64,000 nucleotides of DNA from Methanorbis rubei. GTDB taxonomy: Archaea > Halobacteriota > Methanomicrobia > Methanomicrobiales > Methanocorpusculaceae. The number at the start of each line of letters is the position of its first letter. The stretch's first letter is position 1. This document shows positions 1-64,000 of the stretch, in pieces. The stretch is from contig NZ_JAWDKB010000002.1 of assembly GCF_032714495.1 (NCBI RefSeq), forward strand, positions 186,001 through 250,000, in the 5' to 3' direction. The translations under genes and the position numbers were made by a program. The notes beneath the pieces are model-generated. The model made no database searches, had not been told where the DNA came from, and worked only from the letters and a program-made list of their open reading frames with translations.

Positions 1-13
1 TAGATACAGCATT

Positions 14-673
14 ATGTCATCAAAGCCCTCGCTGTTGGAGAAGCTGAAGTCAGATGATCCGAAGATCAGTCTCGTTCGCGACATCTTGTCGGTCATCATC
101 ATTGTTGCCGTTATTGGCGCAGTATTATTTGGCGTATCAGGAACATGGCCGGCGATCGTTGCTGTTGAGTCAGGCAGCATGGTGCCGAACATGAATGTCG
201 GCGATCTGATATTTGTCGTTGAAGAAAACCGGTTCGGCCCTTTGATGACCTCGGTTGAAGCACAGGCTGCAAATGTCACCTCCTTTGGCGGTTACGGCGA
301 CGTCATTATCTATCAGCCGAACGGCAACTCACAGGTGACGCCTATTATTCATCGTGCGCTCGGAGAGATCAATGAGTCAACAGCTCTTGAAGCAGGTCTT
401 GCGAATGGTGGGTACATCACCAAAGGAGATAATAATTCGATAATCGATCAGAATGGAAGCTTTACTACAGTCGGGAGAATGCAGCCGGTGAAGGATGAGT
501 GGGTTGTCGGCAAAGCATTGTTTGCCATTCCGCTGGTGGGATATCTGCCGCTGCACATCTGGGAGTTTGCTGTTGTTGTGATCATTCTTCTGATCGCGTG
601 GGAACTTTACAGCCGCAGAAAAGAAAAAGTAAAGCAAGATGCAAAGAAGCCTCAGAAAAAGAGTAAGAAATGA
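14..673 (+). CDS. Signal peptidase I, archaeal S26B type
   Basis: A membrane-bound serine protease that removes signal peptides from secreted precursors on the outer face of the membrane. The 219-residue protein has an N-terminal membrane segment (about residues 24-43), then the catalytic Ser55-Met56 pair in a VESGSM context. His113 follows in IIHRA: archaeal enzymes use His where bacteria use Lys. A TKGDNN box (136-141) carries the conserved Asp, and there is a second C-terminal membrane segment (about 183-197) with a basic tail. A loop rich in Asn and Gly separates Ser and His. Its stop overlaps the cofH start in an ATGA arrangement, so the two are probably cotranscribed although their functions are unrelated. 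Family call is firm; substrates are unknown. Confidence 0.9.
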   Translation: MSSKPSLLEKLKSDDPKISLVRDILSVIIIVAVIGAVLFGVSGTWPAIVAVESGSMVPNMNVGDLIFVVEENRFGPLMTSVEAQAANVTSFGGYGDVIIYQPNGNSQVTPIIHRALGEINESTALEAGLANGGYITKGDNNSIIDQNGSFTTVGRMQPVKDEWVVGKALFAIPLVGYLPLHIWEFAVVVIILLIAWELYSRRKEKVKQDAKKPQKKSKK

Positions 674-1782
674 CCGCCTCACGACTGACCAACGCAGATC
701 TGCACAGAATTCTTGACGATGCCAAAGCCGGTAGCCGCATAAGCGAGTCTGATGCCGCCGCTCTCTTCCGGCTTACCGGCCGCGATGTGTGGAAAGTGGC
801 ATCAGCCGCTGACGAACGCCGCGAGGAGATGGCCGGCGATGTCGTGACGTACGTCCGCAACATGAATCTGCATGTAACAAACATCTGCAAAAACCGGTGC
901 GGCTTTTGTGCGTTCGGCAGAAAATCAACCGACCCTGATGCATTCTGTTTCACGGACGAAGAGTTCCGCGAGCATGCCCGCGACGCTGCGAGCAAAAATG
1001 TCACCGAGGTCTGCTATCTTGCAGGCGTTCATCCCTCGTTCACCATCGAAAGCTACGAGTCGATGATTCGTACGCTGTGCGAAGAGATCAAAGACGTGCA
1101 TGTACATGGATGCAGTCCTGATGAGATTTCGTTCGCCGCACGGCAGAGCGGGCTTACAACCAAAGAGGCGCTGGCCCGTCTGAAGGCAGCAGGTCTCGGC
1201 TCAGTGCAGGGGACTGCTGCTGAAATTCTCGTGGACTCTGTTCGCGAGGTTATCTGTGAGAAAAAAATTTCGTCAGCCGAGTGGGTGAGAATTATTCGCG
1301 AGGCACATGATCTCGGCTTTCAGGCAACGTCCACGATCATGTACGGCTCGGTGGAAAACCCCACGGAACGTGCAGCTCATCTTTCGATCATTCGTTCTCT
1401 GCAGGATGAGACGAACGTGTTCACCGAACTTGTGCCGCTTTCATTCCTGCATCATAACACACCGCTCGCACGAAACGGCAAAGTTGTCTATGGTGCCACA
1501 GGTCGCGAGGACATTCTGCTTGTTGCGGTCTCGCGTCTGTTCCTGGATAATATGAGAAACATTCAGGTGCCCTGGTCAAAGATCGGACAGAAGATGACGC
1601 AGGTCGGTCTTATGGCAGGAGGTAATGATGTTGGCGGTACGATGTTTGTGGACTCTTTGTCAAGAACTGCGGGTGCAGGGGAGGAGTCTGATTTCTTTGA
1701 TCCAAATGATATGCGGTATCTGTGCAGCGACATCGGCAGAACGCTTGCACGAAGGGATACGCTGTATCATATTCTCGAATAA
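670..1782 (+). CDS. cofH: FO synthase subunit 2, radical SAM enzyme (CofH)
   Basis: CofH is the radical SAM half of FO synthase. It joins the 4-hydroxybenzyl group of tyrosine to 5-amino-6-ribitylaminouracil on the way to the deazaflavin of coenzyme F420, the hydride carrier of methanogens. The 370-residue protein has the CxxxCxxC cluster motif at Cys73, Cys77 and Cys80 (NICKNRCGFC), followed by a long TIM-barrel region with the family's SVQGTAAEIL and TSTIMYG segments and an N-terminal helical part. The length and the lack of a second radical SAM domain fit the separate archaeal subunit rather than the fused FbiC form. The partner cofG is not in this window. A paralogous radical SAM enzyme of the MqnC/MqnE type is less likely. 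Confidence 0.88.
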   Translation: MTASRLTNADLHRILDDAKAGSRISESDAAALFRLTGRDVWKVASAADERREEMAGDVVTYVRNMNLHVTNICKNRCGFCAFGRKSTDPDAFCFTDEEFREHARDAASKNVTEVCYLAGVHPSFTIESYESMIRTLCEEIKDVHVHGCSPDEISFAARQSGLTTKEALARLKAAGLGSVQGTAAEILVDSVREVICEKKISSAEWVRIIREAHDLGFQATSTIMYGSVENPTERAAHLSIIRSLQDETNVFTELVPLSFLHHNTPLARNGKVVYGATGREDILLVAVSRLFLDNMRNIQVPWSKIGQKMTQVGLMAGGNDVGGTMFVDSLSRTAGAGEESDFFDPNDMRYLCSDIGRTLARRDTLYHILE

Positions 1783-1791
1783 TTTTTTTCA

Positions 1792-1987
1792 AAACGCGAA
1801 TAACGCGAATAAAAAATCGCCAATGGCGATTTTTCAAAATAAATAAATTATCCACGTTTCTCTGAACGAATAGATCTGTTCAAAAATAAATAACTTTAGT
1901 AATCCCTTAAAAATCGCCATTGGCGATTTTTTATTCGCCGTATTCCGCGAAGCGGTGAGCAGGCCGAAGGCATGCGATTCGTGTTTC
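1792..1987. repeat. Inverted-repeat element, family R1, copy a
   Basis: Two inverted arms of roughly 40 bp each hold iterated GCGAATAACGCGAATA-like sequence and an internal palindrome ATCGCCAATGGCGAT (left, about 1816) or ATCGCCATTGGCGAT (right, about 1912). About 75 bp of AT-rich sequence lies between them. The right arm is interrupted by a 30-odd bp module beginning AAGCGGTGAGCAGGCC, which recurs in other elements of the window. There is no coding capacity, so this looks like a non-autonomous, MITE-like element. It fills the gap between the convergent cofH and hpt genes. Confidence 0.75.
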
Positions 1988-2010
1988 CTTTTTTTCTGAA
2001 AAAATGAAAA

Positions 2011-2529
2011 TTATCGTACGATGCCCACGTACGGCAGGTTCCGGTACTTCTGATCCCAGTCAAGCCCGTATCCCACAACAAAATCATCGCCGATAGTGAA
2101 TCCGATGTAGTCTCCTTCGAAGGGAACAACCCGGCACTCATGCTTGTCCAAAAGAGAACAGACCGCAAGGGATGCAGGGTGCCGTGAAAGAATCAGCTGC
2201 TTTACATGGCTGAGTGTCCTGCCGGTATCAATCACATCCTCAACAATTATCACATGCTTTCCGGCTATTGCCTCTTCTGGCACATCCAGCTTCATCACCA
2301 GATTTCCGGTCGAGTTTTTTCCCTCATAACTTTTTGCCTGAATGAACTCCATAAACACCGGAAGAGTCATGCGTTTTGCAAGCTCGCAGGCAAAGAAGCA
2401 GGCACCTTTCAGAGTGCAGAGAAATATGATCTCTTTTCCTGCGTAATCGCAGTCGATTCTCTCTGCCAGTTCCTTGATGCGTGCATTGATTTTTTCCTCA
2501 GGAATCAAAACGTCGATAGTATCCGCCAT
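2011..2529 (-). CDS. hpt: Hypoxanthine (guanine) phosphoribosyltransferase
   Basis: A soluble purine salvage enzyme that transfers phosphoribose from PRPP to hypoxanthine or guanine. The 172-residue protein carries the type I PRTase signature VIIVEDVIDTGRTL, with the PRPP loop at about residues 97-105. It also has the LKGA dipeptide-loop region near residue 40 and the C-terminal FVVGYGLDWDQKYRNLPYVG block, which is typical of the bacterial Hpt family rather than the archaeal Hpt/APRT type. This suggests an old transfer from bacteria. It stands alone between two repeat blocks, and its stop is close to the R1 element downstream. Base specificity between hypoxanthine and guanine cannot be read from the sequence. 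Confidence 0.9.
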   Translation of the reverse strand: MADTIDVLIPEEKINARIKELAERIDCDYAGKEIIFLCTLKGACFFACELAKRMTLPVFMEFIQAKSYEGKNSTGNLVMKLDVPEEAIAGKHVIIVEDVIDTGRTLSHVKQLILSRHPASLAVCSLLDKHECRVVPFEGDYIGFTIGDDFVVGYGLDWDQKYRNLPYVGIVR

Positions 2530-2635
2530 ACAACTCTGCTAATCTATTGCACAAATCCGCCAATAACTCTGCCGGTGAAAAAAATGTGTGATACCAAAAA
2601 AAGATTTAGTGAGTTTCGTCTTGGAAATTTTTTTC

Positions 2636-3061
2636 AATAGGACTTACGCGGTGATGAGTTTCATCGTTTGAGATTTTTCTGTCCTTGACCTCACTCGGAG
2701 TAACCACGGAATGCACGGAAATATCACAGAGTTTCACGGAAAAATAAAAATGCACGGAGAACGCCTGCGGCGCCGGAATGCACGGAATATATTTTTCATA
2801 TTTTGAGAGAGTAAAAGGGAATAAATTGTCTCGGAAATCTTTCCGTGCATTCCGGCACCGCAGGTGTTCTCCGTGCATTCCCGCGAAGCTGCGAAGCAGT
2901 GAGCACGACGGAATGGCGTGCGAAGCGGTGAGTAGACCAAAGGTATGCGATTTTCCGTGAAGCTCCGTGATATTTCCGTGCTTTCCCGCGAAGCGGTGAG
3001 CAGGCCAAAGGCATGCGATACGTGGTTGTTCCAAGCAAAACCACACCGCGTAACTCCTATT
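2636..3061. repeat. Inverted-repeat element, family R2, copy a
   Basis: Bounded by AATAGGACTTACGCGGTG on the left and its inverse CACCGCGTAACTCCTATT on the right. Inside lie two inverted arms of the separate R4 repeat (about 2693-2790 and 2836-2970) and two copies of the AAGCGGTGAGCAGGCC-type module, so several elements are nested here. No transposase is present. Confidence 0.75.
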
Positions 3062-3177
3062 CAAAAAAAATTGTCGCAGAAATATTTTCTGAGTGTTGCT
3101 GAAGTAGATTACACAAATTGCAGGCCGAAGGTATGCGACTCGTGTTTTTTTCTTCATCACGCAATTGATTTTTTTCC

Positions 3178-3289
3178 AATAGGAGTTCCGCGGTGTAATG
3201 CAGCATCCTATTGAAGAATTAGACTTATCACCAATTTCATGTTTCAGCCCTCTCACTACCTTGCAGAATTACACCGCGGAACTCCTATT
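3178..3289. repeat. Inverted-repeat element, family R2, copy b (short form)
   Basis: A compact 112-bp version with ends AATAGGAGTTCCGCGGTG and CACCGCGGAACTCCTATT and only about 70 bp between the ends. It shares its end sequence with the larger copies, with ACGCGG replaced by CCGCGG symmetrically in both ends. The symmetric change suggests the ends evolve together as a pair. Confidence 0.75.
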
Positions 3290-3663
3290 TACAAAACTCA
3301 TTTTCCCATTTTACCACTGCCATCGAGCGAAGCGAGTGAGTCCGAGTCGGTTTGATTCTGTGGGCTGTCCCGCCCGGTTTCCGGGTGGAAGCAGCCCACA
3401 TTAGAATCGAAGCAGGGCGGTCATCACCCACCATTCTTGTCATCAGTATTGCCGCTCAAGGCATTGCCGGAGCCGTTCTCATCCTCGCAGGCCACATTTA
3501 TGCATGGAATGGCGACTCACGAAGTGAGGAGCCGAGCACGACGGAACGGCGTGCGATGACAGATGGCTCGATCCAATTCATCGGACAACTGCTGATGAAG
3601 ATAAGGAGTAAGACACCAAACAGGCCAAACGCCGATGAAGATCGGGAGTAAAAAACTCCCGAA

Positions 3664-4404
3664 CTATTTCTTTCGCAAGCTCCGACTCCCATGATGAATA
3701 ATCCACAACGTCGCCTTTGTTGGATTATTCCTCATCCAGGCATCCACAATAAACTGCGCCTTCTCAGAATCATACTTATACAGATCATTCAGATTATTCG
3801 CAACCGTCCGCTGAACATACGTATCCTCATCATAACGCAAATTGCTCAAAATCTCCACATAGAGATCAAACTGCTCCACCGCCGCCGTCATCTTCTTCGC
3901 CCACGGCAGACTCACCCGCATACACTCGCTCGATAACCGCCTCACAAACACATTCTTTTCCAGACTCCACCGTCTCAAAACCGTCATACTCTTTTTCGGA
4001 TACGCCACAATCAGCGGCCGCATCGCAAACTCCCCGGTATGCCTTTTCGTAAGCTCCTTAACAAACATAACCGACGCAGTAAAATGTTCCGGATACTCAA
4101 CGCAGTGAGCTTCTACATACTTCCCAATCGGAGCAAGCCACATCCCCTCAGAATACATATCTCCAATTGAGGACAGCTTCGGCCCTAACATCTCTCCAAA
4201 CAATTTGATGGTTTCCGGATACTCAGGCAGGTAGCGGTCAAACACCTCCACAATAGCATACATCCGCTGGGTGTACTCCTTTCCCTCCACCGCCGCCGTA
4301 ACATCAGCAACAAACCCGTCCCTATCCAGAGCCTCGTACCTTTCGGAGATTCTATCTGCCAGCATTTTGGCATAATCGTGATTATAGTAGTCTTTGATAA
4401 GCAT
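3664..4404 (-). CDS. DNA alkylation repair-like HEAT protein (AlkD family)
   Basis: A 246-residue, helix-rich protein resembling the AlkC/AlkD-type HEAT-repeat DNA glycosylase fold. Recognisable stretches are VFVRRLSSECMRVSLPWAK near the middle and DEDTYVQRTVANNLNDLYKY towards the end, with the repeated 'VRRLSSE / VQRTVANNLND' helix pattern. Members remove bulky or cationic alkyl lesions from DNA. The assignment rests on fold-like patterns, because no single catalytic residue is diagnostic in this family. The start at MLIKDYYNHDYAK is preferred over an upstream ATG that adds 23 non-homologous residues. It is divergent from the Dabb gene. A structural HEAT scaffold without glycosylase activity is the alternative. 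Confidence 0.65.
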   Translation of the reverse strand: MLIKDYYNHDYAKMLADRISERYEALDRDGFVADVTAAVEGKEYTQRMYAIVEVFDRYLPEYPETIKLFGEMLGPKLSSIGDMYSEGMWLAPIGKYVEAHCVEYPEHFTASVMFVKELTKRHTGEFAMRPLIVAYPKKSMTVLRRWSLEKNVFVRRLSSECMRVSLPWAKKMTAAVEQFDLYVEILSNLRYDEDTYVQRTVANNLNDLYKYDSEKAQFIVDAWMRNNPTKATLWIIHHGSRSLRKK

Positions 4405-4475
4405 AGACAACCTACTTATGAGCAGTCGACTGTTAGAAATACCGCTTCTAACACGAAAAATATAGAGGTTCAAAA

Positions 4476-4757
4476 ATGATAACCAACACCCTGCTCATCA
4501 AACTCAAAGACCAGAAAAACATCGACCAGGCAAAATCAACACTTCTCAGCATGAAAGGAAATATCGACGTTCTGCGTGACGTTCAGGTCGAAAAAAACAT
4601 CCGCCCAGGCCCGTCTGCATATGACATTCTCTTAGTCACGCACTTCTCCTCAATCGAAGACATGAACGCATACCTGATTCACCCTTTCCATGTCGAAGTA
4701 TCCAAGTACATCGCAGGCGTAGTGGAAACATCAGCATCAGTATGCTATGAAAAATAG
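4476..4757 (+). CDS. Stress-responsive alpha/beta barrel (Dabb) protein
   Basis: A 93-residue ferredoxin-like fold protein of the Dabb family. It has the usual opening (MITNTLLIKLKD), a central DILLVTHFSSIEDMNAYLIHPFHVEV and a closing strand. In characterised relatives these small dimers bind hydrophobic ligands or are induced by stress; the ligand here is unknown. An AGAGGTT ribosome-binding site lies about 7 bases before the ATG. The gene is separated by repeat and AT-rich sequence from the next gene, so it is probably monocistronic. Confidence 0.75.
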   Translation: MITNTLLIKLKDQKNIDQAKSTLLSMKGNIDVLRDVQVEKNIRPGPSAYDILLVTHFSSIEDMNAYLIHPFHVEVSKYIAGVVETSASVCYEK

Positions 4758-4804
4758 ATGAAACTCTCTCTATTATACCAACTATTTTTTTATATTTTTT
4801 TCAA

Positions 4805-4826
4805 AATAGGAGTTCCGCGGTGTGAA
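4805..4826. repeat. Single R2 end
   Basis: An isolated AATAGGAGTTCCGCGGTG end, followed by about 30 bp related to R4 (TGTGGTTGATTTTTCCAAG), with no matching opposite end nearby. Probably the relic of a decayed R2 element. Confidence 0.55.
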
Positions 4827-4934
4827 TCTGTGGTTGATTTTTCCAAGTAAAACCCACTTACCACTAACCCGTCTACATTTTTCAGAAAAAAATCACTAAA
4901 AATTTTTGTGAGAGTGCAGCCGGTGAAAAAATGT

Positions 4935-5480
4935 TCAGGCAGAGAGATTTCTGCCGAACTCTTTTGCCTCCGCAATTTTTTCCGGAAACTTTTCCAGATC
5001 CGTTATCGCATCAAGCTGATTCTGCCAGACAAGACCGCCATCAGAGCATCCGAAAAATCCGGCTATCATTTTGAGATATGCATTGATAGGGAGAATGGTC
5101 TCCTCGCCGCTTCCACGACAGGTCAGCACCAGTGAAATTTTTTTGCCGGAAAGGCAGTCTGTTCCTATTAGTGCGTACAACCGATCCAGCATCAGATATG
5201 ACTGGGCATTCAACCGACCGAAATAGACGGGGGAACCAAACACAATGGCATCAGCCTTTTGGATTTTTTCATAAATCTCAGTCATTCCATCCTGCTGTAC
5301 ACAGGTTGTGCTGCCGTTCTTACAGCGGTCGCAGGCAAGACATGGACCAATTGTTCGATCACTCAGACAGATCAGCTCCGTATCCGCACCATTCTCCTCT
5401 GCGCCGGCAAGAATATACTCGACAAGTTTTTGGCTGTTTCCATTTTTTCGCGGACTCGCCGCAATCCCTATTACATTCAT
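4935..5480 (-). CDS. Iron-sulfur flavoprotein (Isf family NADPH-dependent FMN reductase fold)
   Basis: A 181-residue flavodoxin-fold protein starting MNVIGIAASPRKNGNS, the FMN phosphate-binding loop of the family. It carries the compact cysteine motif of methanogen iron-sulfur flavoproteins, Cys47-x2-Cys50-x2-Cys53-x6-Cys60, which ligates a [4Fe-4S] cluster close to the flavin. Relatives accept electrons from ferredoxin and have been linked to oxygen or peroxide detoxification. The VFGSPVYFGRLNAQ segment is the conserved second FMN contact. It is transcribed divergently from an HxlR regulator across an 85-bp gap, which suggests redox or electrophile control by that neighbour. Confidence 0.85.
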   Translation of the reverse strand: MNVIGIAASPRKNGNSQKLVEYILAGAEENGADTELICLSDRTIGPCLACDRCKNGSTTCVQQDGMTEIYEKIQKADAIVFGSPVYFGRLNAQSYLMLDRLYALIGTDCLSGKKISLVLTCRGSGEETILPINAYLKMIAGFFGCSDGGLVWQNQLDAITDLEKFPEKIAEAKEFGRNLSA

Positions 5481-5526
5481 ACCACATACTTTGCGAGTAT
5501 ATGAAATAAATTACATACCGCTGAAA

Positions 5527-5553
5527 ATACTATATACTATCTAAAAGAATAGT
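5527..5553. promoter_or_regulatory. Candidate HxlR operator in a divergent promoter
   Basis: Two tandem ATACTAT heptamers (5527-5540), the second of which forms an inverted pair with ATAGT (ACTAT-N8-ATAGT, 5536-5553). The site lies just ahead of the HxlR gene start and within the promoter space of the divergent flavoprotein. HxlR-type regulators bind short inverted repeats in such gaps. The match is to layout only. Confidence 0.4.
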
Positions 5554-5565
5554 TATTCCGTCTCT

Positions 5566-5928
5566 ATGAAATCTGAGAAGAAAATCATCCCTTCTGTTAC
5601 CTGTCCGATATTTCGTGCACAAAAGATCATCAGCGGAAAATGGAAGATATATCTTCTGTATCTGTTGAGCCAAGGCACCAAACGATTCAGCGACCTGTAC
5701 CGCGAAACTCCCGGCATCACTCAGGCCATGCTCTCAAAACAGCTGCGGGAACTTGAAGCTGCGGGAATTATTTCCCGCTACGTCTATCCGGAAATTCCTC
5801 CAAAAGTTGAGTACTCTCTCACCGAACTGGGACAAAATTTCATGCCGGTACTGGATGAACTTGCAAAATGGAGCTGCACTCATCTTCATCCTGAAGAGGG
5901 CGAAGAAAAAATATCCGGCAGCGCGTAG
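5566..5928 (+). CDS. HxlR/MarR-like winged-helix transcriptional regulator
   Basis: A 120-residue winged helix-turn-helix protein. It shows the HxlR hallmarks: an N-terminal cysteine context (VTCPIFRAQKIISGKW), GTKRFSDLYRETPGITQAMLSKQLRELEAAGIISR as the recognition helix and following helix, and the wing YPEIPPKVEYSLTELG. HxlR proteins sense formaldehyde, quinones or oxidants, often through a Cys near the N terminus; Cys13 is the candidate here. Its divergent partner is the iron-sulfur flavoprotein, so it probably controls that gene and itself. Confidence 0.85.
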   Translation: MKSEKKIIPSVTCPIFRAQKIISGKWKIYLLYLLSQGTKRFSDLYRETPGITQAMLSKQLRELEAAGIISRYVYPEIPPKVEYSLTELGQNFMPVLDELAKWSCTHLHPEEGEEKISGSA

Positions 5929-5967
5929 CTGCACAAAAAAAATAAAAATAAAAAAAATATTTTTTTC

Positions 5968-8900
5968 TTACTCAGCGTGGTAGTGGCTGAGCGGTTCGAT
6001 CGTGATCGTATTCGTCTTCATCGACTCGATCGCAAGTGCTGCTGCCTCTGCCCCGAAGATGGTTGTGATGTAGGGGATGCTGTAATCGATCGTCGCCCGC
6101 ATGATATGGAAGTGATCAGCCCGTGCAATTTTGTCGCCCGGTGTATTAATGATCAGATCAATATCAGCCGCACGGATCATATCGATGATGTTCGGCGAAC
6201 CCTCCTGCACTTTTCTGACCAGATTCATCTTGATGCCCTGCTGATCCATGAACTTGACCGTTCCATCAGTTCCGTAGAGCGAGAACCCGAGGTCGGCGAG
6301 CTTCTTCACGATCGGCAGAATCTCATTCTTCTGCTGATTGGTTACTGAGATGAACACCTTTCCTTTCAGAGGAAGTTTGTTGTCTGCTGCCTGACTTGCC
6401 TTGTAGAAAGCGCGGCCGAAGTCATAATCGATACCGATGACCTCACCCGTACTCTTCATCTCTGGACCGAGAATCGGATCAACACCCGGCAGTCGGGAGA
6501 ACGGCAGGAGAACTTCTTTGACCGCAACATGCTTGATCTCTTTTTCCTGATACGGCATATCAGCAAGCTTCTTGCCAAGCATCACCTTTGCTGCAATCTT
6601 TGCAAGCGGAAGACCGGTTGCCTTTGCCACGAACGGAACCGTTCGGCTGGCACGCGGATTTGCCTCAAGAACATAGATCGTTCCCTTGTGCAGAGCGTAC
6701 TGGATGTTGATAAGACCAACAACACCAAGCGAGAGTGCGATCTTTCTCGTGTAATCCTTCACGGTATCGATCTGTTCCTGCGTTAAGGTCTGGGTCGGAA
6801 TCACACAAGCCGAGTCACCTGAGTGAACGCCGGCCTCTTCGATGTGTTCCATCAGCCCTCCAATCAGAACATCTGTTCCGTCACTGACCGCGTCCACATC
6901 AAGCTCGGTTGCATTGTCGAGGTATCTGTCGATCAGCACCGGATGGGTGTTTGACACTCTGACCGCTTCCTTGATGTAGGTCTGCAGCTCAAGCTCATCG
7001 TGGACGAGCTCCATTGCACGGCCGCCGAGAACATAGCTCGGGCGGACGAGAACCGGGTAGCCGATCCGCTTTGCAATTTCGTACGCTTCTTTCTCCGAGT
7101 ATGCGGAACCGTTCGCAGGCGATGGGATGCCGTCTTTTTCGAGGAGAACACTGAACCGGTTTCTGTCCTCTGCAACATCCATGTTGTCAGGGCTGGTTCC
7201 AAGAATCTTTGTCTTCAGACCGAACAGCTTGATCTCTTCCTGAATCGGAATGGCAAGGTTCACCGAGTTCTGTCCGCCAAACTGCACCATCACGCCGTCG
7301 TAGTCTCCTTTCCTGAGAATGTTGACCACGTCTTCAAGCTGCATCGGTTCAAAGTAGAGCCGGTCAGAAGTGTCGAAGTCTGTTGAGACGGTCTCAGGAT
7401 TATTGTTGAGAATGTGGACCTCGATGCCTTCTTCACGCAGCGACTTGACTGCATGCACTGTACAGTAATCGAACTCAATACCCTGACCGATACGAATCGC
7501 ACCGGAACCAAGAATGAGCACCTTCTTCTTCGGCGAGTCACGCAGTTCGCACTCCTGCTCCCAGGTGGAGTAGTAGTACGGCGTCTTTGCCGGGAACTCT
7601 GCTGCGCAGGTGTCCACCATCTTGTAGGTCGGGAGACCGACGAGGCTTTCGATCTTATAGATGTTCCATCCGGTAAGTTCGCGAAGCTCGGCGTTCGAGA
7701 ACCCGAATTTTTTCGCGGTCTTGACCAGCTCTTCGGTCGGGTGTTCGCGCAGTTCAAGTTCGATGTCAACGACATGCTGGATTTTTTCAAGGAAGAACGG
7801 TTCGATCTGGGTCAGCTGGTGAACCTCATCGATCGTCATGCCAAGCCGGAACGCATCGAACAGTGTCGGGAACCGTTCGTCGGTCGGGCGCGAGAGGATC
7901 ATTTTGATCTCGTTGATGTCGGTGTGGTGGTAGATGTCGGTGTCAAGTGAGCGAAGCGCCTTCTTGAATCCTTCCTCAACCGTTCTGCCGATTGCCATGA
8001 CCTCGCCCGTACTTTTCATCGCCGTGGTGAGAGTTCGGTCAGCAGTCTTGAACTTGTCAAACGGCCAGCGTGCAACTTTGACCACGACATAATCGACTGC
8101 CGGCTCAAAGCATGCAGGGGTTGTGCCGGTAACGGTGTTGGTGATCTCATCAAGCCGCATACCGATCGCAATTTTTGCGGCAACCCGCGCAATCGGGTAG
8201 CCGGTTGCTTTTGATGCGAGTGCTGAGGACCGCGAGACACGCGGGTTTACTTCGATGATCCGGTAGTCGCCGTTTCTGAATGCGAACTGGACGTTGCATC
8301 CTCCCTGAATGTTCAGGGATCTGATGATCTTGATCGCAGCTCTGCGCATGATGCCGAACTGATCAGCGGTCAGCGTGAGGATTGGTGCGACTACGACAGA
8401 CTCGCCGGTGTGTACACCCATCGGGTCAACATTTTCCATTCCGCAGATGATGATACAGGTGTCGGCTGCGTCACGCATGACCTCGAACTCGATCTCGTTC
8501 CAGCCTTTGACCGACTCTTCGATCAAAACCTGGTGGACACGGGACTTGGTAAGGCCGTGTTCAACAATTTTTCTGAGCTCCTCTTTGGTCTCGGCAACTC
8601 CTCCGCCGCTGCCGCCAAGGGTGTATGCGGGACGGATGATTGCCGGAAGACCGACGACTGCGAATGCTTCTTCGAGCTGTTCCATCTTGGTTAAGATGAA
8701 ACTTCGCGGGACCGGTTCACCGATCTCGACCATGAGGTTCTTGAACATCTCACGGTCTTCGCCGTGATAAATTGCTTCAAGCGGTGTTCCAAGAATCTGG
8801 ACACCTTCGAGAGCCCCCATCTCGTAGAGCTCAGCGGTAAGGTTGAGACCGGTCTGGCCACCCATGCCGGAAAGAATTCCGTCCGGCTTTTCCTTCTTGA

Positions 8901-9132
8901 TGATCTCGGCGATGATCTCGGCCTTCAGCGGCTCAACATATACTTTGTCCGCGGTTTCCGGGTCGGTCTGAATTGTTGCCGGGTTGGAGTTGACCAGTAC
9001 GACCTCGATGCCTTCTTCGCGGACGGCTTTACATGCCTGGCTTCCTGCGTAGTCGAACTCTGCCGCCTGTCCGATCTGAATCGGTCCGGAACCAATTAAG
9101 AGGACTTTTTTGAGTGTTGGATTTTTAGGCAT
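5968..9132 (-). CDS. carB: Carbamoyl-phosphate synthase large subunit
   Basis: Makes carbamoyl phosphate from bicarbonate, ammonia from the CarA subunit, and two ATP, for pyrimidine and arginine synthesis. The 1054-residue protein has the duplicated ATP-grasp structure: the N-half opens LLIGSGPIQIGQAAEFDYAG and the C-half opens LILGSGAIRIGQGIEFDYC, followed by a C-terminal MGS-like allosteric domain (KVFISVTNQQKNEILPIVKK). The start chosen (MPKNPTLKK) overlaps the carA stop by 8 bases. An in-frame upstream ATG would add 37 residues encoded inside carA and is rejected. carA-carB order and overlap show a single translationally coupled operon. Confidence 0.97.
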   Translation of the reverse strand: MPKNPTLKKVLLIGSGPIQIGQAAEFDYAGSQACKAVREEGIEVVLVNSNPATIQTDPETADKVYVEPLKAEIIAEIIKKEKPDGILSGMGGQTGLNLTAELYEMGALEGVQILGTPLEAIYHGEDREMFKNLMVEIGEPVPRSFILTKMEQLEEAFAVVGLPAIIRPAYTLGGSGGGVAETKEELRKIVEHGLTKSRVHQVLIEESVKGWNEIEFEVMRDAADTCIIICGMENVDPMGVHTGESVVVAPILTLTADQFGIMRRAAIKIIRSLNIQGGCNVQFAFRNGDYRIIEVNPRVSRSSALASKATGYPIARVAAKIAIGMRLDEITNTVTGTTPACFEPAVDYVVVKVARWPFDKFKTADRTLTTAMKSTGEVMAIGRTVEEGFKKALRSLDTDIYHHTDINEIKMILSRPTDERFPTLFDAFRLGMTIDEVHQLTQIEPFFLEKIQHVVDIELELREHPTEELVKTAKKFGFSNAELRELTGWNIYKIESLVGLPTYKMVDTCAAEFPAKTPYYYSTWEQECELRDSPKKKVLILGSGAIRIGQGIEFDYCTVHAVKSLREEGIEVHILNNNPETVSTDFDTSDRLYFEPMQLEDVVNILRKGDYDGVMVQFGGQNSVNLAIPIQEEIKLFGLKTKILGTSPDNMDVAEDRNRFSVLLEKDGIPSPANGSAYSEKEAYEIAKRIGYPVLVRPSYVLGGRAMELVHDELELQTYIKEAVRVSNTHPVLIDRYLDNATELDVDAVSDGTDVLIGGLMEHIEEAGVHSGDSACVIPTQTLTQEQIDTVKDYTRKIALSLGVVGLINIQYALHKGTIYVLEANPRASRTVPFVAKATGLPLAKIAAKVMLGKKLADMPYQEKEIKHVAVKEVLLPFSRLPGVDPILGPEMKSTGEVIGIDYDFGRAFYKASQAADNKLPLKGKVFISVTNQQKNEILPIVKKLADLGFSLYGTDGTVKFMDQQGIKMNLVRKVQEGSPNIIDMIRAADIDLIINTPGDKIARADHFHIMRATIDYSIPYITTIFGAEAAALAIESMKTNTITIEPLSHYHAE

Positions 9133-10186
9133 CTGGGATTCCTCTGTACATGATGTCGTAGATTGGTTTTTCCGCTCCGTCGTGAACAGCGTCGTGTTCG
9201 GGGTGGAACTGCACACAGTAGACGCCGAGGTCATTGTTGACAAAGCCCTCGACTGAGTTATCGTTTAAGTTGACGCAGGATACCTGGCATCCTTCCGGCA
9301 GGCTGTCGCCGAGTACTGCGTAGCCATGGCTCTGGAAGGTGACGGCAACTGAGCCGTCAGAAAATTTCACCGGCTGGCTTGCACCGCGGTGGCCGAGCTT
9401 GAGTTTCTCCACTTCGCCGCCAAGTGCGCAGGCAATGATCTCGGTTCCCATGCAGACGCCCTGCACCGGAATGGTTCCAAGAATATCTTTCACCGTTGCG
9501 ATTGCTTTGGGTGCGGCGAACGGATAACCGGGGCCGTTTGTGACAAAGAGTGCCTGCGGTTTTCCGGCAAGGATTACGTCGGCCGGAGTTCCGTACGGGT
9601 AGACGGTGAGGTCTGCCCCGCGATTATTCAGGCTCTGGAGGATGGATCTTCTGCAGCCAAGGTCAAGCACAGCAATCTTTTTTCCAGGGCCAGGGATATG
9701 ATATGTTTCTTTGCAGGTGACGTTTTGGATGAGCTCGCGGGTTTCCTGAACCGGCGCGTGTTGTGCGAGTCGGACCGCTTCGTGTCCGTCGTCAGAGCCG
9801 GTAAGGAGTGCGGCACGCATGACACCATGTTCTCTGAGTTTGATGGTGAGCATGCGTGTGTCGACTCCTTCGATTCCAATCAGCCCGTTCTCCTCAAAGT
9901 ACTGCGCCAGGGTAGGTTCGTGCTTAGGGAACTCGCAAAGTTCGCGGACAACTGCGCCCGCTGCATGTACTTTGCTGCTCTGGAGCTGATCGGGGTTCGC
10001 ACCATAGTTTCCGACAAGCGGGTAACCGAACATCAGGAGTTGTCCGGCAACGCTTGGGTCACTAAGGGCTTCCATGTATCCGTTGGATACGAGGGTGACT
10101 ACCATTTCACCGGTTGTAACGCCTTCGACGCCGAATCCGCTGCCGGTAATGATAGTTCCGTCTTCAAGTCCTAAGACCGCCTTCAT
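9125..10186 (-). CDS. carA: Carbamoyl-phosphate synthase small subunit (glutaminase)
   Basis: The class I glutamine amidotransferase subunit that supplies ammonia to CarB. The N-terminal CPSase small domain begins MKAVLGLEDGTIITG. The glutaminase domain has the nucleophile Cys245 in GVCMGTE and the His328/Glu330 pair in QFHPEHD. The nucleophile elbow reads GVCMGTEI rather than the commoner GICLGHQ, and the oxyanion strand reads NGPGYP instead of NGPGDP; neither change removes a catalytic residue. At 353 residues it is slightly shorter than the E. coli protein. It is first in the carAB operon, and its upstream 246 bp are shared with dph2. Confidence 0.95.
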   Translation of the reverse strand: MKAVLGLEDGTIITGSGFGVEGVTTGEMVVTLVSNGYMEALSDPSVAGQLLMFGYPLVGNYGANPDQLQSSKVHAAGAVVRELCEFPKHEPTLAQYFEENGLIGIEGVDTRMLTIKLREHGVMRAALLTGSDDGHEAVRLAQHAPVQETRELIQNVTCKETYHIPGPGKKIAVLDLGCRRSILQSLNNRGADLTVYPYGTPADVILAGKPQALFVTNGPGYPFAAPKAIATVKDILGTIPVQGVCMGTEIIACALGGEVEKLKLGHRGASQPVKFSDGSVAVTFQSHGYAVLGDSLPEGCQVSCVNLNDNSVEGFVNNDLGVYCVQFHPEHDAVHDGAEKPIYDIMYRGIPDA

Positions 10187-10432
10187 GATTTTGTACCATC
10201 TACATGTCGGTTGCGAGGGATAATAAGATTAATCTATGATTGCTATTGTGAATTTTTCACAATTTCTATTGTATTCTGAAAAATATATGTTTTTGATATT
10301 TTTCTCAATATTGATCTCTGAATTAATATATTTTCCCGGGCGCATTCTGCATGTAGTCGATAGATGTTTCTCTTTTGGCAGTCAAAATTACTTACACATG
10401 TCTGAATCACTGAAGCGGCGGTGTTGGTTGGT

Positions 10433-11380
10433 ATGATTCCGCTTTCGGATCTGATCGATGACCTTCATGCACGAGATGCGAAGCGGGTAGCTGTTCAGTT
10501 ACCGGAGGGTCTGAAGCCGGGAACCGCAATGCTTGCGGCAGCCCTCAGGTCCGAAGGGTTTGAGGTTGTTATCTCCGGCGATGCATGTTGGGGCGCGTGC
10601 GATCTCGCGCTTGATGCACTTGCCGATGCTGATGTACTGGTGCACATCGGTCACACGCCGGTTACGAATCAGGAAAATGTGATCTATATTCCCTTTCATC
10701 AGGACATCGATGTGGAAACTCTCGCCTCCGTAGTTCCGGCTCTCGCAAGTTTTGGAAAAGTTGGTGTCGTGACAACGATTCAGCACGCTCACCAGACCGA
10801 GGAGATCGTTCGATGGCTGAACGATCACGGTGTCTGTGCCACAACAGGCGCAGGCTCGTCCCGCACTCCACTCGCAGGACAGGTGCTTGGCTGCACGTAT
10901 GCATCCGCAAAATCCGCAGACGCTGACGCATATCTGTTCATTGGAACCGGTGTGTTTCATGCAATCGGCGTCTCACTTGCAACCGCAAAGCCGACGTTCG
11001 CCCTCGACCCCTACGCTGAAGGCGGCGTGCAGGAGGTCTCTGCCGACAAACTGCTGCGCAAACGGTTTGTGCAGATTGAAAAAGCAAAGTCTGCACAAAA
11101 CTTCGGCATCCTGCTCTCCGCCAAATCCGGCCAGTGCAGAAAAGATCTGGCAAAGTATCTTGAAAGCCTCACCGACAAAGCCTCGATCATTCTCATCCGC
11201 GAGGTCTCGGAGATGCAGCTGCGTAACCTCGGCTTTGACGCCTACGTAAACACGGCATGCCCGCGGCTTGCGCTTGATGATCAGAGCAGGTTTCCGGTAC
11301 CTGTGCTCTCGCCTGCTGAGTTTGAAATTGTGCTCGGGCTCCGGTCCTGGGATGACTACGCAATTGACGAGATAGAATAA
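10433..11380 (+). CDS. dph2: 2-(3-amino-3-carboxypropyl)histidine synthase (diphthamide step 1)
   Basis: A non-canonical radical SAM enzyme that transfers the aminocarboxypropyl group of SAM to the conserved histidine of elongation factor 2, the first step of diphthamide. The 315-residue protein has the three widely spaced cysteines that bind its [4Fe-4S] cluster in the archaeal homodimer: Cys56 (GDACWGAC), Cys154 (LGCTYAS) and Cys276 (NTACPRLALDD). The ATG in a GGCGGTG context is preferred to an upstream GTG that adds four residues. It begins a run of three tightly packed genes (4-bp gap to the methylase, then overlap to the transporter). Confidence 0.92.
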   Translation: MIPLSDLIDDLHARDAKRVAVQLPEGLKPGTAMLAAALRSEGFEVVISGDACWGACDLALDALADADVLVHIGHTPVTNQENVIYIPFHQDIDVETLASVVPALASFGKVGVVTTIQHAHQTEEIVRWLNDHGVCATTGAGSSRTPLAGQVLGCTYASAKSADADAYLFIGTGVFHAIGVSLATAKPTFALDPYAEGGVQEVSADKLLRKRFVQIEKAKSAQNFGILLSAKSGQCRKDLAKYLESLTDKASIILIREVSEMQLRNLGFDAYVNTACPRLALDDQSRFPVPVLSPAEFEIVLGLRSWDDYAIDEIE

Positions 11381-11384
11381 AAAT

Positions 11385-11990
11385 ATGAAACTCCGCCAAC
11401 TTGAGATACAGCTTCAAAAGATCAAAGGCTTCGACCGACCTGACGCATCATTCGAGCAGTACATGACGCCCGCAACGCTTGCGGCACGCATGCTGTTTCA
11501 TGCAAACATGAACGGCGACATCGACGGTGCCCGCGTCTGCGACCTTGGATGCGGAACCGGCATGCTTGCTGTCGGTGCAGCCCTTCTCGGGGCTGAAGTG
11601 ACCGCCGTTGATTTTGATCCAGCAGCCCTTGCCATTGCCCGCGAAAATGCCGAGGTGTTCGATGTTGAGATCACATTCATCGAGCACCGTGTTGGGGGAG
11701 CCGCTCCGCTTGAAGTCACCGTCGACACTGTCGTGATGAACCCGCCATTTGGCGCACAAAAGGAACATGCCGACCGGCCGTTCATCGACACAGCTCTCGC
11801 GATCGCCCCAACCTGCTACGGCATATTCAATGCAGGGAGTATCCCGTTTCTCTCAGCCTACACAAAAGGCCGTGCCAGAATGGTGGAAAAAATTGCTGCA
11901 AGTCTTGTAATCCCCAAGCAATTTGCATTCCACACCAAAGACTCTCTGGAGATCCCTGTTGAAATTGTGCATCTGGAAAGGATAGAATGA
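11385..11990 (+). CDS. Predicted RNA/DNA methylase, METTL5-like (COG2263)
   Basis: A 201-residue Rossmann methyltransferase with motif I DLGCGTGMLAVG (about 53-64), the acidic strand end VDFD and the catalytic NPPF tetrapeptide at 119-122. NPPF is characteristic of enzymes that methylate exocyclic amines of adenine. Archaeal homologues of this size belong to the METTL5-like family, whose eukaryotic member makes m6A in small-subunit rRNA. It lies next to dph2, so the run may serve the translation apparatus. Its stop overlaps the next start by 4 bases. The rRNA target is inference from the family. Confidence 0.8.
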   Translation: MKLRQLEIQLQKIKGFDRPDASFEQYMTPATLAARMLFHANMNGDIDGARVCDLGCGTGMLAVGAALLGAEVTAVDFDPAALAIARENAEVFDVEITFIEHRVGGAAPLEVTVDTVVMNPPFGAQKEHADRPFIDTALAIAPTCYGIFNAGSIPFLSAYTKGRARMVEKIAASLVIPKQFAFHTKDSLEIPVEIVHLERIE

Positions 11991-13168
11991 ACGAACTTGC
12001 AAAACGTATCTCCGTCCTTGCCGCAGGGCACGGAGCGGTTGACTTCTACCTGCCGGTTATTTCAGCGAGCCTGCCGGTACTGATCCCGATCTTTGCCTCG
12101 CAGGGAATCACCTCGTACGCGATGGCAGGATTTCTGGTAACTGTTATCACGCTCACGCTTGCAGTGGTCCAACCACTTGCCGGCTGGCTGCAGGACAACG
12201 GGAAGTGGACGATTGGTGCCAGCTGGTCAGTGCTGATGACCGCAGTTGCCATCAGCATGTTTGCATTCATCCAGAACTACTGGATTCTTCTGATTCTTGC
12301 GATCGTTGCGGGAGTCGGCAACTCGATGTTTCATCCGAATGCGTACCAGCAGATCTATCAGTTCTCAACCCCCGCAAACCGCGGAACTCTCCTGTCCCTG
12401 TTTTCGGTAGGCGGCAGTTTCGGGTACGGGGCAGCCCCGCTTGTTGCCGGAGCACTTCTGGTGTGGGCCGGTCTCCCCGGTCTCATCTATCTGATAATTC
12501 CTGGAATTCTTGTGGCAGCCCTCCTCCTCAAATTTCCGCAAAAGCCGGTTTTCGTAAAAAGAGAGATTGATGCAACAGCTTCGGGCACCAAATCAGGATG
12601 GAGGCGTGCAGGAATGATGCTTGGAATTAGTTCGATGCGGACATGGGTCTACTACGGTTTTCTGGCATTTGCAACGGTCTACCTCACCACGTATGCAGGC
12701 GTCCCCTACTTCTATGCAACGCTGCTCGTTACCGGTATGTTTTACGCAGGAATGATTGCGACTCTTGTCGCAGGATTTTCTTCAGACCGGTTCGGTCGAA
12801 AGGAAATTCTTCTGATCTCTTATGCCTGCTCGATCCCCGCCTACCTTGGAATTTTCCTGCTCCCTGCTCCCCTGTCCCTTGTGTCACTCCTCGCCGCAGG
12901 ATTTTTCCTGATGGCTCCGGCAACGATTGAGATCGCGACCGTGCAGGAGATGATGCCGGGCAGCGTCGGGTTTGCGTCAGGTATTGTGATCGGCATTCCG
13001 CAGGCACTGAGTGCGGTGTCGATTGTGGTGATAGGTGCTCTTGCCGACAACGTCGGTATGCCGACCGCTTTGACATGGCAGGTTGCACTGATGGGACTCG
13101 CGGTTGTGTGCTGTCTTGCCCTGCCGTATCCGATGAAATATTTCCACAGAAAAGTTCTCTCGAAGTAG
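11987..13168 (+). CDS. MFS transporter, fosmidomycin-resistance (Fsr) family
   Basis: A 393-residue, twelve-helix major facilitator protein. The N terminus AAGHGAVDFYLPVISASLP and the GNSMFHPNAYQ segment are typical of the Fsr branch of drug:H+ antiporters. A conserved SSDRFGRK motif appears in the cytoplasmic loop between helices of the second half. It probably exports small organic compounds; the substrate cannot be deduced, and fosmidomycin itself is only the namesake. It is translationally coupled to the methylase upstream by ATGA. The gene is followed by an R2 repeat element. Confidence 0.85.
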   Translation: MNELAKRISVLAAGHGAVDFYLPVISASLPVLIPIFASQGITSYAMAGFLVTVITLTLAVVQPLAGWLQDNGKWTIGASWSVLMTAVAISMFAFIQNYWILLILAIVAGVGNSMFHPNAYQQIYQFSTPANRGTLLSLFSVGGSFGYGAAPLVAGALLVWAGLPGLIYLIIPGILVAALLLKFPQKPVFVKREIDATASGTKSGWRRAGMMLGISSMRTWVYYGFLAFATVYLTTYAGVPYFYATLLVTGMFYAGMIATLVAGFSSDRFGRKEILLISYACSIPAYLGIFLLPAPLSLVSLLAAGFFLMAPATIEIATVQEMMPGSVGFASGIVIGIPQALSAVSIVVIGALADNVGMPTALTWQVALMGLAVVCCLALPYPMKYFHRKVLSK

Positions 13169-13211
13169 AGAATATTTTGTGGAAATTTTTTTTGAAAAAT
13201 ATTTTTTTCTT

Positions 13212-13349
13212 AATTGGAGTTACGCGGTGTGAAATAGCATAAGAAAAAAGAATTCTTTGACTGTGTTCCGTGTGTTCCGTGGTTACTCCAAACGAGACCA
13301 CCTACAGAATAATCCTAAACAATGAAACTCATCACCGCGTAACTCCTCA
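13212..13349. repeat. Inverted-repeat element, family R2, copy c
   Basis: Left end ATTGGAGTTACGCGGTG and right end CACCGCGTAACTCC enclose a short core that includes CCGTGTGTTCCGTGGTTACTCC, an R4-type half. It sits in the convergent gap between the MFS gene and a PEGA gene. Confidence 0.65.
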
Positions 13350-13387
13350 TGAGAAAAAATTCTCTTGAAAATATTTTTTGAAAAAAA

Positions 13388-14086
13388 TTAATTTCTTCTC
13401 AGAAGAAGAGCAGCTGCCGCAAGACCGATCAGTACTCCTGCAAGCGGTACCGGAGCTTTGGTTGGTGCTGCCGGCGCAAAAGTTGTGGCCACCGTTGTCG
13501 GAACTGTTGTGACAACAACAGTCGGCACCTCAGTTGCTGCGGCTTTACCGAGCGTCGCACGAATGGTCTCCGTGTTTCCGGCACTCAGCACATAATTATT
13601 TTTCGTCACCGTGTTGTAGCCGCCCTTCTCAAACCTGAACGTATGGGTGCCCGGAGCATAACCGGCAAGCTGCAGTCCTCCGTCCTTGAGCGGCGGAACA
13701 GTTCCTGCATACACATCATCCACATACACTCTTGCTCCGTCAGGGTCGCTGTACACAATCACGCCTGCCGCTGAAGTGTTCTTCATCAGATTTGCCGTGA
13801 CCGAACCAACCCCTGACCCCTGAGGTTTCACGTACAGATCAGGAACAATGTACTCATCGTACCCGGCAAGAACCACGCGAACCTCATAATGTCCCTCATA
13901 ATAGTCAGGTGCACTCACCGGAGTTTTTCCTTTGTAGGCACCGTCAATATAGACATCCGCATACGGCGGGCTGGACTGCACCGTAATGAAGTTCGTGTTT
14001 TCTATTACCGAGGCATTTGCCGCTGCGACCGGAACGATCAGCAGGAAGGCAGCAATCAGACAAAATATACACAGATGTTTCAGCAT
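13388..14086 (-). CDS. Secreted PEGA-domain surface protein
   Basis: A 232-residue exported protein with a signal sequence (about 1-26), two PEGA repeats (ITVQSSPPYADVYIDGAYKG and VIVYSDPDGARVYVDDVYAG cores), a Thr/Val/Pro-rich linker (about 185-210) and a C-terminal membrane helix ending in RRN. PEGA domains are small beta modules found in S-layer-associated proteins. The C-terminal layout (low-complexity linker, hydrophobic helix, Arg-Arg) resembles archaeosortase-processed anchors but lacks a clean PGF motif. It is next to a second PEGA gene in the same direction, 80 bp away. Confidence 0.85.
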   Translation of the reverse strand: MLKHLCIFCLIAAFLLIVPVAAANASVIENTNFITVQSSPPYADVYIDGAYKGKTPVSAPDYYEGHYEVRVVLAGYDEYIVPDLYVKPQGSGVGSVTANLMKNTSAAGVIVYSDPDGARVYVDDVYAGTVPPLKDGGLQLAGYAPGTHTFRFEKGGYNTVTKNNYVLSAGNTETIRATLGKAAATEVPTVVVTTVPTTVATTFAPAAPTKAPVPLAGVLIGLAAAALLLRRN

Positions 14087-14166
14087 GAGGCGTCTCCATC
14101 TCCCAAAAAGGAGTGATTACAAAAATAGTGGACGTGACCGCATAAGTAGTATTTGATCAAAAAAAT

Positions 14167-15054
14167 TTAGCGCCTGAAAATTATCAGGCAGCAAGCAGCT
14201 GCAAGCACACCGGCAAATATCGGCACAACTCCTGTGGGAGACTGGGTCGGCGTTGGTGCAGCAGATGCAGGATTCAGATACGCAGTCTGTATAACCGTCT
14301 CTCCTGCTGCAACCGTCATCGTTGACTGCCAGGCCATATACCCGTCATGACTGATCAACACACTGTAGCTTCCGGGTGAAAGTCCTGAGAGCGTGAGCGG
14401 TGTGTAGCCGCGGAACTCATTGTTCAGGGAAACCGTTGAGCCGGACGGCGAAGAATCGAGTGACATCGAAGCAGTCGTTGCCGGTCCCGAAGACGTCGGT
14501 GTCGGCGTCGGGGTTGCGATGGGAACGAGTTTGACATTGGTCAGGGGAGTTCCGTAACCTGCGGGTGTATTATAATCAGTCACCGTGTAGGGTTTGTATC
14601 CGGCAAGCTCAAAGCGTATCGTATGAGTGCCTGGAATCAGATCCGCAATCTGCAGACCACCGTAGTGTGTCGTCCCGCAAAAGACCTCATCCACGTAGAC
14701 TGAAGCGCCCATTGGAGTACTGTCAACGATGAGCCCTCCCATGTTCACGGACTTCTGCAAGTCTGCCGACATTGGAACCGTATTCGCACTGGACCCTCCG
14801 GGAATGTAGACATTTTCCACCACATACACATTATATCCTGCCTTTACCACACGAACCGTGTAGGTTCCCTGCAAAATATTTACAAACGCATTGTTGGTCT
14901 GACCAACGTAGGTGTCCCCCACATAGACATCAGCACCGGACGGTGATGATACCACGGAGAGTGCTCCTGTTTCTCCCTCTGCCGCAGACGCGGGGAGGAC
15001 GAATACGAGGAGGATCAGCAGAAGAGTCAGAGCTGCAATCACGAATTTTCTCAT
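14167..15054 (-). CDS. Secreted PEGA-domain surface protein, three repeats
   Basis: A 295-residue relative of the adjacent PEGA protein. It has a signal peptide ending near PASAAEGE, three PEGA modules (cores VVSSPSGADVYVGDTYVG, VDSTPMGASVYVDEVFCG, LDSSPSGSTVSLNNEFRG), a Thr/Pro/Ser-rich linker and a C-terminal hydrophobic segment ending IIFRR. A probable cell-surface protein. The second repeat carries an unpaired Cys in the EVFCGT loop. Upstream lies the promoter region shared with ftr. Function beyond surface location is unknown. Confidence 0.85.
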   Translation of the reverse strand: MRKFVIAALTLLLILLVFVLPASAAEGETGALSVVSSPSGADVYVGDTYVGQTNNAFVNILQGTYTVRVVKAGYNVYVVENVYIPGGSSANTVPMSADLQKSVNMGGLIVDSTPMGASVYVDEVFCGTTHYGGLQIADLIPGTHTIRFELAGYKPYTVTDYNTPAGYGTPLTNVKLVPIATPTPTPTSSGPATTASMSLDSSPSGSTVSLNNEFRGYTPLTLSGLSPGSYSVLISHDGYMAWQSTMTVAAGETVIQTAYLNPASAAPTPTQSPTGVVPIFAGVLAAACCLIIFRR

Positions 15055-15116
15055 AGCAGTCTATGCAGCGCGGTCACGCATATAAGTTATGCTGATGCCA
15101 AAATCAGATGGAAAGA

Positions 15117-15131
15117 AAATGCTATTTATCT
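15117..15131 (+). promoter_or_regulatory. Candidate TATA box for ftr
   Basis: AAAATGCTATTTATC fits an archaeal BRE/TATA element and lies about 50 bases ahead of the ftr ATG. This leaves room for a short leader that carries the GGTGA ribosome-binding site at about 15165. Confidence 0.4.
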
Positions 15132-15173
15132 TTGATGTCCTATTGGTATACTATCACTAAAACTGGTGAACAT

Positions 15174-16058
15174 ATGGAATTCAACGGTGTAATACTCGAA
15201 GACACATATGCAGAAGGCTTCCCGGTGTGGGTTGCCCGTGTCGTAATCACTGCAGTATCGAAGGAATGGGCATACAAGGCAGCAACGGAAGCAACCGGTT
15301 TTGCAACCTCCACCATCGGCTGTCCGTGCGAAGCAGGCATTGAGAAGTACCTCTCGGCATCCGAGACTCCGGACCACCGCCCGGGTTACTCAATCCTGAT
15401 CTGCTGCGGCAAGAAGGCACTCAAGGAACAGGTTCTTGAACGCATCGCAGAGTGTGTCCTGACCGCTCCGACCACTGCAGTCTTCAACGGTAAAGCAGGA
15501 TCTGAAGAGATCATTCCAGTCAAGCTCCACTTCTTCGGCGACGGCTATGAGTCCAAAGTCGAAGTCGGTGGTATCCAGTGCTGGTCCATTCCAATCATGG
15601 GTGGCGACTTCATCATTGAGGAAGAAGTCGGTGCAATCAAAGGTGTCGCAGGCGGCAACTTCCTGATCATGGGCGACTCCCAGATGTCTGCACTTGTTGC
15701 AGCAGAAGCAGCAGTCACCGCAATCGCTGACGTCCCCGGCTGTATCACTCCGTTCCCGGGAGGCGTTGTCTCTTCAGGTTCCAAGGTCGGCTCCAAGAAG
15801 TACAAGTTTATGGGCGCATCCACCAACGAAAAGTTCTGTCCATCCATCGCATCCAAGGTCGAGGACACCGAGATTCCGGCAGGAGTTAAGGCAGTCTACG
15901 AAATTGTCATTGACGGTGTCGATGTGGCAAGCGTAAATGCAGCAATGAAGGCAGGCGTTCAGGCAGCATGCAGAGTTCCGGGTGTCGTTAAGATCACCGC
16001 AGGAAACTATGGCGGCAACCTTGGCCCGTTCAAGTTCCAGCTCAAAGACTGCATCTAA
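15174..16058 (+). CDS. ftr: Formylmethanofuran:tetrahydromethanopterin formyltransferase
   Basis: The second enzyme of CO2-reducing methanogenesis, moving the formyl group from methanofuran to tetrahydromethanopterin in the cytoplasm. The 294-residue protein starts MEFNGVILEDTYAEGFPVW and contains conserved blocks TSTIGCPCEAGIEKY, GGNFLIMGDSQMSAL and TPFPGGVVSSGSKVGSKKYKF. Length matches the family (about 297). The ATG with GGTGA 9 bases ahead is preferred over an earlier frame start that adds 22 unrelated residues. Codon use is strongly biased to A/C endings (GGT, GAA, AAG), as expected for a highly expressed gene. It stands alone rather than with other methanogenesis genes. Confidence 0.97.
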   Translation: MEFNGVILEDTYAEGFPVWVARVVITAVSKEWAYKAATEATGFATSTIGCPCEAGIEKYLSASETPDHRPGYSILICCGKKALKEQVLERIAECVLTAPTTAVFNGKAGSEEIIPVKLHFFGDGYESKVEVGGIQCWSIPIMGGDFIIEEEVGAIKGVAGGNFLIMGDSQMSALVAAEAAVTAIADVPGCITPFPGGVVSSGSKVGSKKYKFMGASTNEKFCPSIASKVEDTEIPAGVKAVYEIVIDGVDVASVNAAMKAGVQAACRVPGVVKITAGNYGGNLGPFKFQLKDCI

Positions 16059-16099
16059 ATATTTTTTTCATTTTTTTTTGTGTACGGGATTTTCTGTAG

Positions 16100-16298
16100 G
16101 TGGCTTTGTTTGGAGTAACCACGGATCACACGGAAATTTTACAGAGTTTCACGGAAAAATGCACGGAGATTGCCTGCGGCGCCGGAATGCACTGAAAAAT
16201 TTCCGAGGATGTTTATCTCTTTTTTATGTTCTCCAAAAACGAAATATATTTTCCGTGTGTTCCGTTTTTCCGTGGTTACTTCGAGAAGAAAACCACCC
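16100..16298. repeat. R4 inverted repeat
   Basis: Opposed arms GGAGTAACCACGG...CACGGAAA and TTTCCGTGTGTTCCG...CCGTGGTTACTTC enclose a GATTGCCTGCGGCGCCGGAATGC-type unit (about 16166-16190). The arms carry repeated CACGGA words. The repeat lies between ftr and the DUF1890 gene and has no coding capacity. Confidence 0.65.
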
Positions 16299-16344
16299 AC
16301 AGACCAATATTTATCCCTTCTAAGCACCACTAGTACAATCACGT

Positions 16345-16809
16345 ATGACCGCTGAAGTGCTCCTCCTATTAGGGTGCCCGCAGATTCCGGTCCAGTCGCC
16401 GATTGCTCTCTATATTGCTGATTTCATAAACGATCTCGGCAAAACTTTGGTACTCGCTGCAAACCCGTCGGCAAAACAGCTGATCGCGGCAAGTGATCCA
16501 AAAAAATACTACATCAAAGAGTACCGCGACGTTGACCGGACCATTAGTGATCTCGCGGACGGTAAAGTCAGCTACCCGCTGATAATCTCCCTGATTCACA
16601 ACGATGCCGGGCTTACCTACACGGCAACCGCCGCAGCTCTTGCGCCAAAATCAGTTATGATAACCATCCTGTTTGGCGAACATGCTTACGATCTCTCTCA
16701 GGAGATTGAGTTTCCGGCAGAAAAAGTTGTAGCACCGGTTACACACAACACAAAACCGCTTCTTGCAAAAATCGACGAGGTTCTGGAATGGGCTGCCTTG
16801 AAAATATGA
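16345..16809 (+). CDS. DUF1890 family protein (methanogen-specific)
   Basis: A 154-residue conserved protein (start MTAEVLLLLGCPQIPVQSP) with an alpha/beta pattern that looks like a nucleotide-binding or flavodoxin-like fold. A GCPQ turn closes the first strand and ILFGEHAYDLSQEIEFPAEK comes near the end. The family is largely limited to methanogens and is usually adjacent to DUF1894, as here. No catalytic motif is recognisable. The TATA-like AATATTTATCCC at about 16308 gives it its own promoter. It heads a three-gene run with DUF1894 and mntP. Confidence 0.75.
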   Translation: MTAEVLLLLGCPQIPVQSPIALYIADFINDLGKTLVLAANPSAKQLIAASDPKKYYIKEYRDVDRTISDLADGKVSYPLIISLIHNDAGLTYTATAAALAPKSVMITILFGEHAYDLSQEIEFPAEKVVAPVTHNTKPLLAKIDEVLEWAALKI

Positions 16810-17072
16810 ACTATGAGATTCTGGCGAAAAACTGCAGTTTCAAAGAAGCCAGAGACATCATCAAAAGCAACAGCACTGAAAAGTATGAAGTCCCGCCCGG
16901 ATTCAAACTGCTCGAAAAACCCTTGATGGGAATTCCACCGGTCATTGTCGGCGTCAAGGACGAAAAACTGATCTACGGGTACACAAAACCCTGCCACGGA
17001 ACCTTCGTTGTGGTCGTTGAAGACCCGGAAGGCGTGGACATGGTTCGTAAAAACGGCAAACCGGTCTGGTAA
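16788..17072 (+). CDS. DUF1894 family protein (methanogen-specific)
   Basis: A 94-residue conserved protein of unknown function. The start at MGCLENMNYE has a GAGG site 7 bases upstream and overlaps the preceding gene by 22 bp. A second ATG at 16806 forms an ATGA with the upstream stop and is the alternative. The sequence is rich in short strands (PVIVGVKDEKLIYGYTKPCHGTFVVVVED) and carries Cys residues at CLENM, KNCSF and KPCHG. Pairing with DUF1890 is a conserved gene order in methanogens and suggests a joint role. Confidence 0.75.
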   Translation: MGCLENMNYEILAKNCSFKEARDIIKSNSTEKYEVPPGFKLLEKPLMGIPPVIVGVKDEKLIYGYTKPCHGTFVVVVEDPEGVDMVRKNGKPVW

Positions 17073-17076
17073 ATTC

Positions 17077-17637
17077 ATGCTGGAATATCTCATCCCCACT
17101 CTTTTGATCGCAGTCGGCCTTGCGATGGATGCATTTTCCGTCTCGCTTGCCGGTGGTGCCTCGCTGAAAAAAGATGTTGCCAAGACCGCTCTTACCGCAG
17201 GTCTTCTGTTTGGATTTTTCCAGTTTGCGATGCCTTTGATCGGCTACGTGATTGGTGTCCCGATCACCAACCTCATCGACCCGTACGGGTACTGGATCGT
17301 CTTCTTCCTCTTCTTATTTGTCGGAGGAAAGATGATCTATGACGCACTCTTCGGAGGCGAAGAGGACGGCATTGATCTCACCGGCTGGAAAGTTCTCGCT
17401 GTCCTCGCGATTGCGACAAGCATCGATGCACTTGCAGTCGGTGTGAGTTATGCACTGCTTGGCCAGGCAATTTTTCTCGCAGCGGTCATCATCGGCATTG
17501 TCACGTTTGTGTTTTCTGTTGTCGGAGTTTTTGTCGGCAGCAGACTTGCAGGAGTTTTCGGCAACAAGATGGAGATCTTCGGCGGAGTCATTCTGATTCT
17601 GATCGGCTGTATGTTTTTGCTGGAAAATATTCTGTAA
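17077..17637 (+). CDS. mntP: Manganese efflux pump MntP
   Basis: A 186-residue, six-helix inner membrane protein of the MntP/YebN family. It is built from two inverted halves with signature acidic residues in LAMDAFSVSLAGG (first half) and ATSIDALAVGVSYALL (second half), which line the Mn2+ path in characterised members. The start 4 bp after the DUF1894 stop is chosen; an upstream in-frame ATG lies inside that gene. The gene ends 1 bp before the convergent surface-protein stop. Its link to the two DUF proteins is positional only. Confidence 0.9.
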   Translation: MLEYLIPTLLIAVGLAMDAFSVSLAGGASLKKDVAKTALTAGLLFGFFQFAMPLIGYVIGVPITNLIDPYGYWIVFFLFLFVGGKMIYDALFGGEEDGIDLTGWKVLAVLAIATSIDALAVGVSYALLGQAIFLAAVIIGIVTFVFSVVGVFVGSRLAGVFGNKMEIFGGVILILIGCMFLLENIL

Positions 17638-17638
17638 C

Positions 17639-18727
17639 TCAGCGGCGGCAGAGCATCGCCGCGACTCCTGCCGCAGCAAAAATTCCTGCAAACACAAATG
17701 ATGCGGACTGCTGCGGAGGGGTTGGCACGCTCGCGGTTCTGGTCGGAACGGTTGTCGGCTGTGTGACAACTTCAGCTGTCGCGGTTGGTGTTGGCGTTCC
17801 AAAGACCTCACTCGGAAGTTTTGTCACATTCTCTGCAAAACCTACGGCATAATAGGAAAATCCCGGAGACTTTGCCGCATACCAGTCCATTCCCGCCTGC
17901 TGTCCTTCCCCTTCCCAGACATAGGAGGTCTCAAGTTTTTCCCATGCATTGGTGTAGCGGAGAAGTTCAATGTCATATCTTGGATCAAAACCTGCGTCAG
18001 TTACCACACCGACCGGTACACCGAAGAGGAAATCAACCTCTTCGATCGAAGAGGTTGGAATGTTCTCGACTTTCATGTCGTAGAGCGCGGTGTAGGGCTG
18101 GGCCGGAGTCGGTATCGGGTTTGCAGATTTCTGCGGGATCATTACAATTTCCGCGTTCTGGGGAATGACTGCACCGTTTGTGGTCACCGTGATGAGGCGG
18201 ATGTAGGGTGCGTCGTAAGGATTTCCAAACGTGAACTGTGCTGTGGTTCCCCCATTGAGAATGATTGGATACGCGTCAGAGAAGAGGAGGGTGTACTGGT
18301 TTGGATGTTTTGCATAAATTGAGTCCTGATATGAGTCGCCGCCGACATCCCCTACATTCAGCTGGAGAGTGATTGTCTGCGGGGCTCCGTTTGTGTAGTA
18401 GACTGATGGAACATGATAGGTTATGCTGAACAGTCCCTGAACGTTACCGAAGTTCAGCTGGACGATCTCTTTTCCTGATGGTTTGATTAAGTAGAGGTTT
18501 GGAACGGTGGTGTCCCAGGTTCCTCCCGGGTACTGGATTGCCCCGATCCAGACCGTGCTGCCGTACGGGATGATGACGGTTGAGCCGTTCGGGTAGACCT
18601 GCACCGGAGACGAGTCGTCGTAGCCGGAAAAAGATACGGTGAGGGTGTTATCATATACTACTGCCGCCGCAGGACTTGCCAGAAGGAGGAGTATTACACA
18701 GAGGAGAGGAAGGTATCGATAATGCAT
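17639..18727 (-). CDS. Secreted surface protein with pre-PGF-like region
   Basis: A 362-residue exported protein: signal peptide (about 1-22, ending SPAAAV), a long beta-rich ectodomain of the sort seen in methanogen S-layer-like proteins, then ETSYVWEGEGQQAGMDWYAAKSPGFSYYAVGF. That segment resembles the PGF-pre-PGF domain that precedes archaeosortase signals. A Thr/Pro-rich linker and a C-terminal hydrophobic helix ending CRR follow. Asn-x-Ser/Thr sequons (NGST, NVTK) could be glycosylated. It converges on mntP with almost no gap. Specific function unknown. Confidence 0.75.
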   Translation of the reverse strand: MHYRYLPLLCVILLLLASPAAAVVYDNTLTVSFSGYDDSSPVQVYPNGSTVIIPYGSTVWIGAIQYPGGTWDTTVPNLYLIKPSGKEIVQLNFGNVQGLFSITYHVPSVYYTNGAPQTITLQLNVGDVGGDSYQDSIYAKHPNQYTLLFSDAYPIILNGGTTAQFTFGNPYDAPYIRLITVTTNGAVIPQNAEIVMIPQKSANPIPTPAQPYTALYDMKVENIPTSSIEEVDFLFGVPVGVVTDAGFDPRYDIELLRYTNAWEKLETSYVWEGEGQQAGMDWYAAKSPGFSYYAVGFAENVTKLPSEVFGTPTPTATAEVVTQPTTVPTRTASVPTPPQQSASFVFAGIFAAAGVAAMLCRR

Positions 18728-18814
18728 ACCAGTCCTTTTTCCGTCTGAGATTATTTAAGTATCTGATAGACCAGATTTGCATTGGTGTTTTTGAGCCGCC
18801 CAGGTGTTGTCTAT

Positions 18815-18897
18815 TAATTCTTGCCTCCCACGGAGCAATGAACAATACCGAACACTGTTTGCCAATAAACGAATTTATGGGCAAAACCCGTGGGAGA
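18815..18897. repeat. CCCACGG inverted pair with shared 19-mer
   Basis: A short fold-back with outer arms CTCCCACGG and CCGTGGGAG. Its core contains CCAATAAACGAATTTATGG, which is found exactly again at about 52991. The gene gap on either side (18728-18921) has nothing else I can recognise. Confidence 0.5.
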
Positions 18898-18921
18898 AAT
18901 ACGAATAAAAAATGCAGTGTG

Positions 18922-19410
18922 TTACAGACCTAAGAGTGAACTGGTGCGGTTCATCGACTCCTGCATTCGAGCAAACGCCCCGTCCCAGTCGATGTCGTTG
19001 ATGGTCTGATTTTTGTCCCTGTTGGTTAAGGGCATGTTGAAGATGTTGTCCATGAATGCGGTGAGGTTCTGGCTTTCGTCGTTGATCTCAGGCATTGTAA
19101 GTCCGGAGTCATTCACAAATGACATGTTGAGACTGCCTTCAGGATTCAGAATTCCTGCGGCAATGTCATCGGCCTCTGCTTTTGTTACGCCGTCCTTGGA
19201 GAACACCATGCCGAACAGTTCGAGCTTAACATTGAATTTATCCTGAATGGAACTGTTGGAAAACATGTTTTCGTAGACCGGCGTTATGGTAATTTTTCCA
19301 ATCGACTGGTTGCCAAGCGTGATGTCGGTCGTCTGGTCCCCGATGCATCCTGCCGAAAGGACGGTAAGGACGAGGATTGCGATGACTCCTGCGGCAACCG
19401 AAATTTTCAT
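18922..19410 (-). CDS. Predicted lipoprotein, unknown family
   Basis: A 162-residue secreted protein with a lipobox-like signal (VLTVLSAGCIGD, Cys22), so it is probably lipid-anchored outside the membrane. The mature part is rich in Asn sequons (NQS, NSS, NMS, NLT, NQT, NRT) and acidic residues, and contains no recognisable domain. It lies next to a shared 19-mer repeat upstream of the surface-protein gene. Similar lipoprotein signals occur in two other genes of this window (SAGCIG at 49341 down, MAGCVTT at 62802 up). Confidence 0.65.
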   Translation of the reverse strand: MKISVAAGVIAILVLTVLSAGCIGDQTTDITLGNQSIGKITITPVYENMFSNSSIQDKFNVKLELFGMVFSKDGVTKAEADDIAAGILNPEGSLNMSFVNDSGLTMPEINDESQNLTAFMDNIFNMPLTNRDKNQTINDIDWDGAFARMQESMNRTSSLLGL

Positions 19411-19604
19411 AGAAGGATGGTTGCATGTGAGCAGGAATAAAGATTTGCTGGGAATCGGTTTTGTTCCAAAAAAATATCTGGAATAACCACGGAATGCACT
19501 GAGTTACACGGAGTTTCACAGAAAAATAAAATCACATGTATTGCAATTTCGCAAAAATGCACGGAGAACGCCTGCGGCGCCGGAATGCACGGGATATTTT
19601 TTGA

Positions 19605-19956
19605 AATAGGACTTACGCGGTGTAATTCTGCGAAGTAGTGAGACTGTCAAAAATGATTTTTCAACACAACTCCCATTATGATTTTTAAACACGAACCACA
19701 CGAAAAAACACAAAACATAAACTCACAAAATAGTACGAAAAACACGAAATAGGAGTTTAAATACAGCAATTGTTGATTGATTTCAGCAAAAATATTTTCT
19801 GATCATCGTCTTTACTTTCAGATCTTAGGAGACATGCAGTGACTGAATCTGCATTCAATATCCTATTTCGTGTTTTTCGAAATATTTCGTGAGGTAAATA
19901 ATTCGTGTTTTTTCGTGTGGTTCGTGTTTAAAAAATCACACCGCGTAAGTCCTATT
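19605..19956. repeat. Inverted-repeat element, family R2, copy d
   Basis: Ends AATAGGACTTACGCGGTG and CACCGCGTAAGTCCTATT match exactly as inverted copies. It is inserted between the arms of an R4 repeat and is itself split by R6. Confidence 0.75.
19687..19931. repeat. R6 inverted repeat (AACACGAACCACACGAAA type)
   Basis: Arms of about 70 bp begin AAACACGAACCACACG and end CGTGTGGTTCGTGTTT. They surround about 105 bp of unique AT-rich sequence (19756-19860) with no open frame of note. Confidence 0.65.
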
Positions 19957-20124
19957 GAAATAATGAAATAAATTTTCTCGGAAATCTTTCCGTGCATTCC
20001 GGCGCCGCAGGCGTTCTCCGTGCATTTTATTCCGTGAAGCTCTGTGATATTTCCGTGTGATCTGTGGTTATTCCAAGCGAGACCAAAACAAAAAATCTCA
20101 CAAAAAAGAAAAAAAATATTTTTT

Positions 20125-21591
20125 TTATTTCGCCATGATATCCATCACAATCTTACCGTACGCCGGTCTTGTGATAAGGACACCGATCAGAATACCAAGG
20201 ATGCTGATGATGGCAAAACCCTTGAGGGTCGAGAGGTCCATCAGGACAAGCGGGAACATGGCGATGATAACCGTTGCCGCAGACGTCGTGATGATAGTCA
20301 GAGCCCGCGTCAGCCGCTTCATGTACAAAGCCTGCGAGGGAACCTTTCCTTCATGCACCACTTCGTCCGTGATGATCACCAGCTGATCGATACCGGTTCC
20401 AAGAACCGCGATCAACGCAGCAATCGCCGCAATATCCAGCTGTTGGATGAAGACTGCAATACCGAGCAGGATAATAATCTCTGCCACGTTTGTTGCAATC
20501 ATCGGCAGAACAATCTCAATGACCCGGTAGCGGAGATAGACCATAATTGCGACGGCCGCAAGGGCTGCAATACCTGCGATCAGACAGACGAGCTTGAAGT
20601 AGTCGCCAAGCGTCGCAGACGTTGATCCGGATCCTGCAATCTCCACCTGCACCGGCAGTGCGCCTGCACGTAAGTGAATCTCCAGTTCCTGAGCCTGTTT
20701 CTGTCCTGCCTCACCTGCACCGGTTCCGGCATACAGACTGTTTACCGCATGGGTTGCAATCTGCATCGCAAGATCATTCGAGAGCGGGGCACTGTAAACC
20801 TCCTCGCCGTCCAGATACATATTCAGATTATGTGCCTGCGGGTTGGTGGTAGCTCCGTACTGAATCGCTGCCTGCTGCAGAGCCTTTGCTCCGTCATTGT
20901 TGATGTTGAATCCGACACCCCAGTTGTTGGAACCTGCAGGATTCTGCGTCGGGTTCTGCACAGATGCGACCGCATCGCCGTAGAGAACATGAGCCGTCTC
21001 GTTACCAGAGGTAACGATTCTGATCTCAAAGAGACCCTGCTTGCCGACAAGCTGCTGGGCGGTCTGCATGTCAACGCCCGCCATCTCAATGCGGACATAC
21101 TGGGAGACACCGTTGGTGTTTGCCAGAGTATTGACTTTGACGTCGCTCGTTCCAAGACTGTTGACCTTGGACTCAAGAATTCTCTTCACGGTATCCGCAG
21201 TCGCGGAGCTGACACCTTTTTCATAACCGATGAAGGTCGCGCCCGCCGCTTCAACTGCGGCACGAAGCTCTTCTTCGGTTGCTTTCTTCTGGACCTCCAG
21301 ATGATACTGATCTATTGGTACCACTGTGCAGTCAAGCTCAGCTCCCATCTTTTCAGCAACTGCATTCACGTCTGCTCCCGAGCCGATCGTGACAACTTCT
21401 GCCTGGAACTCAAGCTGGATCCATGAACCTCCGTCGAGATCAAGACCGAACTGAAGGTTGGTCATTGCATCGCCGCGGTCGCCGAACGGAACAAAGATTG
21501 CAACAAGGGAGATGATGACAAGGATGATGACCAGAAGGACACGCAGATCCTTAACGGTTGAAAGCCATCCTGGAGTTTTCTTTTCGCTCAT
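20125..21591 (-). CDS. secD: Protein-export membrane protein SecD
   Basis: Part of the SecDF complex that uses the ion gradient to help pull exported proteins through SecYEG. The 488-residue protein has an N-terminal membrane segment, the FGLDLDGGSWIQLEF motif of SecD, a large external loop, and a C-terminal RND-like bundle of six helices including LIAVLGTGIDQLVIITDE, with the conserved acidic residue. It overlaps secF by 4 bases and follows it, the archaeal gene order. The first external P1 region is shorter than in bacteria, as expected for archaea. Confidence 0.93.
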   Translation of the reverse strand: MSEKKTPGWLSTVKDLRVLLVIILVIISLVAIFVPFGDRGDAMTNLQFGLDLDGGSWIQLEFQAEVVTIGSGADVNAVAEKMGAELDCTVVPIDQYHLEVQKKATEEELRAAVEAAGATFIGYEKGVSSATADTVKRILESKVNSLGTSDVKVNTLANTNGVSQYVRIEMAGVDMQTAQQLVGKQGLFEIRIVTSGNETAHVLYGDAVASVQNPTQNPAGSNNWGVGFNINNDGAKALQQAAIQYGATTNPQAHNLNMYLDGEEVYSAPLSNDLAMQIATHAVNSLYAGTGAGEAGQKQAQELEIHLRAGALPVQVEIAGSGSTSATLGDYFKLVCLIAGIAALAAVAIMVYLRYRVIEIVLPMIATNVAEIIILLGIAVFIQQLDIAAIAALIAVLGTGIDQLVIITDEVVHEGKVPSQALYMKRLTRALTIITTSAATVIIAMFPLVLMDLSTLKGFAIISILGILIGVLITRPAYGKIVMDIMAK

Positions 21592-22493
21592 GATTTCGAC
21601 CCCTTAATCTTTGGTTTATTATTTGTTTCAGGCTGTTTTTTCTCGTCCTCTTTTTCCAGATAGATGCGGAGAACTCCTGCGTTGAATGCCCAGGTGAAGA
21701 TCATATCGCAGATCAGACCAATGATTAGAACCGCCGCAATATTGTAGAGCGTCGGGACCTGGCCGATCAGGGCCACAATAAACATGGCAACAATTGCCCC
21801 GAGCGTTGTGGTGGTCATGATGAATCCGGTGTGGAACGCGCCTGCCATTTTTTCGGCAAGTTTTCCCTGACGTTTGAGTACTTTACTCGTGAGGAGAATG
21901 TTACTGTCGACCGAGTAACCAATCAGCATCAGAAGTGCTGCGGTGGTTGCAAGGGAGAGTTCGATTCCGACAACATTCATGACGCCTGCGGTGATGGTGA
22001 TGTCGGCGACTCCGGCAAACACGACTGTTGCTGCAGGGATGAGTTTGCGGAATGCAACAAAGACTACAATCGCCATGCCGATGAAGGCAAAGAGGATTGC
22101 AATCATTGCCTGAGACTGAAGGGTTGCTCCGAAGTTTGCACCGATCTGATCGATGCTTGCGTCAGGGTATTTGGCGAGTGTGTCTTCGTTGAACTGCATC
22201 ATCTCTTCGTTGGACATGGGCCCGAACTTGAGATAGTATCCTCCGCTGCCGACTCCTCCGTCAATGGACTTTAAGGGGTAGTCTGCGTAGTATGCGGCGA
22301 TCTGTTCTTTGGTATCGGTGGTGTGAATTGTCACGGCGGTACCGCCGGCAAAGTCGATGCCGGGGGTGACGGGCATGCCGGTGGTCACGAAGGTGAACCC
22401 GACGATGGCCGCGGCAACAAGGAAGATCAAAAGCGGGATGAGCATCATCCGCTTTGGATCATATTTGTTGATATCATACCGGGGTAGTTCCAT
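21588..22493 (-). CDS. secF: Protein-export membrane protein SecF
   Basis: A 301-residue partner of SecD. Its N-terminal helix is followed by TPGIDFAGGTAVTI (the SecF DFxGG motif) and five further membrane helices, with LLMLIGYSVDSNILLTSKVLKR as the conserved cytoplasmic-loop region. A charged Lys/Glu/Gln-rich tail ends the protein (EDEKKQPETNNKPKIKGSK). It is first in a two-gene operon. The flavodoxin-ferredoxin gene lies 85 bp upstream in the same direction but is probably separate. Confidence 0.93.
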   Translation of the reverse strand: MELPRYDINKYDPKRMMLIPLLIFLVAAAIVGFTFVTTGMPVTPGIDFAGGTAVTIHTTDTKEQIAAYYADYPLKSIDGGVGSGGYYLKFGPMSNEEMMQFNEDTLAKYPDASIDQIGANFGATLQSQAMIAILFAFIGMAIVVFVAFRKLIPAATVVFAGVADITITAGVMNVVGIELSLATTAALLMLIGYSVDSNILLTSKVLKRQGKLAEKMAGAFHTGFIMTTTTLGAIVAMFIVALIGQVPTLYNIAAVLIIGLICDMIFTWAFNAGVLRIYLEKEDEKKQPETNNKPKIKGSKS

Positions 22494-22578
22494 AGCTTAG
22501 TACTATTGATTCTCAAAGGATAAAAGAAAGCCCTACTGTATTCATGATATCAGCAGGAAAAATAGGATGAATTAATGG

Positions 22579-23397
22579 TTATTGTTTTGATTCGTCGTCT
22601 TTCATGCCTTTTTGTGCTTTCATGTCGGCGACGGTTGCGTTGGGGTGGTGATATCTTGGGCGGTCGTCGCTTTTTCCTCCGCAGGAGATGGCTTCAACCG
22701 GGCAGAACTGCAGGCAGGCAAGACATCCTTCGCAGTGGTCGAGCCACTGTTTTTTGCCTTTCTGGAGTGCTTCGATGTTGTTGACCGGACAGACATCGCG
22801 GCAGATGAGGCAGCCGTTGCAGCTTGGGCTGACGACGAATTTTTTGCCGAATTTGGGAATTCTATTGATGAATGGTTTGTACATCACGAACTTGAGGAGC
22901 TTTCCCGGGATGGTGAGATCGATCGGTCTAGGTTGGCGTTTGCTAACTGCGTCGACGAGGACGGCAACTTTTCTGAGTGCGTCTTCGCGGATGGCTTTCT
23001 GCTCAGGTTTTGCTGGCGGTGCAGACATGGGGATGTAGTTGTCGGGCATCCGTATCCACCATGCTGCGTTGAGGTCGTGACCGCTTTGTTTGGCGAGGGC
23101 TGCTATTTGTTTGGTGGGCGAGCCGAATTTTCCTCCTTCGGTGACGATGGAGAAGACGTAGCCTGCTTCTTTGAGGTCAAGTATTTTGAAGAAGTTTACG
23201 ACGATGTTCGGCAGGCCAAGTGCGTAGAGGGGATAGACGATGCCGATGTTTGCATCTTTTGGCGCATGTACTGTTTCTCCTTTGAGCATGAGCATAGGGA
23301 TGGGGACGAGTTCGGTGTCCGCCAGCCGGTCGGCTATGGCTTTTGCAACCGCGAGGCTGTTGCCTGTGCCGGTAAAGTAGTAGAGTATTGTTTTCAT
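22579..23397 (-). CDS. Flavodoxin-ferredoxin fusion (EFR1 family)
   Basis: A 272-residue cytoplasmic electron carrier with an N-terminal flavodoxin domain (YYFTGTGNSLAVAKAIA, the FMN phosphate loop) and a C-terminal pair of [4Fe-4S] motifs, CNGCLICRDVCP and CEGCLACLQFCP. Fusions of this kind occur widely in anaerobes, and their partners are mostly unknown. A short His- and Lys-rich tail (PRYHHPNATVADMKAQKGMKD) follows the cluster domain and may be flexible. Likely role: passing low-potential electrons between ferredoxin and a flavoenzyme. No dedicated partner is adjacent. Confidence 0.85.
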   Translation of the reverse strand: MKTILYYFTGTGNSLAVAKAIADRLADTELVPIPMLMLKGETVHAPKDANIGIVYPLYALGLPNIVVNFFKILDLKEAGYVFSIVTEGGKFGSPTKQIAALAKQSGHDLNAAWWIRMPDNYIPMSAPPAKPEQKAIREDALRKVAVLVDAVSKRQPRPIDLTIPGKLLKFVMYKPFINRIPKFGKKFVVSPSCNGCLICRDVCPVNNIEALQKGKKQWLDHCEGCLACLQFCPVEAISCGGKSDDRPRYHHPNATVADMKAQKGMKDDESKQ

Positions 23398-23509
23398 GGT
23401 GGTGATCGGCCGGTCTTTTTGGTATAGGTATGAGGCCGGCGTTCCTCCTGTGAATATATTTGTCGGATGTGTGGTTATAGATTGTGCTGAGATTTGTGCT
23501 ATGTTTATT

Positions 23510-24412
23510 TTATTTAGTTGCTCTCAGCAATCCTCGACGGAAATAGGGTGGTTTTGCGTCGATAGAGAGTAATGTATATCCATGTGATGGTACCGTGGCG
23601 AATCCATGGGAGCGTAGCAAAGCTCCTAATGTTTGCTCATCGTCCGCTTTATGATAGGTACAGGTAACAACTTTCTGGAGTTCTTCTGATTCTAATATTT
23701 TATCAGCCCCGAGGAGCACGCGTTCCTCATATCCCTCAACATCAAGTTTAAGGAAATTTGGATACTCTTTTTCCGCGAAAAAATCATCTAAGGTGATATT
23801 CATATCATCAGTAGTGTCTGATAGATATTTTTTCACGATGCTTACCCTCTCTTTCCAAGGGGCGAAGGTAGCATTAAGAGGTTCCATCCACACTTCATCT
23901 GGTTCAAACAGATAGAGTCTCTTACAGTTTTCCACGATGGCCAGACCAAAGTTTCCCTCAGCAACACCACAGTCCACAACGATACTTCCATCATCGATAG
24001 TGAACTTCTCGGAAAGGTATCGATGGGGACATAGTGGGTGTTGTTCAATTTCCTGGAGACCAAAGTAGTATTCTCTTATTTTATCAGTAGTCCATGTTTT
24101 GGGAAAATATAGGCGTCTATTGTCTAAAATGGTGTATTGAAGATCTAATTTTTCATCAGTGAACACTTGGGTATTTGTGAATTTGTGTTGATATGTCTCA
24201 CTTCTATTGTCAGCCCATTCGTATGGGTAAATCATGAATCCTCGGTGTTTAATCCCCTCTAATGCTTCCAATAACTCGACATTATCTGGGCTATTGTTTG
24301 AATAGTGTCTTCGAATAAGAGACATTTCCTTTCTGTGCAAATAATTGCGAGCTATTGGATATAGTCGATTCGGCAATAATTTTTTAGCGATAGTTATTAT
24401 TTTATTGTTCAC
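23510..24412 (-). CDS. FkbM-family SAM methyltransferase
   Basis: A 300-residue protein with the FkbM methyltransferase core: GSIVVDCGVAEGNFGLAIVE (SAM-binding motif I), LYLFEPDE (acidic strand) and ITLDDFFAEKEYPNFLKLDVEGYEERVLLGADK (the conserved LDDF...KLDVEG block). FkbM enzymes O-methylate sugars, glycans or polyketides. Base composition is clearly more AT-rich than the neighbours and codon choice differs (ATA, AGA, TTA frequent), which suggests recent acquisition. No glycosyltransferase lies nearby, so its substrate is open. It borders a gap with other mobile remnants. Confidence 0.8.
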   Translation of the reverse strand: MNNKIITIAKKLLPNRLYPIARNYLHRKEMSLIRRHYSNNSPDNVELLEALEGIKHRGFMIYPYEWADNRSETYQHKFTNTQVFTDEKLDLQYTILDNRRLYFPKTWTTDKIREYYFGLQEIEQHPLCPHRYLSEKFTIDDGSIVVDCGVAEGNFGLAIVENCKRLYLFEPDEVWMEPLNATFAPWKERVSIVKKYLSDTTDDMNITLDDFFAEKEYPNFLKLDVEGYEERVLLGADKILESEELQKVVTCTYHKADDEQTLGALLRSHGFATVPSHGYTLLSIDAKPPYFRRGLLRATK

Positions 24413-24576
24413 TCATCCTCACCATCATGCGTATTAGGTAACTCAAATTACTGCGAAATGCAATTCATTGAAATACTTAATAGTATTTGGAATTACTATG
24501 TTTAATGATTTTCCTCAACCTATATTACATATATGACCTGTTCTCTTCGGTCTGATGAAAACCCGGACAGATCACC

Positions 24577-24675
24577 ATGCGGATGCCTAAAGATCTGGTC
24601 ACCAAAATCGATATTCTCAAAGAAAAAGAAGAAGTCGACCGCTCAATCATCAGTACTTTGAAGTACATTACATAG
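24577..24675 (+). pseudogene. Remnant of a ribbon-helix-helix (CopG-like) antitoxin gene
   Basis: A 32-codon frame reading MRMPKDLVTKIDILKEKEEV then DRSIISTLKYIT. The PKDLV..KID pattern and the 'EEVDRS' turn match the first strand and helix of CopG/RHH antitoxins, but the second helix is cut by a stop. A TATA-like stretch precedes it (about 24527-24537). No toxin gene is adjacent. It could be an intact mini-protein, but truncation is the simpler reading. Confidence 0.4.
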
Positions 24676-24792
24676 TAGTAGTAGTAGAGAAAATAATTTG
24701 AAAAAAAATTCGATGCGGCGTTTGATGCCTCGAGAGCATCTCATTCAATTTTTTTCTGAAAAATGTAGATGGTTGAGATATATAAATCGCAT

Positions 24793-24898
24793 CCCTACAA
24801 TGGCCTTGCACATAAAGTGATCATCCTGCACACAAAGTCAATTGATTGCACATAAAGTGGGGTGTTTGCGAGACTTTATGTGCAAGGCCCCCTACAAT
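24793..24898. mobile_element. 88-bp miniature inverted-repeat element with 9-bp target duplication
   Basis: Perfect 17-bp terminal inverted repeats GGCCTTGCACATAAAGT (24802-24818) and its complement (24873-24889), flanked on both sides by CCCTACAAT (24793-24801 and 24890-24898). Two further direct copies of the end word (TGCACACAAAGT and TGCACATAAAGT) lie inside. This is the structure of a non-autonomous insertion element with nearly intact footprints, so the insertion is recent. No transposase with matching ends is in the window. Confidence 0.75.
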
Positions 24899-24926
24899 CT
24901 GCTCACTGATTCGTGGAACAACACAA

Positions 24927-24974
24927 ATAAAATCGCCATTGGCGTTTTTTTTTAATTCGCGCTATTCGCGTTTC
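24927..24974. repeat. Single R1 arm, copy b
   Basis: Contains ATCGCCATTGGCG, a T run, then TTCGCGCTATTCGCGTTTC, the right arm of the R1 element. The left arm is missing. Confidence 0.6.
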
Positions 24975-24980
24975 ATATTC

Positions 24981-25859
24981 TCATCCTAACACCTTCTCCT
25001 TACTCCGGTACGCATACATCTCCCCTGCCATAGCTCCCCCTAAGATCAGAACCACTCCAAAGATCTGAACCGGCAGCATCCCCTCTCCAAGCAGCAGTAC
25101 TGAGAACACAACAGCCGACAACGGCTCAAGATATCCGCAGATAGACACGGTCTGAATCGGTAGATGACCGATTGAAGAGAAGTACAGATAACAGCAGATG
25201 CCGGTATTGAACACACCAAGGATCAGAATCGGCAGCCAGTCACTTGCTGCAATCTCGAACGAAAAGCTCCCGCCGATACATATCATAAACGCAACGGTCG
25301 CCAGAAAGCTGAAGATCAGCTGCAATGTTGCGTTCTCCAATCCGCCGATTCGTACTGCTTTTTTTGTACAGATAACCATCGCCGCATGCATCACCGCAGA
25401 CATCGCCCCGCAGAACAGTCCCCAGCCGTTTCCTCCTGCCAACAAAACATCGCCGTTCACAAAAAATGTTCCAAACAGCACAACAACAAAACTCGCAATG
25501 CCCACCCATGTCAGCTTCTCGCGGAACAAAATCGATGCAAACAGCATAACAATAACCGGCCCGCAGTAGTAGGCAAGTGAGGAAACGCTCACGCCAATCA
25601 GCTGGTACGCCTCATACAAAAATATCCAGCTTGCCCCCATCGCAACACCGGATGTTGCAATGTAAACAAAATCCCGCTTGTGCTGGAGAAAGGTAAACTT
25701 TTTTCGCAGACCAAGAAAGACCGAGAGCAGCACAACACTGCCGATGAGCGTCCGCAAGAATACAATCTGATCACTGGGAAGAGAGACGTAGCTCGCCACA
25801 ACTCCATTCAACCCGAACAGGATCAGCGAAACGACGTACGCAGCGTAAGCTCCATTCAT
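24981..25859 (-). CDS. EamA-family (DMT superfamily) exporter
   Basis: A 292-residue, ten-helix membrane protein of the drug/metabolite transporter superfamily with two EamA repeats. The ends of the repeats show PVIVMLFASILFREKLTW and LEPLSAVVFSVLLLGEGMLP, the family hallmarks. Likely exports amino acids or other small metabolites. It is divergently transcribed from a LysR regulator across a 99-bp gap containing a duplicated 19-mer, which implies the regulator controls it. Confidence 0.85.
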   Translation of the reverse strand: MNGAYAAYVVSLILFGLNGVVASYVSLPSDQIVFLRTLIGSVVLLSVFLGLRKKFTFLQHKRDFVYIATSGVAMGASWIFLYEAYQLIGVSVSSLAYYCGPVIVMLFASILFREKLTWVGIASFVVVLFGTFFVNGDVLLAGGNGWGLFCGAMSAVMHAAMVICTKKAVRIGGLENATLQLIFSFLATVAFMICIGGSFSFEIAASDWLPILILGVFNTGICCYLYFSSIGHLPIQTVSICGYLEPLSAVVFSVLLLGEGMLPVQIFGVVLILGGAMAGEMYAYRSKEKVLG

Positions 25860-25890
25860 TCGCTACACATATCTCTCTTTAGCTATTTAA

Positions 25891-25940
25891 AAATTACAAA
25901 AACAAATGTTTTATTAGTTTTAAATTACAAAAACAGATGT
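25891..25940. promoter_or_regulatory. Direct repeat in the EamA/LysR promoter gap
   Basis: AAATTACAAAAACAAATGT (25891-25909) and AAATTACAAAAACAGATGT (25922-25940) are copies with one mismatch and a start-to-start distance of 31 bp, about three helical turns. Such spacing would place two regulator sites on one face of the DNA. Probable operator for the adjacent LysR protein; also contains the only strong AT-rich promoter sequence in the gap. Confidence 0.55.
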
Positions 25941-25958
25941 ATTGGTGGCAAAAACCGC

Positions 25959-26825
25959 ATGGATATGAACATTCAAAAGTATCAGGCATTCATCAAAACC
26001 GTGGAGTCGGGCAGCTTCACCAAAGCAGCCGAGGCACTCGGCTGCTCTCAGTCAGGAATCAGCCGAATGATCCATGATCTCGAAACCGAATGGAAGGTGG
26101 CACTGCTTGAACGAAGCCGTGCCGGAGTGAAGCTCACCTCCGAAGGAGTCAAACTTCTGCCGCATGCTCAACGCGTCTGCGACGAGTTTCAAAAACTTCA
26201 GATGCAGGTGGACGAACTGAATGGATTGGAGACCGGCCTCATTCGGATTGGGACGTTCTCCAGCGTCGCAACCCACTGGCTGCCGAACATCATCAAAGAG
26301 TTCCAGAAGGATTACCCGAACATCGATTACGAGCTGCTGCTCGGCGACTACACCGAGATTGAGCGATGGATTCTGGAAGGCCGCGTGGACTGCGGTTTCC
26401 TCCGCCTCCCCACTCATCCTGACTTAGAAACAATTTTTCTCGAACAGGATCAGTTACGTGTGATCCTGCCTGAAAATCATCGTCTCGCCGACTGCGAAAA
26501 ATTTCCGGTTCAGTCGCTCTGTGATGATCCGTTCATGCTTCTGGAAAAAGGAGCGAAGGCAGAGATCTCCGAGATCTTTGAGAGAAATCATCTGACGCCA
26601 AAAGTGCACTTCACGACATGGGATGACTATGCGATCATGTCGATGGTTGAGAGCGGGCTTGGCATCAGCATCCTACCGCAGCTGATTCTCCGGCGTGTCC
26701 CCTATAAAATTGTGGCAAAGGAGCTGGATGTTCCTGCGTTCCGCAACATCGGCATCGCCTTGCGGGATACCAAAACCGCATCGCTTGCGGTCAAGCGGTT
26801 TTTAGAGTACCTGAAGTATCGGTGA
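25959..26825 (+). CDS. LysR-family transcriptional regulator
   Basis: A 288-residue protein with the classic N-terminal winged helix of LysR regulators (YQAFIKTVESGSFTKAAEAL, GCSQSGISRMIHDLE) and a C-terminal periplasmic-binding-like effector domain (LIRIGTFSSVATHWLPNIIK, ESGLGISILPQLIL). GGTGG precedes the ATG by 10 bases. LysR proteins are mostly bacterial, so gene and partner probably came by transfer. It is expected to sense the substrate of the divergent EamA exporter. Confidence 0.9.
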   Translation: MDMNIQKYQAFIKTVESGSFTKAAEALGCSQSGISRMIHDLETEWKVALLERSRAGVKLTSEGVKLLPHAQRVCDEFQKLQMQVDELNGLETGLIRIGTFSSVATHWLPNIIKEFQKDYPNIDYELLLGDYTEIERWILEGRVDCGFLRLPTHPDLETIFLEQDQLRVILPENHRLADCEKFPVQSLCDDPFMLLEKGAKAEISEIFERNHLTPKVHFTTWDDYAIMSMVESGLGISILPQLILRRVPYKIVAKELDVPAFRNIGIALRDTKTASLAVKRFLEYLKYR

Positions 26826-26828
26826 TGT

Positions 26829-27947
26829 TCACTCATCGCTGAACTTCAGCAGTTCAAACAGTCTGGTGTTCACATAAATCCGTTCCTTTCCGATCCGTAT
26901 TGATGCAAGAATGCCTATCTCCTCCAGAGCCTTGAGATATTTCATCGCCGTCTGCCGGTTTCCGATTCCTCTCTCAACCAGATAGGCAGGCTTGCAGTAC
27001 GGCTGAAGAAATATTTCTTCAACCAAATCATACGAATAAATTTTCGGCAGCCGCTCTTTGCATGCCGTAATCGTTTCATCCATCAGGGATTTGATCGCCT
27101 GAATCCGGTCATAGGTCCAGTCAGCGGTTTCTCTGACTGCGTTCAACATGAAAATAATCCACTCTTCCCACTCTTCGTTCTCGGTAACTCTCCGAAGCCG
27201 CAGGTAATATTCGGATTTGTGCTGGATGATGTACCGACTGAGGTAGAGTGTCGGGATGTCAAGGAGATTTTGATTGATCAGATATAATATATTCAGAATT
27301 CGTCCGGTTCTTCCGTTTGCATCCCCGAATGGATGTATTGCTTCAAACTGATAATGAATCAGCGCAAGACGAATCAGCGGGTCGGGTTCTCTGCCTCCGT
27401 TCATGTAGTCTTCCAGCTGATGTATCAGTTCTTCAAGAATCATCGGATCATCCGGCGGGGTATACACGCGTCCTTCCGGGCCTTTGATGTAGGTGCCAGC
27501 ACCCGCTCCCCTTCGGTCAACTTCATGATCCAACAGAACGGAACAGACACGGGTAAGCAGTATTTCTCCGAGTTTTTTTCCGGACTTCAACTCACCAACA
27601 CCGACAGAGAGCGCTTCCCGGTACCGGAGAACTTCCTTTGTTGCCGGATCGATCTTCTCCTCGGGAGCCGAGAGTGCGGTATAGAGGGCGTTGCTGGTGG
27701 TGAAAATATTTTCAATTCTGGAGCTCGCAGTTGCTTCCAGCAGCGGAATGGAACTGATCAGAATCCTCTGGTTCGGAATGAGTCTGCCTGCCTCCCGCAT
27801 CCGTGCGAGGGATGTTTTTGCTTCAGCGCAGGCTCTCCATATCCGAATCGTCTCAATGTCTGCTTTTGGGGGAAGGTGAGGCATCGTATTGTAGGGGATG
27901 TTTGGATCAGTATGAGCCATTCTCTTTTTGAGTAATTTGTTTACCAT
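26829..27947 (-). CDS. Fic-domain AMP transferase, self-inhibited class, with C-terminal winged helix
   Basis: A 372-residue Fic protein. The active-site loop HPFGDANGRTGR (205-216) has the catalytic His205 and all phosphate-binding residues. An N-terminal inhibitory helix motif S-x-x-x-E-N is present at Ser75-Glu79-Asn80, defining a class II Fic enzyme held inactive by its own glutamate. The C-terminal part (YSYDLVEEIFLQPYCKPAYL, NRQTAMKYLKALEEIGIL) is a winged helix. Proteins of this architecture AMPylate targets such as topoisomerases in toxin systems or regulate themselves. No antitoxin partner is needed. A pair of direct repeats sits immediately upstream. Confidence 0.88.
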   Translation of the reverse strand: MVNKLLKKRMAHTDPNIPYNTMPHLPPKADIETIRIWRACAEAKTSLARMREAGRLIPNQRILISSIPLLEATASSRIENIFTTSNALYTALSAPEEKIDPATKEVLRYREALSVGVGELKSGKKLGEILLTRVCSVLLDHEVDRRGAGAGTYIKGPEGRVYTPPDDPMILEELIHQLEDYMNGGREPDPLIRLALIHYQFEAIHPFGDANGRTGRILNILYLINQNLLDIPTLYLSRYIIQHKSEYYLRLRRVTENEEWEEWIIFMLNAVRETADWTYDRIQAIKSLMDETITACKERLPKIYSYDLVEEIFLQPYCKPAYLVERGIGNRQTAMKYLKALEEIGILASIRIGKERIYVNTRLFELLKFSDE

Positions 27948-27957
27948 CCATATCTAC

Positions 27958-28094
27958 CTGTCGAAGAAATTGAAAATTTTCGACACGAGTTGTCGGACGT
28001 GTTCACCGCGTATACAGATGTGTTTGCATCTGTCGAAAAAATTGAATATTTTCGACACGAGTTATTGGACGTGTTCACCACGTATACAGATGTG
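27958..28094. repeat. Two 65-bp direct repeats upstream of fic
   Basis: Units at 27958-28022 and 28030-28094 (period 72 bp) differ at only a few positions. Each contains an inverted pair TGTCGAA...TTCGACA and the words GACGTGTTCACC and GTATACAGATGTG. They start 11 bp from the fic start codon and therefore overlap its promoter region. Two copies are too few and too long for a CRISPR. They may be operators or a small duplicated element. Confidence 0.65.
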
Positions 28095-28144
28095 CGCACA
28101 CGAAAAAGTGTACTGCCGCAGAAAAAAAGTGAACTATTTTTTTT

Positions 28145-28291
28145 AATAGGAGTTACGCGGTGATGAGTTTCATTGTTTGGGATTTTTCCGTGGAATTCCG
28201 TGTGTTCAGTGTGTTCCGTGGTTGCCCCAAATAAAATCAAGGACAAAGAATCCCTTTTCCTTATGCTATTTCGTACCACGTAAGTCCTATT
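28145..28291. repeat. Inverted-repeat element, family R2, copy e
   Basis: Left end AATAGGAGTTACGCGGTG; right end TACCACGTAAGTCCTATT with one internal change. The core holds CCGTGTGTTCAGTGTG and CCGTGGTTGCCCC, an R4-like half. Confidence 0.7.
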
Positions 28292-28349
28292 AGAAAAAAA
28301 AGAACGAAAATGTTTCATGATATCGCCCACATACGATGAATGAGAAAAA

Positions 28350-28637
28350 ATGGCGCATAAAGAAAAAATACAAAAAAACAATCGCATGAGAAAACCGGTA
28401 AACATCACATTGCCGGAGGAGTGCATTGCATTTGTTCGAGAAAATGGAATTAATCTTTCTCAATTCGTAGAAATGGCGGTCAAAAATTTCATCTCCGAGA
28501 TTGGAATTCACTCAGAGAGAAATAACTGGCTTTGTATTGTTCTCACAAAAAAAATCACAAAATCGTTTGAAAAGTGCTGCGAGAGGGATCCGAACCCCCG
28601 ACCTCGGGATTATGAGTCCCGCGCCCTAACCAGCTAG
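28350..28637 (+). CDS. Ribbon-helix-helix protein, probably truncated at a tRNA gene
   Basis: The first 60 or so residues contain an RHH/CcdA-like core, MRKPVNITLPEECIAFVREN with GINLSQFVEMAVKNFISE: a short strand and two helices that would bind DNA as a dimer. After residue 75 the frame enters the 3' half of a tRNA gene on the other strand, so the last 20 residues (CCERDPNPRPRDYESRALTS) are tRNA complement and cannot be an authentic conserved tail. The original 3' end seems to have been lost at this junction. The ATG at 28386 is an alternative start. No toxin gene follows. Confidence 0.45.
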   Translation: MAHKEKIQKNNRMRKPVNITLPEECIAFVRENGINLSQFVEMAVKNFISEIGIHSERNNWLCIVLTKKITKSFEKCCERDPNPRPRDYESRALTS

Positions 28638-28648
28638 GCCACCGCAGC
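28575..28648 (-). tRNA. tRNA with CAT anticodon (elongator Met, or Ile2)
   Basis: A 74-nt cloverleaf on the minus strand. The acceptor stem is GCTGCGG/TCGCAGC with discriminator A, the D arm contains AGCTGGTTA, the anticodon stem-loop is CGGGA-CTCATAA-TCCCG with anticodon CAT, and the T loop is TTCGGAT. The anticodon stem lacks the complete three G:C pairs next to the loop (position 31 is A), arguing against the initiator. A Met elongator and an agmatidine-modified Ile tRNA share this anticodon and cannot be separated here. CCA is not encoded. Confidence 0.9.
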
Positions 28649-28716
28649 AAGAAGTGCATTACAAGAAGGATGTTTCCAAATATATACGTTACTGATTTTA
28701 TTCCAAAAAAGAAGGG

Positions 28717-30215
<1,499 letters not shown>

Positions 30216-30219
<4 letters not shown>

Positions 30220-31952
30220 TTCACCACCACGAGAACGTCGCCGCTCTGTACAACCGCACCGTTCTCCACGAAGATCTCCGTAACCGTTCCGTCAACCGGA
30301 CTGACCACCGGGTTTTCCATCTTCATGGCTTCCAGCACAAGAAGGGTGTCGCCTGCCGAGACCTTCTGACCCATCTGCACTTTGATGTCGAGCACCATTC
30401 CCTGAATGCTGCTCTTCACGCCGCCGGGTAAGTCGCCGCGTGAGGTCTTGCGTTTCCCAGGCTCCGAGCTTCCGGCAGAGACCGACTCGCCTTCGACCGA
30501 GAGAATTCTGACCATGAACACCTCGCCGTCAACCTCAACCTCCATCGAGCGCGGGATGTCGATATCAACAGGCACTGCTGCGTCGCCTGCCGATGCTGCC
30601 GGGAGTACCTCTGCAGTCTTCTCACCTTTCAGGAACGCAGGGGCAATTGCCGGGTAGAGTATGTAGGTTAAAACATCCTCATCCTTTTTGATCAGACCCT
30701 GCGACTCGGTGTCGGCCCGCATCTTATCATAGATCGGACTGAGCATGTCTGCCGGACGGCAGCATACCCGCTCCTCCTCACCGATAATCGATGCGACCAG
30801 CGCATCATCGAGTGGAGCCGGAGATTTTCCGTACATTCCTTTCAGATAATCGCGGACTTCGTTTGTCACCGTCTTGTATCGGCCGCCCATCAGAACGTTG
30901 AGAACTGCCTGGGTTCCGACAATCTGTGAGGTCGGGGTAACCAGCGGAGGGTATCCGAGATCTTTTCTGACCACCGGAATCTCGAGCAGCACATCATCCA
31001 TCCGGTCAAGTGCTCCCTGCTCTTTGAGCTGGGAAACAAGGTTTGAGATCATACCGCCCGGCAGCTGATAGATCAGAACATCGCTGTCGATTCTGACTGA
31101 GATCGGATTAATGAGGCAGTCGTATTTACCGCGAACAGCTGCTGCTGCATTTTTGACGTCGCGAAGTACGGCAAGGGAGATGCCGGTGTCGCGTTCTGTA
31201 CCGGTCAGGGACGCAACGATACTTTCGGTTGCAGGCTGGGAGGTTCCGCCGGCGAACGGGGACATGGCGGTGTCAAGGATATCTACTCCTGCTTCGATTG
31301 CTGCCTGATAACTCATCGGAGCAATGCCGCTGGTGGAGTGAGTGTGCAGACAGACCGGAATATCGATTCTTTTCTTGATGCCAGTGATGAGGTCGCGTGC
31401 CGCATCCGGCATAATGAGTCCTGCCATATCTTTGATGCAGATGGAGTTGCAGCCAAGGCTGTACAGCTCCTCGGCCATATCGATGAACTTCTCGGTGCTG
31501 TGAACAGGACTTGTGGTATAACTGATAGTTCCCTGCAGATGCTTTCCTTCGTTCAGGACCGCAGTCATTGAGCGCGTCATATTGCGGATATCGTTGAGCG
31601 CGTCAAATACTCGGAAGACGTCAATACCATTGGATGCTGCAGCAGAAATGAACTTGTCAACTACGTCATCAGGGTAATGACGGTAGCCGACGAGGTTCTG
31701 GCCGCGAAGCAGCATCTGTATTGGTGTCTTCACGAAGATCTGTTTCAGATCCTGCAGCCGTTTCCATGGATCGTCATTCAGATATCTGATGCAGGTATCA
31801 AAGGTTGCCCCTCCCCATGCTTCAACTGACCAGAAGCCCGCCTTCTCCATCGCCTTTGCGAGATCGATCATGTCTTCGGTACGCATCCTCGTTGCAGCGA
31901 GCGATTGGTGTGCGTCCCGAAGGGTTGTGTCCGTAATGTAAAGCTTTGTCAT
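30216..31952 (-). CDS. pycB: Pyruvate carboxylase subunit B (carboxyltransferase plus biotin carrier)
   Basis: A 578-residue protein. The N-terminal HMGL-like carboxyltransferase barrel (TLRDAHQSLAATRMRTED, VCLHTHSTSGIAPMSYQAAI) is followed by the conserved carboxylase domain and a C-terminal biotinyl domain whose target Lys544 lies in EAMKMENP. It transfers carboxyl from biotin to pyruvate. An oxaloacetate decarboxylase alpha subunit looks the same in sequence, but no beta or gamma membrane subunits are present, so pyruvate carboxylase is preferred. GGGAG precedes the ATG. It heads the pycBA operon, and biotin uptake genes start 130 bp further on. Confidence 0.93.
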
Positions 31953-32081
31953 GGTTGTCTCCCTTCTGCATCATGAGTGCAGCTTATCTAAACCTATACT
32001 GTTTTGGAATGAAAAGATAAAAAAGTAGTCCTGCTTGATTCGGTCTATTCTGCCTGTTGCCAAAGAGTATTATAGGTAGAA

Positions 32082-32735
32082 TTACCACACCGGGATAATT
32101 TCTGCGAAGAAAACGATCAGGCCAATACCTGCGGCAAAGAGTATTCCTGCAATATCTGCGGTTGTTGTGACAAACACCGGAGTGTACGTGCCTCCCGAGG
32201 TGTATCCTCTTCGTGCGAGAAGAGATCCGACATTTTTTGCACGCGCAAGAGATAACAGAAGAAGTCCCAAGGCAAGCGAGGGAGCTGTCTTTCGGTTGAG
32301 CTTTTGTTCTTTGATCGCAAGAGCGGTTTTCATGTGAGAGAGATCGTCTGCGATGCCTGCAAGAAACTGCATGGAGAGTTCTGCGACGAGTCCGAGATCA
32401 AATCCGATTTTGTTGCCGAGGCTCCAGACTCCGAGGTCCAGAAACTCGCCGGACTTTCGTGCGGCCCCGAACCAGAATGCCAGAAGAAGGATCACGAGAA
32501 TTTTTGCGGCGTACGTGACTCCGTCACTACTCCCCGTAAGCATCAGGACGAGTCCGGGAAATCCTGCGGCAATGATGCTTACCGGCAGTACAATTTTCCA
32601 GGATACTTTTGCAAATGTTTCGCGGGAACAGAAGATGAGCCACCAGAGAAATGCAAGAGCCGCACCAAAGATGCCGGAAAATGCGGCAAGTGAGAGGATG
32701 ATGACTGATGCGAGACGAAGTCTTGCGTCACTCAT
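32082..32735 (-). CDS. ecfT: ECF transporter transmembrane (T) component
   Basis: A 217-residue membrane protein of the EcfT/BioN/CbiQ family. It has the coupling-helix motif ARAKNVGSLLARRGYTSGG, where the Ala-Arg-x and ARRGY turns contact the two ATPases. The start MSDARLRLAS overlaps the upstream ATPase gene by 8 bases; a longer frame start is rejected because its extra 42 residues are encoded inside that gene. Last gene of the four-gene importer operon bioY-ecfA-ecfA-ecfT. Confidence 0.85.
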   Translation of the reverse strand: MSDARLRLASVIILSLAAFSGIFGAALAFLWWLIFCSRETFAKVSWKIVLPVSIIAAGFPGLVLMLTGSSDGVTYAAKILVILLLAFWFGAARKSGEFLDLGVWSLGNKIGFDLGLVAELSMQFLAGIADDLSHMKTALAIKEQKLNRKTAPSLALGLLLLSLARAKNVGSLLARRGYTSGGTYTPVFVTTTADIAGILFAAGIGLIVFFAEIIPVW

Positions 32736-33285
32736 GATGCACGCTCCCCAAAGAGAGTCTCCAGCGTTCGGCATTGGCTGGCAGATGATCCAACTCGTGG
32801 GAGAACACGAGCGTGATACCACTCCGCTCCTCCAGAAGTTTGGTGAGAACCGGTTTTGCAAACTGGTCCAAGGACGCGTAAGGTTCGTCGAGGATCAAAA
32901 GATCCGGATTCCGTGAAAGAACACAGGCAAGCTCAAGCCTTCGTAACTCTCCGCGGGAGAGTGTGATCGGGTCGCGGTCTGATGTTTCGACGCCGAGCAA
33001 GGCGAACGGTTCTTCGATGCCTGAGACTTTCCATGATGCTATCTCTTCCGAAACCGTTGCGCCAGTTACATGATACTCAGGAAACTGCATGAGAAAGATT
33101 GGTTTCCCCTCATACCGAACGACTCCGGCGTCGGGGGACAGAAGTCCTGCTGCTGCAAGGGCGAGTGTGGTTTTTCCTGAACCTATCCTTCCCGAAAAAA
33201 GATGCAGTCCTTCCTGAAAGGTTTCGTTCACAAAAAGTGTGAACGTTCCCCGCGATATCTGCACCGAGTCAAAAAAAAATTTCAC
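32728..33285 (-). CDS. ecfA: ECF transporter ATPase (A component, second)
   Basis: A 185-residue ABC ATPase, shorter than the usual 220-280 for EcfA. Walker A is GRIGSGKTT, the signature is LSRGELRR and Walker B is LLILDEP followed by YASLDQF (D loop). The signature loop has LSRGE in place of LSGGQ/E. The switch His is in VFSHELDHL. It overlaps the flanking genes by 4 and 8 bases. It should pair with the other ATPase as a heterodimer below EcfT. Confidence 0.85.
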   Translation of the reverse strand: MKFFFDSVQISRGTFTLFVNETFQEGLHLFSGRIGSGKTTLALAAAGLLSPDAGVVRYEGKPIFLMQFPEYHVTGATVSEEIASWKVSGIEEPFALLGVETSDRDPITLSRGELRRLELACVLSRNPDLLILDEPYASLDQFAKPVLTKLLEERSGITLVFSHELDHLPANAERWRLSLGSVHHE

Positions 33286-33878
33286 GACTCATTCACCCTG
33301 CCCTGAGTGAGTTCGATGATCTGATCAGCATGCTGAATAATTTTTTTCGCATGCGTGCTCCAGAGTACGTGCGGGCAGCCTGATTCTCTGATGATTGTGA
33401 AAAGTTCTGCGGAAGTTTCCGGATCAAGATGCGAGTCAGGTTCATCCATCACTAAGAGAACCGGCTTTGCAACAAGTGCGGTCGCAACACCGATGAGCAT
33501 TTTTTCTCCGCCGGAAAGTGTTTTGCAGTCGCGGTCCAGAAGGTGAGTGATGTTGAGTTTTTCGGCAACCGCAAGGACCGATGCAGAAACTTCATCAGAA
33601 TTTTTTCGGCTAAATCTCAGGGGCGATGCAATTTCATCCTGCACAACAGAAAATATCATGTGCCGATCCGGGAACTCTGAGACGTAGCCGACTTCACACT
33701 CCCTTGGAGTCACTCCGTTGATTGTAACCGTTCCCGTCGGAAGATCCATTCCTGCACAGATGCGAAGAAACGTCGTCTTTCCTGCTCCGTTATCTCCGAT
33801 GACTGCTGTTATTCCCGAAGGGATGGAGAGTTTTTCGATCTCAAGTATTCGGTATCTGATATTTTCGAGAATGATCAT
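33282..33878 (-). CDS. ecfA: ECF transporter ATPase (A component, first)
   Basis: A 198-residue ABC ATPase: Walker A GDNGAGKTT, signature LSGGEKM, Walker B VLLVMDEP, D loop SHLDPE and switch His in LWSTHAKK. It has a canonical signature, unlike its partner, so the pair is asymmetric in one composite ATP site. Its start overlaps the bioY stop by 4 bases. Confidence 0.87.
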   Translation of the reverse strand: MIILENIRYRILEIEKLSIPSGITAVIGDNGAGKTTFLRICAGMDLPTGTVTINGVTPRECEVGYVSEFPDRHMIFSVVQDEIASPLRFSRKNSDEVSASVLAVAEKLNITHLLDRDCKTLSGGEKMLIGVATALVAKPVLLVMDEPDSHLDPETSAELFTIIRESGCPHVLWSTHAKKIIQHADQIIELTQGRVNES

Positions 33879-34405
33879 AGTAATTCGATCTCTGATTTTC
33901 GCAGTCGAAGTACGATCACTTCAATGACTACGGATTTGATCACGTCCCCGATTACAAACGGCAGAACACAGGCAACAACCGCCGCGATTACAGACGCACC
34001 GGTTGAGATCATGAACCATCCTGCACCAAAGATATAACTTCCAACTCCGAACACCACGAGTGCGAGAATGTCAAACCGGATGGATTTTTTCTCAAACAAC
34101 AGTCCCGCAACTCCTGACATCAGGAAAAATCCAATGAGAAATCCTCCGGTTGGCCCGAACAAAACACCAATTCCCGCGGTACCGTTGTGAAAAATCGGCA
34201 GCCCGAGTGTTCCAAGCAAAACATACAGTCCGACAGGAATCATCGCGTACCGTTTCATGACGGCTGCTGCAAGCAGCATGAAAAAATTTTGCATCGTAAA
34301 AGGAATCATCATGATCGGAATGGATATCCATCCTCCTACCGCAATCAAAGCGACAAAGACCGCCGAGAAGGCGATCAGCTGTGCACGTTTTTCATTCCCG
34401 TACAT
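33875..34405 (-). CDS. bioY: Biotin ECF transporter substrate-binding protein BioY
   Basis: A 176-residue, six-helix membrane protein. It shows BioY landmarks: IPIMMIPFTMQNFFMLLAAA, YVLLGTLGLPIFHNGTAGIG with VLFGPTGGFLIGF (the loop that covers bound biotin), and a charged C terminus. It captures biotin and docks to the EcfAA'T module encoded directly downstream. Divergent from bioB across a 53-bp gap filled by a BirA-type operator, so expression should fall when biotin is plentiful. Confidence 0.92.
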   Translation of the reverse strand: MYGNEKRAQLIAFSAVFVALIAVGGWISIPIMMIPFTMQNFFMLLAAAVMKRYAMIPVGLYVLLGTLGLPIFHNGTAGIGVLFGPTGGFLIGFFLMSGVAGLLFEKKSIRFDILALVVFGVGSYIFGAGWFMISTGASVIAAVVACVLPFVIGDVIKSVVIEVIVLRLRKSEIELL

Positions 34406-34442
34406 TATTGTAAACTATTTATTTATTCTCGGTTTACAATAA
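34405..34442. promoter_or_regulatory. BirA-type biotin operator between bioY and bioB
   Basis: Perfect 11-bp inverted arms TTATTGTAAAC (34405-34415) and GTTTACAATAA (34432-34442), 16 bp apart. This matches the known biotin regulon signal TTGTAAACy-N14-rGTTTACAA, described for bacteria and archaea with HTH-containing BirA. The spacer CTATTTATTTATTCTC... carries TATA-like sequence, so a bound repressor would block both divergent promoters. Confidence 0.88.
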
Positions 34443-34458
34443 AGATAGAGGTTGGCAG

Positions 34459-35424
34459 ATGGGCATCATTGATGGGATGAAGGAAAAAGTTCTGAACGGC
34501 GGAGAGCTGACAAAAGAGGAGGCACTGCTTCTTGCAGAAGAGGATCATGCTCCTCTTGCGGCCGCGGCGAATGAGATACGCACTCATTTCTGCGGACAAT
34601 CATTTGATCTCTGTGTCATCATCAATGCAAAAACCGGAGGGTGCAGTGAGGACTGTATCTACTGTGCCCAGTCAGCACATCATTCTGCGAACGCTTCGCC
34701 TTCTCACATCGAAGACATCGCGTCGTATCTTTCCAGGATTGCTGAAAATTATTCTCTGGGTACCCATCGCTGTGGGTTTGTCACCGCAGGAAAAACATTG
34801 AGTGATGATGAGCTGAATATTTTTCTGGACAATTACAGATATGTCCGCAGGACCTGCGGGATTTCTCTCTGTGCTTCGCATGGTCTTCTGACTGCGTCAC
34901 AACTGCGGCTACTGAAAGAGGCCGGCGTCGTCAGGTATCATGCAAATCTTGAGACATCCAGAAATTATTTTCCAAAAATCTGTACGACGCATTCGTACGA
35001 TGATAAGATAGCCGTGATCAAAGCAGCACAAGAGGCAGGCCTTGAGGTATGCAGCGGTGGCATCTTCGGGATCGGTGAAACCATGATTGATCGCATCGAT
35101 ATGGCGCTGGAGCTTCGGGGACTTGGCATAAAATCTGTTCCGATCAATATTCTGCATCCGATTCCGGGAACCCCGCTCGAACATGCGAAGTCTCTCGAAC
35201 TTTCCGAAGTGAGAAAAATTGTTTCCCTCTACCGTTTCCTGATGCCTGATGCAAAAATCCGCATCGCGGGCGGTCGCGGACTTCTGCCGGATTCCGGGAG
35301 GGAATTGTTTACTGCCGGCGCAAATGCTGCAATCTCCGGAGACATGCTGACAATAGCGGGTGTTGGGCTTACCGAGGATGTGAAAATGATTGCTGAGCTC
35401 GGGTTTACTGCGGACGGTATGTGA
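34459..35424 (+). CDS. bioB: Biotin synthase
   Basis: The radical SAM enzyme that inserts sulfur into dethiobiotin. The 321-residue protein has the cluster motif Cys62-x3-Cys66-x2-Cys69 (GCSEDCIYCAQS), the conserved YNHNLETS-like segment as YHANLETSRNYF, the GIFGIGET loop and an Arg in RIAGGRG that helps bind the auxiliary cluster. AGAGGTT lies 5 bases before the ATG. No bioA, bioD or bioF lies here, so dethiobiotin must come from elsewhere in the genome or from uptake. Confidence 0.93.
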   Translation: MGIIDGMKEKVLNGGELTKEEALLLAEEDHAPLAAAANEIRTHFCGQSFDLCVIINAKTGGCSEDCIYCAQSAHHSANASPSHIEDIASYLSRIAENYSLGTHRCGFVTAGKTLSDDELNIFLDNYRYVRRTCGISLCASHGLLTASQLRLLKEAGVVRYHANLETSRNYFPKICTTHSYDDKIAVIKAAQEAGLEVCSGGIFGIGETMIDRIDMALELRGLGIKSVPINILHPIPGTPLEHAKSLELSEVRKIVSLYRFLMPDAKIRIAGGRGLLPDSGRELFTAGANAAISGDMLTIAGVGLTEDVKMIAELGFTADGM

Positions 35425-35430
35425 ATCTGT

Positions 35431-35678
35431 GAAACGCGAATCGCATGCCTTCCACACGCCGTTCCGTCGTGTTCAACTCCTCCTTTAAGGAGTCGTTTCG
35501 GCCTGCTCACCGCTTCGCGGAATAGCGCAAATAGCGCGAATAAAAAATCGCCAATGGCGATTTCCCAGAATTTATTGAAATTATTTATTTTTAGACAACT
35601 CTTTTTAATTTTGGGAAGTATTGTAATTTTTTCATCAAAAATCGTCATTGGCGATTTTTATTCGCGCTATTCGCGTTT
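35431..35678. repeat. Inverted-repeat element, family R1, copy c (with insertions)
   Basis: Left arm GAAACGCGAAT... is interrupted by the inverse of the AAGCGGTGAGCAGGCC module, itself split by a second insert containing ACACGCCGTTCCGTCGTG and a CTCCTTTAAGGAG hairpin (about 35484-35497). The left palindrome ATCGCCAATGGCGAT (about 35547) and right ATCGTCATTGGCGAT (about 35641) face each other, and the element ends TTCGCGCTATTCGCGTTT. It fills the gap after bioB. Confidence 0.75.
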
Positions 35679-35699
35679 AAAAAATCACTAAAAAAATAG

Positions 35700-36686
35700 T
35701 TAGAGCATGAAGCAGTCGCCCGCGATAACGCGTTCGACCTCGCCCCCGTCACGGTGGACAATCAAAGCTCCGTGCTCATCAATATCGATAGCCTCTCCAT
35801 CAAAGCTCTCCCTCACCGTCCGGATGCGGACGCGACGATGCAGAGTGCAGGACAGACTCCGCCACTCGCGGTAGAGCGGCTCGGTCTCGCCCTTCAGCAC
35901 CATATGATAGCGGCGCTCAAACTCCTTGAGGAATCTTGCAAAGAACTGTGCCCGTTCAACTTCGTGACCGAGTTCGTCAGAGATGGAAGTGACCAGATTG
36001 GAAATGTTCGGCATCGTCTTCTCTATCGAGACGTTTACATCGATGCCGACACCGACCAGACAGTACCGGAGAATATCATCGTTCGCGGTAAGTTCAATCG
36101 TCATGCCGGCGACTTTTTTGTCGCCGATAAACACATCGTTCGGCCACTTGATCAGTGCAGAAAGCCCGAACTCCTGACGAATCGCCCGCGCCAGTGCAAG
36201 GGAACCCGCCATCATAATCGTGAACGTCTGATCGACATTGAGTTTGGGCATCAGCACAATTGTTGCCCAGATGCCGCCCTCCGGACTCATCCAGACGCGG
36301 TTCATGCGTCCGATGCCGCCGGTCTGCTGTTCTGCGACGAGCACCGTTCCAGGGGCAACCTCGTCACCGACCTCGTGCAGCAGCTGGCGTGCAAGTGCGT
36401 CGGTGGATGGGACCTGTTCGAAATGGTGCATTTCCTGACCAATGACCTGGGTCTTGAGGTAGCGCTTGACCTCATAAGGAAGCAGAAGCCATGACCGTTT
36501 CTCCAGCGAGTAACCTGTCTTCGGCTGCGCATCTATCCGGTATCCGATCTCGCGAAGAAGATTCACATATTTCCACACGGCGGTACGGGTAATCCCAAGG
36601 CGTTCGCTGATAACCTCTCCCGGCACCGGCTGGCCAATACCGGCCTCATCAAGGATCCGCAGAACATCAAATAGTGTCTGTGTCAT
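35700..36686 (-). CDS. birA: Biotin operon repressor / biotin-protein ligase
   Basis: A 328-residue bifunctional protein. The N-terminal winged helix (about 1-60: VISERLGITRTAVWKYVNLL recognition region) binds DNA. The ligase domain has GRMNRVWMSPEGGIWATIV (biotinyl-5'-AMP loop), KWPNDVFIGDKKVAGMTIE (catalytic Lys and Asp) and a C-terminal SH3-like part (RESFDGEAIDIDEHGALIV). It charges PycB with biotin and, when biotinyl-AMP accumulates, represses the bioY/bioB operator. It lies 275 bp past bioB, convergent with it, separated by a repeat. Confidence 0.95.
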   Translation of the reverse strand: MTQTLFDVLRILDEAGIGQPVPGEVISERLGITRTAVWKYVNLLREIGYRIDAQPKTGYSLEKRSWLLLPYEVKRYLKTQVIGQEMHHFEQVPSTDALARQLLHEVGDEVAPGTVLVAEQQTGGIGRMNRVWMSPEGGIWATIVLMPKLNVDQTFTIMMAGSLALARAIRQEFGLSALIKWPNDVFIGDKKVAGMTIELTANDDILRYCLVGVGIDVNVSIEKTMPNISNLVTSISDELGHEVERAQFFARFLKEFERRYHMVLKGETEPLYREWRSLSCTLHRRVRIRTVRESFDGEAIDIDEHGALIVHRDGGEVERVIAGDCFML

Positions 36687-36828
36687 AACCGCTCCGCTCC
36701 GGGTTTTTGATCCGGAACATCTATAGTATCATTCTACGGGCTAGATCATGAAGAAGATTTCGCTCAGAACGCTGTTTCTTTCCGGTCTCTTGCGCATTTT
36801 CTCTCAAAAAAGTATGAGGATGTTTTTA

Positions 36829-37419
36829 TCAGAATCTGACTGTCTGATCTCCTGCGCCGAATGTTTTGAGAAATGCGTCAGAAGGATACTCATGTGCGGT
36901 TGCGAGCAGCAGGGTTCCTTTGCCTACTTTGCACTCAACAAAGACCGGATGTCCGTTCTCGGCAACAGCGATCGGTTTGCCCGGGTATGTGGTAAACCAG
37001 CCGTCGGTTGGAAATGCATTTATGTCGTAGCCCTCGAAGAGAGATTTCCATGGCGATGACTCGTCGATGGTGAGCTGATGCTCGGCAAACTCGAAGTGAT
37101 ACTCCACTTCGACCGGCAGCCAGTTGTAGGGATTGCCGGTCTTTGCCGGGTCTGCCGCTCCGTAGACAAACAGGCGTCCGCCCTCTTCGAGATACTCCTC
37201 GACGCGGTCAGAGACCGCACGAAGGGCAGGAAGGAGTTTTGAGTACTGGAGATTGCCAAAGCCGGTCGGAATTATTACGCCGGTGTAGCCTCCTTTATAA
37301 AAAGGGGCCGCAAGCATCAGAGGAGTTACCGGCTCGCAGTATCCGCAGGCATCCTCGACAAGCCGGTGGAACATCATTTTACTGTCCCAGAATACGGCAA
37401 CGTGATTGGAATCGGTCAT
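36829..37419 (-). CDS. Conserved protein, glutamine-amidotransferase-like fold, unknown role
   Basis: A 196-residue protein with an alpha/beta pattern: VAVFWDSKM opening strand, YTGVIIPTGFGN, VEEYLEEGGRLFVYGA and GKGTLLLATAHEYPSD near the end. This resembles the ThuA/GATase-like fold used in some archaeal and bacterial sugar-related proteins, but there is no catalytic Cys elbow. It overlaps the rtcB stop by 4 bases, so it is the last gene of that operon, perhaps linked to RNA ligation or stress. Function not known. Confidence 0.6.
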   Translation of the reverse strand: MTDSNHVAVFWDSKMMFHRLVEDACGYCEPVTPLMLAAPFYKGGYTGVIIPTGFGNLQYSKLLPALRAVSDRVEEYLEEGGRLFVYGAADPAKTGNPYNWLPVEVEYHFEFAEHQLTIDESSPWKSLFEGYDINAFPTDGWFTTYPGKPIAVAENGHPVFVECKVGKGTLLLATAHEYPSDAFLKTFGAGDQTVRF

Positions 37420-38864
37420 CCTTTGATCACTCCAAGAGGCCGGAACCGTGCGACGATGCGGGAGATTCCTGCATCATGCACGACCTGTACGACCTCACTG
37501 CTTGGTTTGTAGACATCAGGCGCTTCTTCGGCAATAGTTGCTGCGTTTGGGGCCCGCACAATAATTCCGCGTCTGGCAAGATCACTTGCAACCATCTCTC
37601 CGGTGAGTTGTTTTTTGGCTGATGATCTGCTCTGGACGCGTCCTGCGCCATGGCAGGTACTGCCGAATGTTTTCTCCATTGCTCCAGCCGTTCCTGCAAG
37701 AAGATAGGAAGAGGTCCCCATGCTTCCCGGGATGATCACCGGCTGGCCGGCGTCGCGGAACTCCTGTACGATCTCTTTTCTTCCGGGGCCAAAGGCACGG
37801 GTCGCGCCTTTGCGGTGGACGCAGACACGGCGGCGTTGCCCGCCGTTGTGGCCGCAGGCAACATCATGCTCCTCCCACTTTGCTACATTGTGGGCAACAT
37901 CATAGACGAGCGGCATCTCTTCATACGCGATTTTGAATTTTTTCACGAAAAGTTCGCGAACCAGATGCGTTATCACCTGACGGTTTGCCCATGCATAGTT
38001 TGCGGACGCTGCCATTGCGCCAAAGTATGCCTCGCCTTCGGGTGAGTGAAGCGGGGCGCAGGCAAGCTGGCGGTCCGGAAGAGTGATCCTGTATTTTTTC
38101 GTTGCCTCTTCGAGAACCTGCAGATGATCGGTGCAGACCTGATGGCCAAGACCGCGGGACCCGCAGTGAATCATCACACATATCTGGCCTTCGGCAACAC
38201 CGAAAGTTTTCGCGGTTGCGGCATCCTCGATCTCATCAATAACCTGCACCTCGAGGAAGTGGTTGCCGGACCCAAGCGTTCCGCACTGGGGAACTCCTCG
38301 CTGCCGTGCCTTCTTGCTGACGAACTCGATATCAGCTCCCGGCATTGCCCCGTTTTCTTCACATCTGCTGATGTCGCTCTTCATGCCGTAGCCAAGCTCA
38401 ACCGCATTTTTTGCGCCGTCGAGAAGCATTGAAGAGAGATCATTCTGCGAAAGCCGCACCGGACTCTTCGAGCCGACTCCTGTAGGCACCGTCTCGAAGA
38501 GGTCCTCTATGAGACCTTTCATATCAGGAATATCTGCAAGCGTCAGGGGCGTTGTGATCATCCGAACGCCGCAGTTGATGTCAAACCCGACGCCGCCCGG
38601 AGAGATGATGCCGGTCTTCTCATCAAATGCCGCGACCCCGCCGATGGGAAATCCGTATCCCCAGTGAATGTCAGGCATGCCGAGCGAGTTGCAGAGAATG
38701 CCAGGCAGTGTCGCAACGTTTGCAAGCTGGGTTAGCGCCCCTTCCTCAAGACCCTTCGCAAGGCTCTCGGACAGGAAAAATCTGCCCGGTACCCGCATGC
38801 CGGGAACAAAACCGGTGGGAATTTCCCACTCGGTTGCTGCGATGTGCTGAATTTTTTCGTTCAT
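37416..38864 (-). CDS. rtcB: RNA-splicing ligase RtcB
   Basis: The tRNA-splicing and RNA-repair ligase joining 2',3'-cyclic phosphate or 3'-phosphate ends to 5'-OH ends with GTP and Mn2+. The 482-residue protein has the metal-binding Cys in GFDINCGVRM, IHCGSRGLGHQVC, the GSMGTSSYLLAG loop and the guanylate His region (STCHGAGRVQSR). Length matches intein-free archaeal RtcB, and no intein is inserted. The gene follows archease with a 3-bp gap, the common archaeal pairing. Confidence 0.95.
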   Translation of the reverse strand: MNEKIQHIAATEWEIPTGFVPGMRVPGRFFLSESLAKGLEEGALTQLANVATLPGILCNSLGMPDIHWGYGFPIGGVAAFDEKTGIISPGGVGFDINCGVRMITTPLTLADIPDMKGLIEDLFETVPTGVGSKSPVRLSQNDLSSMLLDGAKNAVELGYGMKSDISRCEENGAMPGADIEFVSKKARQRGVPQCGTLGSGNHFLEVQVIDEIEDAATAKTFGVAEGQICVMIHCGSRGLGHQVCTDHLQVLEEATKKYRITLPDRQLACAPLHSPEGEAYFGAMAASANYAWANRQVITHLVRELFVKKFKIAYEEMPLVYDVAHNVAKWEEHDVACGHNGGQRRRVCVHRKGATRAFGPGRKEIVQEFRDAGQPVIIPGSMGTSSYLLAGTAGAMEKTFGSTCHGAGRVQSRSSAKKQLTGEMVASDLARRGIIVRAPNAATIAEEAPDVYKPSSEVVQVVHDAGISRIVARFRPLGVIKG

Positions 38865-38867
38865 GGT

Positions 38868-39281
38868 TCAGATGTCAAAGATGATGATGAGTTCATAGCC
38901 GTGCGCGTTTTTTTCAAACGAGATGCCTGAGTAGGAGATGCCTTTTACCCCGATACCGCCTGCATGTTTTTTCCGGTCAAAGAGAATTCCCGAAACATTT
39001 CCACTGACCGTTGTGTTGCAAACGACGAGATCAAAGGATGTCGGCACCAGATACTCGACCTCGGTAAGAAACAAAAGTTCTGAGAGGAAATTGACGAATG
39101 TTTCCTCTGCATCTTTTCCTTCTGCCTCGATCGGGAAGGAAACCTCTGCCTTCTCGCGGGAGTACTCTCCGTAGAGTGTTGCCGCAAGAGCAAATCCGCT
39201 CTCTGCATACAGCTCTGCAAGTGTTGGTGCAGTGATTTTCATCCGCACGTCTGCGGTGTGTTCGAGCTCCTCAAAGGTCAT
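38868..39281 (-). CDS. Archease, RtcB-activating protein
   Basis: A 137-residue archease, the small metal-binding partner that helps RtcB make multiple turnovers and broadens its nucleotide use. Features are the N-terminal FEELEHTADVRMKITAPTLAE with its conserved His-Thr-Ala-Asp, acidic residues in the centre, and a C-terminal strand ELIIIFDI. MTFEELEHTADVRM is taken as the start; an upstream ATG adds 16 residues encoded over the next gene. It overlaps the upstream gene by 11 bases and lies 3 bp from rtcB. Confidence 0.92.
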   Translation of the reverse strand: MTFEELEHTADVRMKITAPTLAELYAESGFALAATLYGEYSREKAEVSFPIEAEGKDAEETFVNFLSELLFLTEVEYLVPTSFDLVVCNTTVSGNVSGILFDRKKHAGGIGVKGISYSGISFEKNAHGYELIIIFDI

Positions 39282-39552
39282 CGTTTTCTGTGTAGAGAAT
39301 GCGGGGCACGAGTCGCATGTTGATCTCACTAATCCACTGCACCTGATAGCGCGAGATATAGATCAGATGGTCTCCTGCTTTGATCGGAATATCACTGGGT
39401 TTTACCGGAGTAATTTTGATCGGCATGAGGGTAGGCCCGCTGCATGAGGTGCTGATGCGGAAATCGCCGCCGCGTTTGTCCATATAGGCGATCACCTCGT
39501 CGGTGACCGTGATATGGGAGAGTGGACGGGGTCCGTCCTGTTGTATATCCAT
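39271..39552 (-). CDS. Conserved small protein in the rtcB operon
   Basis: A 93-residue protein of unknown function with an ITVTDEVIAYMDKRGGDFRIS strand-helix-strand start, STSCSGPTLMPIKITPVKP (a Ser-Cys-Ser-Gly-Pro loop resembling HesB-type proteins), and a beta-rich end. It is encoded between the DUF2551-like gene and archease, overlapping archease by 11 bases. A single Cys and no other metal ligands argue against an iron-sulfur carrier. Operon context suggests RNA repair or translation stress, by inference. Confidence 0.55.
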   Translation of the reverse strand: MDIQQDGPRPLSHITVTDEVIAYMDKRGGDFRISTSCSGPTLMPIKITPVKPSDIPIKAGDHLIYISRYQVQWISEINMRLVPRILYTENDDL

Positions 39553-39595
39553 TCTGTATTTATTGGGGTTTGCCCCACAAAAAAGTTGAGGGAGG

Positions 39596-39913
39596 CTAGA
39601 CCGCGGTTGCGATCGCCTGCTCAATTACATCAACATACTGTTCTTTGACTTCGTAGACCCCGACGGTTCCGTCTGGGCCGCGGCGTGTAGAGAGAATTCC
39701 GAGTTTCGCGGCGATTGTGCCAACCATCGATGCGATCGAGTGGTAACTGACACTGAATCTTTCTGCCAGCGTCTCGTGAATCTGTGCGACCGTGAGCGAT
39801 CGTGCGCGGATAAACAGGCTCAGCAACTCTTTTCTGATGCCGGATTTGTCGCGTGCAAGATATTTTCGAAGCCGTGTCTCTATCTCCTTTCGCAGGTCTG
39901 AACGAGATAGCAT
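39596..39913 (-). CDS. DUF2551-like winged-helix protein
   Basis: A 105-residue, mostly helical protein starting MLSRSDLRKEIETRLRKYL. The central SLTVAQIHETLAERFSVSYHSIASMVGTIAAKLG has the shape of a winged helix-turn-helix. The length and layout fit the DUF2551 family known mainly from methanogens. As the first gene of the run ending in rtcB, it is a plausible regulator of this operon. No biochemical data are known to me. Confidence 0.6.
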   Translation of the reverse strand: MLSRSDLRKEIETRLRKYLARDKSGIRKELLSLFIRARSLTVAQIHETLAERFSVSYHSIASMVGTIAAKLGILSTRRGPDGTVGVYEVKEQYVDVIEQAIATAV

Positions 39914-40020
39914 ATTTCTTAATTTATTTTAAATATATAAATAAGTATCGTCAAAGGTGTTTTTCTGATAATGTTCGGTAAATGATTTCCGTTTTTTTTG
40001 GGATTTTTGTATGTGACTTC

Positions 40021-40065
40021 GCTTGGGGTAACCACGGAATGCACAGAAAAATATCGGAAGAAGAA
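40021..40065. repeat. Solo R4 fragment
   Basis: GGGGTAACCACGGAATGCAC followed by AGAAAAAT matches the R4 arm but has no opposite arm. It lies in the 189-bp gap before the UppS-like gene. Confidence 0.45.
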
Positions 40066-40102
40066 CGTATTCATATTCTTCCAAGTGCAAAAGATCTACT
40101 GA

Positions 40103-40705
40103 ATGGTCTATCCGTTCTATGAATACCTCATCGAGAGAAAACTGGATGAGCATATGTTTCCCGGAGAAATCTGCTTCATGCTCAGCGAAGCGGATTTTCT
40201 TGCAAATCCCGGGCGGGTAGAAACGGTCTCTCGGTGGTGCATGGACTTCCCCAAAATCGAAAAAATTATTTTTCATATCAGCTCCAAAAATCCCGACTCC
40301 CTCAAAGAGATGGTCCCGTCTCTCGAAAATCTCGCGAAAGACGCAACGGTCCGCCTCAGCACACCGTCCGGCGAGGAGGTCTGCGGTTCAGGAAAACCGG
40401 AGATTCTTCTCGTGATCGGACGAAGCGGTCGAGAAGAGATAGCAGAAGCAATCGCCTGGATTGCGAGGGAAGACATCGGCCCTGAAAAGATCACCGAAGA
40501 GATGATCGAGTCGCATCTCCGGTATCAGGTGAATCCTGACTTTGTGATAAAAACCGGCGGGAGTCATCTGACGGACTTTCTGATCTGGCAGTCCGTCTAC
40601 TCGGAACTGTTTTTTACTGACGTCAACTGGAACAGATTCCGGCGCATGGATTTCCTCAGAGCACTTCGCGACTATCAAACAAGAGTACGGCGATACGGCC
40701 AGTAG
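40103..40705 (+). CDS. Degenerate cis-prenyltransferase (UppS-like) lacking the catalytic Asp
   Basis: A 200-residue protein whose last third is clearly UppS-like: FVIKTGGSHLTDFLIWQSVY and SELFFTDVNWNRFRRMDFLR, then ALRDYQTRVRRYGQ, equal to the family's conserved [29 protein letters not shown] block. The N-terminal MDGNGRWA block with the catalytic aspartate is missing: the protein begins MVYPFYEYLIERKLDEHMFP. The real uppS of this genome lies near 50 kb. This copy may be a regulatory subunit or partner, as with Nus1/NgBR-type proteins in eukaryotes, or a decaying duplicate, but the frame is intact. Two bp separate it from the DUF1848 gene. Confidence 0.75.
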   Translation: MVYPFYEYLIERKLDEHMFPGEICFMLSEADFLANPGRVETVSRWCMDFPKIEKIIFHISSKNPDSLKEMVPSLENLAKDATVRLSTPSGEEVCGSGKPEILLVIGRSGREEIAEAIAWIAREDIGPEKITEEMIESHLRYQVNPDFVIKTGGSHLTDFLIWQSVYSELFFTDVNWNRFRRMDFLRALRDYQTRVRRYGQ

Positions 40706-40707
40706 AT

Positions 40708-41610
40708 ATGATCATTTCCGCAAGCAGACGAACCGACATCCCTACCTGTTTTCCGGAATGGTTTTGCAGACGACTTTCCGAAGGATTCTGTTATGTGCGC
40801 AACCCGTACTCACAAAAAATCACGCATGTTTCTTTGAAGGCGGAACATGTTGACGCGATTGTTTTCTGGACAAAAAATGCCGGACCTCTGTTGCCGCATC
40901 TTTCCCGTCTCGACGCAACTGGAATTCCATACTACTTTCAGTACACCATAACGCCATACGGCCCTGACATCGAAACGAATCTGAACAAGGATCACTGCAT
41001 CGAAAATTTTCTTGAGTTGTCTGACCGCATTGGAAAGGATCGCGTGTTGTGGCGGTATGATCCGATCCTTGTCACGAAAAAATATTCGACAGAGTTTCAC
41101 GAGGAAGCGTTTGCAAAATTTTGCGAAAAATTTTCCAATGCAACCACTCGCTGCACGATAAGTTTCGTTGACGCATACTTTTCCTCGCCGTTTCGTGAAT
41201 GTACTGTCTCTGAGATGAACACACTCGCAGAAAAATTTTCTGCGATAGCAGAAAATTTTGGGCTGCCGTTTTTCTCCTGTGCGGAGAGACACTGCCTCTC
41301 CGCCTTCGGTATAACCCCTTCATCCTGCACCGACAAAAATTTGTGTGAGGATATGTGCGGCCATACACTTTCCCTCAAAAAAGATCTCAACCAACGCCCC
41401 TCATGTAACTGCGTGGAAAGTGTTGACATTGGCGGCTATCATACCTGCCGGAACGGATGTCTCTACTGTTATGCCTCAGGAGGTAGCGTGCCCAAAGAAC
41501 ACGATTCGCTCTCGCCGCTTATCTTTGGAATTCCCGGTGAGAATGAAAAGATATATGATCAAAATACACTGAAATCGCATGATTATCAGACAAATCTGTT
41601 TTTTACATGA
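40708..41610 (+). CDS. DUF1848 family protein with C-terminal cysteine cluster
   Basis: A 300-residue protein of the DUF1848 family: start MIISASRRTDIPTCFPEWF, barrel-like middle (VFWTKNAGPLLPHL, FQYTITPYG), and a C-terminal cysteine-rich part with Cys233, Cys235 and the radical SAM-like triplet Cys247-x3-Cys251-x2-Cys254 (CRNGCLYCYASGG). The family is thought to bind an iron-sulfur cluster and may be related to radical SAM repair enzymes, but activity is unknown. It follows the UppS-like gene by 2 bp. A truncated duplicate of its 3' part lies 2.8 kb downstream. Confidence 0.8.
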   Translation: MIISASRRTDIPTCFPEWFCRRLSEGFCYVRNPYSQKITHVSLKAEHVDAIVFWTKNAGPLLPHLSRLDATGIPYYFQYTITPYGPDIETNLNKDHCIENFLELSDRIGKDRVLWRYDPILVTKKYSTEFHEEAFAKFCEKFSNATTRCTISFVDAYFSSPFRECTVSEMNTLAEKFSAIAENFGLPFFSCAERHCLSAFGITPSSCTDKNLCEDMCGHTLSLKKDLNQRPSCNCVESVDIGGYHTCRNGCLYCYASGGSVPKEHDSLSPLIFGIPGENEKIYDQNTLKSHDYQTNLFFT

Positions 41611-41697
41611 TCAAAAACAATTGTGCTCAGAATTGATAATAATAAAAAATATTTTGTGACAATGTATTTAAATTATCGGTTTAAATCATAAAGTACT

Positions 41698-43365
41698 ATG
41701 AATAAACAATGGTTACTCCTGTCTGGTATTCTTGCAGTAGGCATTGTTGCTTTAGGTGTTTTTGCAGCATACCACTGGTCAGACAGTCCTGCTCCGATAA
41801 CGAACGTCTCTGATGAGATGAGGGAGGTGGCGAACACCCTTCATAACTTTATGGTGAACCGGACGGAAGGGTACAACTCTGATATGCACCGCACCGCATC
41901 AGCACTTACCGGCGTTACAGATAAAAAAAATATCACCGATATTTTGTACGAACTCTACTGGGAGCATCCTGACGGCCCCGGAGTTTATTTGGTGAACGCC
42001 TCAGGCGGAGTCGTCGCAACTGTACCGTACGCGAGCATGAATGATGTTCTTAATAATCCCGAGATTCAGGCGATCACAGAAAAGTCGTTTTCCAATGCCA
42101 CTGATCTGAGACTTGAAGGACCTATCTACACCCAGTCTTACGGTGAGGTGCTCTGCTTCGTTCTTCCGGTATATACTGCGGACGGCGTCTACGACGGATA
42201 CATCTGTCTTGGTCAAACCCCGGGAATTTTGGCTGATTATGTGTTCCCGTACTCAACAGGTTCCAACGAACGCTACGATGTATGGATAACCCGTCCTGAC
42301 GGCACAATCCTCTGGCATCCCAACTCGGATCTTATCGGAAAAAACATCCGGACATCCCGTCTGTTTGATGAGTTCAGAAAAGAGATGCTGCCAATTCTGG
42401 AAAATCCCGAGGGAGAAACCTCATACAGGTACCGGGTGCTTGGCTATGACACCACCATTCTTGAAAAACAGGCTGTGTGGAAGACCGTGATGGTCAGTGA
42501 CATGCCGTCCTGTGTGGTTCTGGTGAACTATCAGTATGCCGAACCAGACATTGTGTTTCCGGAAAATATGACGACTGTGTATCTGCAGAATGTTGTGAGG
42601 TCCATGTATCAGTATGCCGGATCCCACTCAAAAGAGCAGACCTTTGCCGCAATCAACGATCCGAACGGTCCGTTCACGGAGAAAGGAGTTCTCACGTTTG
42701 CCTATGACATGAATGGAACAGTGCTTGCCCACTCCACCCTTCCGCATATGATAGGTGAACAGCGGCTGAATTATCTGGGGGCATACGGCGCAACCCATCC
42801 GGTTGTCGGCATGATCAGCCGTGCGTCGCAGGGAGGCGGGTTTACGCATTACTATGCGTCTCTTCCGTACTCAGATAACATGGCAACCTTTGATCTCAGT
42901 TATGTTCTGCCGGTGGATGACACCTGGTTTGTCGGCGCCTCCATTCCGGTAACCGATACCCTGTTCACGTATAATTCTGAATTCAGAGCCGAACTGCATA
43001 AAAATTTGGAGTATGCGAGAAAGTATCTGAACGAGCATGGAAAGGAGCAGACACTTGAGGAGCTGATGGCCCCGTCCGGTGTCTTCCGGACAGATAATGT
43101 CTCAGTGTTCGCGGCAAATTACAATGGAACTATACTCGCTGCATCGGATATTTTTCCAGGCTCGGTTGGTGAGAACTCATTCTCGGTGATCTCATATCAT
43201 GGCGGATCTGTTGGCAGGGAGTTTGTGATTCTCGCAAAGTCCGGTGGAGGGTTCACGTATTATGATACTGAGACGGGAGTTTATCTGATCTATATCGAGC
43301 CGGTTGATGACACCTGGTATATGGGAACCGGAGTACGGATAGGTGATTCCCACCCTTCAGCCTGA
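41698..43365 (+). CDS. Membrane-anchored Cache-domain protein, copy 1
   Basis: A 555-residue protein: one N-terminal membrane anchor (about 5-25), then only extracellular sequence. Cache-like elements appear three times, recognisable by ITRPDGTILWHPNSDLIGKN, by MNGTVLAHSTLPHMIGEQRL with GGGFTHYY and VDDTWFVGASIP, and by YNGTILAASDIF with GGGFTYYDTETG and EPVDDTWYMGTG. Cache modules bind small ligands, but the usual cytoplasmic kinase or chemotaxis output is absent. The stop overlaps a GAGGAGG site for the pilin-like gene 13 bp further on. A second copy is found in the tandem duplicate. It could be an extracellular ligand-binding part of a pilus or surface complex. Confidence 0.8.
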   Translation: MNKQWLLLSGILAVGIVALGVFAAYHWSDSPAPITNVSDEMREVANTLHNFMVNRTEGYNSDMHRTASALTGVTDKKNITDILYELYWEHPDGPGVYLVNASGGVVATVPYASMNDVLNNPEIQAITEKSFSNATDLRLEGPIYTQSYGEVLCFVLPVYTADGVYDGYICLGQTPGILADYVFPYSTGSNERYDVWITRPDGTILWHPNSDLIGKNIRTSRLFDEFRKEMLPILENPEGETSYRYRVLGYDTTILEKQAVWKTVMVSDMPSCVVLVNYQYAEPDIVFPENMTTVYLQNVVRSMYQYAGSHSKEQTFAAINDPNGPFTEKGVLTFAYDMNGTVLAHSTLPHMIGEQRLNYLGAYGATHPVVGMISRASQGGGFTHYYASLPYSDNMATFDLSYVLPVDDTWFVGASIPVTDTLFTYNSEFRAELHKNLEYARKYLNEHGKEQTLEELMAPSGVFRTDNVSVFAANYNGTILAASDIFPGSVGENSFSVISYHGGSVGREFVILAKSGGGFTYYDTETGVYLIYIEPVDDTWYMGTGVRIGDSHPSA

Positions 43366-43378
43366 GGAGGAAAAAAAT

Positions 43379-43807
43379 ATGGAATCATGTGTATATGCAA
43401 ACAACTATGATACGCGGTCTGCCAGACATTCCGGGTTTTTTCCTCTGCTGATTGGCATCATTCTAATTATCGGCATTATTGGCGGACTGGTGTTTGCAGG
43501 GATAATGGCGATGGACAGGATCGTTGAAAATGTGGAAAAAAATGCTGCGGTAATCGTGCATCTGTATGGTGATGATATCGAGGTGATGATTCTTTCCAGT
43601 TCGTTTGAAAAGGAAATTACTTCTATTGAGATCTCTATCGATGAGGTTCCTGATAGTAGAAGGATACACCCGGTCACTCTCGGAACTCCGTTTCTCTTCA
43701 AAAATATTGCAGTGGGAGTTACCGGCTCAAAGTTTGTTGTGATCAATGCGGTGTTTACGGATGGATCATCCACAGTTATTCACTACACGAAATTTCAGTT
43801 CTCCTAA
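43379..43807 (+). CDS. Type IV pilin-like protein, copy 1
   Basis: A 142-residue protein with a class III (prepilin) leader. A short basic N terminus ends in SARHSG (cleavage predicted after Gly19), then FFPLLIGIILIIGIIGGLVF, the hydrophobic helix that builds archaeal pili. The rest is a compact beta domain (VIVHLYGDDIEVMILSSSFE, IAVGVTGSKFVVINAVF). The Cache gene ends 13 bp upstream with a strong GAGGAGG site, so the two are one operon. A prepilin peptidase of the right type is encoded 2.8 kb downstream. Confidence 0.75.
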   Translation: MESCVYANNYDTRSARHSGFFPLLIGIILIIGIIGGLVFAGIMAMDRIVENVEKNAAVIVHLYGDDIEVMILSSSFEKEITSIEISIDEVPDSRRIHPVTLGTPFLFKNIAVGVTGSKFVVINAVFTDGSSTVIHYTKFQFS

Positions 43808-43828
43808 TTTTTTTATCCGATTATCTCA

Positions 43829-44096
43829 TCAGCACTGCGCCAGCCATCTTGAATCCAGAAGGGCCCAAGAATGTGGCCGATAGTGATTGGAATCATGAAC
43901 GGGGTGTCGTGATGATCCAGACTCTGCCTGATCTTCAGTGAAGGTTGAGTTCTTTTGTGTGCTCTTCCAGACATTCGCGGAGGTTGCGGATGGAGCTTGA
44001 TGCAGGGAGGAACTTTCTCGTGATTTTGTCGCCGTCTGTGATCTCTTCGGCAACAAATCCGAAGGATTTTGTGGTCGTGTTTCCCGGAACCGACAT
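43829..44096 (-). pseudogene. Relic of the A24 prepilin peptidase 3' half
   Basis: Read in pieces on the minus strand it gives FGFVAEEITDGDKITRKFLP and ASSSIRNLRECLEEH, matching the intact peptidase at 46580-47350, but with a frame change and a deletion of about 35 bp relative to the intact copy (the SIRALKKNSALSIRN part). It is left over from the tandem duplication. Confidence 0.8.
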
Positions 44097-44382
44097 CACT
44101 CCCTCATCCTGCATTGACAAATATTTGTGCGGTCTCGCACTTTCCCTTAAAAAAGATCACAACCAGCGAATTTCATGCAACTGCGTGGAAAGTGTTGACA
44201 TTGGCGGCTACCCTGCCTGCCGGAAAGAATGCCACTACTGTTATGCCTCAGGCGACAATGTGACAACATCACACTATCCTCTCTCACTGCTTATCTCAGG
44301 ACTTACTGATAAAAATGAGCTTGTATGTGATCAAAATACACTAAAATCTCATGATTATCAGACAAAGCTGTTGTTCAAATGA
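44096..44382 (+). pseudogene. Relic of the DUF1848 gene 3' third
   Basis: Encodes PSSCIDKYLCGLALSLKKDH and CNCVESVDIGGYPACRKECH then YCYASGDN, collinear with residues 205-300 of the intact DUF1848 protein, keeping the Cys triplet, but with no 5' part and a short internal loss (EDMCGHT region). An open frame that seems to continue upstream is antisense peptidase sequence, so no real start exists. Confidence 0.8.
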
Positions 44383-44469
44383 TTAAAAACAATTGTCCTA
44401 GATATTGATAATAATACAAAATATTTTATGATAATCTATATATATACTCGGCTTAAATTATTATTTGTG

Positions 44470-46137
44470 ATGAATAAACGTTGGTTATTCCTGTCTGGTG
44501 TTTTTGCAGTATGTATTATTGCAGTGGGTGTTTTTACAGTATGCTGCTGGCCAGACAGTACCACACCAACGACCAATATTTCTGATGAGATGCGGGAAAT
44601 GGAAGACGCACTTCATGAGTTCATAGCGAACCAAACCAAAGAAATCGATGCAGATATGCAGCACACTGCAGCTGCACTTACCGGTGTTGAGGATGAAAAA
44701 AATATCACCGACATTTTGTATGAACTTTATTGGAAGTATCCTGACGGTCCCGGAGTTTATCGGGCGAACGCTTCTGGCGATGTCATTGTAACTGTACCAT
44801 ACACGAGTATGAATGATGCTCTCAATAATCCCGAACTTCAGGCGATCATGGAATCGTCATTTTCCAATGCCACTGATCTGAGACTTGAAGGCCCTGTTTA
44901 CACCCAGGCCTACGGAGAGGTGATGTGTCTCATTCTGCCGGTGTATACTGTGGACGGCGTGTACGACGGATACATCTGTCTTGGTCAGTCCCCGGAAATC
45001 CTGACCAATCGCGTGTCTCTGTGTTCAGCAGATTCCTGCGAACGCTACGATGTGTGGATAGCCCGTCCTGACGGCACCGTCCTGTGGCATCCCAACTCTG
45101 ACCTGATCGGACACAACATCCAGACGTCTCATCTGTTTGACGAGTTCAGACCTGAAATGCTGCCGATTCTGGAAAAATCCGAAGGAGAAACCTCATACAG
45201 GTACCGGGTGCTTGGCTATGACACTACTGTTCTTGAAAAACAGGCTGTGTGGAGGACCGTAGAAATTGGCGGCGCACCGTTCCGCGTGGTTCTGATAAAC
45301 TACCATTATGTCAACCCGGAAGTTGTGCTTCCAGAAAATATGACGGATGTGTACCTGCAGGATATTGTGAGGTCCATGTACCTATATGCAGGATCCCACT
45401 CAAAAGAGCAGACCTTTACAGAAATTAATGATCCAAATGGTCTGTTCGCGGAGAAAGGAGTTCTCACGTTTGCCTATGACATGAACGGAACAGTGCTTGC
45501 TCACTCCACCCTTCCGCATATGATCGGAGAACAACGATTGAATTATCGGGAGGCATACAGTGCAACCAATCCAATTATCAGCATGATCAGCCGTGCCTCG
45601 CAGGGAGGAGGCTTTACGCATTATTATACTCCAATTCCGTACTCTGATCACATGGCCACATTTGATCTCTGCTATGTACAGTCGGTTGATGACACCTGGT
45701 TTGTCGGTGCTTCTATACCGGTAACCGATACCCTGTTCACGTATAGTGTTGAAACCAGAGATGAGCTGCATAAGAATCTGGAGAATGCGAGGAAGTACCT
45801 GAACGAACATGGGATGGAAAAAACGCTTGAGGAGCTAATGAATCCGTCCGGTGCTTTCCAGACAAATAACTCCTCGATGTTTGCGGCCTGGTATAACGGC
45901 ACTCTGCTCACAACCTCGGATATTCTTCCGTATGAGATTGGTGAAAATACGTTCTCGATGGTCTCGTACCATGGCGGATCTATTGGCAGGGAGTTTGTGA
46001 TTCTCGCAAAGTCCGGCGGAGGATTCACGTATTATGATACTGATACGGGAGTTTACCTGATCTATATTGAGCCGGTTGACGACACCTGGTATATAGGAAC
46101 CGGAGTACGGGTTGGTGATTCCCACCCTTCAACCTGA
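44470..46137 (+). CDS. Membrane-anchored Cache-domain protein, copy 2
   Basis: A 555-residue duplicate of the upstream Cache protein with the same layout: N-terminal membrane anchor (WLFLSGVFAVCIIAVGVF), three Cache-like segments (IARPDGTVLWHPNSDLIGHN; MNGTVLAHSTLPHMIGEQRL; YNGTLLTTSDILPYEIGENT) and a C-terminal EPVDDTWYIGTGVRVG. Changes are spread through the ectodomain while the aromatic and acidic core of each Cache module is kept, so both copies appear to be under selection, perhaps for different ligands. It is followed by its own pilin-like gene with the same GAGGAGG spacing. Confidence 0.8.
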   Translation: MNKRWLFLSGVFAVCIIAVGVFTVCCWPDSTTPTTNISDEMREMEDALHEFIANQTKEIDADMQHTAAALTGVEDEKNITDILYELYWKYPDGPGVYRANASGDVIVTVPYTSMNDALNNPELQAIMESSFSNATDLRLEGPVYTQAYGEVMCLILPVYTVDGVYDGYICLGQSPEILTNRVSLCSADSCERYDVWIARPDGTVLWHPNSDLIGHNIQTSHLFDEFRPEMLPILEKSEGETSYRYRVLGYDTTVLEKQAVWRTVEIGGAPFRVVLINYHYVNPEVVLPENMTDVYLQDIVRSMYLYAGSHSKEQTFTEINDPNGLFAEKGVLTFAYDMNGTVLAHSTLPHMIGEQRLNYREAYSATNPIISMISRASQGGGFTHYYTPIPYSDHMATFDLCYVQSVDDTWFVGASIPVTDTLFTYSVETRDELHKNLENARKYLNEHGMEKTLEELMNPSGAFQTNNSSMFAAWYNGTLLTTSDILPYEIGENTFSMVSYHGGSIGREFVILAKSGGGFTYYDTDTGVYLIYIEPVDDTWYIGTGVRVGDSHPST

Positions 46138-46150
46138 GGAGGAAAAAAAT

Positions 46151-46573
46151 ATGGAAATGTACACAGATATCTATGAAATGCAGTCTGCAAGGCATTGCGG
46201 AGTTTCGTCTCTGCTGATTGTCATCCTTCTTGTAATAAGTATCATTGGCGGAATGGTATTTACAGGAATGATGGCAACGGCCCCGATCGTTGAGAATGTA
46301 GAGAAAAATGCGGTGATAACGGTGCATCTGCAGGGTGATGATGTGATGATTACACTCCTTGCAAATTCGTTCAGGCAAAAAATTTCCTCGATTGAGGTTT
46401 CCATCGATGGAGTTTCCGGACGCAGCATGACAAAACCGATTGCTATCGGAACTCCGGTTCTTTGCAAAGATATTGCCGAGGGAGTTACCGGTTCAAAGTT
46501 TATTGTGATCAATGCAAGGTTTGCGGATGGGACGTCTGCTATTATTCATTACACGAGATTGCAGTTCTCGTAA
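46151..46573 (+). CDS. Type IV pilin-like protein, copy 2
   Basis: A 140-residue duplicate of the first pilin-like protein. The leader ends in SARHCG (predicted cleavage after Gly17), followed by VSSLLIVILLVISIIGGMVF. The beta domain retains EKNAVITVHLQGDDVMITLL and AEGVTGSKFIVINARF. The proline of the canonical pilin helix start (FFPLL in copy 1) is replaced by Ser (VSSLL). Two N-terminal-region Met codons precede it; the one with GAGGAGG 8 bases upstream is used. It converges on the prepilin peptidase gene 7 bp away. Confidence 0.75.
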   Translation: MEMYTDIYEMQSARHCGVSSLLIVILLVISIIGGMVFTGMMATAPIVENVEKNAVITVHLQGDDVMITLLANSFRQKISSIEVSIDGVSGRSMTKPIAIGTPVLCKDIAEGVTGSKFIVINARFADGTSAIIHYTRLQFS

Positions 46574-46579
46574 ATTTTT

Positions 46580-47350
46580 TTATCCGAACACTACCATCAG
46601 GATTGCATCACCCAGACTGAATCCGAAGAGTGCGAGGATGTAGCCGATAGTGATTGGAATCATGAATGGAACGCCGTAGGTGATCCAGACGGCCCCCGCA
46701 CGCCGGTAGAGGTCGAGTTCGCTTGCATACTCTTCTGGACATTCGCGGAGGTTGCGAATCGAAAGAGCGGAATTTTTTTTCAGGGCACGAATAGAGCTTG
46801 ATGCAGGGAGGAACTCTCTCGTGATCGGATCACCGTCTGTGATCTCTTCAGCGACAAATCCGAAGTGTTTCGTGATTGTGTCGCCTGGAACCTGCATACC
46901 TGAGCACATCAGCCAGAACGGGGCTTTTTCTTTGCGGAGAATATTTTGTATGAGAAGCGCAAGCGGTACCAGTAGCGCAATGACGCTTGCGTTCAGAAGA
47001 GTTGAGAGGGCGAGGGAAGGAACAATCCATGCGGCAAACGGTGTGATGGGGACTGTTGCTGCGAGGAGAATCATCGCTTTTGCATCAGCCCAGCCGAACA
47101 TACCTGCTCTTGCAAACATCCACATCATGACACAGACGATTATGGAAATTGCAAAAACAATTACTGCCACATTTGAGGGCTGGAGATACTGCTGATACCA
47201 GAAGTATGTGACAGAAATTCCTCCGATGACTGCCGCAGGGTACCAGGTGTTAGTCAGTACGGTACGGGTTTTGATGTCCTGCCATGATGCGTAGAGAAAT
47301 GTTACGAGAACCGCGATCGCGGAGACGGCAAGAGGCAGGAGTTCATACAT
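46580..47350 (-). CDS. Type A24 prepilin peptidase (FlaK/EppA-like)
   Basis: A 256-residue membrane aspartic protease that cuts class III signal peptides of archaeal pilins or archaellins. The two catalytic aspartates are Asp25 in ASWQDIKTR and Asp89 in GWADAKAM, the archaeal variant of the GxGD motif. A cytoplasmic loop of about 75 residues (ITKHFGFVAEEITDGDPITR region) is longer than in minimal EppA. The N-terminal part gives several membrane helices, and a final helix pair ends the protein. It converges with the duplicated pilin-like gene and probably processes both copies. Confidence 0.85.
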   Translation of the reverse strand: MYELLPLAVSAIAVLVTFLYASWQDIKTRTVLTNTWYPAAVIGGISVTYFWYQQYLQPSNVAVIVFAISIIVCVMMWMFARAGMFGWADAKAMILLAATVPITPFAAWIVPSLALSTLLNASVIALLVPLALLIQNILRKEKAPFWLMCSGMQVPGDTITKHFGFVAEEITDGDPITREFLPASSSIRALKKNSALSIRNLRECPEEYASELDLYRRAGAVWITYGVPFMIPITIGYILALFGFSLGDAILMVVFG

Positions 47351-47406
47351 TATGCAATAGTTGGATGTGAAAGAATTTGAAATTTAGCGGCATTAAAAAA
47401 TAGAAA

Positions 47407-47787
47407 TTATTTGAAGATCTCTGCTGCTTCGGTTTTGCCGTAGACATAGGACGGCATGCCGGCAAGCATGAAGGTAACCCGAAGGGCTTCTTCCACTTCG
47501 GCCATGGTGACACCGAGGTGTTTTGCTCCCTGAAGTTGTGCGTGCAATGCGTGATCATCGCGCATTGATGCGGCAATTGCAATTGCCATCAGTTTTTTCT
47601 GTTTACGCGAGAGTGCGCCGTCAGACCAGATGTAGTTGTCAAGCTTCAGGACCGCCTCGTGCATTGCAGGGTCCGACTTTGCGAGATCGCGGAAGAAGAC
47701 CGGAACGTGGCCGATATTTTCCTCAAGTTGTTTCATGTCGCCAGCTTTGTAGTTGTGGCCGCCGCAGGGTATTTTTGGTTCGGTCAT
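47407..47787 (-). CDS. Carboxymuconolactone decarboxylase-like (AhpD fold) protein
   Basis: A 126-residue helical protein of the CMD/AhpD family: VPVFFRDLAKSDPAMHEAVL, LSRKQKKLMAIAIAASMRDD and HALHAQLQGAKHLGVTMAEV. The usual CxxC/His proton-relay pair is missing: the SMRDDHALH segment keeps His but has no Cys. It is therefore unlikely to be a peroxidase-type AhpD and more likely a decarboxylase-like or unknown-function member. AGGTGA sits just before the chosen ATG. It is divergent from a flavodoxin-like gene, suggesting redox context. Confidence 0.75.
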   Translation of the reverse strand: MTEPKIPCGGHNYKAGDMKQLEENIGHVPVFFRDLAKSDPAMHEAVLKLDNYIWSDGALSRKQKKLMAIAIAASMRDDHALHAQLQGAKHLGVTMAEVEEALRVTFMLAGMPSYVYGKTEAAEIFK

Positions 47788-47916
47788 GATAGTCTCACCT
47801 ATTTCATATATCTGCATGTTTTGATATTAGCCTTTTAGGTGGTGGCAATTTTTCCATGATTCTCTCAGCAATCATGATGCAAACTCCGGGAAATATTTTT
47901 TTCCGTATTCCAGATT

Positions 47917-47927
47917 TTTTTATACTC
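47917..47927 (+). promoter_or_regulatory. TATA box placing the start of transcription at the ATG
   Basis: TTTTTTATACTC lies about 25 bases before the ATG at 47949, and no ribosome-binding site precedes that ATG. Archaeal transcription starts about 25 bases after the TATA box, so the mRNA is probably leaderless. Confidence 0.5.
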
Positions 47928-47948
47928 ATCCGACCAAATACACCAGTA

Positions 47949-48557
47949 ATGACAAAAAAAGTGCTGGCGCTGTTCGGGAGCAATCTCATCGGAGGAAATA
48001 CCGACAAACTCCTAACCCAGGCGATCAATGGAGTTGAGGACGCCGGCTGTACGGTTGAGCGGATCAATGTTGCCCATGTGAATGCAGGCCCCTGCAATCA
48101 GACCTACTCTTGCATGGTGGAACCGACGTGTGCGATTGAGGACGGCATGAAGGATGCCTACCGGAAACTCAGGCAGGCAGACGGTATTATTATTGCAACG
48201 CCGGTGATGACCTACGGAGTTCCAGGCGCACTGAAATCATTTATGGACCGGTGCCAGCCGTTTTACATGGCAAAATACTACCGCAAACAGCCGTTCATCA
48301 CACCCGAACATGTGAAAATCCGCAGAACACTCTTCATCTGCATCGGAGGAATGAAGGATCCTGATATTTTTACCGGCCCGATCCTTACGACAAAAGCATT
48401 CTGCGCAATTGTGGATGCGAAATACGCTGACGAGCTGCTGCAGAACGATATGGATACCATTCTAAACGTCGACAAAAAACCCGAGCTTCTCGCAGAAGCG
48501 TACGAGAAGGGAAAGGCTCTCGGAGAACGCATCGTAAAAATGCGGGATGGGGAGTAA
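47949..48557 (+). CDS. Flavodoxin-fold NAD(P)H/FMN oxidoreductase
   Basis: A 202-residue FMN-binding protein of the NADPH-dependent FMN reductase family: VLALFGSNLIGGNTDKLLTQ phosphate loop, and IIATPVMTYGVPGALKSFMD isoalloxazine contact. Three Cys in NAGPCNQTYSCMVEPTCAIE form C-x5-C-x5-C, looser than the compact motif of the iron-sulfur flavoprotein near 5 kb, so a cluster is possible but uncertain. Start is the ATG after a TATA box, and an upstream extension of 31 residues has no homology. Divergent from the CMD-like gene. Confidence 0.8.
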   Translation: MTKKVLALFGSNLIGGNTDKLLTQAINGVEDAGCTVERINVAHVNAGPCNQTYSCMVEPTCAIEDGMKDAYRKLRQADGIIIATPVMTYGVPGALKSFMDRCQPFYMAKYYRKQPFITPEHVKIRRTLFICIGGMKDPDIFTGPILTTKAFCAIVDAKYADELLQNDMDTILNVDKKPELLAEAYEKGKALGERIVKMRDGE

Positions 48558-48558
48558 A

Positions 48559-49341
48559 TTATATTTCCCATCCCGGCGGCGGAACTCCTGTTCGAATCGT
48601 GAAGTTCACCGTTTTCTCTGCAGTATTTCCCGCATTGTCCACTGCATAGAGGGTGAGAGAAATATTATTGTCATCAAAGAGATAAATGGAGTCTGATCCA
48701 TACCATCCGGCAGTGATTGGAACTTTGACCGTCACCGTCTCATCCCAGTTTTTCGGATTTAAGACGTCCTTCACATAAAATTCGTCTACTCCGGAATTAC
48801 TGAGGACAAGTGCACCAATTCTTATTCCGTGCGGAACAACGTCACTGTACCAGAATGCTCCTTCTGCTGGATTCAGAATTATTATCTGAATCTGGGCATC
48901 CTCTTCAGGTACTGATATCTGAATAAATGCCATCGGAATGCCGGCTTCACTCGCCACCCCCTCCTCAGTTGCCGAGGAGTTCCACACTGCATATATCTCG
49001 TCCATCTGAGCACCTGTCATATTCTCGCTCACAAACATCATCACCGTCTGGTTTTTCAGAGGATGGTAGTAGCCTGCACACCAACCAAGAACGGATCCGT
49101 TTGGGTACAGGGTATCGTTCATATATGCCTGAATTTTTGGCGTGAGATTACTCTGCCATTTATACAAAGCATTAAACATCTCTCCATCCGGAGTTTCTCC
49201 GTAGGTTTTCAAAACAATGGGTTCACTCACTTGAGTGCTGAGGTTCGTTTGATTCAACTGATCATCTGTTCCGATACATCCCGCAGAACAGATAACACAA
49301 ACAATCATTACCGCCAGAAAAACAGTCCGCCATCTTGCCAT
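48559..49341 (-). CDS. Predicted lipoprotein, unknown family
   Basis: A 260-residue exported protein with a lipobox (ICSAGC, Cys22), followed by a Asn/Gln/Thr linker and a mixed alpha/beta ectodomain. A C-terminal immunoglobulin-like strand pattern (TVKVPITAGWYGSDSIYLFD and ITLYAVDNAGNTAEKTVNFT-like) is typical of bacterial Ig-like or CARDB repeats. Several sequons (NQT, NMT, NSS) are present. It stands alone between flavodoxin and uppS genes. Role unknown. Confidence 0.65.
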   Translation of the reverse strand: MARWRTVFLAVMIVCVICSAGCIGTDDQLNQTNLSTQVSEPIVLKTYGETPDGEMFNALYKWQSNLTPKIQAYMNDTLYPNGSVLGWCAGYYHPLKNQTVMMFVSENMTGAQMDEIYAVWNSSATEEGVASEAGIPMAFIQISVPEEDAQIQIIILNPAEGAFWYSDVVPHGIRIGALVLSNSGVDEFYVKDVLNPKNWDETVTVKVPITAGWYGSDSIYLFDDNNISLTLYAVDNAGNTAEKTVNFTIRTGVPPPGWEI

Positions 49342-49370
49342 ATCAAAGTATTGTCGTTGGGAGTTTAATA

Positions 49371-50138
49371 TTATGCGGACAATTCACTCATCCGCTCATC
49401 ATAAACCCGCAGCGCCCGAAGCATATCCACGTACCGGAACTCGGGCCAGGTCGGCGTACAGAAACAGACCGCCGCCTCATTGCCGTTCGCCATCCAGGGA
49501 AGAAAATTCGAAGTCCGGCGATCATTTGCCGTGCGAATGATCAGATCAACAGGCGGCATGGAAATACCCTGATACATATTTTTTGTCACGAGTTCAGGAG
49601 TAATCTGACTCACGGGAATACTTCCGTCCCGCACAGCAGCCACAATTTTTTTCGCGGTTGCCACAATCTCATTTCTTCCGCCGTAGGCGATGGCAATATG
49701 CACAAAAAATCTGGAATGATCTTTCGTTGCAACTTCCGTCTCCTCAATTATTTGCAGAAGCTCATCGTCAAGGAGCGACCTATCCCCGATCATCGTTACA
49801 TTGATCTCGTTTCGATAGACCCTCTCGTCAGTCATGAGTTTTGAAAACGTATCCATGAACAGCTGGTGAAGCTCAACCTTCTCCTCTTCAGGCCTTCGGA
49901 AATTTTCCGTTGAAAACGCAAAAAATGTTACGTGACGGATGCCGAGCTCGCCCATCCAGTCAAGCACCTTCTCGCTCGTATCAGCGCCGAGACGGTGGCC
50001 GTAACCGGTATCCATTCCCCGCGATTTTGCAAACCTTCGGTTGCCGTCCTGAATTATAGCGACGTGACTTGGGATATGCGAAAGCTTTCCGCGCAGCCTC
50101 TTCGCATACACCGCTTCGGCAACCGACCGGATACTCAC
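49371..50138 (-). CDS. uppS: Isoprenyl (undecaprenyl-type) diphosphate synthase
   Basis: A cis-prenyltransferase that builds the long polyprenyl chain used as glycosyl carrier lipid (dolichol-type in archaea). The 255-residue protein has the catalytic Asp31 in IIQDGNRRFAKSRG, then FFAFSTENFRRPEEE, IAYGGRNEIV and LIIRTANDRRTSNFLPWM. The RTGGE segment of most family members is RTAND here. It is cotranscribed with lysS and a radical SAM gene (4-bp overlap). The shortened UppS-like protein at 40.1 kb is its likely paralogue. Confidence 0.92.
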   Translation of the reverse strand: MSIRSVAEAVYAKRLRGKLSHIPSHVAIIQDGNRRFAKSRGMDTGYGHRLGADTSEKVLDWMGELGIRHVTFFAFSTENFRRPEEEKVELHQLFMDTFSKLMTDERVYRNEINVTMIGDRSLLDDELLQIIEETEVATKDHSRFFVHIAIAYGGRNEIVATAKKIVAAVRDGSIPVSQITPELVTKNMYQGISMPPVDLIIRTANDRRTSNFLPWMANGNEAAVCFCTPTWPEFRYVDMLRALRVYDERMSELSA

Positions 50139-51139
50139 TGCGGGATCACCTCAACAATCATCCCGTCGTTCGGATACCGCTCGATAATCTTTCGCTCGCC
50201 GCCAAACTTGCGGGGAATTTTGCGCATCTGCTGCCAGTCGAGCTCGATTGTTCCATCAGTCATCTCCTCATAGTAGCTGCCGGCCTTCAGACAGGGAAGG
50301 ATCATCTCCAGATCATTTCCCGGATTCATCGAGCCGTACATCACGGTGCCGTCATCCGTGATCATATCAAACGGCCGTGCCGAGTTCATCGCAATCCGTT
50401 TCAGCCGTTCGCGAAGCTGAACCGAGTCCTTGAACGTCGAGGTACAGTAGTGAACCTTCGGATGACCGTTGATCTCGCCCGCCCATTTCGTCGAACCCTT
50501 GATTGCATTGCAGAGAGGGTTTTCCGGCTCAAGTTTTCTCGCCCGCATCGCTTCAGCACAGCTGTCTCCCCACTCGAGCTGGTTGATGTTGAAAAAGTCC
50601 AGACTGTCAAGAAGCGGGAAAAAGTGGCGAAGTCCCGCAAGCGACGGAACCTCAATTCCCACACAAAATCCCATCTTCTTTGCATTCGCAATAGACTCCG
50701 GGAACTTGGAGGTCATAATGCCGGCCCACTCCTCGTGCGGAGGATGCATCCGAATCTCATCAACACAGGGCCGCAGGGCTGCGAGCTCCTCAAGGGTTGG
50801 GGCATGGCCGGTGTAGAGGTGAATGTGGTGGTCAGGGCCGAAATGATTTTTCAGATACGTACAGAACTCGACCACGCGGTCGAGTTCGAGCAGCGGCTCG
50901 CCGCCGGTAACTCCGGTACCAAGCGCGTCCATCACTTCTGCTTCAGGAATTGCTTCCTCAGGCGTTGTTATCTTCTGATCGTTCGCAAAAATAACATCCA
51001 CATTTTTACGTTCCTCAGAGAGTGGGCAGTACCAGCAGTCGCGGTCGCATTTTCCGGTGATGAACAGCACCAGCTTCGCTCCCTGATAACAGAGTCGGCA
51101 CCCCTCGCTGAGATTTTTCGGAAGTTTGTCCTTTGCCAT
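50135..51139 (-). CDS. Radical SAM protein of unknown target (COG2108-like)
   Basis: A 334-residue radical SAM protein: cluster motif Cys31-x3-Cys35-x2-Cys38 (GKCDRDCWYCPLS), preceded by extra Cys pairs (EGCRLCYQG), and TGVTGGEPLLELDRV for SAM binding. The resemblance is to pyruvate-formate-lyase-activating and related enzymes of COG2108, found mainly in methanogens. It lies between lysS (1-bp gap) and uppS (4-bp overlap), so it is cotranscribed with translation and lipid-carrier genes. Its substrate is unknown. Confidence 0.8.
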   Translation of the reverse strand: MAKDKLPKNLSEGCRLCYQGAKLVLFITGKCDRDCWYCPLSEERKNVDVIFANDQKITTPEEAIPEAEVMDALGTGVTGGEPLLELDRVVEFCTYLKNHFGPDHHIHLYTGHAPTLEELAALRPCVDEIRMHPPHEEWAGIMTSKFPESIANAKKMGFCVGIEVPSLAGLRHFFPLLDSLDFFNINQLEWGDSCAEAMRARKLEPENPLCNAIKGSTKWAGEINGHPKVHYCTSTFKDSVQLRERLKRIAMNSARPFDMITDDGTVMYGSMNPGNDLEMILPCLKAGSYYEEMTDGTIELDWQQMRKIPRKFGGERKIIERYPNDGMIVEVIPQ

Positions 51140-51140
51140 A

Positions 51141-52646
51141 TTACGCGGCCATCTCTTTTAACCGGGCAAGTGTTGCCTCGCGACCCATTGCTTCCAGGAA
51201 CCAGCCGAGGCGGGGCCCTCGGTCGGCTCCGAGGAATGCACGGTAAACTGCGGTGAACAGTTCCTTGCCGGTAATGCCTGCGGCGGTTGCTGCGTCATAG
51301 ACTGCGTTGTGCAGGACGTCTGCTTTCCACTCGCCTGCGGCAACTGCTGCTGCATAGGCTGCAACTGCTGCCTTGACATTTGCAGGTTCTGCTGCCGCGA
51401 CTTCCGGAAGAGTCTGCTGAATTGCAAACTTCACATCTTCTGGCGCATACATCTCGAGCCATCTCTTCGCACGATCTGCCTGGTCCATCACTGCGTGCTC
51501 GTCCACAATTGCGTAGCCGCTGCGTTTGAGGATGTCAAAGATCGCGTCATCAGTCTGAGCAATCTGCACGACTGCGACCATGTGGCGGAACGGAATGGTT
51601 GTCTGGGGAGACGCAATTTTTGAGAGTTGATACTCGCGTGACTCGCCTGCTGCTGCGGCACGGTCGTACTCGTCGATGAGTCTGAGCAGGCCCATTCCCG
51701 GATCGAACTCAATCGTCTTATCAGGTTTTGTTTTTGCAATCAGGAAGCGGAGAACTTCCGGCGGGACGATTTCCAGCATGTCGCGGATGGTGAGAACGAC
51801 TCCTTTGGATGAGTGCATCTCGCCGCGTCCTTTGAGGCTGATCCATTCATATGTGACCGGCATTGGGGCATTGTAGCCGTAGATATCTTTGGTGATGTAC
51901 TTGCCGGTGTCGTACGATCCTCCGGGTGAGGCGTGATCTTTTCCGAAGGGTTCGATGGTTACGCCGTAGACTGACCAGCGCATCGGCCAGTCAACACGCC
52001 AGACAAGTTTTCCTTCGCCTTTGGAGTAGTCGGAGACTCCTTCGTGACCGCAGGAACATCTATACGCCACGGTGTGTTTTTCTGCGTCATGCGAAAGGAT
52101 GGTTGCCCGCGAGATGACTCCGCACTCTCCGCAGATCGGATAGTACGGGGTCCAGCCTTCCTCAAGTTTTCTGCCGGAGACTCTCTCAAGGATCTCTTTG
52201 ATCTCTTCTGCATGAACGAGGGCGAGTCTGATCTGTTCGGTGAACATGCCGGAACGGTAGGCTTCGCTTGTCCGAATAATGCGGGGATGAATATCAAGCT
52301 CCTGAATTGCGGAGAGGAACGGGTCAAGGAAGTGTTCTGCGTAGCTTTTGTGTTTGCCGCACGGACAGGGGATGTCTGAGACCGGCCATCCGATATATTT
52401 TTCGTAGGAGGCGGGGAGGAATGGGTATACTTTGCGGAGTGGATCGAAGTCATCTGCCACATAGACGAGTTCTGCGTCAACACTACGGCTTTTCAGTGCC
52501 TTGAAGATCATGTCTCCGGTCATGATTTCACGCATGTTTCCAAGGTGAATCGGTCCGGAAGGAGTGATTCCTGTGGCGATCAGCTGGTGTTTGTCGGCCG
52601 GAACGCCGGCGGCTCTGGCGTCGGCCCAGTGGATTTTTTCATTCAC
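51141..52646 (-). CDS. lysS: Lysyl-tRNA synthetase, class I
   Basis: Charges tRNA-Lys. The 501-residue protein is of the class I (archaeal and spirochaete) type, unlike the class II enzyme of most bacteria and eukaryotes: HIGH-like GPIHLGN near residue 35 and KMSKS-like MHSSKG near residue 275. The central zinc-binding loop region is rich in Cys (CGECGVI; YRCSCGHEG). A helical anticodon-binding C terminus ends the protein. It heads the lysS-radical SAM-uppS run. Some Methanosarcinales carry both classes; only class I is seen here. Confidence 0.96.
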   Translation of the reverse strand: MNEKIHWADARAAGVPADKHQLIATGITPSGPIHLGNMREIMTGDMIFKALKSRSVDAELVYVADDFDPLRKVYPFLPASYEKYIGWPVSDIPCPCGKHKSYAEHFLDPFLSAIQELDIHPRIIRTSEAYRSGMFTEQIRLALVHAEEIKEILERVSGRKLEEGWTPYYPICGECGVISRATILSHDAEKHTVAYRCSCGHEGVSDYSKGEGKLVWRVDWPMRWSVYGVTIEPFGKDHASPGGSYDTGKYITKDIYGYNAPMPVTYEWISLKGRGEMHSSKGVVLTIRDMLEIVPPEVLRFLIAKTKPDKTIEFDPGMGLLRLIDEYDRAAAAGESREYQLSKIASPQTTIPFRHMVAVVQIAQTDDAIFDILKRSGYAIVDEHAVMDQADRAKRWLEMYAPEDVKFAIQQTLPEVAAAEPANVKAAVAAYAAAVAAGEWKADVLHNAVYDAATAAGITGKELFTAVYRAFLGADRGPRLGWFLEAMGREATLARLKEMAA

Positions 52647-52750
52647 GCTTTTGTACTCCTGTGGATATATAATTGATATTTATGTGATCTCAATTAAGAT
52701 ATATCTCTTGATTGCACTGACTCTCTTCCTCATTGGGTTCGGGTCTTTAT

Positions 52751-52978
52751 TTCTGAGCCGCCCACGGAAAAACGGAACACACGGAATTTTCACAGAAAAA
52801 AAACATCACGGAGCAGACGTGAACATCACGGAATTCTCATTCGAAAAAAAAGTATTTTCGTACTCTCACAAAATAATTTTCGATTGTTTTTTCAATTTCC
52901 GTGTTGTTCACGTCTGCTCCGTGATGTTTTTCTGTGAAATTTCCGTGTGTTCCGTTTTTCCGTGGGCGGAGCTACAAC
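52751..52978. repeat. Long fold-back repeat, family R5, copy a
   Basis: Arms of about 65 bp, GCCGCCCACGGAAAAACGGA...GGAGCAGACGTGAACA and its near-perfect inverse, enclose an AT-rich core of about 100 bp. Transcribed, it would make a very stable hairpin. The flank TTATTTCTGAGCCGCCCACGG is found inverted 0.9 kb away after ogt. Confidence 0.75.
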
Positions 52979-52990
52979 GAACGTTGGTTG

Positions 52991-53009
52991 CCAATAAACG
53001 AATTTATGG
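52991..53009. repeat. 19-mer shared with 18.86 kb
   Basis: CCAATAAACGAATTTATGG occurs here and in the gap upstream of the surface protein gene near 18.86 kb, in both cases next to a CCCACGG/CCGTGGG repeat. It is probably part of the R5 family end. Confidence 0.55.
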
Positions 53010-53063
53010 ACAACATCTCCAGTACCCATAATGCTTAAACCGCTTCACGGTCATGGTGTAATT

Positions 53064-53528
53064 ATGCGCCGCATGTACTATTACCAGACACCTATCGGGA
53101 AAATCGGCATGGCGGAAGAGGATGGATTCATCACCAATCTCTGGTTTCCCGGAACCCCCGCTCCGGTAGACGCGGATTTGTGGGAGACGCCGGTTCTCAA
53201 ACGCGCCGCAAAACAGCTTGGCGGATACTTTGCCGGAGGAAAACATCCGTTCACCGTCCCTCTCGCACCGAAAGGAACCGAGTTTATGCAAAGCGTCTGG
53301 GCCGAGCTGCAGAAAATTCCCTGCGGGACGACCGTGAGTTATCAGGAGATTGCATGCCGGGTCGGCAAAAAGAACGCTGCCCGGGCAGTGGGACTGGCAA
53401 ACAACAAAAATCCGATTCCAATTCTGATCCCCTGTCATCGTGTTATCGGAAAAAACGGGCAGCTGACCGGATACCGCGGCGGACTTGCAATGAAACAGAA
53501 GCTGCTGGATCTGGAGAAGTCAGGGTAG
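53064..53528 (+). CDS. ogt: Methylated-DNA-protein cysteine methyltransferase
   Basis: A suicide DNA-repair protein that takes alkyl groups from O6-alkylguanine onto its own cysteine. The 154-residue protein has the active-site loop PIPILIPCHRVIGKNGQLTG with the acceptor Cys in PCHRV and the preceding helix-turn-helix (GTTVSYQEIACRVGKKNAAR, AVGLANNKNP). GGTG lies 6 bases ahead of the ATG chosen; another ATG 9 bases later is possible. The gene is bracketed by opposed R5 repeats, so the whole cassette may have moved. Confidence 0.93.
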   Translation: MRRMYYYQTPIGKIGMAEEDGFITNLWFPGTPAPVDADLWETPVLKRAAKQLGGYFAGGKHPFTVPLAPKGTEFMQSVWAELQKIPCGTTVSYQEIACRVGKKNAARAVGLANNKNPIPILIPCHRVIGKNGQLTGYRGGLAMKQKLLDLEKSG

Positions 53529-53546
53529 ATTTTGTCTATTACGTTC

Positions 53547-53642
53547 TGTCTCCCACGGAAAAACATCACGGAGCAGACGTGATGTTTTTTTCCGTGCCTA
53601 TTCCATGTCTTCCGATTTTCCGTGGGCGGCTCAGAAATAATC
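53547..53642. repeat. Fold-back repeat, family R5, copy b (short)
   Basis: Starts CTCCCACGGAAAAACATCAC and ends CCGTGGGCGGCTCAGAAATAAT. The outer flank is the inverse of the sequence before copy a. Only half of the internal arm is kept. It directly follows ogt. Confidence 0.65.
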
Positions 53643-53683
53643 ACCATAATAATCCTTATCTCTTTCAGCGTCGATGTTTCAGT

Positions 53684-53842
53684 ATGTGTTCCGCAGGCGG
53701 ACCAATTGAGATCGACCTCAACGACCCTCTCAAAGGCAGAGGGAAAAAGTATCGGTGCAATGATTGCGGCCAGACGTTTACCGGCTTAGGCAAACATCCC
53801 ATGTGCCCGTCATGCCAGTCCGAGAACGTTACCGAGATCTGA
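53684..53842 (+). CDS. Small zinc-ribbon protein
   Basis: A 52-residue protein with two Cys pairs in YRCNDCGQTFTGLGKHPMCP then SCQSENVTEI (CxxC...CxxC), which form a rubredoxin-like zinc ribbon, after an acidic N terminus (GGPIEIDLNDPLKGRGK). It is translated 2 bases before the next gene starts, so the two are a tight pair. Probably a nucleic-acid or protein-interaction module; the family is widespread in archaea and its role unclear. Confidence 0.65.
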   Translation: MCSAGGPIEIDLNDPLKGRGKKYRCNDCGQTFTGLGKHPMCPSCQSENVTEI

Positions 53843-53844
53843 GA

Positions 53845-54351
53845 ATGCCAAGAACGATCCGGATTCCGTTTACCGGAGGTGACCCTGTCCTCATCAGAGG
53901 ACGCTCTTCCTTTTTGCTTGTTGCCCGCGCAACGGAAAAATTTCCGCTGATTATTGAAACCGATACCGAAGAGCTGGTGCAGGGAGTATATCCTAACGAT
54001 CTGATTGTTGTTTCCGCTCCCGAAGGCGGCGAAGTCGTTCCGGCGCTGTATCTTCTGGAGATGGTAGCAACCCATCACCTGCCGGTGATTGCTCTTGGAA
54101 AGAGTCATCCGGCAAGTCGCCGGATTTCGTACGTTGTCTCTGCTGCGGAAAAAATTGAGATGCGTTGCGATATCAGACGAGGAACCCATCCCGAGCAGCA
54201 TCTTCTCTGCACGGCAGACGAGTTTGCCGGAATGATTCTGTTCGCAAATGAAAATAATCTCGTGATTGAAAACTGCCGCGAGGAAATTTCCGTGTCACAA
54301 CTCGTGTGGGAGCTTTCGATCACCGAAGTTCAGCAGAAAAGTTTTGACTGA
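53845..54351 (+). CDS. Conserved archaeal protein of unknown function
   Basis: A 168-residue protein with alternating strands and helices: IRIPFTGGDPVLIRGRSSFL, FPLIIETDTEELVQGVYPND, LIVVSAPEGGEVVPALYLLE and KIEMRCDIRRGTHPEQHLLC. No catalytic motif is recognised. It is paired with the zinc-ribbon gene, and its 3' end overlaps the radical SAM gene of the opposite strand by 22 bp. Confidence 0.55.
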   Translation: MPRTIRIPFTGGDPVLIRGRSSFLLVARATEKFPLIIETDTEELVQGVYPNDLIVVSAPEGGEVVPALYLLEMVATHHLPVIALGKSHPASRRISYVVSAAEKIEMRCDIRRGTHPEQHLLCTADEFAGMILFANENNLVIENCREEISVSQLVWELSITEVQQKSFD

Positions 54352-55217
54352 ACATCTTTTTTCTTTCCCAAAATTTTTGCATCGATCTCTTCGTGTCTGA
54401 AGAGGACGCCGCATTTCTCACAACTGCGAACAAATGTTTCCTGAAGTGCCGGCTCTCTTGAGCCGCACCAGTAGGATTCTCCGTAGGTTTTTTCGTATCG
54501 CTCGCGAGTCCCGGGAAAATGTTCGTCGAGTCGTTCGTAGAAGTAGGTTCGCTGCCGGTCACGCAGCGAGACGGCGAAATTTTTTTCTGCGTAAACCCAT
54601 GCAGCTCCCGCGTCTGCGGCACGTTTCACGATCTCGGTGATATTTTCTCTGGTGTCGGTGATGAACGGGAGGGTTGGGAGAAGGATTACTCCGCACAAAA
54701 TATTTTTCGCGGAAAGTTTTTCGATTGCTGCGAAGCGATCCGAGGAGGAAGAGGCATGCGGTTCGATGATTTTGGCGACTTCGTCGCTTGCGGCGGTGAT
54801 GGTGATGTTTACTGCTGCGGGAGAGTGTTCTCCGACTGCGGCAAAGAGGTCGATGTCGCGGCTGACGAGATCGGATTTGGTGAGGGCGACGACGCCGAAG
54901 TGATATCTGTCACAGAGTCGGAGAAATCCGCGGGTGAGTTCCAGGGTTTTTTCGAGTGAATTGTAGGGATCGCTCATCGCTCCGGTAATGATCGCTCCTT
55001 TCTTTTTCCTTGCAGGCAACTCTTGTTCAAGGATTGCAAGAGCCCGATCTTTTGCCCGGACGGTTGCAAAGTCATCGATTCCGTAGCACTCGCTTCTGCT
55101 GTCGCAGTAGATACAGTTGTGGGAACAACCGCGGTAGAGGTTTGCGGTGTAATTGGTCGCGAACCATCCGTTTTCGCGGTATGCGGAGAGGATGGTTTTT
55201 GCGGGAATCGTCTGCAT
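54330..55217 (-). CDS. SPL-family radical SAM protein (COG1533)
   Basis: A 295-residue radical SAM protein with cluster motif Cys31-x3-Cys35-x2-Cys38 (RGCSHNCIYCDSR), preceded by TNYTANLYRG and followed by GAIITGAMSDPYNSLEKTLE, the COG1533 pattern (spore photoproduct lyase-related). Such proteins are common in methanogens; a DNA-lesion repair role is plausible but unproven. A C-terminal Cys pair (RSCEKCGVLF) gives a small zinc or cluster site. The start at MQTIPAKTILS is favoured over an upstream ATG that adds 21 residues. Confidence 0.82.
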   Translation of the reverse strand: MQTIPAKTILSAYRENGWFATNYTANLYRGCSHNCIYCDSRSECYGIDDFATVRAKDRALAILEQELPARKKKGAIITGAMSDPYNSLEKTLELTRGFLRLCDRYHFGVVALTKSDLVSRDIDLFAAVGEHSPAAVNITITAASDEVAKIIEPHASSSSDRFAAIEKLSAKNILCGVILLPTLPFITDTRENITEIVKRAADAGAAWVYAEKNFAVSLRDRQRTYFYERLDEHFPGTRERYEKTYGESYWCGSREPALQETFVRSCEKCGVLFRHEEIDAKILGKKKDVQSKLFC

Positions 55218-55607
55218 GGATGATTGGATGATAGTTTGGTTCTGTTGGCATATGGCATTTTCCGATGAAGAATACCCCAATCGATGAGTAAAACGACAAA
55301 TGGCTCAGGGATGTGCAAAAATAACCTCATATTTGCCTCAAATGGTTCATTCAACCAACATCTTTCCTGAGAGCCCTGTTTTTCAGACGATGAATTACCC
55401 TACCCACCATCAAAAGAGCCTCTATTCCTTTATATAGGTCTCGCTAAAAAGCCGTACACAACAAAAATTCCAACCGAGTTTTCAACCAAAATGACAGAGT
55501 TTTTGCCTCTGGATCAATACATGATGATGTCATGCACCCTCAGCCATAGGCCCTCTCTAAAACAAGGCAAATTACGCCTTGTTTTCCCTCAACCAATCTA
55601 AAAAAAA
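55218..55607. other. Gap with TATA box and hairpin; possible small RNA
   Basis: 390 bp with no credible protein gene. It contains a clear TATA box CTTTATATAGG (55428-55438) and, 120 bp further, a strong hairpin AAAACAAGGC-N7-GCCTTGTTTT (55559-55585). A transcript between them would be about 130 nt. The hairpin could instead belong to the 3' end of the tfrB message read from the other side. Confidence 0.4.
55559..55585. terminator. Hairpin downstream of tfrB
   Basis: A 10-bp perfect stem with a 7-nt loop. On the minus strand it lies 23 bases beyond the tfrB stop, following a T-rich run (AATAATTTTTTTTAG). It is a candidate 3' processing or termination structure for tfrAB. Confidence 0.45.
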
Positions 55608-57065
55608 TTATTTTCTATATCCTTCAAGCATCAGCGTCGCGATATTTTTCACCGGCAGCCCTGTAACCTGATGCAGATGGAACTCGCAGAACGGACAGAC
55701 CGTCACAATATAATCTGCTCCCGTCTCCTTCACCATCTCGGCCCGCACCGCACCAATCGCCGCAGCCTCTTCAGGCCGTCCGGACTTTACCCCGCCGCCC
55801 GCACCACAGCAGCGTGCCTGCATATCCACAAACTTTTCGGCGACCGACTCCAGCAGCTCCCGCGGCTGTTCGCTGATGCCCTGACCGCGGAGAAGATGGC
55901 AGGGATCATGATAGGTGTAAGTTCCTTCAACTTTTTTCGGCGGAACAAAACCTATCTCCACGAGATACTCGGTGATGTCTGCCACGCGGAACGGTGTGTC
56001 GTAATCGTTCTTCAGCGTTGAACCGCAACCGGCACACATTGTAAGCACGGTGTCGACGCCGGTCTTCACAAATGCATCGATGTTGCGTTTCTGCAGTTCG
56101 GGAACAAATCCTGAAAGTCCGGTTCGAAGAAGCGGCGAGCCGCAGCAGACCTGATCTTTCGGGATAATGACCCGGATGCCGTTGAGGCGGAGGATCTCCA
56201 TCGCATCAAGTGCAGGCTGAATAACCCGACCGTTGAACATACAGCCGACGAAAAATCCAACCGTTGCCCGTACTTCTCCGTACGGCTCGATGATCTCGGG
56301 CACGCGTTCGAGGAACGGCGTCTCTTTTCGCTCGACTGAGCGACCGGTGTCCTCAACAAGTTTTGCGAGCGCCTTATGTGCCGGCAGAGAAAGGCCGCGC
56401 TTTGCCGCCTCGGCCCGGAGTTTTTCCACCGCTTTTCTCGGGATCTCGATCTCTTTTGGACAGACCTCAACACATTTGTGGCAGGTCGTGCAGGCAAACA
56501 GACCTTTGTTGATTGCTTCAGTAATTCTGTCGGCGTCATCGCGGGGGTCGAGATTCAGCCGCTGTTCCTGCCGCATCACGGTAGGGCCGGCATACTCTGA
56601 CGTCGCAAACGCCGGACAGGAGGAGATGCAGCTGTAGCACTCAATGCACTCGCGAAGCGGTTTGATCTCTTCAACCGCTTCTTGCGAGATGCCGCACTCG
56701 CCTCCGCAGGTCGGAGCTTCGGCTCCGGTTCCTGTTCCCGGATTCAGCCAGGCAATCTGTGCCATGACCGGTGCAATATCGGTGATGAGATCACGGATGC
56801 GGGGAAGCTCGAGCGGCTCGATCAGATCGCCCTCGCGTGCCTCTTCCATGCAGGCAAGTACCGGCTCGCCGTTGACGCGGACGGAACACGATCCACACTG
56901 TCCGCCGCGGCAGCAGTGCCGGTAACCAAGCGTTGGATCAAGTCTGTCGCGAACTTCGTCAAGCACATTCAGTACGCGGGCACCCTTTTCGACGTGAACC
57001 TCGTACTCTTCAACATGGGGAGCAGCGTCGACGTTCGGATCAAATCGGTTGATGCGGACTTTCAC
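55608..57065 (-). CDS. tfrB: Thiol:fumarate reductase subunit B (iron-sulfur and CCG domains)
   Basis: The electron-entry subunit of the CoM-SH/CoB-SH dependent fumarate reductase, which makes succinate and the CoM-S-S-CoB heterodisulfide. The 485-residue protein is a fusion. An N-terminal [2Fe-2S] domain has Cys52, Cys57, Cys60 and Cys72 (CCRGGQCGSC...LAC). Two [4Fe-4S] motifs follow (CIECYSCISSCP and CTTCHKCVEVCP). A C-terminal pair of HdrB-like CCG modules ends the protein (YHDPCHLLRG and ARCCGAGGGVKSG), where the thiols are thought to react. It overlaps tfrA by 4 bases. A plain succinate dehydrogenase would lack the CCG part. Confidence 0.93.
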   Translation of the reverse strand: MKVRINRFDPNVDAAPHVEEYEVHVEKGARVLNVLDEVRDRLDPTLGYRHCCRGGQCGSCSVRVNGEPVLACMEEAREGDLIEPLELPRIRDLITDIAPVMAQIAWLNPGTGTGAEAPTCGGECGISQEAVEEIKPLRECIECYSCISSCPAFATSEYAGPTVMRQEQRLNLDPRDDADRITEAINKGLFACTTCHKCVEVCPKEIEIPRKAVEKLRAEAAKRGLSLPAHKALAKLVEDTGRSVERKETPFLERVPEIIEPYGEVRATVGFFVGCMFNGRVIQPALDAMEILRLNGIRVIIPKDQVCCGSPLLRTGLSGFVPELQKRNIDAFVKTGVDTVLTMCAGCGSTLKNDYDTPFRVADITEYLVEIGFVPPKKVEGTYTYHDPCHLLRGQGISEQPRELLESVAEKFVDMQARCCGAGGGVKSGRPEEAAAIGAVRAEMVKETGADYIVTVCPFCEFHLHQVTGLPVKNIATLMLEGYRK

Positions 57066-58693
57066 AGCCGTCCCTCCAGAATCTCGATGCCTGATCTTTC
57101 CGGCGAGAAGAAGGTGTGGCCGAAGGGCGAGGTCTCATTCGTCCACGGCGTCTTGATGTCGGTTCGCGTGTGGGCACCTCTCGACTCGCGGCGCAACAGA
57201 GCTCCATCGATGATCATCGAGGAGACGAGCAGCATGTTCTCGGTGATGACCGCGTCCGCAATTTCCCGCGGTGAGTTGATCTTCAATGGAGTTGCCCGGA
57301 GTTTTGCAATATCGCGTTCGGCAACTTTGAGGTCGAGTTCGTTCCGGTAGATACCGACATTGTTCCACATCAACATCTTCATGGTTCTCCGAACGTCAGC
57401 CGATGCGGCTGTTCCTTGGTAAAGTGCGGCAATTTTTTTCTCGGCTGCAGTGATCTGATCAACGTCGATTCGATGCTTTGCCGAGACCTCGGCAGCACCT
57501 GCTGAGACTCCCGCCCGCCTGCCGAACACCTGGGTGTCTGCGAGTGCGTTGCCGCCGAGCCGGTTTCCTCCGTGAACGCCGCCGGTCACTTCGCCTGCGG
57601 CGAAGAGACGCGGCAGTGTGGTGGCGGCATCAGGCGTGATGCGCAGTCCGCCCATGAAATGGTGGGCGGTTGGTGCGACCTCCATTGGTTCGGTTCTGAT
57701 GTCGGTGCCGAACTTGAGGAACTGCTCAAGCATCAGGGGCAGTCTCACTTCGATCTGCTCTTTTGGCAGATGGGTCACGTCGAGCCAGACGCCTCCGTGT
57801 TCGGTGCCGCGTCCTTCGAGAACTTCAGTCGCGATCGATCGGGCGACAACGTCGCGGGTCGATAGCTCCATTCGTGCGGGATCGTACTTCTCCATGAACC
57901 GCTCGCCAGCGGAGTTTTTGAGAACTCCTCCTTCGCCTCTGACCGCTTCGGTGATGAGGCGGCCGCGGGTGTCGTAGGGATAAACTGCTCCGGTCGGGTG
58001 GAACTGAACCTGTTCCATGTCGATGAGTTCAGCTCCGGCCCGGTAACCGAGCGCGTAGCCGTCGCCGGTTCCGGCGGTGGAGTTGGTTGTGGTGTCATAC
58101 ACCTGTCCCGCTCCTCCGGTCGCAAGAACGACCGCGTCGGCAGTGATGATTCCCAGTTCTCCTTCGCGGTCGCAGGTGATTGCACCGGCAACTTCGCTGC
58201 CGTTCTTTAGCAGATCAATGACCGTCAGCTCGTCGCGTATCTCAACCGGTGAACCGCGGAGTTTTTCAAGCAGAGTCATGACGATTTCATGACCGGTGTG
58301 ATCTCCTGCGTAACAGGTACGGGGAAACCGCTGGCCGCCGAACGGCCGCTGGGCTACTTCGTTGTCGCAGGTGAGATCAAAGACCGCTCCCCAAGTAAAC
58401 AGGTCGCGGATCCGGTCAGGAGATTCGCGTGCGAGTATTTCTACGAGGGCGGGGTCGTTGAGGAACGCTCCGCCTTTGAGTGTGTCTTCGTAATGCGTGG
58501 TAACCGAGTCTGCGTTTCTCATTACCGCGTTGTAACCGCCTTCGGCCATGACCGTGCAGCCGCCTTTGCCGGTGATGGTTTTTGATACGATGATGGTGTC
58601 GCCGGATGCGGACGCATCGACTGCGGCACGGATTCCTGCACCGCCAGACCCGATGACGAGCACGTGGCAGTCGCTTCTGTTTTCGATTCCCAT
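57062..58693 (-). CDS. tfrA: Thiol:fumarate reductase subunit A (FAD-binding)
   Basis: The 543-residue flavoprotein subunit that reduces fumarate. The Rossmann FAD loop GSGGAGIRAAVDAS lies near the N terminus, with GGYNAVMRNADSVTTHYEDT close by. The active-site arginine/His region is in the capping domain (FHPTGAVYPYDTRGRLITEA), followed by AAGEVTGGVHGGNRLGGNAL. The middle of the protein has the family's His-Tyr-Glu cluster. It is first in the two-gene operon. In M. thermautotrophicus this soluble enzyme supplies succinate for a reductive partial TCA path, consistent with pycBA making oxaloacetate elsewhere in the window. Confidence 0.93.
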   Translation of the reverse strand: MGIENRSDCHVLVIGSGGAGIRAAVDASASGDTIIVSKTITGKGGCTVMAEGGYNAVMRNADSVTTHYEDTLKGGAFLNDPALVEILARESPDRIRDLFTWGAVFDLTCDNEVAQRPFGGQRFPRTCYAGDHTGHEIVMTLLEKLRGSPVEIRDELTVIDLLKNGSEVAGAITCDREGELGIITADAVVLATGGAGQVYDTTTNSTAGTGDGYALGYRAGAELIDMEQVQFHPTGAVYPYDTRGRLITEAVRGEGGVLKNSAGERFMEKYDPARMELSTRDVVARSIATEVLEGRGTEHGGVWLDVTHLPKEQIEVRLPLMLEQFLKFGTDIRTEPMEVAPTAHHFMGGLRITPDAATTLPRLFAAGEVTGGVHGGNRLGGNALADTQVFGRRAGVSAGAAEVSAKHRIDVDQITAAEKKIAALYQGTAASADVRRTMKMLMWNNVGIYRNELDLKVAERDIAKLRATPLKINSPREIADAVITENMLLVSSMIIDGALLRRESRGAHTRTDIKTPWTNETSPFGHTFFSPERSGIEILEGRL

Positions 58694-58792
58694 GGTTTCC
58701 CCTCTTCAGTTATTTATAGTAGGCCGCAGGAGATAAATTCCTGTATAGCTGCGGGTTTGTAGTATTATTTCTGAGTTGTTCACGGTAAATTT

Positions 58793-58964
58793 GAAACGCG
58801 AATAACGCGAATAGCGCGAATAAAATAATTGCCAATGGTGATTTTTGAGATATTACTAATATTACTTATTGTTTGACATTTTTTTTTTCGTTCGAGAAAC
58901 AAATGCAATTTTGTGTGTGAAAAATCGCCATTGGCGATTTTTTTATTCGCGTTATTCGCGTTTC
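58793..58964. repeat. Inverted-repeat element, family R1, copy d (cleanest copy)
   Basis: A 172-bp element with both arms: GAAACGCGAATAACGCGAAT... with palindrome ATTGCCAATGGTGAT, and the opposite arm ATCGCCATTGGCGAT... TTCGCGTTATTCGCGTTTC. The AT-rich core (about 70 bp) has no frame of note. The rest of the gap 58694-59027 holds only promoter-like sequence for tfrA and the tail of the next gene. Confidence 0.8.
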
Positions 58965-59027
58965 ATATTTTTTCAGGCGGTTAAAAGAGGAGGACAGCTG
59001 AGATTACTCAGCTGTCTTTTCATGAAT

Positions 59028-59909
59028 TTACGGTCGTCTCAGGAGAACTGCTGCCGCTCCGAGGATTACCAGTGCTGCAATCGGTGCAGGGCTTTTGGTT
59101 GGTGCGGGCGGAACAGTTTCAGTTGGAGACGCCGTTTTTGTCGGGAGTTCAGTTGCGGTTGCAGTCTCTACTGGGATCAGGACAAGCTTTGCGCGGACAT
59201 CGGTGACATCTCCTGCTTTGTAGACATTCGAGACTTCATACACCTCATAGCCGTCTTTGTAGAAACTCAGCGTGCGGGTTCCCGGCAGCACTTCTGAGAT
59301 CTGCAGCCAGTCGTTTCCTGACGGTGTGGTTCCTATGTAGTCATTGTCCAAAAACACCACAGCTCCTGCTGGGTCTGAGCCGACACGGATTCCTGCAAGA
59401 CGTGTGTCCTTTGTCTGGTCTGAGTAGACGCCGACAATTTTGTCGGAGATGACCTCAACTGAAGTGACAAAATCATGATAGCCTGCCTTTACCACGCGGA
59501 CTTCATGAGTTGTCGGAGAGAGATTGGGAATGGTTACGGTTCCTGACTTCACGCTCGCATAGTACATGTCATCGATGTAGACATCGACTTCGGGCATGGT
59601 GGATGTTACACCAATTGAGCCGGGCGACTTGTAAAAGTGCATCACTGCATCAACATAGGTGGTCTCTCCCGAGTTCACGTACACCATATCAGACCAGGGG
59701 AAGTACTCGGATGACTGGATGGTGACCAGATGTCCCCCCGGCTGGACCATCGCTGTTCCGGGCGAGTCCATCACATACTTGTTGTCGATGTAGACCTGAC
59801 CGCCGGTCGGATTTGTGGTGACCGAGATGTATCCTGCTTCGTCTGCAAGTACCGGGGCTATGCAGATTGTTGCTATAAGGATTATCAGAAATGGAATTAT
59901 TTTTTTCAT
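59028..59909 (-). CDS. Secreted PEGA-domain surface protein, three repeats
   Basis: A 293-residue exported protein starting MKKIIPFLIILIATICIAPV (signal peptide), with three PEGA modules (VTTNPTGGQVYIDNKYV, VTSTMPEVDVYIDDMYY, VGSDPAGAVVFLDNDYIG), a Thr/Glu/Pro linker and a C-terminal hydrophobic helix ending LLRRP. A longer frame start adds 50 residues that are not a signal peptide and is rejected. It is next to the larger PEGA gene in the same direction. The function is unknown beyond a surface role. Confidence 0.83.
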   Translation of the reverse strand: MKKIIPFLIILIATICIAPVLADEAGYISVTTNPTGGQVYIDNKYVMDSPGTAMVQPGGHLVTIQSSEYFPWSDMVYVNSGETTYVDAVMHFYKSPGSIGVTSTMPEVDVYIDDMYYASVKSGTVTIPNLSPTTHEVRVVKAGYHDFVTSVEVISDKIVGVYSDQTKDTRLAGIRVGSDPAGAVVFLDNDYIGTTPSGNDWLQISEVLPGTRTLSFYKDGYEVYEVSNVYKAGDVTDVRAKLVLIPVETATATELPTKTASPTETVPPAPTKSPAPIAALVILGAAAVLLRRP

Positions 59910-59980
59910 ATGTGATTGAATAGGCGTCGTCTGGATGTTAAGGTGTCGATCGTCTGAAAAATTTTCGTGCGTGAGATTTT

Positions 59981-60008
59981 GAAACGCGAATAGCACGAAT
60001 CGCGTTTC
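59981..60008. repeat. R1 minimal end pair
   Basis: GAAACGCGAATAGCAC next to GAATCGCGTTTC: the two outer R1 ends meet with no core between them, as expected if the middle of an element was lost. Confidence 0.5.
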
Positions 60009-60024
60009 AAAAAAAAGAAAAAAA

Positions 60025-61323
60025 TTAGTTTGTCCGGCGGAGGACAAGGGCTGCCGCAAGACCGATCACTCCTGCGAATGCAAGAATCGGGAACGACGAC
60101 TGTGACGGGGTTGGCACAACCGCAGTGGTGAGCGGAACGTCCATCGTTACGGTCTGTCCAGCGGCGAAGTTCACATACTCGGTCCAGTCATTGTATCCGC
60201 TGAGCTGCAGAAGCAGTGTGTGGCGTCCTTCCGAGATATCGGAAAGATAGAGCGGTGTGTATCCGCGGAATACATTATCCACATACACTTCAGCACCCGA
60301 CGGAGTTGAGTCCATGCTCAGTGCTGCATAGCCTGACGGGGTCGGTGAGCTCTGCACAAGAGTGATGCTCAGCGTCCGAACCTCGTTCGGTGAGAGGGTT
60401 ACTGAGGAGGTGTAGGTGTTGTAACCGTCCTTCTTCAGCATAATCGAGTGGGTTCCTGCAGAGAGCGGGCCGACATTCAGGTAGCTAACTGATGAACCCG
60501 AGGAGTAAGCGGTGTTGCCCATGTAGCTTCCGTCCACATAGACTGCGGCTCCGGCAGGTGTTGAGGTGATTCTGAGGTAAGCGTCAGAGCTTGATACCAT
60601 GTTCACGTTCATGTATGCCGTGCTGCCTGCACCCACACTTACGGTCTGGGTGTAGACATTGTATCCTGAGAGGACGAGTTTCACGTTGTGCGAGGTTCCT
60701 GAGGTGACGGTGATGACGGCGGGTGTTGTGTCATAGTAGTTTCCGTCGACATAGATGTTTGCGCCGCTCGGGGAGGACTGAACGTTAATGTAGCCGTAGC
60801 TGACTGCACTTCCAAGAGTTGCGGACACATAAGTGGTCTGGCCGTTTGATACCGAGTAGGTTCCGTAGAAGGTGTTGTATCCGGGTTTTTCGAGGCGGAC
60901 CGAGTGGGATCCTGAGTCAACCGATACGGTAAGCGGAGTTGTCCCTTTGTAATTTCCATCCACATAGGCGTTTGCTCCGGACGGTGAGGAGGAGATGTCA
61001 AGGTAGCCGTTCTGCACGACCGGGGTAAGGTATGCGCTTACGGTGATGTACTCTCCGCTCGTTACGTCGCCGACATACTGGTGATAGTCATAGTAACCGT
61101 TTTTGGAGACGGTTATGTCATGGCTGATCGGTGTTCCCGTGGTGTAGACGGTGATGTAACAGGGTGTTGTGCCCTCATAGGTTCCTGAGTCATAGACGTC
61201 CGCCCCTGATGGGGAGGATGTGACGTAAATGGTCGCGGTGTCGCCGCCGATATTGGCGGCAGCCGGTATTACGCATAATGCTGCTGCGATCAGCAACACC
61301 AACACAAGATGAGATATTCTCAT
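60025..61323 (-). CDS. Secreted PEGA-domain surface protein, five repeats
   Basis: A 432-residue exported protein: signal peptide (MRISHLVLVLLIAAALCVIP), five PEGA modules (cores TSSPSGADVYDSGTYEG, SSSPSGANAYVDGNYKG, QSSPSGANIYVDGNYYD, TSTPAGAAVYVDGSYMG, DSTPSGAEVYVDNVFRG), a short Pro/Ser-rich linker and a C-terminal helix (FPILAFAGVIGLAAALVLRR plus TN). The repeats form a long rod-like array likely to span or extend from the S-layer. It is the largest of five surface proteins in the window with this tail architecture. Tyrosine-, serine- and glycine-rich repeats suggest dense beta packing. Confidence 0.87.
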   Translation of the reverse strand: MRISHLVLVLLIAAALCVIPAAANIGGDTATIYVTSSPSGADVYDSGTYEGTTPCYITVYTTGTPISHDITVSKNGYYDYHQYVGDVTSGEYITVSAYLTPVVQNGYLDISSSPSGANAYVDGNYKGTTPLTVSVDSGSHSVRLEKPGYNTFYGTYSVSNGQTTYVSATLGSAVSYGYINVQSSPSGANIYVDGNYYDTTPAVITVTSGTSHNVKLVLSGYNVYTQTVSVGAGSTAYMNVNMVSSSDAYLRITSTPAGAAVYVDGSYMGNTAYSSGSSVSYLNVGPLSAGTHSIMLKKDGYNTYTSSVTLSPNEVRTLSITLVQSSPTPSGYAALSMDSTPSGAEVYVDNVFRGYTPLYLSDISEGRHTLLLQLSGYNDWTEYVNFAAGQTVTMDVPLTTAVVPTPSQSSFPILAFAGVIGLAAALVLRRTN

Positions 61324-61363
61324 AATATGTTACCATTGTGTGGATGAATGATATAATCTTTGG

Positions 61364-61678
61364 TTAACAGGAGAAAAGCTTCGTTAAGGCTTCTTCTCCT
61401 GATACTCCGGGTTTTGCTCCCAGTTTTATTGCGGCCGGTGTTGCTGCGGTGACATTTTTTCTGAGGAGATCTTCAATTGTTGAGATTTCGGTGACTTTTG
61501 CTGCGGGGATGCCGAGTTTTTCAAAGACTGAGAGGTCAAAGAATCCGCAGCCGACAAATCCTTCTGATGTTTTTGCGAAGATGAGGTTTGCCGGTCCGAA
61601 CTCTACGCAGTATGCGTCACCGGAGAAGTTGGGCGCGGTTAGTTTGGCGTGATCGGGTGAGAGGTACTCGATGTTCAT
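61364..61678 (-). CDS. DUF1805 family protein
   Basis: A 104-residue protein of the DUF1805 family: MNIEYLSPDHAKLTAPNF, GPANLIFAKTSEGFVGCGFF, DLSVFEKLGIPAAKVTEI and a C-terminal GVSGEEALTKLF. The family is a small alpha/beta protein found in archaea and Bacillus (YunC-like) whose role is unknown. It is divergent from the peptide deformylase gene; their starts lie 97 bp apart, with TATA-like sequence near 61765. Confidence 0.8.
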   Translation of the reverse strand: MNIEYLSPDHAKLTAPNFSGDAYCVEFGPANLIFAKTSEGFVGCGFFDLSVFEKLGIPAAKVTEISTIEDLLRKNVTAATPAAIKLGAKPGVSGEEALTKLFSC

Positions 61679-61775
61679 AGTATGATAGTATCTTGCGCTG
61701 GTACTCTAAATGGGTTGTCCATGAGACCTCGTTGTCCGCAAAATGTATCGGGATATGCAGACCAAATACTATACC

Positions 61776-62285
61776 ATGATTCGGGAGATACGGCAGTACG
61801 GCGATCCGGTACTTTCCGGCACCGCAGAAACGGTGCCTGAGATGACACCGGACGTGCAGGAGATTTTAACTGATATGTGGGACACCATGGCCGCGAATCG
61901 GTGCGTGGGCCTTTCTGCTCCGCAGATTGGTGTTTCCCTGCGGCTGTTTGTGATAAATGCAGGTGGTGTGGTGATTCGCGGGGCAAACCCTGAGGTGCTC
62001 TCTGTTGGAGCACTCGTTGAGGAGACGGAAGGAAGCCCCTGTGTTCCGGGCATCCAGCGTCCGGTCCGCCGCCCGAGAAAAATTGCGGTCAGATATCTGG
62101 ATGAGTCAGGCGAACTCATTGAGTGCGAACTCAAAGGAGTTTCTGCCCGGGCATTTCTCCATGAAAAGGATCATCATGAAGGAAAACTCTTCATCGACCA
62201 TCTCAAGCCGGTCCAGCGAAAACTGATCCAAAAAGATCTGGATAAAATTGCCGCGAGCCAAACCCGGACTGAAATGGATATTTGA
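61776..62285 (+). CDS. def: Peptide deformylase-like protein with altered motif 2
   Basis: A 169-residue protein of the peptide deformylase fold. Motif 1 is GLSAPQIG (about 45-52). Motif 3 is LHEKDHHEG with His129, Glu130 and His133. Motif 2 normally reads EGCLS; here it is EGSPCVPG, so the metal-binding Cys is displaced by two positions (Cys89) and the usual Cys is Ser87. Archaea do not start proteins with formyl-methionine, so a deformylase role in translation is not expected. The gene is probably of bacterial origin and may act on other formyl substrates or be inactive. The ATG follows a TATA-like sequence closely and may be leaderless. Confidence 0.85.
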   Translation: MIREIRQYGDPVLSGTAETVPEMTPDVQEILTDMWDTMAANRCVGLSAPQIGVSLRLFVINAGGVVIRGANPEVLSVGALVEETEGSPCVPGIQRPVRRPRKIAVRYLDESGELIECELKGVSARAFLHEKDHHEGKLFIDHLKPVQRKLIQKDLDKIAASQTRTEMDI

Positions 62286-62325
62286 AACGCGAATCGCATG
62301 CCTCCGGCCTGTGAATCACGTTTTA
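62284..62325. repeat. R1 fragment with module
   Basis: GAAACGCGAATCGCATGCC followed by TCCGGCCTG: an R1 outer end joined to the inverse of the AAGCGGTGAGCAGGCC-type module. The rest of the element is lost. It lies directly after the deformylase stop. Confidence 0.5.
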
Positions 62326-62435
62326 AAATCTCATTCTGCCATCTCATCGCCTCATTTACCTTTTCAGATAAAATTTTCGCGAGCCAAAGTCCCCAAACCA
62401 AAAACACATAATATGTGAGAACAGAACTACTTCTC

Positions 62436-62729
62436 ATGACGACCGCTCCTACCCAGGAAGAGATTGCAGCTCTTGTCCCGAAAATCCGTGCGGACACCGA
62501 AAAGTTTGCCAAACTGAAAGGCTGGACCTTAAATCCCAATGATCCGATCACCGAATCTGTTCTGGAAGGACTTGCCCGCAACAAACTCATGCGGGGAAAA
62601 CGTTTCTGTCCCTGCAGGCTCCCGAGCGGTGATTCCGAAATCGACAAACACTACATCTGTCCATGTCGGGATCTCGATGAGGATATGGAAAAGGACGGCC
62701 ACTGCCACTGTTATCTCTACATGAAATAA
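62436..62729 (+). CDS. Ferredoxin:thioredoxin reductase, catalytic subunit
   Basis: A 97-residue [4Fe-4S] protein with three Cys-x-Cys pairs: CPCR (Cys58, Cys60), CPCR (Cys75, Cys77) and CHCY (Cys90, Cys92). This is the pattern of the catalytic beta subunit of plant and cyanobacterial ferredoxin:thioredoxin reductase. Methanogens use it without the variable subunit to reduce thioredoxin with ferredoxin electrons. The ATG at MTTAPTQEE is chosen; an upstream GTG is an alternative. No thioredoxin lies beside it. Confidence 0.9.
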   Translation: MTTAPTQEEIAALVPKIRADTEKFAKLKGWTLNPNDPITESVLEGLARNKLMRGKRFCPCRLPSGDSEIDKHYICPCRDLDEDMEKDGHCHCYLYMK

Positions 62730-62769
62730 TTTCACTCTGAAGTAACCATCTTTTTTCCGTGCGGTAAGT

Positions 62770-62779
62770 AATTTATATT
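62770..62779 (+). promoter_or_regulatory. TATA box of the solute-binding lipoprotein
   Basis: AATTTATATT centred about 27 bases before the ATG, so the transcript would start at or one or two bases before the start codon (leaderless or nearly so). Confidence 0.5.
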
Positions 62780-62801
62780 GATTAACTCCCATGTAACTGG
62801 G

Positions 62802-63668
62802 ATGGATAAAAAAGTGTTGTATGGGGTGGCAGGTCTCTGCCTTCTTTTCGCAGTCCTGATGGCAGGGTGTGTGACCACGCCGTCTGATGACGAGAAAAAG
62901 ACCTACATTGTCGGTATTGACGCGGACTATCCGCCGTTCTCCTACCTTGGCGATAATGGTCAGTTCATTGGTTTTGATGTCGAATCGGTAAAGTGGATCG
63001 CTGAAGAGCAGGGATTCAATGTCGAGATTAAGGCTGTCGCATGGGACGGCATTATTCCGGCACTGCAGACCGGCAAGATTGACATGGTCTACTCTGGTAT
63101 GACCATTACGCCGGAACGTGCGGAAAAAGTGAACTTCACGATTCCGTACTGGCAGGTGAACCAGGGTATCGCAGCAAAGAACGGTTCAACGTTCACCACT
63201 GAGCAGTTCAAGAACGGCGAGCTGACAATTGGTGTGCAGCGCAGCTGTTCTGCCGACCAGTGGATGCAGGACTTCTTTGGTGATGCAACCTACAACCAGA
63301 TGGTAAAAGACGGAAAGATCATGCTCTATGATACCTTCCCGATGTCGATGGTTGCCCTTGAACAGGGACGTGTCCAGACCGTCATCTTCGATGACGTCAA
63401 CATTGAGGACTACATCAAATCCAAACCTGAACTGAAGTTCGTTGGTGTCATTGAGACCGAAGAGTTCTATGGCGTTGCAGTCCGCAAGGATGATAACGAG
63501 CTTCGCGCGACGATGGATGTAGGTCTTGCTAAGCTCATGGCTTCTGACAAGTGGACCGAGCTCATCCAGAAGTACATCATCACTGACGAAGTAGCCGTTG
63601 TGCCGACAGAAGAGGAAACTACCGCTGTCCCAACAAGCGACGCAAACGCTACGGCAACTACTCCATAA
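62802..63668 (+). CDS. Amino-acid-type ABC transporter substrate-binding lipoprotein
   Basis: A 288-residue exported protein with a lipobox (LMAGC, Cys23), then a family 3 periplasmic-binding fold: YIVGIDADYPPFSYLGDNGQ, DIVYSGMTIT-like DMVYSGMTITPERAEKVNFT, and EFYGVAVRKDD near the end. A C-terminal Thr/Ala/Pro-rich tail follows the domain. It catches a polar amino acid or similar solute at the cell surface. The permease and ATPase are not in the window. MDKKVLYGVAG is used as the start because it gives a normal signal peptide and follows a TATA box at leaderless distance. Confidence 0.88.
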   Translation: MDKKVLYGVAGLCLLFAVLMAGCVTTPSDDEKKTYIVGIDADYPPFSYLGDNGQFIGFDVESVKWIAEEQGFNVEIKAVAWDGIIPALQTGKIDMVYSGMTITPERAEKVNFTIPYWQVNQGIAAKNGSTFTTEQFKNGELTIGVQRSCSADQWMQDFFGDATYNQMVKDGKIMLYDTFPMSMVALEQGRVQTVIFDDVNIEDYIKSKPELKFVGVIETEEFYGVAVRKDDNELRATMDVGLAKLMASDKWTELIQKYIITDEVAVVPTEEETTAVPTSDANATATTP

Positions 63669-63680
63669 ACAGAGTTGCAG

Positions 63681-63711
63681 TCTGCCAACCGGCAGAACTT
63701 CTTTTTTTTTT
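63681..63711 (+). terminator. Hairpin and T-run after the binding-protein gene
   Basis: TCTGCC-AACC-GGCAGA stem-loop followed by an eleven-base run of T broken once by C, 13 bases after the stop. This resembles a terminator on the plus strand. Confidence 0.65.
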
Positions 63712-63767
63712 GAATTTGAAATTTTCAGAAATATCAAAGAGCAAAGCTCGAAAAAAATGAGATAGGA

Positions 63768-64000
63768 TTACTGCATTAGCGCAAGAATTCTGTGCGCCAT
63801 ATGTGCTGCATTCTCGCCGCCATCGACAGCCATGCAGGCTACCGGCACACCCTTCGGCATCTGGGCAATCGAGAGCAGAGCATCAAGTCCGCCGGCAATT
63901 TTTCCTGAAACCGGAACACCGATCACCGGTTTTTCTGTCCGTGCCGCAACAACTCCCGGAAGCGCAGCAGACATACCGGCAATGCAGATGAAAATTTTCG
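63768..64000 (-). CDS. purE: N5-carboxyaminoimidazole ribonucleotide mutase (PurE), C-terminal part
   Basis: Only the last 77 or so codons lie in the window; the 5' part continues past the end. Visible are [52 protein letters not shown] and [18 protein letters not shown], the conserved end of PurE (an AGxxAxLPGVVAA loop and the PxGVPVAxxA substrate region). PurE converts N5-CAIR or AIR-linked carboxylate to CAIR in purine synthesis. Methionine at 63974 is internal. Confidence 0.85.

Follow-up and report, generated by a model that had tools for sequence, protein, structure and literature searches.

Cache A and Cache B, the two membrane-anchored proteins encoded at the locus described here, are most closely related to the dCache/sCache sensor domains (PF02743, PF08269, PF17200), with which they share several Cache units and a PVDDTWxxG motif; their nearest solved sequence relatives are 5ere (an extracellular ligand-binding receptor), TlpB, and other chemoreceptor sensors. 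Unlike these sensors, both are stand-alone and carry no HAMP, methyl-accepting, kinase, or cyclase domain. A search of the 555-amino-acid sequences for a cytoplasmic signaling domain returned Cache domains only; each protein consists of several Cache units preceded by an N-terminal membrane helix. The gene that follows each of them resembles archaeal type IV pilins (PF07790, Pilin_N) in having an N-terminal hydrophobic helix and then a beta-rich domain, but both copies at this locus have a degenerate SPVI signal motif, which is better preserved in their paralogues. Neither copy directly matched an entry in Pfam or NCBIfam, including PF07790 and TIGR02537, whereas the profile of the whole family aligned with canonical Pilin_N pilins (hhalign probability of 98.1%, E = 1.2e-13, 119 columns); judged by sequence, the partner of Cache is aptly called "pilin-like." Models predicted from single sequences were not of sufficient quality for fold searching (pLDDT of 36 for Cache; pLDDT of 55 for the AlphaFold model of the pilin-like protein, with a long helix at residues 20 to 53 followed by strands).

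The genome under study (G000) belongs to a genus that is probably Methanocorpusculum, or else to a group classed with that genus, and its nearest relative is G004. The window (the whole 64,000-nucleotide stretch of DNA that was analyzed) contains the following features:

40708-41610, + strand: intact DUF1848 gene, 300 aa, left flank (Pfam PF08902, E = 5e-90)
41311-44091, + strand: repeat unit A (78.2% blastn match to 44095-46892)
41663-41690, + strand: putative TATA-type promoter for Cache A, within the duplicated unit (AT-rich box kept in A, B, and G004 at equal distance to the ATG)
41698-43365, + strand: Cache A, 555 aa, predicted membrane-anchored extracellular protein without an output domain (PF02743, PF08269, and PF17200 above cut-off)
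43379-43807, + strand: pilin-like A, 142 aa (GAGGAGG upstream; family-level hhalign of 98.1% to Pilin_N pilins)
43808-44094, - strand: 3'-terminal fragment of an A24 prepilin peptidase gene, covering residues about 151-252 and the end (tblastn, E = 7.7e-21, 57%)
43990-44382, + strand: candidate chimeric ORF across the junction, 130 aa (antisense-peptidase codons, then the Cys-rich tail of DUF1848)
44086-44095, no strand: hybrid junction GGAACC/GACATCAC, where peptidase sequence meets DUF1848 (alignment)
44095-44382, + strand: 3'-terminal DUF1848 fragment, residues about 201-299 (PF08902, E = 5.5e-14; tblastn, 68%)
44095-46892, + strand: repeat unit B (blastn match to unit A)
about 44435-44462, + strand: putative Cache B promoter, counterpart of the Cache A box (conserved AT-rich box)
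44470-46137, + strand: Cache B, 555 aa, 75% identical to Cache A (PF08269 and PF17200 above cut-off)
46151-46573, + strand: pilin-like B, 140 aa, 57% identical to pilin-like A (GAGGAGG upstream)
46580-47350, - strand: intact A24 (FlaK/EppA-type) prepilin peptidase gene, 256 aa, right flank (PF06847, E = 1.6e-15; PF01478, E = 4.2e-9)

The tandem repeat and its hybrid junction

A sequence-only reading of this DNA had proposed that a unit of 2.8 kb is repeated head to tail, with shared landmarks at a constant offset of about 2.79 kb. Self-blastn of positions 40000 to 48500 gave exactly one long off-diagonal match, collinear from DUF1848 into the peptidase gene, between 41311-44091 and 44095-46892 (78.2% over 2,830 columns, E = 0), and a repeat finder recovered it as collinear families with offsets of 2,766 to 2,801 bases. 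Beyond short pieces of Cache genes, the unit was matched nowhere else in the whole 1.83-Mb genome. The resulting gene order is intact DUF1848, Cache A, pilin-like A, antisense peptidase fragment, DUF1848 fragment, Cache B, pilin-like B, and intact A24 prepilin peptidase, that is, two collinear units in head-to-tail order, joined at a single new junction and flanked on the outside by intact genes, as in a tandem segmental duplication. The Cache and pilin-like genes are open in both copies, as had been noted. A 28-bp near-perfect palindrome (93% self-complementary) lies within DUF1848 at 41232 to 41259.

The junction is the hybrid that had been described, with antisense peptidase sequence up to about 44086 to 44095 and DUF1848 sequence from 44095 onward. 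The left breakpoint falls within the intact DUF1848 gene (about 41305 to 41311 by blastn and alignment) and the right one within the intact peptidase gene (about 46892). Because the endpoints lie inside these two convergent flanking genes, the middle fragments were never complete: they hold about 100 of the 256 peptidase codons and 100 of the 300 DUF1848 codons. The intact left DUF1848 and the intact right peptidase are the original single copies. Hence, the proposed selective loss of a second peptidase gene and a second DUF1848 gene does not hold, and the fragments, truncated at birth, are uninformative on whether selection would keep such copies; they record where the duplicated segment starts and stops and should not be read as second copies that failed.

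The related claim that the flanking pieces have decayed applies to the peptidase fragment, in which tblastn and alignment revealed two in-frame TGA codons and a 33-bp deletion, but not to the DUF1848 fragment, whose frame is open despite a 12-bp in-frame deletion and which shows no visible decay. Selection on the DUF1848 fragment was considered and rejected: its omega of 0.47 was indistinguishable both from 1 (P = 0.38) and from the value for the intact copy (P = 0.24), and the open frame is compatible with neutrality, under which the probability of encountering no stop is 0.12 to 0.37. The 33-bp deletion in the peptidase fragment also created the ATG of the candidate chimeric ORF, which lies 6 nt after a GGAGG at 43979 to 43983 and in frame with the Cys-rich tail of DUF1848.

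In the unduplicated G004, the sequences at the two breakpoints are CTTTGGCATCACC and GACCGGCATGCCT, with GGCAT common to both, and the junction in G000 reads GGAACCGACATCACT. The duplication thus probably arose by illegitimate recombination at a microhomology of ∼5 bp, for which five bases are suggestive only.

Ribosome-binding sites had been reported as intact for both gene types. This was borne out for the pilin-like genes, which have GAGGAGG shortly before each ATG, but not for the Cache genes, since no Shine-Dalgarno sequence was found upstream of either Cache start. Instead, the Cache starts of A, B, and G004 lie about 20 to 35 nt downstream of a TATA-like box, so each unit seems to carry its own promoter. 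For Cache B, a start at 44428 (569-aa ORF) is less likely than one at 44470. A cysteine that could belong to a lipobox follows the N-terminal hydrophobic helix in Cache B and in the G004 Cache protein and is absent from Cache A (compared regions, 41740 to 41785 and 44510 to 44555).

Age of the duplication

G004 represents the single-copy state, with one Cache/pilin-like pair between the orthologous DUF1848 and peptidase genes and no fragment of either at the site. No pair was found at the same site in five further genomes of the genus. In three of these (G024, G008, and G003), DUF1848 and the peptidase gene are convergent, with an 8-bp overlap of their 3' ends and nothing in between; the overlap is longer in G022, and in G016 the two genes are 67 bp apart. 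At the G016 site (L047), a short 3' tail of DUF1848 is repeated between the two convergent genes. Insertion of the pair into an ancestrally empty site is the simpler reading of this unrooted comparison. Because the peptidase gene occurs without the pair in other genomes, its position beside a pilin-like gene is probably incidental. Among the genomes compared, the duplicated state is found only in G000.

We propose, with a probability of about 0.85, that the ∼2.8-kb segment was duplicated in tandem after the split of G000 and G004 and that both operons have been kept by purifying selection since. The ancestral state would have been a Cache/pilin-like operon of two genes, driven by a promoter of its own and located between the convergent genes for DUF1848 and the prepilin peptidase. 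A segment reaching from inside DUF1848 to inside the peptidase gene would then have been duplicated, probably through the short microhomology, leaving the outer flanking genes intact, two complete operons, and the truncated peptidase/DUF1848 pair in the middle. In the tree of the 3' part of DUF1848, the fragment and the intact G000 copy were sisters to the exclusion of G004 with 100% bootstrap support. For Cache, the approximately unbiased (AU) test gave 0.978 for A plus B, versus 0.042 for A plus G004 and 0.020 for B plus G004. Neutral divergence between the Cache copies is about 0.45, about two-thirds of that to G004 (about 0.7). The tree of the peptidase fragment had no resolved topology, and the AU test on the pilin-like genes excluded none.

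A rather unlikely alternative is that the duplication predates the split, that G004 lost one copy, and that later conversion homogenized DUF1848-Cache in G000 and left pilin-peptidase untouched. Sites at which A and B agree with each other against G004 make up 304 of 624 informative sites (49%) in DUF1848-Cache versus 68 of 230 (30%) in pilin-peptidase, and this pattern breaks near 43396, at the start of the pilin-like gene (permutation P = 0.001 over all sites). Pilin-like A is also closer to its G004 counterpart (70% identity) than to pilin-like B (57%), and its synonymous divergences are star-like (dS of 0.29/0.38/0.34, versus 0.21/0.24/0.47 for Cache). However, the scan was not significant at third codon positions alone (P = 0.18; Fisher test, P = 0.027), the dS values of the pilin-like genes fit the branch ratios of Cache (likelihood ratio test, P = 0.135), and G004 has no peptidase or DUF1848 fragment. 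The drop in shared sites can be accounted for by faster protein change in pilin-like B together with unconstrained drift in the peptidase fragment. Gene conversion confined to the left part was rejected on the same grounds, being suggestive over all sites and not significant at third positions (P = 0.18). Replacement of pilin-like B by another paralogue was likewise rejected, as its best matches are still the G004 gene (63%) and pilin-like A (57%), followed by matches of ≤37%.

Selection on the two pairs

Under duplication after the split, both pairs have since remained under purifying selection, as the sequence-only reading had surmised. In a three-branch codon model with likelihood ratio tests against 1, omega was 0.37 for Cache A (P = 7e-5), 0.32 for Cache B (P = 3e-6), 0.34 for pilin-like A (P = 0.016), and 0.46 for pilin-like B (P = 0.039), so that omega is below 1 for all four genes, with weaker statistical support for the pilin-like genes. 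The somewhat faster pilin-like B might indicate that the second pair is becoming a pseudogene and persists merely by lag, but this is quite improbable given the strong departure of Cache B from neutrality, the lack of stops and frameshifts in pair B, and the symmetry of amino acid changes in Cache (42 unique to A versus 43 unique to B). That the repeat is an assembly artefact, made by joining two alleles or two strains end to end, is very unlikely: the evidence comes from one assembly of the species, but the 22% divergence between the copies far exceeds strain level, both lie within one 301-kb contig, the flanking genes are single and intact, and the middle fragments bear stops and deletions, including the 33-bp deletion in the peptidase fragment.

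As to why both operons were retained, we infer diversification of a cell surface ligand-binding module, in which a Cache protein anchored by its N-terminal helix and lacking an output domain would probably be cotranslated with its pilin-like partner.

Cache and pilin-like genes across the genus

In 13 genomes of the genus, 25 of 52 matches to the pilin-like genes directly follow a Cache gene in the same orientation, at a distance of 17 to 164 bp, and head-to-tail arrays of two to four Cache genes are common. Since the Cache-then-pilin-like arrangement recurs 25 times in these genomes, the present array is one recent step of a genus-wide expansion. Among 31 named loci from a scan of species genomes, pilin-like neighbors occurred only beside Cache genes of this genus, including those of a MAG labeled Methanocalculaceae (G022); none was seen in the short flanks of the Methanoculleus, Methanoregula, and Methanospirillum loci. 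A first contig scan with Cache A as the sole query gave no match. A further Cache array (L036, 5464 to 9286; L037, 5516 to 10956) comprises two tandem copies in G000 (C4), versus three in G004 (C5), and no pilin-like partner. In a G024 array (L040, 5165 to 16241), Cache and pilin-like genes, four of each, alternate for the most part.

A limited literature search returned no mention of a Cache/pilin-like pairing, of Cache proteins in Methanocorpusculum, or of DUF1848. It is possible, and we suggest it only tentatively, that these operons represent an undescribed and perhaps Methanocorpusculum-specific surface module, a sensor-type domain with a pilus-like partner, diversified by repeated duplication, and that the junction ORF at 43990 to 44382 is an expressed chimeric gene. 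It is this recurrent pairing that could open the way to new biology.

The locus itself is a clean but ordinary case of gene family growth by an ordinary mechanism. Its value is that related archaea show, at one site, a well-ordered series from no pair through one pair to two, and that both breakpoints can still be read. The other arrays of the genus (G024:C2, G008:C56, G000:C4, and G004:C5) resemble it in being tandem arrangements of the same gene families, either Cache or Cache/pilin-like, but their members are more diverged, and in a nonexhaustive look, the present array was the only one seen to have recognizable fragments of flanking genes between its copies.
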